DNA from: a virus
Length of the DNA stretch: 20,240 bases
IMG/VR virus record: IMGVR_UViG_3300020603_002130
Span: 1-20,240 of that record
Strand: one strand, 5' to 3'
Shown here: one piece after another, positions 1 to 20,240 of the stretch
Numbering within the stretch: position 1 is the first letter of the stretch
How the letters are laid out: every line of letters begins with the position of its first letter
Made by a program: the position numbers and the translations under genes
Notes under the pieces: generated by a model
Databases searched by the model: none
Seen by the model: only the letters and a program-made list of their open reading frames with translations
Told to the model about the DNA's origin: nothing

Positions 1-1
1 C

Positions 2-130
2 ACACCTGAAGAAGCAGAAGCAGCCAAGGTTGCGCTTGACAAAACACATAAAATTGAACAGGCCTATGAAGCCGAGGACGAGGCTATGATGATACGCCTT
101 ATCAAGGTTCGCAGAGGCCTTTGGACTTAA
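2..130 (+). CDS. C-terminal end of an unknown protein (5' truncated)
   Basis: An open frame runs in from the left edge of the window and ends at TAA 128-130, giving the last 42 residues of a protein. The visible part is rich in Ala and Glu, then mixed basic (it ends RRGLWT), which looks like a helical, charged tail. No motif can be recognised in so short a piece. It lies on the same strand as the genes that follow, 23 bases before the next likely start, so it may share a transcript with them. The start and most of the protein lie outside the window. Confidence 0.55.
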   Translation, partial: TPEEAEAAKVALDKTHKIEQAYEAEDEAMMIRLIKVRRGLWT

Positions 131-153
131 CTCACGCAGAAAGCGAAAACACA

Positions 154-375
154 ATGACATTACCTGACGAGCGATACAGAGCCTTGATTGAAGGAATGCG
201 GCTCATTGAAGATTTGTTAATCCCTCAATCCACACCACGAGTACCTGGTAATATTCGAGAACGAGCTAGGTGGGTTATGCGACATTACCCTTCACAGAAC
301 CAACTAGAAGCAATGGCACAGAAATGCCCTAACATGCTGAACACTAATGATTTTAATGGACGAAAAATTAAATGA
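154..375 (+). CDS. BPSL0761-like small protein
   Basis: This encodes 73 residues. The opening MTLPDERYRALIEG, the middle VPGNIRERARWVMRHYPS and the short C-terminal tail match the pattern I recall for the BPSL0761 family of small proteobacterial and phage proteins (a start like MTxPDERxRAL, then a basic helix ending in RHYPS). The function of that family is not known. I prefer ATG 154 over an in-frame TTG at 121 because the family normally begins with this methionine and because TTG 121 would overlap the previous gene. No clear Shine-Dalgarno sequence precedes it. The 3' end lies close to the next gene's leader. The family assignment is from memory and is moderately secure. Confidence 0.7.
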   Translation: MTLPDERYRALIEGMRLIEDLLIPQSTPRVPGNIRERARWVMRHYPSQNQLEAMAQKCPNMLNTNDFNGRKIK

Positions 376-394
376 AAAAGCCGGAGGCGTGAAC

Positions 395-568
395 ATGGCG
401 ACTCTTACAGTGCAAAAAGATCCTGAGACCGGAGATTTTTTCTTGGAGTTTCCTTCTGATCTACTGGAAAAGGTTGGATGGAAAGTAGGCGATACATTGA
501 AGTGGACTGATCAGGGCAATGGTAGCTGGGAATTGACAAAAGTGGAAGTTACCGGTGAACAAGGCTAA
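395..568 (+). CDS. AbrB/SpoVT-like small protein
   Basis: This encodes 57 residues starting MATLTVQKDPETGDFFLEFP. The layout is a short strand, then FPSDLLEKVGWKVGDTLKW, then a C-terminal strand GSWELTK. This resembles the swapped-hairpin AbrB/SpoVT fold used by antitoxin and transition-state DNA-binding proteins; similar small proteins are common in marine T4-like phages. ATG 395 is chosen because GGAGG lies at 383-387 with a seven-base spacer; an in-frame ATG at 347 would overlap the previous gene and has no such site. Whether this acidic version binds DNA is not shown. It overlaps the start of the downstream exonuclease by 14 bases if that gene begins at GTG 555, which suggests translational coupling. 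Confidence 0.65.
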   Translation: MATLTVQKDPETGDFFLEFPSDLLEKVGWKVGDTLKWTDQGNGSWELTKVEVTGEQG

Positions 569-1127
569 TCCGGGAAATCATATTATGGTTGACTTAGAGA
601 CATTGGGCACCAAACCCAATAGTCTCATGCTTACCATTGGTGCTGTACGTTTTAATCCCTGGTTGGACGATATTGACAATCCATTGGAAAAAATGGACAC
701 ATTTTATCGCCGTGTTAATTTTGAAGGCTATGAAGGTCTTAATCATGTCATTGATGATGCTACATTGGAATGGTGGGGACAGCAAACTGACAAAGTTAAA
801 GAAGAAGCCTTTGCTGAGGATAATCGACACGACATTCGCAATGTGCTAGCAGATTTCCATCGCTGGTGCGGTGGTCTTGATACTATCTGGGCCAATGGTA
901 CAGGATTTGACCTAAACATTCTTGAACACTTTAGCCGAGAGCTCAAACGTGGTGTGGCTTGGAAGTATTGGCAAGCCCGTGATGCTCGTACACTTTATGC
1001 GCTAGTACCAAGGCTTGAACGGCCCAAGGGTGCTGCTCATCATGCACTTTGGGACTGCTGGAGCCAGGTAGTTGGTGTTCAACGAGCCTTTAAAGCCTTA
1101 GGAATTAATGAGCTAATCAATAGATAG
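555..1127 (+). CDS. DEDDh-type 3'-5' exonuclease
   Basis: This encodes 190 residues in the RNase H-like DEDD exonuclease superfamily, close in layout to the Rv2179c-like and T4 DexA groups. The Exo I motif is MVDLETLG, with D13 and E15. The Exo II region is WANGTGFDLNIL around residues 112-123, with its conserved Asp. The Exo III motif is HHALWDCWSQ around residues 162-171, with the His and Asp of the DEDDh type. Such enzymes remove nucleotides from 3' ends using two metal ions; the substrate, DNA or RNA, cannot be told here. GTG 555 has GGAAG at 544-548 in front. ATG 585, preceded by GGGAA at 572-576, is an alternative, but it would shorten the first beta strand to MVDLE. It overlaps the upstream AbrB-like gene and is followed by a 125-base leader. 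Confidence 0.85.
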   Translation: MNKANPGNHIMVDLETLGTKPNSLMLTIGAVRFNPWLDDIDNPLEKMDTFYRRVNFEGYEGLNHVIDDATLEWWGQQTDKVKEEAFAEDNRHDIRNVLADFHRWCGGLDTIWANGTGFDLNILEHFSRELKRGVAWKYWQARDARTLYALVPRLERPKGAAHHALWDCWSQVVGVQRAFKALGINELINR

Positions 1128-1133
1128 TATATT

Positions 1134-1141
1134 CATAAATA
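1134..1141 (+). promoter_or_regulatory. Late-promoter-like motif CATAAATA
   Basis: CATAAATA differs by one base from the T4 late promoter consensus TATAAATA, and T4-like marine phages are reported to use similar NATAAATA boxes. It lies in the intergenic gap behind the exonuclease gene. If used, transcription would begin near 1147 and give a leader of about 106 bases for the QueD-like gene. A single short AT-rich match is weak evidence by itself. Confidence 0.35.
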
Positions 1142-1163
1142 TATGTTGCTAGCACTTACAATA

Positions 1164-1246
1164 CCCGGGATATTTCCGGGAATGGTAGTATCGGTCTTGG
1201 CGTCATCCCGATTAAGAAATTCTGCCGCCATTGCTAATCGATGGAG
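1164..1246 (+). promoter_or_regulatory. Structured leader before the queD-like gene
   Basis: Three short stems can be seen: CCCGG 1164-1168 with CCGGG 1176-1180, ATCGG 1190-1194 with CCGAT 1208-1212, and CCAT 1228-1231 with ATGG 1241-1244. The last one covers part of the GGAG ribosome site at 1243-1246. CGGGAT at 1166-1171 can instead pair with ATCCCG at 1205-1210, which would break both of the first two stems. No known riboswitch consensus, including preQ1, was recognised. Confidence 0.3.
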
Positions 1247-1252
1247 ATAACA

Positions 1253-1780
1253 ATGGCTAAGTTTTATTCTACAAAAACATACGGTAATGAGCGAGGACTC
1301 AGTTGTTGCTTTAGACAATGGCGTGCCACACATAGTCATTGTTCGCTGCTACATGGTTACTCTATTGGTATCCGACTTATGTTTGAATGTACCACACTTG
1401 ATGAAAATCATTGGGGTATGGACTTTGGTGGGCTCAAAGATTTTAAAACCTGGGCAGATCACATGTTTGACCATACCACAATTATTGCCGAAGACGATCC
1501 TTTGCTAGATCGTTTTAAAGAATTAAGTGGTTGGAGTGCTGACTCTAAATTCGACGGCAAGCCAACCTATGTTCAAATGGAGCCTTATCGCAGATTGGGA
1601 GTTTGTGACCTACGAATTGTAGAAGGTGTGGGCTGCGAAATGTTTGCCAAAATGTGCTACGATAAAATGAATTGGTTGCTAAAAAACGGCAATCATCGCT
1701 ATCCGCTGAATTCATCTGTACGTATCAAATCTGCAGAAGTGTTTGAACACGCAGGCAACAGTGCCACCTATGAAGTATAA
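1253..1780 (+). CDS. Divergent 6-pyruvoyl-tetrahydropterin synthase / QueD-like protein
   Basis: This encodes 175 residues with the layout of the PTPS/QueD family: an N-terminal strand, CSLLHGYS (30-37) at the place of the family's CxxxHGH block, GMDFGGLKDF (55-64) at the MDFxxLK block, FDHTTI (72-77) at the LDHxxLN block, and EVFEHAGNSATYEV at the C-terminal Glu-containing strand. Family members make pterins or 6-carboxytetrahydropterin, an intermediate of queuosine and 7-deazaguanine synthesis. Two of the usual three zinc-binding His positions appear changed: Y36 replaces the second His of HGH, and the first His position seems to hold Q22. C30, H34 and H74 are kept. ATG 1253 is supported by GGAG at 1243-1246. 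No other queuosine gene is present in the window, so its pathway is uncertain. Confidence 0.75.
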   Translation: MAKFYSTKTYGNERGLSCCFRQWRATHSHCSLLHGYSIGIRLMFECTTLDENHWGMDFGGLKDFKTWADHMFDHTTIIAEDDPLLDRFKELSGWSADSKFDGKPTYVQMEPYRRLGVCDLRIVEGVGCEMFAKMCYDKMNWLLKNGNHRYPLNSSVRIKSAEVFEHAGNSATYEV

Positions 1781-1782
1781 CA

Positions 1783-2064
1783 ATGAAGCTTATGTACGTC
1801 AAAGATTTCCCGCAGAGTTATAGTCAATATAAAGGCCCTAAACCTAAAAAAGTTTGGGCTTTTCGTGTACCAAATGCTATCAGTCAATTTGAACCGCATA
1901 ATCTTGGAGCAATGCAAGGAATAAAAAAAGAAGTACTAGATCTAATGTTAGATCTTTCAGAAAAGTGGACAGGGTGGGGATTTTTAAATGGACGAGCATG
2001 GTTGCTTTTTCAACTGAAAAATGATGCAATGTATGCTAAAATAGCGTTGGGAAATGGAAGATAA
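1783..2064 (+). CDS. Unknown small phage protein
   Basis: This encodes 93 residues, starting two bases after the QueD-like stop codon. The protein opens with a basic, aromatic segment (KGPKPKKVWAFRVP) followed by a helical region and a GWGFLNGRAWLLFQL strand-like segment. I recognise no family. An in-frame ATG at 1792 is a possible later start, as neither start has a good Shine-Dalgarno sequence; close spacing to the upstream gene suggests coupling. Its last 11 bases overlap the next gene. The length, coding strand and tight packing support it as real. Confidence 0.55.
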   Translation: MKLMYVKDFPQSYSQYKGPKPKKVWAFRVPNAISQFEPHNLGAMQGIKKEVLDLMLDLSEKWTGWGFLNGRAWLLFQLKNDAMYAKIALGNGR

Positions 2065-2260
2065 AATCAAAAAGTGGTTAAGCAACAAAATCAAGGAGGA
2101 AAATCCACCTAAACCCTTAATTGTGAGCACACGACATGACACAGAATACCTAAATCGGCTAACTAAGAAAGAAGTCATTGCTTATGCTAGAAGTTGCGGA
2201 ATTGGATTCAATTCACGTAAGAAAAAGCAAGAGTTAATTGACATTATTTTGAGGTCTTAA
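2054..2260 (+). CDS. Small SAP/HeH-like protein
   Basis: This encodes 68 residues. The C-terminal half, LTKKEVIAYARSCGIG followed by NSRKKKQELIDIIL (about residues 36-67), has the helix-extended-helix pattern of SAP, HeH and Rho N-terminal type domains: a helix starting with LTKxE, a short turn with a Gly, then a lysine-rich second helix starting S/RxxK. These small domains usually bind DNA or RNA. The N-terminal half is lysine-rich and likely flexible. The gene begins inside the end of the upstream gene and ends two bases before the Fe-S carrier gene, so it probably sits in one operon with both. The nucleic-acid role is inferred from the pattern only. Confidence 0.6.
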   Translation: MEDKIKKWLSNKIKEENPPKPLIVSTRHDTEYLNRLTKKEVIAYARSCGIGFNSRKKKQELIDIILRS

Positions 2261-2262
2261 TC

Positions 2263-2586
2263 ATGATAGAAATTACTGAATCAGCCAAAACTAAAATTTG
2301 CGGTCTATTGCTAGAAGAAAACAATCCTAAATTGAATCTCCGCACCTTTGTACAAGGTGGAGGGTGCAGTGGTATGAGTTACGGTTTTACCTTTGACGAA
2401 GAACAAAATGAAGATGACTATGAATTAAATTTTGGTACCTTCAAAGTGCTAGTTGACTCATTGAGTATGCAGTACCTGGAGGGTTCAGTGATTGATTTCA
2501 AGGAGGATCTTGAAGGTGCAAGGTTTGCAATTACAAATCCCAATGCACAATCCAGCTGCGGTTGCGGCAACAGTTTTTCTCCGTAA
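2263..2586 (+). CDS. A-type Fe-S cluster carrier (ErpA/IscA/SufA-like)
   Basis: This encodes 107 residues, close to the usual 105-120 for the family. The three cluster-binding cysteines are in place: C35 in GGGCSGMSYGF and C99 and C101 in SSCGCGNSF near the C terminus. The middle segment KVLVDSLSMQYLEGSVIDF fits the family's LVDxxSxxYLxGxxIDY block, and GARFAITNPNA the GFxIxNPNA block. A-type carriers receive 2Fe-2S or 4Fe-4S clusters from the scaffold and pass them to target apoproteins in the cytoplasm. ATG 2263 has GAGG at 2251-2254. The NPNA signature favours an ErpA/IscA-type assignment, but I cannot choose between paralogs. No phage Fe-S target protein is visible in the window. Confidence 0.93.
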   Translation: MIEITESAKTKICGLLLEENNPKLNLRTFVQGGGCSGMSYGFTFDEEQNEDDYELNFGTFKVLVDSLSMQYLEGSVIDFKEDLEGARFAITNPNAQSSCGCGNSFSP

Positions 2587-2600
2587 AGCAAATAAAAATT

Positions 2601-2831
2601 ATGGGCACAGAATACCTGTCAATGACTTTTGAACAGCTAATGGAACGGCAGCGTTTTATTTCTAAAAAATACAATGCTGCTTTGGCTGGTAAAAGCAGCC
2701 CAGCAACACTTAATCAATTGCTTTTGCACATGGAAGAAATCAGGCAGGCCATGTGGGAACTGGGTTACAGGCAACAGTTTGAATTAGCTGCAAAGAAAGA
2801 AGATCCATTTGGTGATAGCATTGTCAACTAA
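2601..2831 (+). CDS. Unknown helical phage protein
   Basis: This encodes 76 residues from ATG 2601. It is predicted by eye to be nearly all helix: TFEQLMERQRFISKKYNAAL, a short SSPATL turn, then LLLHMEEIRQAMWELGYRQQF, and an acidic tail. That pattern suggests a helical hairpin that could dimerise. I do not recognise a named family. A TTG at 2562 would extend the frame back into the Fe-S carrier gene, but ATG 2601 sits just past that stop and needs no overlap. Its end is one base before the ATG of the polymerase fragment. Confidence 0.55.
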   Translation: MGTEYLSMTFEQLMERQRFISKKYNAALAGKSSPATLNQLLLHMEEIRQAMWELGYRQQFELAAKKEDPFGDSIVN

Positions 2832-2832
2832 T

Positions 2833-3309
2833 ATGCCAACAACTGGTATAAAAGAACAAGACTTGATAGAATTGCTTTATCAAGACAAGTCTGGTTCTTT
2901 AACTGTAAAGAATTTAGATTTGGCAAATTATTTTGCTGGCTGTGCAAATTTAGGACAGCCGCCTGTGTTCAGAAATGAAACATTACCTGACAGTGTGGAA
3001 AAAGCTGTTGGTCAATGGCACATGCCTGATCGATATCAACAACTAGACCTTGATTTGTACTTTGCTCAACGGGTCAACAGTGTTGTTGAAGCTGAAAGAG
3101 TTGCATTGGAATTGGCATTGTTTAGAGAACGCAATATGGAGCAGTTACTGAAATTTATGATTTATTTGGTAGATACTATGAAAGAAAATAACATTATTTG
3201 GGGAGTTGGACGAGGTAGTTCGGTTAGCTCTTTTTTGCTATTCTTGGTCGGACTGCACTCGATTAATCCAATTAAGTATGAACTAGATATTAAGGAGTTT
3301 ATTCGATGA
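2833..3309 (+). CDS. Fragment resembling DNA polymerase III alpha (C-family) active-site edge
   Basis: This encodes 158 residues. The C-terminal 70 resemble the DnaE palm region: a helix with many charged residues (VVEAERVALELALFRERN), a hydrophobic helix (LLKFMIYLVDTM), then GVGRGSSVSSFLLFLVGL (about 124-141) and NPIKYELDIKEFIR. In E. coli DnaE the matching piece reads GPGRGSGAGSLVAYAL followed by DPLEFDLLFERFLNPE. The phage protein stops exactly where DnaE continues into its catalytic PDFDxDF segment, so the polymerase aspartates are absent and it cannot polymerise alone. No PHP domain is visible. Small proteins like this recur in marine T4-like phages; the role is unknown. ATG 2833 is assumed; TTG 2821 is an alternative. 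It overlaps the next gene by ATGA. Confidence 0.7.
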   Translation: MPTTGIKEQDLIELLYQDKSGSLTVKNLDLANYFAGCANLGQPPVFRNETLPDSVEKAVGQWHMPDRYQQLDLDLYFAQRVNSVVEAERVALELALFRERNMEQLLKFMIYLVDTMKENNIIWGVGRGSSVSSFLLFLVGLHSINPIKYELDIKEFIR

Positions 3310-3758
3310 GTAAAATTTCAAGACACAAAACTCACCTTGGCAAAGAATTTAATATGAGTGCTTTCATTGAAAAAAATGGTGATGTTCGAGCCATTGGTAA
3401 TGTATCAATGAATGCCCGCGGAGATATTATTAATAAGCGTACCGGTAAGGTAGAATTACCTGCCAATAAAATTGCCCAGGCAGCGGCAAATTTGTCCGCC
3501 ACCGAGAATAAAACGGTCAGTTTAAAGGCAGATAAAACTATCACACCGGTTAAAAGAGATGCGCCGTCGCCGGATGCAGTTATTAAGCCTGCAGAGCAAC
3601 CAGTAACAAAAAAAGAAGCCGTAACGCAGCCAACTGTTGTGAATTCAAGAAAAATTAACACACCCGAAGGATCTGCAACTGAATACGAATACAGCGATGG
3701 TAGTATGCGCGTAGAATTAGACCCTCTTAATCCGAGACTTGATCCAAAGGAAATTTAA
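3306..3758 (+). CDS. Unknown protein with disordered middle
   Basis: This encodes 150 residues; the start overlaps the previous stop in ATGA (3306-3309), and AAGGAG lies at about 3292-3297, so coupling and independent initiation are both likely. The N-terminal 55 residues are compact and basic (HLGKEFNMSAFIEKNGDV, then NVSMNARGDIINKRTGKVEL). Residues of about 56-115 are rich in Ala, Thr, Pro, Lys and Val and look unstructured. The C terminus (TEYEYSDGSMRVELDPLN) is acidic and strand-like. I recall the N-terminal pattern in other marine T4-like phages but know no function. The disordered linker suggests a two-part scaffold or binding protein, which is inference. Confidence 0.6.
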   Translation: MSKISRHKTHLGKEFNMSAFIEKNGDVRAIGNVSMNARGDIINKRTGKVELPANKIAQAAANLSATENKTVSLKADKTITPVKRDAPSPDAVIKPAEQPVTKKEAVTQPTVVNSRKINTPEGSATEYEYSDGSMRVELDPLNPRLDPKEI

Positions 3759-3759
3759 A

Positions 3760-4077
3760 ATGTTGAATCAAATGATTCGTCCACTGAGAAAACGAGTCCT
3801 AGCAGAGCTGCTGGGACTTGATGAGAAAAAAACATCCGGTGGTATTGTTTTAAAAGCTTCCGACGGCAAAGAGCATGCTATTCGTGCCCGCTGGGCACGA
3901 GTTAGGCTGGTTGGTAAAGATATTGATTGGGTTAAGCCAGGGCAATATGTCTTAGTGTCGCATGGTCGTTGGAGCCGTCAGTTTGAATGTGAACACAACG
4001 GCGAAAAACTAAAGTTAGTTCATTTGGACAACAAAGAAGTACTTTTGGTCAGTGACGAAGAACCTGCCGACATCTAA
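3760..4077 (+). CDS. GroES-like co-chaperonin (Cpn10 fold, gp31-type role)
   Basis: This encodes 105 residues. It opens MLNQMIRPLRKRVL, matching the IRPLxDRV start of GroES. KKTSGGIVLK (30-39) corresponds to the mobile loop that contacts GroEL (GroES KSAGGIVL), and VKPGQYVLVSHG to the VKVGDIVIF strand. KEVLLVSDE matches the EEVLIMSE strand near the end of GroES. GroES-like proteins cap the GroEL chamber in the cytoplasm; T4 gp31 does this for capsid protein folding, and is of similar length (111). ATG 3760 is chosen because AAGGAAA lies just upstream (about 3747-3752). No GroEL gene is in the window, so the host chaperonin would be its partner. Confidence 0.88.
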   Translation: MLNQMIRPLRKRVLAELLGLDEKKTSGGIVLKASDGKEHAIRARWARVRLVGKDIDWVKPGQYVLVSHGRWSRQFECEHNGEKLKLVHLDNKEVLLVSDEEPADI

Positions 4078-4117
4078 TTAGATATTTAAACCTCTTTAGA
4101 AAAATCAAGGAAACATT

Positions 4118-4351
4118 TTGCAAGAAGTCTACTTAGACACAGTTCTTAATGAAATTCGAAAACTTGGTTACAATGCCACAGATCCCCGAATGGATGGATT
4201 TTACAACTGGGGACAAAAACAAAAGCTTTATGAAATCCTTTGGGAAACACAGCGACAGTTAAAAAAGTGTTCGTTGTTCTCCGTTGAAGAAGCATGGTTA
4301 AACGAACGAAGGCAAGATAAAATGTTAAACATATTACAAGGACATAGATGA
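4118..4351 (+). CDS. Unknown small phage protein with TTG start
   Basis: This encodes 77 residues. The start is TTG 4118, behind AAGG at 4107-4110 with a seven-base spacer; no upstream in-frame ATG exists in the gap after the GroES-like gene. The protein is charged and probably helical: LDTVLNEIRKLGYNATDPRMD, then a segment rich in Gln, Lys and Tyr (GQKQKLYEILWETQRQLKK), then EEAWLNERRQDKML. It contains one Cys. No family is recognised. The 40-base gap before it holds the AT-rich palindrome ATCTAATTAGAT (4072-4083). Confidence 0.55.
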   Translation: MQEVYLDTVLNEIRKLGYNATDPRMDGFYNWGQKQKLYEILWETQRQLKKCSLFSVEEAWLNERRQDKMLNILQGHR

Positions 4352-4355
4352 CTAT

Positions 4356-4559
4356 ATGACATCGATTACATTGACACGTAAACAAATTGAACAGATAAGT
4401 GAAATTGCCAAACGTTTTTCTGACACTAATAGTTTTAACATCAAAGTCGAAGGCACTAGTGATAACACCGGTGGTATTGGGCCAGTTGTAGCTGTTTGCA
4501 TTGACTTATTTGAAAAACACGACACTCGTATCGACATCACTGATATTGGCGTTTGGTGA
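4356..4559 (+). CDS. Unknown small phage protein
   Basis: This encodes 67 residues that start MTSITLTRKQIEQISEIAKRF, a helix, and continue with a strand-rich part (NSFNIKVEG, GPVVAVCIDLFEKHDTRIDI). That makes a compact alpha-plus-beta fold likely. The function is unknown. The ATG follows the previous stop by four bases. A possible AAGGAC lies 12 bases upstream, farther than ideal. It is the last gene before a strong promoter-like sequence in front of the clamp loader. Confidence 0.55.
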   Translation: MTSITLTRKQIEQISEIAKRFSDTNSFNIKVEGTSDNTGGIGPVVAVCIDLFEKHDTRIDITDIGVW

Positions 4560-4568
4560 ATCCAACTC

Positions 4569-4597
4569 TTGACTGTTCGCCATTGATATCATATACT
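4569..4597 (+). promoter_or_regulatory. Sigma70-type promoter for the clamp-loader gene
   Basis: TTGACT (4569-4574) and TATACT (4592-4597) are separated by 17 bases. A TATAAT also overlaps it at 4597-4602, but with a 22-base spacer. Transcription would start near 4604, leaving a leader of about 32 bases with AAGG at 4625-4628 before ATG 4636. This looks like an early promoter read by host RNA polymerase. Confidence 0.75.
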
Positions 4598-4635
4598 ATA
4601 ATATTAATAATAGGTGTCATTCAAAAGGATAAGTT

Positions 4636-5562
4636 ATGAAGCAATTATGGGTCGAAGCCTATAGGCCCAAAACAGTAAATGATTATGTATGGATTGATCG
4701 CGATCAAAAGCATATGGTCGAAACTTGGATTGACCAAAAGTACATTCCTCATTTGCTGTTAGCAGGTCCACCAGGTTCAGGTAAGACTACACTTGCTAAG
4801 GTATTGGAACGCGAACTTGGTGTTGATCCAGCCGAGTTCATACACATCAACGCAAGTCGCGACAACGGCGTAGACTTTTTGCGTAACAAAATAAACAACT
4901 TTTGCTCTACTATGTCCATGGGGCCATTTAAGATCGTGCTGTTAGACGAGGCCGACTACATTACTCCCCCAGCACAGGGTATCTTGCGTGGTATGCTGGA
5001 ACAATATCATGAAGGTGTGCGATTCATCTTTACCTGCAACTATCCCAATAAGATTATTCCAGCTTTGCATAGCAGACTGCAATTTATTTCATTTAAAAGA
5101 CTTGATGAAACAGAGTTTACTCGCAGATTGGCAGAAATTTTAGTAGCTGAGAAAGTTGAGCTTGAAGCCGAAACCCTTCAGCTTTATGTCAAGGCCTGTT
5201 ATCCAGATCTACGCAAGGCAATCAACACAGTGCAACTGCGTAGCACTACAGGAACCTTGTTGCCACCTCAAGCAGATGACACTTCTACAGATTGGCGACT
5301 GGGTATGGTGGATCTGTTTAGGCAGGGTCGTATTAGGGAAGCCAGAAACCTAATCATCAGTCAAATCACTCTCGAAGAGTATGATGACATGTATCGGTTT
5401 ATGTACAGAAATCTAGACCTCTGGGGCGCAGATGAAAACACACAGGATCAGGCATTGTTGATGATTCGCAAGGGCATGGTAAATCACAGCCTGGCAGCAG
5501 ATCCAGAGATCAATCTAAGCGCAACCTTTGTTGAGCTCGAAAGAGTTCGCCGAGGCGAGTAA
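4636..5562 (+). CDS. 44: Clamp-loader ATPase subunit (T4 gp44-like, AAA+)
   Basis: This encodes 308 residues, near the 319 of T4 gp44. It opens LWVEAYRPKTVNDYV, the RFC-box type start. Walker A is GPPGSGKT (44-51), Walker B is VLLDEADY with DEAD at 104-107, sensor I is in TCNY (133-136), and the SRC-like arginine-finger motif is LHSRLQ (144-149). The C-terminal part is helical, as in clamp-loader collar domains. With its small partner (gp62 in T4) the complex uses ATP to open the sliding clamp and load it on primed DNA. No gp62, gp45 or gp43 is visible next to it: the gene behind it is an oxygenase, so the usual T4 order is broken here. The promoter and AAGG site upstream are strong. Confidence 0.93.
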   Translation: MKQLWVEAYRPKTVNDYVWIDRDQKHMVETWIDQKYIPHLLLAGPPGSGKTTLAKVLERELGVDPAEFIHINASRDNGVDFLRNKINNFCSTMSMGPFKIVLLDEADYITPPAQGILRGMLEQYHEGVRFIFTCNYPNKIIPALHSRLQFISFKRLDETEFTRRLAEILVAEKVELEAETLQLYVKACYPDLRKAINTVQLRSTTGTLLPPQADDTSTDWRLGMVDLFRQGRIREARNLIISQITLEEYDDMYRFMYRNLDLWGADENTQDQALLMIRKGMVNHSLAADPEINLSATFVELERVRRGE

Positions 5563-5564
5563 AA

Positions 5565-6251
5565 ATGATTTTTGTAAATCGAGATGTTATTCCAGGATTA
5601 GTTGAACCAACTGGATTAACCATTGACATCAACAGACTCACACAGGAAATTGATGCGTTACAGTCAACACACGGCTTCGATAGTAAAAGCATGGAACACA
5701 CTGTTGATGGCCAAAAAACCTTTAATCTCAATCATCCTGAAAAACTTCCTAGCGATATCAAAACAACCAAAGAACTGTTTGTTAGTGCATTATGCCGAGG
5801 AGAAAATGAGATTCAACAACTATTCAATTTATCCACCAAAGACTTTACACAATTCAACGAAGCTGTAACAAAGGGGTATCTCTGGGAAGTGATTTGTGCA
5901 GTCACGGATTGGCACAATGCCAATAACTCACATCTTGGCAAGATTAGTAGAATACATTGTGCATATTTAGGGCCAGGTGCAGGCTTTCAGTTGCACAAAG
6001 ATTTGCATACCACATTACGATATCATATTGCACTGGCCACAAACAAATTTTGTACAATAGTAACAGTCAGTGATCTAGATAGCAATGAGGCATATACCAC
6101 GCATATTCCAGCCGACGGTAAAGTTTGGCTTCTAGACACGCGAGTATGGCATACTGCATTAAATCTTGTTCCAACAATGCTGTCGCGACAACGGCGTAGA
6201 CTTTTAATGCTGCCAGCAATTCGCGGACACTTAATTTTTAGTGTCACGTAA
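5565..6251 (+). CDS. 2-oxoglutarate/Fe(II) oxygenase, aspartyl/asparaginyl beta-hydroxylase-like
   Basis: This encodes 228 residues, starting two bases after the clamp-loader stop. The C-terminal half matches the double-stranded beta-helix of this family: CAYLGPGAGFQLHKD with the iron ligands H144 and D146 (HxD), LRYHIALATN (R152), then GKVWLLDTRVWHTALN with the distal ligand H196, and an arginine-rich strand RRRLLML (210-216) that can bind 2-oxoglutarate. Relatives hydroxylate protein side chains or small molecules; the substrate cannot be read from sequence. The first 120 residues are not recognised and may hold a substrate domain. The gene shares the clamp-loader operon and ends in a palindromic terminator. 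Its place next to the clamp loader could point to a role in replication, but this is only a guess. Confidence 0.8.
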   Translation: MIFVNRDVIPGLVEPTGLTIDINRLTQEIDALQSTHGFDSKSMEHTVDGQKTFNLNHPEKLPSDIKTTKELFVSALCRGENEIQQLFNLSTKDFTQFNEAVTKGYLWEVICAVTDWHNANNSHLGKISRIHCAYLGPGAGFQLHKDLHTTLRYHIALATNKFCTIVTVSDLDSNEAYTTHIPADGKVWLLDTRVWHTALNLVPTMLSRQRRRLLMLPAIRGHLIFSVT

Positions 6252-6269
6252 GGGGCCTAGGCCCCTTAC
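6248..6269. terminator. Perfect 22-base palindrome, bidirectional terminator between convergent genes
   Basis: Each 11-base arm is the exact reverse complement of the other (left arm GTAAGGGGCCT, right arm AGGCCCCTTAC). The palindrome overlaps the oxygenase stop codon and lies just past the phoH stop on the other strand. A strong G+C stem between two convergent genes fits a terminator for both. The T-tract is poor on both sides, so the efficiency may be modest. Confidence 0.75.
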
Positions 6270-6270
6270 T

Positions 6271-7026
6271 TTAGTCTCCGTAAATTTCTAGTACTTGAAC
6301 AACCGCAGGATGACGTTCAACATGTTTAACATCAAATTTAACGACAGCAAGTCTGCTTGACTTGTCGTTATTAATTAATTTTTCCATGAAGTCTTTTAAT
6401 CCATTATTTTCATAGCCTCGGTCGTATTGTTCAAGATCACCAGTGATAATAAATTTGCTGTTTTCACCAATTCTTGTCAACAGCATTTTCATTTGGCTCT
6501 GCGTAGCATTTTGCATTTCATCAGCAATCACCGCGCTGCTTTTGAATGTTCGTCCGCGCATGTAAGCCAGTGGAGCAACTTCAATGATACCTTCAGTGAT
6601 CATTGATTCAATTTGTTTTGCGTTCCAGTATTCACGAAACACATCAAATATAGGACGAGTCCATGGTGCCATTTTGCTCATGAGATCACCGGGCAAGAAG
6701 CCATGTTGTTCATCAACGCTAACTGCTGGTCTGGTGATAACAATGCACTCAATTTTACTTGTTTTTAATTGCTGGATTGCCCAGAGCGTAGCAATAAGGG
6801 TTTTGCCTGTACCGGCTGGTCCCAGGGCAAATACCATGTCTTTTTGTGGGTTTTCTAGATGTGCCAAGTAGTCTTCTTGGCGTAAATTACGGGGTATAAT
6901 TTCTACTCGTTTGTATTTAGAGGGCTTTTCTTCATAATTTCTATAATGATTAAGGTTAATTACTGCGTTACCATCATATGCAACTCTACGATCTTGGTTA
7001 TAGGATCGTTTTTGCTGTTTTCTCAT
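6271..7026 (-). CDS. phoH: PhoH-like ATPase
   Basis: This encodes 251 residues and is the only clear minus-strand gene in the window. The P-loop is GPAGTGKT (69-76) and the Walker B region is SAVIADEMQN (DE at 169-170), with the family's ITRPAV (97-102) and GFLPGD (109-114) segments and a sensor region FIITGDLEQYD. PhoH proteins are RNA-related ATPases whose cellular role is unsettled; phage versions are very widespread in marine viruses. The 60-residue N-terminal extension is basic and polar. The start is backed by AAGGAG at 7036-7031 on the minus strand. Own promoter, own strand and palindromic end suggest that phoH is regulated apart from its neighbours. Confidence 0.93.
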   Translation of the reverse strand: MRKQQKRSYNQDRRVAYDGNAVINLNHYRNYEEKPSKYKRVEIIPRNLRQEDYLAHLENPQKDMVFALGPAGTGKTLIATLWAIQQLKTSKIECIVITRPAVSVDEQHGFLPGDLMSKMAPWTRPIFDVFREYWNAKQIESMITEGIIEVAPLAYMRGRTFKSSAVIADEMQNATQSQMKMLLTRIGENSKFIITGDLEQYDRGYENNGLKDFMEKLINNDKSSRLAVVKFDVKHVERHPAVVQVLEIYGD

Positions 7027-7042
7027 CTTGCTCCTTACAATA

Positions 7043-7071
7043 AGTATATTGTTGGGCTGATTTCATGCAAA
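7043..7071 (-). promoter_or_regulatory. Sigma70-type promoter for phoH
   Basis: Read on the minus strand, TTTGCA (7071-7066) and TATACT (7048-7043) are 17 bases apart. The -10 box matches five of six bases and the -35 four of six. Transcription would begin near 7036, right at the ribosome binding site AAGGAG, so the leader would be only about ten bases. The left half-site of the inverted repeat at 7051-7060 lies between the two boxes. Confidence 0.55.
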
Positions 7072-7112
7072 CAGTTTTAACGTTGTATGTTCAGCCCAAC
7101 TAGTTGAGCTGA
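7051..7112. repeat. Three related 10-base half-sites in the divergent intergenic region
   Basis: GTTGGGCTGA (7051-7060) is perfectly inverted as TCAGCCCAAC (7091-7100). A third copy, GTTGAGCTGA (7103-7112, one change), forms a nearly perfect 22-base dyad with the middle one, centred on CAACTAGTTG (7097-7106). The middle arm could thus pair either way. One half-site lies within the phoH promoter spacer, which would suit an operator. The rest of this 166-base gap shows nothing else except the TAAATA motif. Confidence 0.5.
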
Positions 7113-7178
7113 TTCATCGCTGAACCAAACTTATTTAACTCTGAACTCAAACTTGAGCAGGGTTACGGGGTCAAAGAG

Positions 7179-7185
7179 CTAAATA
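7179..7185 (+). promoter_or_regulatory. CTAAATA late-promoter-like motif close to a start codon
   Basis: CTAAATA ends eight bases before ATG 7193. T4 late promoters place transcription start about six bases past the box, which here would give a nearly leaderless transcript. The same CTAAATA occurs in the terminator loop at 13503-13509. No matching -35 is seen and no Shine-Dalgarno sequence precedes ATG 7193. Confidence 0.35.
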
Positions 7186-7192
7186 TCAAACT

Positions 7193-7729
7193 ATGCCAAA
7201 GCAAGATACCATTTATCAAAACCTAGATCGTATACACAGCAGTCCCAATGTTATTGACACATTGGTTGAAGTTGACCGCATTCTTGATCGTATGGATGTT
7301 TATGCTTACGAAAACTGGCTCAGCGGTGAAGTTGTTGACGGCCCATTTGTAGAGCGTCATTGGGTTGACCTAACACTAATGTACCCACAAAAAATGATGC
7401 CCAATCCTGATGCTGCTATGCGTTTGGTCAAAAACGGCTGTAAGGTCAAATACGGACGCGATGTACTTGAAACCTTTGCTAAAGTTAAATCTTCAGATGA
7501 CATTGTTACCAATGAAGAAACTGGTGAGCGCACTCCTAGAGTAATAGCCAAACATGTATGGCTGGTAAATTTACGAATTCCCAAAACTCTAATAGATGTC
7601 AGTGAAGATATCAAGGACATTGACGACATTGATTATGACAGTGTTGATGCAGCCTATTCAGAAGAGCTTGATGGGGCTCAAGGTTTATTAAATAAGTCTC
7701 AATCACAAGAAACACTAGAAAATAAATAA
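7193..7729 (+). CDS. Conserved phage protein of unknown function
   Basis: This encodes 178 residues. The middle contains a compact block, WVDLTLMYPQKMMPNPDAAM followed by LVKNGCKVKYGRD, then a strand-rich part that ends KHVWLVNLRIPKTLIDV. The C-terminal 45 residues are strongly acidic (DIKDIDDIDYDSVDAAYSEE) and probably disordered. I recall a similar block in marine T4-like phages, without a known function. No Shine-Dalgarno sequence is seen before ATG 7193; the only nearby signal is the CTAAATA motif. The gene is followed within four bases by the next one, so the two form a unit. An acidic tail could be a virion assembly or nucleic-acid-mimic feature, but this is only a thought. Confidence 0.6.
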   Translation: MPKQDTIYQNLDRIHSSPNVIDTLVEVDRILDRMDVYAYENWLSGEVVDGPFVERHWVDLTLMYPQKMMPNPDAAMRLVKNGCKVKYGRDVLETFAKVKSSDDIVTNEETGERTPRVIAKHVWLVNLRIPKTLIDVSEDIKDIDDIDYDSVDAAYSEELDGAQGLLNKSQSQETLENK

Positions 7730-7733
7730 CAAA

Positions 7734-8222
7734 ATGATAAAGCAGCGAAAGTACAAACTTAGAGAAAATCTACGTTGCGATGATCTTAAAGATTTGGTCA
7801 GCGAGCTCATTGAAATTGATCGTCACAAACCCAAGCTAGGTTCTGAAGAAAATACTGTGGTCCTTTGTTTTAAAATCAACAATGCCAATGCTGCCGAGGA
7901 CCTTGGTGGATTTTTAGAATGGAGTTCGGCTGGTATCGATGATGTTGAAGTAAGTGATGCCAGCGACCAGGACGGCAAATTTCATGTGTACATTGAAATC
8001 AAAAGACTTCCGGGCCTTACCCAAAAGATCTTAGACATAGTTAAAGATATTGAACACATTACCGGGGTCCTACAATGGAAATTTGCTGGTATGAACGGCA
8101 AAAGACAGGACTTGACATTAGGTGATCTTAGTAGTACAATAGTTCAAGATCCAAAGCTTTATCTGCTACCAGCAGAGAGCCGCGATTATTATTTGAGGAT
8201 GAAAAACTTAACTAAGTACTAA
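7734..8222 (+). CDS. Conserved phage protein of unknown function
   Basis: This encodes 162 residues. The N-terminal part is basic and helical (IKQRKYKLRENLRCDDLKDL), followed by a strand-rich, acidic middle (LGGFLEWSSAGIDDVEVSD, KFHVYIEIKRLPG) and a C-terminal QDLTLGDLSSTIVQD...RDYYLRMKNLTKY. No family name is recognised. It follows the previous unknown gene closely, and its stop shares bases with the IF-1 start (TAATG, 8220-8224), which suggests that the two are translated together. An internal promoter for IF-1 lies within its 3' end. Confidence 0.6.
   Translation: MIKQRKYKLRENLRCDDLKDLVSELIEIDRHKPKLGSEENTVVLCFKINNANAAEDLGGFLEWSSAGIDDVEVSDASDQDGKFHVYIEIKRLPGLTQKILDIVKDIEHITGVLQWKFAGMNGKRQDLTLGDLSSTIVQDPKLYLLPAESRDYYLRMKNLTKY
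8112..8140 (+). promoter_or_regulatory. Sigma70-type promoter inside the upstream gene, ahead of IF-1
   Basis: TTGACA (8112-8117) is followed after 17 bases by TACAAT (8135-8140), a full -35 match and a five-of-six -10. The start would be near 8147, giving a leader of about 75 bases before the IF-1 ATG at 8222. It lies within the coding sequence of the preceding gene, so chance cannot be excluded. Confidence 0.5.
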
Positions 8223-8446
8223 TGTCTAAAGAAGAAAGTTTTACCCTTAAAGGGCAAATTACTGAGGCCTTACCCAACGCTCTATTCCGGGTTGGACTAG
8301 AAACAGGACAGAACATTCTAGGACACTTGTCTGGAAAGTTAAGAATAAATAAAATTACCATAATCCCCGGAGATTATGTAGATATTGAAATGAGTCCATA
8401 TGATGTGACCAAGGGTCGTATCGTATATAGACATAAAGGACAGTAA
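8222..8446 (+). CDS. infA: Translation initiation factor IF-1
   Basis: This encodes 74 residues, the typical length of bacterial IF-1 (72 in E. coli). The OB-fold signatures are all visible: an opening MSKEESFTLKG, LPNALFRVGLETGQ (family LPNxxFRVxLENG), ILGHLSGKLRINKITIIPGD (family xxHISGKMRxxxIxIxxGD), and SPYDVTKGRIVYRHK (family TPYDLxKGRIxxR). IF-1 binds the A site of the 30S subunit and works with IF-2 and IF-3 to form the initiation complex. The start shares bases with the previous stop (TAATG); no Shine-Dalgarno is close by, though GAGGA lies about 21 bases upstream. The phage copy is divergent from the E. coli protein in the first strand and the tail, and so may change rather than just replace host IF-1. 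Sure of the family, not of the effect. Confidence 0.95.
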   Translation: MSKEESFTLKGQITEALPNALFRVGLETGQNILGHLSGKLRINKITIIPGDYVDIEMSPYDVTKGRIVYRHKGQ

Positions 8447-8449
8447 CGC

Positions 8450-8974
8450 ATGTGGGCATTAAATTGGTTACCAGACATAGTATTTCATCTAATCCTAATT
8501 GCAGGTGTGCTGCTCCTGTTGGCCGGTTGGTCCCTGCGAAGGATTCCTTTGATTTCCAAGTACTCAATTCCCATGCAAATTGTGGGCGTACTTTTAACTG
8601 TTTTAGGTATTTGGTATGAAGGCGGTATTGCCAAGGATCGTGAGTGGAATATTCGTGTTGCTGAACTAGAGGTCAAAGTTGCAGAAGCCGAAGCCAAGGC
8701 AGCTAACATTAACACTCGGATAGTTGAGCGTGTGGTAACCAAAACCCGCATAATCAAAGAAAAAGGCGAGACTGTGGTCAAATACATTGACAGAGAAGTC
8801 AAAATAGCCGATGAATCTTGTAAGATAACACCTGCTGTTATTAAAGCACACGACGCTGCCGCCCAAAACAAAGCTATTGACGAAGTAACTGTTCCAGGAA
8901 CTACTGTAAATACCAGTGAGATAGATCGAGCTGCACAACCTAAACGACCATGGCGAGATTTCTTACCAAAATAA
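8450..8974 (+). CDS. Probable inner-membrane spanin with two membrane segments
   Basis: This encodes 174 residues. Two hydrophobic segments (about 9-28 and 42-60) flank a short basic loop (SLRRIPLISKYS). The positive-inside rule puts that loop in the cytoplasm and so both ends in the periplasm. A strongly charged helix follows (about 62-95; VAELEVKVAEAEAKAANI), typical of a coiled coil, and a longer periplasmic part with one Cys (C124). The next gene is a small lipoprotein starting inside this one, which is the classic arrangement of an i-spanin and o-spanin pair that fuses inner and outer membranes at lysis. Most known i-spanins have a single membrane segment, so this is an atypical form, or a holin-like membrane protein. 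AAGGA at 8436-8440 supports ATG 8450. Confidence 0.65.
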   Translation: MWALNWLPDIVFHLILIAGVLLLLAGWSLRRIPLISKYSIPMQIVGVLLTVLGIWYEGGIAKDREWNIRVAELEVKVAEAEAKAANINTRIVERVVTKTRIIKEKGETVVKYIDREVKIADESCKITPAVIKAHDAAAQNKAIDEVTVPGTTVNTSEIDRAAQPKRPWRDFLPK

Positions 8975-9237
8975 TAACAGTACTGGGACTGGCCACCATG
9001 TTGGGTGCTTGTTCAGCTATTTCTGTACCTGTAACTAGTAACTTTCCTTCCATTCCCGAAAGTCTAAACAAGGATTGTGGTCCTTTACAAATCATAGGTA
9101 AACCCGAAGTAAAGCTCAGCGAGCTTGTAACTACGGTTACCATAAACTATGAAAAGTATCATGAATGCTCTGCGAAACTTGAAGCTTGGCGCGAATGGTA
9201 CAATGAACAAAAACGAATCTTTAATAATATCAAATAA
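8950..9237 (+). CDS. Probable outer-membrane spanin lipoprotein
   Basis: This encodes 95 residues. The signal peptide has a basic start (MARFLTK), a hydrophobic core (IITVLGLATM) and the lipobox LGAC, with C21 as the lipidated residue and Ser at +2, so it should go to the outer membrane. The mature part is short: a linker rich in Ser, Pro and Val, then a charged helix SAKLEAWREWYNEQKRIF, as in Rz1-type o-spanins. It begins 25 bases before the end of the i-spanin gene, in another frame, which is the usual spanin overlap. It has no own Shine-Dalgarno sequence and is probably coupled. A nearby endolysin or holin is not seen in the window. Confidence 0.7.
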   Translation: MARFLTKIITVLGLATMLGACSAISVPVTSNFPSIPESLNKDCGPLQIIGKPEVKLSELVTTVTINYEKYHECSAKLEAWREWYNEQKRIFNNIK

Positions 9238-9253
9238 CGGGTAGGTATGCAAC

Positions 9254-10081
9254 ATGAGCATACAGCATTACCGCACCTTAGGTATTCCTCCCGGCGCTAC
9301 TGAAGAAGAAATCAAAAAGGCTTATCGTAAGCTAGCCTCTATGCATCATCCTGACAAAGGTGGTGATACAAAAAAATTTCAAGAAATTCAAACTGCTTAT
9401 GATGTATTAGTTAAAGAAAAAAATACCAAACAAAACACTCATAGCAGATTTGACGACTTAGAAAATATTTTTAATATGGGTCGTAGAGCAGCAGGCGGCT
9501 ATGATCCTTTTGCCCAATTTGGTTTTAGAACGCATGCAGATGCTGGACAGGTAAGAAATCCAGATATCACGCTAAATGTACCCTGCAGCCTCGAAGAAGC
9601 ATTTCACGGATTTACCAAAACCATCGAATTTGTCTTGCCCAATGGCGAAGAAAAACGATTGGTTGTAACATTCCCTACAGGAACAACACCTGATATAAAA
9701 ATTCGCTATGCCGGCGATGGTGTAACAATGATCAACAGTCGTCCTCCTGGTGATGTTTATGTTAAACCGAATATTCAGGACCATGATATCTGGACTTTGA
9801 GAAAAAATGATCTGTTTACTCAGATCAAGATTAATGTTTGGCTAGCCATGTTTGGTGGTACAATTCAAATCACCGATATTACAGGTTCTTTGTTGGATAT
9901 AACTGTTCCTGCAGGCACACAAGATGGCACCCAAATTAGGCTCAAGGATCGAGGATTTGTTATTCGTGGTTCTTCTCAACGAACCAACGCCTATATTTTG
10001 ATTCATGTTGAAGTACCAAAATTAAGCGAGCAGGACCTTGAAAAACAACTCAATGAATTTTACAAGCCAAAAACTAATTGA
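9254..10081 (+). CDS. DnaJ-family (J-domain) co-chaperone without zinc finger
   Basis: This encodes 275 residues. A J domain (about 4-56) with the HPD tripeptide at 32-34 and the family's [11 protein letters not shown] and [12 protein letters not shown] helices is followed by a Gly/Phe-containing linker (72-100) and by the C-terminal substrate domains (101-255), with the usual GDVYVKP and GGTIQI blocks. The cysteine-rich zinc module of DnaJ is absent, so it is a type II, CbpA-like protein. J proteins stimulate DnaK ATPase and hand over substrates; no DnaK is present, so the host one would be the partner. The start ATG 9254 has only a weak TAGGT site. The end overlaps the -35 box of the deformylase promoter. 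Confidence 0.93.
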
Positions 10082-10106
10082 CACTACTTTAATGTCAGTG
10101 TATAAT
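10078..10106 (+). promoter_or_regulatory. Perfect consensus sigma70 promoter before the deformylase gene
   Basis: TTGACA (10078-10083) and TATAAT (10101-10106) both match consensus exactly, with a 17-base spacer. The predicted start, about seven bases past the -10, falls at or one base before ATG 10114, so the mRNA would have no leader. No Shine-Dalgarno sequence lies in between. The -35 box overlaps the stop codon of the DnaJ gene. Confidence 0.85.
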
Positions 10107-10113
10107 AAATCAT

Positions 10114-10641
10114 ATGATTGAATTAAAGCTTGTTGAAAGCAATGATCCAATACTGACAATGACCATGCCAGCCGTTGGTGACGATGTTGACCTAACCCAA
10201 CTGTCCAAAGACATGTTTATGGTCATGTGGAGCAATGGCGGTATAGGCCTTTCTGCGCCACAGGTTGGTATGGCTCTAAGAATGTTTGTAATGGGTAGTC
10301 AACAAGGACCCAATTATGTTTGTATAAATCCAGAGGTACTTGATACCAGCGCAGACTTGGTTGTTGCACAAGAAGGGTGTTTATCCTACCCAGCACTTTG
10401 GTTAAATATCAAGCGACCATCTTGGGTACAAGCACAATATCGTACCCTAAATGGTAAATTGATCGAGCAACGATTTGAAGGATTACTAGCAAGGTGCTAC
10501 TTACATGAACTAGATCATTTGAATGGTACAGTGTTTATAAATTATGCTGGAAAACTCAGCTTAAAAATGGCACTTGCCCGTCAAAGAAAAAAGTTAAAAG
10601 GACAAAATGAATCCAGAAGAAAACAACAACAATCGAATTAA
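10114..10641 (+). CDS. def: Peptide deformylase
   Basis: This encodes 175 residues, full length for the family. All three motifs are present: GIGLSAPQVG (43-52), with Ser instead of the more common Ala at the sixth position, EGCLSYP (87-93) with the metal ligand C89, and HELDHLNG (131-138) with the two His ligands and catalytic Glu. The enzyme removes the N-formyl group from the starting Met of new proteins as they leave the ribosome. Phage forms are known, mainly from marine phages, and usually lack the C-terminal helix; here the tail is basic ([17 protein letters not shown]). It overlaps the ClpA gene by 35 bases. It stands immediately behind a consensus promoter and may be read from a leaderless transcript. 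Confidence 0.96.
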   Translation: MIELKLVESNDPILTMTMPAVGDDVDLTQLSKDMFMVMWSNGGIGLSAPQVGMALRMFVMGSQQGPNYVCINPEVLDTSADLVVAQEGCLSYPALWLNIKRPSWVQAQYRTLNGKLIEQRFEGLLARCYLHELDHLNGTVFINYAGKLSLKMALARQRKKLKGQNESRRKQQQSN

Positions 10642-12823
10642 CGAAGTTATTGCTCGCGCATTTCAAGAAGCTCTTAACAGAGAGCATGAATATGTTACGC
10701 TTGAGCATATTTTGCGTGTCATGCTGGACGAAGACGAGATTCGAGATGCTCTTATGGAACTCGAAGTCAATGTTGAGCTTCTCAAAGAAGAAATTGACAG
10801 CTGGCTGCGCGAACAAAGCGACATTCATGTTGAAGGTGTCACTAAGCCGCGTAAAACCGCGACCCTAGAGCGTTGTTTTAATCGTGCTTATACACAGGCT
10901 ATTTTCACAGGTCGCGGTCACATGGAACCACTGGATCTGCTGATCAGTATTGCCAGTGAAAAGAATAGTCATGCCAACTTCTTTCTGGCTAAGAACGGTG
11001 TCACTAAAGAAACCATCATTAACTATGTTGGCAAGCTCAAGGATGGTCGTAGCAAAGAAAGCAAGACTGCCAAAAAACGCGACAACGAAAAGCTTCTCAA
11101 CAAATACACCACGAACCTCAACAAGAGTGCCGAAAAGCAACTGATTGACCCACTGATTGGTCGAGAGCGCGAAGTACTCCGCCTTGCACAAACTCTAACT
11201 CGCAAGAAAAAGAACAATGCCATCATGGTTGGTGAGCCAGGTGTTGGTAAAACTGCCATTGTTGAAGGCCTTGCAGTTGCTATTATTCGTAATGAAGTAC
11301 CCGAGGTATTGAAAAAGAAAACAATCTACAACTTGGACATGGGACGTCTTCTGGCAGGTACACGCTATCGCGGAGACTTTGAAGAGCGTATGCAACATGT
11401 GCTTGAAGCACTGGAAGAACGCGATGATGCTATCCTGTTCATTGATGAAATTCACATGATCATGGGTGCAGGCTCAGCTGGTCAAGGTAGCATGGATGTG
11501 GCCAATTTGTTGAAACCAAGCCTTGAAAAAGGCAAGCTGCGTTGTATTGGCAGCACAACCTATGAAGAGTTCCGTGAAAACTTTGAAAAAGACCGTGCCC
11601 TGCTGCGTCGCTTTACTAAGATTGACATTGAAGAACCCAGCGTTGACGATACCAAGTCCATGCTACGCAGAATAGCACCATTGTATGCTGATTACCATAA
11701 GCTGACTATTACCGATGATACCATTGATCTAGCAATTGATCTCAGTGTGAAATATATGCTGGACAAAAAGCTGCCAGACAAGGCCATTGACATCATTGAT
11801 GCAACCATGGCCAATCTTCGTGTAACCAACTGCCCAGTAGGACAATTACTGACCAAGGACGATATCCGTCATGAAATCAGCGCACTAACTCGTGTACCCA
11901 TTGAGCAACTGGGCGAACAAAAGAATGTGGCAGTGGCCGACCTTGAAAGTCGTATGCGTACTAATGTGTTTGGCCAAGACGCGGCTATTGAACGGCTCAT
12001 GAACATGGTTTATATTGCCAAGAGCGGTCTCAAGGAAATTAACCGCCCAATGGCTAATTTCTTGTTTGTTGGCCCCACTGGTACAGGTAAAACTGAACTA
12101 GCACTGCAACTGGCACAAGGCCTGGGCATGGAACTGATTCGTTTTGACATGAGCGAATACCATGAACCACACAAAATTGCATCCTTGATTGGATCACCAC
12201 CGGGCTATGTGGGCTATGGCGAAGGCAAAGCAGGTTCGGGTAAATTGATTAATGAACTTGAGCGTGTGCCAAACTGTGTGCTGTTATTTGACGAAATTGA
12301 AAAAGCACACCCTGCTGTAATTCAAGTTCTATTGGGAATCATGGACAACGGTATTGTTACTGGCAGCGACAACAAGCAGGCCAGTGCCCGCAATGCCTTT
12401 GTTATTATGACATCTAACTTGGGTGCCGTAGACGTTGAAAAGCAGGTAATTGGCTTTGGCGGAGGTTTCAATGACGGCGCCAGCGAAGAAGCAGTCAAGC
12501 GTTTCTTTGCACCTGAATTTCGCAACAGGCTTGATGCAGTGGTCAAGTTTAACAGACTTGAAAAAGAAATTATTCAGCGCATTGCTGATAAATTCATGCG
12601 TCAAATCCGCGATCAGTTAGCAGGACAAGGTCAGACTATTGTATACACTGACGATGCCCTGGCTTGGCTTGCTGTCAATGGACACAGCGACACTATGGGT
12701 GCAAGGCCAATGAGACGACTGATCAATGACAAGGTTAGATTACCCATTGCTAAACGAATTATCAAAGAAAACTGTACTGTACACACAATATCAGTGCATA
12801 ATGGCGAGCTAGAAATTTCATGA
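10607..12823 (+). CDS. clpA: ClpA-type AAA+ unfoldase
   Basis: This encodes 738 residues, close to E. coli ClpA (758). An N domain with [13 protein letters not shown] (28-40) is followed by two AAA+ modules. D1 has GEPGVGKT (209-216), LFIDEIH (277-283) and arginines 334-335. D2 has GPTGTGKT (489-496), [11 protein letters not shown] (559-569), the pore loop GYVG (533-536) and the sensor 2 GAR (698-700). The coiled-coil M domain of ClpB is absent, so it is not a disaggregase. IGF (615-617) sits where ClpA and ClpX hold the tripeptide that docks on ClpP, so the protein should feed a host ClpP. No ClpP or ClpS is in the window. AAGG at 10598-10601 supports the start. It is coupled to the deformylase gene and to the next gene. 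Confidence 0.94.
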
Positions 12824-13473
12824 TTATTCGCGATACACAAAAACTGTTTTGGAAACAATGGCCCATAAAGATTGTCATTCGTGCCAATGTCAGTAGATCT
12901 CATGCAAATTTAAACGTAGCTCGATTTGAGTTGAAAAAACCATATTTTCTAGACCTAGAAGACCGTCAGAAAAAACTTCGAGAAGTAGGAGAAATAATTA
13001 AGGTCGTTAAAAAAGAAGTGCCTGCCGCAGGTGTAAGACGAGAAGGTAATGTCAGTGTTTTTGTGTCCACTGAAAAAGAACTAGAAAAGATTCTCGGTCT
13101 ATATTCACATAGAATTGTTGAAGTGTGGAAGCCAAAAAATGATAAAGCCAAACGATTGCTGTTTGAGCATACTGCTGATGTGGTAAGAGAAAGACCATGG
13201 TATGGTCGATTCAAAATACGGGCCCGAATACTGTATACATCACATCTTAAAAACGAGATTGAAAATTTTAAAGCAGCCGTTAATTCCTTAGAACAAAATT
13301 CCTGGCATGCTGCTGGTTTGTTAATGAATATTTTAAAATCCGTAAACAGCATAAACTCGTATGCTTGGGGTCAGCCGCTGTATCTTTATTTGTCTTCCAA
13401 TGATGATGCTGCCTTGCTTAAACTGCAATGCGGTACAGTTATTGAACGTTTTGAAAGAATAAGAGCACCTTAA
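12820..13473 (+). CDS. Unknown protein coupled to ClpA
   Basis: This encodes 217 residues starting in the ATGA that ends the ClpA gene (12820-12823), so translational coupling is likely. It is basic, with strand-rich segments (KIVIRANVSRSHANLNVARF), RERPWYGRFKIRARILY, a helix EIENFKAAVNSLEQNSWHAAG, and a final part with SYAWGQPLYLYLSSNDD and LLKLQCGTVIERFERI. No family is recognised. No signal peptide or membrane segment is seen, so it is likely cytoplasmic. Its fixed position behind ClpA suggests that it may be an adaptor, an inhibitor or a substrate of the unfoldase, but nothing in the sequence proves this. It ends before the terminator at 13492. Confidence 0.65.
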   Translation: MIIRDTQKLFWKQWPIKIVIRANVSRSHANLNVARFELKKPYFLDLEDRQKKLREVGEIIKVVKKEVPAAGVRREGNVSVFVSTEKELEKILGLYSHRIVEVWKPKNDKAKRLLFEHTADVVRERPWYGRFKIRARILYTSHLKNEIENFKAAVNSLEQNSWHAAGLLMNILKSVNSINSYAWGQPLYLYLSSNDDAALLKLQCGTVIERFERIRAP

Positions 13474-13491
13474 AAGCTATTGATCCAAACC

Positions 13492-13525
13492 AAGCCTCCG
13501 CGCTAAATAGCGTTGGAGGCTTTTT
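13492..13525 (+). terminator. Rho-independent terminator before the tail block
   Basis: AAGCCTCC (13492-13499) pairs with GGAGGCTT (13515-13522), and T5 runs 13521-13525. The loop holds a second inverted repeat, CGCT (13501-13504) with AGCG (13509-13512). It closes the ClpA-containing operon 19 bases past the last stop. The 3' arm also contains GGAGG (13515-13519), the ribosome site of the next gene. Confidence 0.9.
13503..13519 (+). promoter_or_regulatory. CTAAATA late-promoter-like motif in the terminator loop, plus ribosome site
   Basis: CTAAATA (13503-13509) lies in the loop of the terminator. By T4 late-promoter spacing, transcription would start near 13515, which is the first G of GGAGG (13515-13519); ATG 13528 follows after eight bases. 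Such a transcript would lack the left arm, so the site would be free, whereas read-through from upstream would hide it in the stem. Confidence 0.45.
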
Positions 13526-13527
13526 CT

Positions 13528-13692
13528 ATGGCGAAAATACACGAAGAATTGGTTGTAATCAAGGTCAGCTCACTGCATAAAAACGATGAAGATGTTGCCC
13601 CTGTGCTCGGTGAAGAGATTGTTTCTAATCTTGAAGCAGTGGTACAACAGCTGGTTGGTACGAACGCAATTGTTGAAATTGCCAAGGAATAA
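13528..13692 (+). CDS. Small conserved phage protein, first gene of the tail block
   Basis: This encodes 54 residues: it begins MAKIHEELVVIKVSSLHKND, continues with an acidic helix (EDVAPVLGEEIVSNLEAVVQQ) and ends LVGTNAIVEIAKE. The layout is strand-helix-strand. I recall similar short genes in marine T4-like phages near virion genes; no function is known. It is supported by GGAGG at 13515-13519, by its tight spacing to the next gene (three bases), and by the frame being open from the start to TAA 13690-13692. Confidence 0.65.
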   Translation: MAKIHEELVVIKVSSLHKNDEDVAPVLGEEIVSNLEAVVQQLVGTNAIVEIAKE

Positions 13693-13695
13693 CCT

Positions 13696-14064
13696 ATGAG
13701 TATACGTAACACAAACATGCTAATCGCCAATGGTCAACTGGATCAAACCGGACCCTCTATTCGTGCTGATGGATACTATGGTTTTGCAGACGGAATGCAT
13801 ACTGTTGGTTTTTATCTAAAAAATTTCAAAGGTAGGCTGCTCATAGATGCTAGCCTAAGCGATAATCCAAGTGAAAGCGATTGGTTTCCTATAGGATTAG
13901 GAAGCGATACCGATTACTTCAATGTCGAAAACGCGGCAACCAAGGTTGAAACTTTTAACTTAATAGGAAACTTTGTTTATCTAAGAGCAAAAATTGCAAG
14001 AAGTCATTTGGGTGAGCCAGTTTCGGCATTAGGCACCTGCCAACGAGTAGTTCTAAGCCTATAA
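13696..14064 (+). CDS. Probable virion structural protein
   Basis: This encodes 122 residues with a strand-rich pattern (GYYGFADGMHTVGFYLKNFK, RLLIDASLSDNPSESDWFPI, NFVYLRAKIARSH), without a signal peptide or membrane segment. The strand-rich layout and the position at the head of a tail-fibre block suggest a small virion or fibre-associated protein. AAGGAA at 13684-13689 lies within the end of the previous gene and supports ATG 13696. No family is recognised. Confidence 0.6.
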   Translation: MSIRNTNMLIANGQLDQTGPSIRADGYYGFADGMHTVGFYLKNFKGRLLIDASLSDNPSESDWFPIGLGSDTDYFNVENAATKVETFNLIGNFVYLRAKIARSHLGEPVSALGTCQRVVLSL

Positions 14065-14086
14065 AAGAATAAACAGGAGAAATAAA

Positions 14087-14998
14087 ATGCCAATTAAAGC
14101 GTCTTCGGGAGGACAACTAGGCGGCGGAGGTGCCAGCGGCAGCGGCGCAGTCTCTAGTGTTAACACAAAGACTGGAGCAGTAGTTCTAAGTTCTACTGAT
14201 ATCGCTGAAGGTACAAGTAACTTGTACTTTACTAACTCTCGCTGGGATGCAAGACTTACTGCTAAGTCAACCGACAATCTAAGCGAAGGTTCTACTAACA
14301 AGTATTTCAGTAATTCACTTGCTAGAAATGCTGTGTCGGCTGGTACAGGTCTGAGCTACGACATTTCAACTGGTACTTTTAGCACCAATATCAGCCCATC
14401 AACAACAGACAATGTCGCTGAAGGTGTTTCAAATTTATACTATACTAATGCAAGATTTGACACGCGCCTGGGACAAAGCAATTTAGCTCAATTGTCCAAT
14501 GTAGTCGACACAATACCAGCAACTGGCCAGGCATTGGTCTGGAATGGTAATAGCTGGGCACCAGGCACGGCTGGAGACATTGAAGGTGGCGGCAGCGGTG
14601 TATTCCGTGCCGTGGTTCAAGTTGATTACGATCCATCCGGTAACCTATTAAGCGTAAGTGTATTGGGTGGTGGTATCACTGCTGCAATTGCAACAGCAAC
14701 CAGCACAATAGCTGCCGTAATATTCACTTTTGTTGGAAGCGTGTGTGCTCCGCTTGGCGTTCAAGTATATGGTTATCAAAGAGTAAACAATGTTTATGTT
14801 ACAAGAGCATTGGGCAGTGACTTTAGTTCAAGAACATTGGCAGGAGGTGGTAGTTCAGGCAGCCCGGACGCATTCGGTCCGTTTAATCCAAGTGTAAACA
14901 CTATGACATTGAGCTTGACTAAGGCACTGACTGGCGCCACAGCCTCGGTTGGCCAGACAACTCACTGCGTAGTACAATTTTTACTAAGTTCAACATAA
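14087..14998 (+). CDS. Tail-fibre protein with LYFTN-type repeats
   Basis: This encodes 303 residues. After a Gly/Ser-rich N terminus (8-20) come three repeats of about 21 residues each: TDIAEGTSNLYFTNSRWDAR (37-56), TDNLSEGSTNKYFSNSLARN (62-81) and TDNVAEGVSNLYYTNARFDT (107-126). This motif occurs in many phage fibre proteins and is thought to form part of a trimeric beta-rich stalk. A segment LAQLSNVVDTIPATGQALVW with NGNSWAPG (133-160) is another common fibre module. The C-terminal half is strand-rich and Gly/Ala/Ser/Thr-rich, probably a tip domain. AGGAG at 14075-14079 supports the start. It shares repeats with the 740-residue fibre farther on. A receptor role is inferred. Confidence 0.8.
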   Translation: MPIKASSGGQLGGGGASGSGAVSSVNTKTGAVVLSSTDIAEGTSNLYFTNSRWDARLTAKSTDNLSEGSTNKYFSNSLARNAVSAGTGLSYDISTGTFSTNISPSTTDNVAEGVSNLYYTNARFDTRLGQSNLAQLSNVVDTIPATGQALVWNGNSWAPGTAGDIEGGGSGVFRAVVQVDYDPSGNLLSVSVLGGGITAAIATATSTIAAVIFTFVGSVCAPLGVQVYGYQRVNNVYVTRALGSDFSSRTLAGGGSSGSPDAFGPFNPSVNTMTLSLTKALTGATASVGQTTHCVVQFLLSST

Positions 14999-15007
14999 GG
15001 ATAATCG

Positions 15008-17008
15008 ATGTCTATTAATGCTTGGAAAACCACTTTTATCGGGTTAAACAAGCCGGCAAAAGTAATTGCCGGGGTTGCAGAATCTTTTATTCCAATGACG
15101 CTTTGGCCGTATGCCAACGCCACCGATGATCCTTATTGGTCAGGCGGATCAAATCCACAATATTTTCGTTGGGAAGTCACATTCACCGTCGGTGATCGCT
15201 CACATGGTAGTAATCTAACTCGCACACCTTTTGCATTCAATGCTCAAGATATAGAAGTAGGTGACTTTGTTGCTGGTGCTGCCGACGGCAAGGTTTGCCA
15301 AATTATGAGCATCAGCCAAAAAGATAATAATTCACTGACTGCCGTAGTCGAAGATAGGTTACGCTACAATACCTTCCGCGATCCAACTGGCTTTGGTTTG
15401 TTTAATGCTCCAGGTCCTGTGATCTTTTTCCAGATTAACGAACTAGGTTACCCAATGCTGGACCCTGTTCCAGGTGAAGCAGCGGCTGACTTCTTTACCA
15501 ATGTTATGAGTAGGTTTCAGTACATGAATCCACTTACAAATTACCTGCTGGAACAATCAGACCATGGATTTGAGCAAGGCGATGCAATCTGTATTGAAGA
15601 CGGCATTTTTTCTCTAAGTGATCCAGACAACGTTGATCGCTTTATTGGCACAGTGGTATTTTCAGGTCCGGGACCAGATCAATTTATTTTACGACCAGCC
15701 AATGGCATCATTGACTTTGTTCCTGGACTTCCTGGTGTAGTTGGAGATTACTTGTATCCAAGTATAGACGGTAGCGGCGACCTAACTACCAATGACGACA
15801 GTCGTAGACCAATTTATTTAAAGATAGCCAATGCAATCACAACATCAACTACAGGCACGGGCATAAACCCAGGTGGTACAGATGGGGACATAGTTGAAAT
15901 CAATAAAACAATGATTACATTGGCCAGTGGCAATGGCACTTATACTCTAGATAATGCAGTGACCTTGATCAACAATAAAACATCTGATCATAAAGTCTCG
16001 GCAGTCAAGGTCGGTGCGGCCACAGGAACAGCCAGCAACATCAGTGGGCAAGGCAGCGCATATGGTGTTGTAGTAGGTTATACTCCTTTTTCTGCATCGA
16101 TCAACGGCGTTACAGTGAACTTCACTACAACTACTAACGGTAGCACAGTCTACGGTGAACCTAGTGTAGCAAATGCCACCGACATGGTGTCAGATATAAA
16201 TGCCGCAGGAATTACTGACATTGTAGCCAGTGTGTTAAATGGAAGTTTAATTAAATTAAGTAATAGTGTAGGCGGTGCAATTAATATTGTTAATATAAGC
16301 AATGACACCAACGGAAAGCCATTTGCGGGTGCAAACAGTATTTCTAGTTTACAAACCACAACACCTGCCAATACAACAGCATTTGCGTTGAGACTGATTA
16401 GAGCCGATGGCGGACCACTTACCATTAGAGATTTCAATGGTGTATTTTTTAATACTGCTGGTGTACTCAGTGGACAAAATGGTCGCTATGCACTGGGACT
16501 CAACATTGAACAAGGTCTGCGCTCAAGCCTGACTAGCGTGGTTGCAGACATTGCTGCCCGCGATGCACTTTATCCTTTGGTTGGTGACCAAGCCTATGTG
16601 ATTGACGACGGCAACGGAGAATGGGCATTGTTCTTGTGGGACGGTAGTCAATGGAACAGATTCCAGAATCAACGCAGTGAAAGCACTGATGCCAGTACCC
16701 TTAAACAAACTATAAATTTACCCCAGCCTGGGCAAACCTATTCAATCCTTGGTGCTGTAACTGCTGGTCGCAGAATATTCAATGTTGCTGTAGTTGTCAA
16801 CAATGAACTTGCGATCGTTGGTGGTAATGATTTTACTGTTGAAATTGGTAACACTGCTGTATGGGAATATAGAAAGCATGGTTCTAATAAAGTAGGTTCC
16901 TATGCAGTAGACACTCAATTAATTACAAACGCAAGACAAGATGTGAAAGTAAATCACCCCAATGGCGGAACAGCAGGTAACTTTACAGTAGAGGTATCCT
17001 ATATATGA
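15008..17008 (+). CDS. Large virion/tail-fibre protein
   Basis: This encodes 666 residues that look strand-rich throughout, with no membrane segment. The N-terminal 270 residues are aromatic and Gly/Pro-rich (PYANATDDPYWSGGSNPQYF). The middle is low-complexity Gly/Thr/Asn/Ser. Residues of about 512-552 contain VADIAARDALYPLVGDQAYV, then GEWALFLWDGSQWNRF, a module seen in many phage fibre and virion proteins. The C terminus (about 560-666) is a separate beta-rich part. AAGGAT just upstream supports ATG 15008. It overlaps the next gene by ATGA. The exact place in the particle cannot be told; a fibre or tail-tip component is the best guess. Confidence 0.7.
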   Translation: MSINAWKTTFIGLNKPAKVIAGVAESFIPMTLWPYANATDDPYWSGGSNPQYFRWEVTFTVGDRSHGSNLTRTPFAFNAQDIEVGDFVAGAADGKVCQIMSISQKDNNSLTAVVEDRLRYNTFRDPTGFGLFNAPGPVIFFQINELGYPMLDPVPGEAAADFFTNVMSRFQYMNPLTNYLLEQSDHGFEQGDAICIEDGIFSLSDPDNVDRFIGTVVFSGPGPDQFILRPANGIIDFVPGLPGVVGDYLYPSIDGSGDLTTNDDSRRPIYLKIANAITTSTTGTGINPGGTDGDIVEINKTMITLASGNGTYTLDNAVTLINNKTSDHKVSAVKVGAATGTASNISGQGSAYGVVVGYTPFSASINGVTVNFTTTTNGSTVYGEPSVANATDMVSDINAAGITDIVASVLNGSLIKLSNSVGGAINIVNISNDTNGKPFAGANSISSLQTTTPANTTAFALRLIRADGGPLTIRDFNGVFFNTAGVLSGQNGRYALGLNIEQGLRSSLTSVVADIAARDALYPLVGDQAYVIDDGNGEWALFLWDGSQWNRFQNQRSESTDASTLKQTINLPQPGQTYSILGAVTAGRRIFNVAVVVNNELAIVGGNDFTVEIGNTAVWEYRKHGSNKVGSYAVDTQLITNARQDVKVNHPNGGTAGNFTVEVSYI

Positions 17009-17415
17009 AAAATTTTAACAACGCAGCAGGAACTACCTCAAGCGAGTTTGCTATTGGTGTTGGTAACGCTAATTGTAGACAAATTGCACTTGGTGCTGTT
17101 TGTTTAGGTGCTGACACTGTAGCCGTAGATCGCAATGGTAATAACATTGCCATTACTGGCACAGAGTTTTATGATCTAAAATTTTTGGCCACAAATCAAC
17201 TTGGTCAACGAGTTGCCAAACAGTTTCGCGGTACCATTACTGACACGGCTTTTGTCAGTAAAATTGAAGATATATTTGAAGAAGAGTTCAATGGGGACAT
17301 TGAACTCTCAATTTCAACCCAGATGTCAGCTATTGAACTTGTGATTACATGCAAGATTGGTTCTGCCACCACAGCAACATACAATGTTTATGTTACGCTG
17401 CAAAGAATTGAATAA
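17005..17415 (+). CDS. Small virion-associated protein
   Basis: This encodes 136 residues starting in the ATGA that ends the previous gene (17005-17008). It is strand-rich, opening with FNNAAGTTSSEFAIGVGNAN and then CRQIALGAVCLGADTVAVD; it contains three Cys and an acidic segment (KIEDIFEEEFNGDIEL). Coupling to the 666-residue protein suggests that the two act together, perhaps as fibre and accessory or fibre and assembly factor. No family is recognised. Confidence 0.6.
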   Translation: MKNFNNAAGTTSSEFAIGVGNANCRQIALGAVCLGADTVAVDRNGNNIAITGTEFYDLKFLATNQLGQRVAKQFRGTITDTAFVSKIEDIFEEEFNGDIELSISTQMSAIELVITCKIGSATTATYNVYVTLQRIE

Positions 17416-17427
17416 TAGGAGATAAAA

Positions 17428-19650
17428 ATGCCAGGTTTACTTGAAGGTAAAGTATTTGTTAAAATTAGCGAGCTTGATGCTACTACTACATTTGATACCG
17501 ATGATGAATTCGTGTTGGTACGAAATGGTGTCACGGTCAAAACTACTGGTATTGATTTCGTTGACACTGTGGTTGGAATTGGCAATCTTGCAACAAAAAG
17601 CTACACTGACGCTGCCGTAGCAGCACTGGTTGCCAGTGCGCCCACTACGCTTGATACTCTAAGCGAATTATCGGCTGCTCTCAATAACGATGCTAACTTT
17701 GCCAGCACTATCACCAATCAACTGTCTGCAAAACTAAATGCTAGTGATTTTGGACTAAAATTTTGGAACGAGTTGGCCACAGTAACAACCTATCATGTTG
17801 CCGAAAGTCCAACCAACCTATACTTCACTAACGCTCGTGCTAGAGCAGCCATAAGTGCCGGCACAAATATCTCCTACGATCCGGCAACTGGTGTTATCAG
17901 TGCAGCTGGTGATTTTGTTGGACCAACATCGGCCACAGACAACGCTATTGTTAGATTTGACACCACCACCGGAAAACTGGTTCAAAACAGTTTGGTAACA
18001 ATTTCAGACGCGGGTGCAATCATTGCGCCCACGGGAACTGGATCAGTCATTCCGTTCCTTTTTGATAACCAAGCAAATTTCCCGAGTGCTGCCAGTGCTC
18101 ACGGAGCCATTGCACACAGTCATGCAGATGGCAAAATGTATTTTGCACACGCAGGCGCATGGCATGCATTGATTTCATCGATTGACTTACCAGGCCTGAC
18201 GAACCTTGGACAATGGACAACGAGCGGCAGCAATATCTACTTCAACTCCGGTAACGTCGGCATTGGAACATCGAATCCATCCAGCAAACTTGAAGTAAAT
18301 GGCACCATTACTGCAACAGGTCTAAATGTAGAAAATATTGCATTTACTGGTACAGGCCCAGTAACATTTGCCAGTGGGAATGATCTAATTTTTGAAGCCG
18401 AAGGCGATATCTATTTCAACGGTGGCCAGCTTGTGCCGACAGGTATTCAGGGACCACAAGGTCCGGCTGGTGAACACATCACTGCTGCCGCTGTTAACAG
18501 CTCTGGCGACTTAATAATCACAACCAGTGACAATAATGTAATTAATGCTGGTAATGTAATTGGTCCACAAGGATTACAAGGAATACAAGGACTTCAAGGG
18601 TTACAAGGACTTCAAGGGTTAGAGGGTATTCATGGAGACACAGGCCTTGGATTCGTGCTTACATCTAGCACATTTATGACGATTCCGCCCGATGGCCTAC
18701 TAGAAACGAAATCGTTTAACACAAATCTTACAGCCACCCAATCAGCTTTTGTAGTTGGCAGCAGAGTAAAAATTATATCAACAGCCGATACAAGCAGTTA
18801 TATGGAAGGCCCAGTTACTGCATTTTCATCGAATGTGATGACTGTTGATGTAGTTAAAACCAACGGCATTGGCGTCGCCAATTCGTGGAATATAACTATA
18901 GCAGGTGAAACAGGTGCTACCGGCCCACAGGGAGTACAAGGCGAACAGGGCGAACAAGGCGAACAGGGCGAAACAGGATCAGCAGGGGGAGCTACCTATA
19001 CTGTTACTAATTCTGAAAGTGGTGCTTATGTAATTATTGGATCCAATAATCCTACTCTTAATCTTATAAGAGGATTTACTTATTATTTTTCTATATCCGC
19101 TAGTGGTCATCCGTTTTGGATAAAAACAACTCAAACAACTGGTACAGGTAATCAATATAATACCGGTGTAACCAATAATGGTACCGATAATGGTACCATC
19201 ACATTTATCGTTCCTTTTGATGCACCAAGCACATTATATTACAATTGCCAACATCATGCGTCAATGGCAGGTACTATTAATACTAGTGATCTTGGGCCCA
19301 CAGGCCCACAGGGACCACAGGGCGAACAGGGTGAACAGGGCGAACAAGGCGAACAGGGAGAAACAGGTACCGGCCTTGTTTTAAAGGGTACAGTAGCGAC
19401 AGTAGCTGAGCTTCCTGCTAGTGGAAATACCACTGGAGATCTATGGGTTGTCGCTGCCACAGGCGATGGATATGTGTGGAACGGCACAACTTGGGTTAAT
19501 GCCGGTCCAATTCGGGGACCGGGTGTTGCCGGCGGCGGAACTGCCGGTCAACTATTGGTCAAGGTTGATGGAACAGATTACAATACAACATGGGCTAGTC
19601 TTAGTTCATTGTTTGATTCGTTGTCAATCGACGGTGGTTCATTCGATTAA
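17428..19650 (+). CDS. Tail fibre with collagen-like stretches and a cupredoxin-like domain
   Basis: This encodes 740 residues. Residues 55-105 hold a fibre module (TKSYTDAAVAALVASAP, LDTLSELSAALNNDANF). Residues 121-158 repeat the YFTNARA and ISAGTNISYDPATG motifs of the 303-residue fibre. Residues 271-300 hold NVGIGTSNPSSKLEVNG, another fibre module. Collagen-like Gly-X-Y runs lie at 339-348, 379-405, 493-519 and 623-649. Between the last two runs (about 523-622) sits a cupredoxin-like domain with ligand-type residues H561 (SGHPFWIKT), C607, H610 and M613 (YNCQHHASMAG), matching the Cys-X2-His spacing of blue copper proteins. A final C-terminal part is Gly/Thr-rich. AGGAG (17417-17421) supports ATG 17428. 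Such fibres bind surface receptors; any copper binding is inferred. Confidence 0.85.
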   Translation: MPGLLEGKVFVKISELDATTTFDTDDEFVLVRNGVTVKTTGIDFVDTVVGIGNLATKSYTDAAVAALVASAPTTLDTLSELSAALNNDANFASTITNQLSAKLNASDFGLKFWNELATVTTYHVAESPTNLYFTNARARAAISAGTNISYDPATGVISAAGDFVGPTSATDNAIVRFDTTTGKLVQNSLVTISDAGAIIAPTGTGSVIPFLFDNQANFPSAASAHGAIAHSHADGKMYFAHAGAWHALISSIDLPGLTNLGQWTTSGSNIYFNSGNVGIGTSNPSSKLEVNGTITATGLNVENIAFTGTGPVTFASGNDLIFEAEGDIYFNGGQLVPTGIQGPQGPAGEHITAAAVNSSGDLIITTSDNNVINAGNVIGPQGLQGIQGLQGLQGLQGLEGIHGDTGLGFVLTSSTFMTIPPDGLLETKSFNTNLTATQSAFVVGSRVKIISTADTSSYMEGPVTAFSSNVMTVDVVKTNGIGVANSWNITIAGETGATGPQGVQGEQGEQGEQGETGSAGGATYTVTNSESGAYVIIGSNNPTLNLIRGFTYYFSISASGHPFWIKTTQTTGTGNQYNTGVTNNGTDNGTITFIVPFDAPSTLYYNCQHHASMAGTINTSDLGPTGPQGPQGEQGEQGEQGEQGETGTGLVLKGTVATVAELPASGNTTGDLWVVAATGDGYVWNGTTWVNAGPIRGPGVAGGGTAGQLLVKVDGTDYNTTWASLSSLFDSLSIDGGSFD
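18562..18642 (+). repeat. Collagen-like Gly-X-Y run (residues 379-405)
   Basis: Nine triplets read GPQ GLQ GIQ GLQ GLQ GLQ GLE GIH GDT. The middle is a repeated nine-base unit (ggacttcaa, ggattacaa and variants), so slippage could change the copy number. Confidence 0.85.
18904..18984 (+). repeat. Collagen-like Gly-X-Y run (residues 493-519)
   Basis: Triplets read GET GAT GPQ GVQ GEQ GEQ GEQ GET GSA. The GEQ units use ggcgaacag or ggcgaacaa, almost identical to the run at 19294. It leads directly into the cupredoxin-like domain. Confidence 0.85.
19294..19374 (+). repeat. Collagen-like Gly-X-Y run (residues 623-649)
   Basis: Triplets read GPT GPQ GPQ GEQ GEQ GEQ GEQ GET GTG. It follows the cupredoxin-like domain, has one GEQ more than the run at 18904, and shares its codon pattern, as expected from duplication. 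Confidence 0.85.
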
Positions 19651-19658
19651 AGGTATTG

Positions 19659-20240
19659 ATGCAAATGCGTGAGTATATCATTACGGTCAAAGATCCGATG
19701 GTATGGGACACCGGACTATGGGATGAACTGACAGTAAATGGCCTCGGGGACAATTTTATTCCCACCAGAGACATCGAAGTCGTCAACGAACGGCCATTCA
19801 ATGAATGGTGTGCTCACTTTAATCTCACCGATGAGGAAGCAAAACAAATTCGTCAAGACTCGAGAATTGCTACAGTAGAACTGCAAGCAGATCTACAGGA
19901 AGGTGTTAAAAAAGGATTCTTAGCAGTTCGTACCAGTTCCAACTATAATCGACATCCTTCATCGACCACCAATACAATGAAAAATTGGGGGTTGCTTCGA
20001 TGTATAAATCAAGCAGATCCCTATAATCTCAACACCTCTGTTACAGCTGAATTTCCTTATAACCTAGATGGTACCGGTGTTGATGTCATTGTTATGGATT
20101 CAGGTATAGAACCTAACCATCCCGAGTTTGCTGTCAATGCTGACGGTACTGGAGGTAGTCGTGTTGTGGATTTTGACTGGGCCAGCCTAGGAGTACCGGG
20201 CACAGCCAGTGCTGCCAGCATCGGTGGTTATTTGGGCGAC
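19659..20240 (+). CDS. Subtilisin-like (S8) serine protease, 3' end outside the window
   Basis: This shows the first 194 residues of a longer protein. ATG 19659 has AAAGG at 19649-19653; an in-frame ATG at 19665 is also possible. After about 90 residues that look like an inhibitor-type or assembly prodomain (REYIITVKDP, then WCAHFNLTDEEAKQIRQD, VELQAD) comes GTGVDVIVMDSGIEPNHPEF, where D147 fits the catalytic Asp of the S8 family (family DTGI/DSGI). The window ends in GGYLGD, just before the expected HGTH block, so the catalytic His and Ser are not seen. Its position behind the tail fibres suggests a virion-linked protease, perhaps for maturation or host entry. That job is inferred; the family is fairly sure. 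Confidence 0.85.
   Translation, partial: MQMREYIITVKDPMVWDTGLWDELTVNGLGDNFIPTRDIEVVNERPFNEWCAHFNLTDEEAKQIRQDSRIATVELQADLQEGVKKGFLAVRTSSNYNRHPSSTTNTMKNWGLLRCINQADPYNLNTSVTAEFPYNLDGTGVDVIVMDSGIEPNHPEFAVNADGTGGSRVVDFDWASLGVPGTASAASIGGYLGD

Follow-up and report, generated by a model that had tools for sequence, protein, structure and literature searches.

A 39-base hairpin as a candidate early-to-late switch in T4-like phages

The locus and its hairpin

The window, meaning the whole stretch of DNA analysed, is a 20,240-base IMG/VR record, a fragment, with T4-like genes that include a clamp loader, a ClpA-like ATPase and a tail fibre (PHROG matches). An early promoter of the sigma-70 type (TTGACA-17-TATAAT, 12/12 match; + strand, 10078–10106) lies just ahead of a peptide deformylase gene, and the relatives L123 and L133 have an 11/12 promoter match at the equivalent place. 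The putative early operon that follows (10114–13473, + strand; ORF list, Pfam PF01327 and phrog_4871) comprises the genes for peptide deformylase (10114–10641) and the ClpA-like ATPase (10607–12823) and, as the last of the run, a 217-aa ORF (12820–13473). The only terminator-like site that the terminator scan gave on the + strand within the operon is at 13302, inside this last ORF. The hairpin of interest starts ∼18–19 nt past the stop codon of the 217-aa ORF, and that stop is ∼30 nt before the TAAATA contained in the hairpin. An early operon upstream of the element had been proposed from the letters alone, and the 12/12 promoter, together with the position of the hairpin behind the last gene of the run, bears this out.

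The gene behind the hairpin (13528–13692, + strand), first of the late run, encodes a 54-aa protein with the start MAKIHEEL and falls below the 60-aa limit of the ORF listing. This protein has no PHROG or Pfam match and no relative in INPHARED. Downstream on the same strand are putative virion and tail genes of 122, 303, 666, 136 and 740 aa (13696–19650; ORFs, PHROG), three of the five with PHROG matches (virion structural, structural and tail fibre); it is on these three that the putative label ‘tail genes’ for the run is based. Elsewhere in the window, a phage-borne 74-aa ORF (8222–8446) matches translation initiation factor IF-1 (Pfam PF01176, E 1.4e-23) and also falls in PHROG 30201, a family without assigned function. 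A protein-handling cluster, consisting of a DnaJ-like protein, peptide deformylase and the ClpA-like ATPase, extends over 9254–12823.

Read from the sequence, the element consists of AAGCCTCC (13492–13499), GCGC (13500–13503), TAAATA (13504–13509), GCGTT (13510–13514) and GGAGGCTT (13515–13522), followed by a T5 tract (13521–13525) and the ATG (13528–13530), all on the + strand. The MFE fold (−19.8 kcal/mol) has an outer helix of nine pairs, in which AAGCCTCCG (13492–13500), the anti-Shine-Dalgarno arm, pairs with TGGAGGCTT (13514–13522), then a bulged U (13513), an inner helix of four pairs (13501–13504 with 13509–13512) and the tetraloop AAAU. The Shine-Dalgarno (SD) sequence GGAGG (13515–13519) is 8 nt ahead of the ATG, and the first two T of the T5 tract, which would form the terminator U-tract, also pair with A13492 and A13493. 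The sequence-only reading had described 13492–13530 as a terminator hairpin with CTAAATA, GGAGG in the right arm and T5, and these letters are as it gave them. It had further placed CTAAATA in the loop; the core (13503–13509) is indeed at the hairpin apex, but it is not purely loop, the first T and the last A of TAAATA being paired.

In a 91-nt context, the fold has a z of −2.7 against dinucleotide shuffles, and the window has a single CCTCC-TAAATA-GGAGG in this arrangement, with none appearing in 100 shuffles. A stable GC-rich hairpin with U5 directly behind it, at the end of an early operon, has the sequence features of an intrinsic terminator. A simple terminator scan of the window did not list the 13492 hairpin, probably owing to the bulge. 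An Rfam search of the window gave no match, and blastn of the element against INPHARED gave nothing convincing.

We also considered a palindrome created by divergent promoters, which was rejected for the window, where the minus strand has neither a TAAATA nor a divergent gene. Such a palindrome may explain two pairs of sites in T4 (W03), 116428/116478 and 77337/77384; there, divergent late promoters overlap and each SD is complementary to that of the other, giving SD-pairing hairpins for both genes.

The late promoter and its predicted start

The T4 late promoter, TATAAATA, spans −13 to −6, and that of the Aeromonas phage Aeh1 is CTAAATA, from −12 (PMC1524935). When the T4 spacing rule from the same work is applied to CTAAATA at 13503–13509, these bases occupy −12 to −6 and the predicted late +1 is 13515, the first G of GGAGG, so that the late transcript would be missing the 5′ arm. 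A late start at ∼13515, at GGAGG itself, had been proposed on the basis of T4-like spacing, and the published rule returns the same position. Over the full window, TAAATA shows no enrichment (13 seen, 17.7 expected). In G001, a 285-kb relative carrying the same 54-aa gene, no hexamer is more enriched ahead of genes (28 occurrences where 3.4 are expected), and TAAATA also ranks first in this position in T4 and two cyanophages. A late sigma of the gp55 type is also encoded by G001, with a match to the PHROG ‘sigma factor for late transcription’ (E 1.1e-78); thus, this relative has both marks of T4-type late promoters, TAAATA upstream of late genes and a gp55-type sigma. A sharp spike of TAAATA-N5-ATG in G001 would place +1 six bases past the last A, which corresponds to 13515 in the window.

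The N5 spacing is of interest in its own right. TAAATA stands exactly 5 nt ahead of the ATG in 10 genes of G001 (examples at L146–L160) and in 11 genes of the Pelagibacter phage HTVC008M (examples at L189–L196), where ∼0.1 is expected per position, and in none of T4, Syn9 or Syn1. The annotated starts agree in HTVC008M, among them those of a base-plate gene and of the genes for the tape measure, head completion and DNA end protector proteins. The examples that were read have no Shine-Dalgarno. Counting without annotation also gives a clear excess over permuted hexamers (16 vs 7.0 in G001 and 14 vs 5.6 in HTVC008M), which is smaller than the excess by gene calls because random ATGs are also counted. 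The T4 rule predicts that these late mRNAs start with AUG, that is, that they are leaderless. The window has one TAAATA-N5-ATG, at 7723–7734 (gene at 7734), and a spacing two bases wider at 7180–7193 (gene at 7193).

Conservation and recurrence of the element

The 80 loci with the 54-aa gene gave 61 distinct upstream regions, a count that includes related sequences. TAAATA is found within 60 nt of the start in 50 of these. A stem with GGAGG in its 3′ arm is present in 13, all of which retain both TAAATA and GGAGG, and TAAATA without the terminator stem is present in a further 37. Related genomes that keep the stem without TAAATA or GGAGG, which the sequence-only reading had named as evidence against itself, were thus not encountered. 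Four or more U follow the stem in 10 of the 13 stem-bearing orthologues, whilst L434, L442 and L443, which form one sub-branch, retain the stem with a U-tract of only UUU and then CA or AA. Since the U-tract has decayed in these three and the SD-pairing stem has been kept, termination may be the weaker, maybe less constrained half of the switch.

The inner helix varies among relatives yet remains paired (CGCU/AGCG in the window, CGCU/AGUG in L123, AAG/CUU in L131 and ACUG/CAGU in L453). MAFFT alignments (A1, A2) misplace the 5′ arms, and covariation was hence tested by swapping arms between sites, all with CCTCC, rather than by column counts. Own arms gave −17.5 kcal/mol and swapped arms −13.0 kcal/mol, a mean cost of 4.5 kcal/mol. 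The native mean was reached by 0 of 10,000 permutations for all sites and by 1 of 10,000 for the orthologues alone, in a test that does not fully remove shared ancestry.

The predicted leaders of the 54-aa family differ from phage to phage, with a hairpin, an ordinary SD leader or no leader. In ∼12 of the 61 regions (e.g. L433, L447, L465, L489 and L502) TAAATA is 10–13 nt ahead of the ATG, which predicts a leader of 0–2 nt. L130 and L134 (upstream of 5001) have a weaker variant, in which a CCAAaTAAATActataTTGG stem pairs part of the SD and has no U-tract behind it.

A pattern scan that requires both arms is biased to hairpins. We therefore rely on a scan for TAAATA..GGAGG..TTTTT with the 5′ arm unconstrained, and on a control scan with an A-tract instead of the U-tract. 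An SD-pairing arm was called at p ≤ 0.01, that is, where the fold energy was better than that of 99% of arm shuffles; fold energy was preferred to the number of paired SD nucleotides, a weak statistic as about half of the shuffles pair too. The tally was restricted to the scan's own loci, none of them chosen for the arm. SD-pairing arms were found at 18 of the 28 sites combining CTAAATA, GGAGG, a U-tract and an ATG (0.28 expected), compared with 1/15 for the A-tract control and 0/7 for sites lacking the ATG. The hairpin therefore goes with the late promoter, SD, U-tract and start codon jointly.

As with the orthologues, the scan counts include related sequences, and the 44 hairpin sites precede 17 clusters of downstream genes. 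The element recurs ahead of at least 15 unrelated genes; those behind it include a head-tail adaptor, a tryptophan halogenase, an HNH endonuclease (L228) and a second ClpA-like protein. Four cultured cyanophages (Syn1, S-RSM4, Sf-CH1b and S-CAM1) have it directly behind the gene 43-uvsX-41-mazG cluster, in the order DNA polymerase, uvsX, primase-helicase, mazG, one or more small genes and then the element. A site in G001 (240068) has an SD-pairing hairpin with TAAATA and a U-tract ahead of a 162-aa gene, and another (95394, minus strand) has a strong SD-pairing hairpin with TAAATA, without a U-tract, ahead of a neck gene. To judge from their genomes, many other T4-like viruses of seas and lakes carry the same arrangement. 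The 39-base element is not unique to the window locus, being present in relatives and cyanophages. In Syn9 no site folds better than its shuffles and in HTVC008M only 1 of 10 does; the device is therefore not general in T4-like phages. What the sequence itself shows is the anatomy of the element, its conservation, the co-retention of its parts, their specific co-occurrence and the gene context.

Two neck (head-tail adaptor) genes, at G001 95394 and L021 191, both have TAAATA inside an SD-pairing hairpin. The stem sequences of the two are unrelated, and one has a U-tract whilst the other does not.

A proposed two-lock switch and its rivals

We read the element as an early-to-late switch of a T4-like phage, combining a terminator, SD hiding and a late promoter, with a probability of roughly two in three. 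Termination, the translation block and the late start site in the cell are what we infer. RNA polymerase starting at the sigma-70 promoter (10078) and running through the early operon would transcribe the whole hairpin, and much of the early transcription would end at the U-tract. Termination there may be partial, since the U-tract has only five U, two of which are also paired with the 5′ arm. In RNA that reads through, GGAGG would be buried in the stem and the 54-aa gene would go untranslated. A gp55-type late polymerase on the apex CTAAATA would make RNA from ∼13515, without the 5′ arm; in this RNA neither the terminator nor the hiding of GGAGG would be possible, and it would be translated.

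The calculated cost of opening GGAGG in the window is 12.6 kcal/mol in read-through RNA vs 2.4 kcal/mol in late RNA (from 13515), and the medians of the 44 sites are 14.1 and 2.2 kcal/mol, respectively. TAAATA-to-GGAGG spacing peaks at 5 and 8, and +1 falls 0–3 bases before GGAGG in 42 of the 44 sites, with +1 set at GGAGG for the five closer-spaced ones. An early/late switch was what had been proposed for the locus at the outset, and co-retention in the orthologues, the start given by the T4 rule and the upstream early operon all support it. We lean slightly towards the broader view that two-lock switches of this compact kind are widespread among marine and freshwater T4-like phages, where they would have evolved repeatedly and would mark the border between early (often replication) and late genes.

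The arrangement could also be a matter of compact packing without regulation, in which an ordinary terminator and an ordinary late promoter share bases in a short intergenic space and GGAGG pairing is a by-product. Packing fits the position of the hairpin behind the last early-operon gene and the presence of a U-tract in 10/13 orthologues, and a terminator arm rich in GC can accommodate GGAGG. However, it does not readily account for stems that persist despite U-tract decay (L434, L442, L443) or for the G001 neck gene (95394), whose strong SD-pairing hairpin contains TAAATA but lacks a U-tract. Placing a terminator just upstream of a late promoter also costs nothing, and T4 87218 and 155867 appear to be so placed; we regard packing as unlikely. 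The same three orthologues and the neck-gene hairpin, none with a proper U-tract, would suit a ribosome-site lock only, in the style of T4 e, soc and I-TevI, for which T4 provides the precedents (PMC3014915, PMC2988022). Early read-through would then be free, the effect would be on translation alone and the U-tract would be incidental. An incidental U-tract is hard to reconcile with SD-pairing arms at 18/28 sites with a U-tract vs 1/15 with an A-tract, and U≥4 right behind the SD is rare elsewhere (7/157 in G001, 1/134 in Syn1 and 2/111 in T4), making a lock of this kind quite improbable.

Some cyanophage copies have the upstream stop at the stem or inside the promoter (−7: Syn1, L091, L223), which would fit a translation-controlled terminator: the ribosome ending the upstream gene would cover the 5′ arm, block the hairpin and admit polymerase and ribosomes downstream. 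In the window and its relatives, however, the stop is ∼30 nt before TAAATA and ∼18–19 nt before the stem, farther than a terminating ribosome usually reaches, and we give this explanation very little credence. Finally, a terminator might by chance hold TAAATA in its apex, given that this is one short element and that TAAATA is unenriched across the window. Against this are the 0/100 shuffles, the conservation and compensatory change among orthologues and the recurrence ahead of at least 15 unrelated genes, which leave chance a negligible probability.

Relation to known systems

Gene timing in T4-like phages is usually described in terms of promoter choice plus a few ribosome-site hairpins. With one set of bases serving as terminator, late promoter and ribosome site, a single change of start site would switch transcription and translation together. 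The element is directly testable in its cultured carriers Syn1, S-RSM4 and S-CAM1. In genomes of uncultured phages, in which promoters are poorly predicted, it would further be of use in marking the early/late border; in pelagimyophages, late-promoter searches failed (PMC7029224).

In the T4 genes e (lysozyme), soc and 49, a hairpin has the SD in its 3′ strand and the late promoter within its 5′ strand or immediately ahead of it; the long early transcripts are silent and the late transcripts lack the 5′ strand (PMC3014915). Similarly, the ribosome-binding sites of I-TevI, I-TevII, I-TevIII, segB and Aeh1 mobE are locked in read-through RNA and freed in late RNA, and the mobE and segF terminators sit inside their coding regions (PMC2988022). 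At the level of sequence, the element has the features of the e, soc and I-TevI type: its SD lies in the 3′ strand of a hairpin available only to read-through RNA, its late promoter lies within that hairpin, past the sequestering strand on the 3′ side, and the 54-aa gene is downstream of a putative early transcription unit with a predicted promoter at 10078, as the cyanophage copies follow the gene 43-uvsX-41-mazG cluster. It resembles e, soc and 49 in having the late promoter within a hairpin that hides the ribosome site in its 3′ strand, and differs from them in that the same stem, with the U-tract, makes a putative intrinsic terminator, and in its predicted late start, at the SD itself. An SD-pairing arm together with U≥4 behind the SD occurs at none of the T4 sites examined, and no description of a terminator, late promoter and SD on one stem was found among the open-licence papers searched. 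The coupling to a terminator, which had been called a step further than e and soc, is such a step at the level of sequence, termination itself being predicted.

I-TevI, I-TevII, I-TevIII, segB and mobE are homing-endonuclease genes in early or middle units, and the L228 copy of the element likewise precedes an HNH endonuclease; unlike the present element, their hairpins are not described as terminators at the ribosome-binding site. The late promoter of Aeh1 has the same core and the same −12 C as the element, and the whole Aeh1 record has one CTAAATA..GGAGG match, CTAAATACAAGTAAAGGAGG. The intrinsic terminators of T4-like phages (PMC1524935, PMC2988022) share with the element a GC-rich stem, a short loop, a U-tract and a position at the end of an operon; the element differs in that its apex doubles as a late promoter and its 3′ arm supplies the following gene with its ribosome site.
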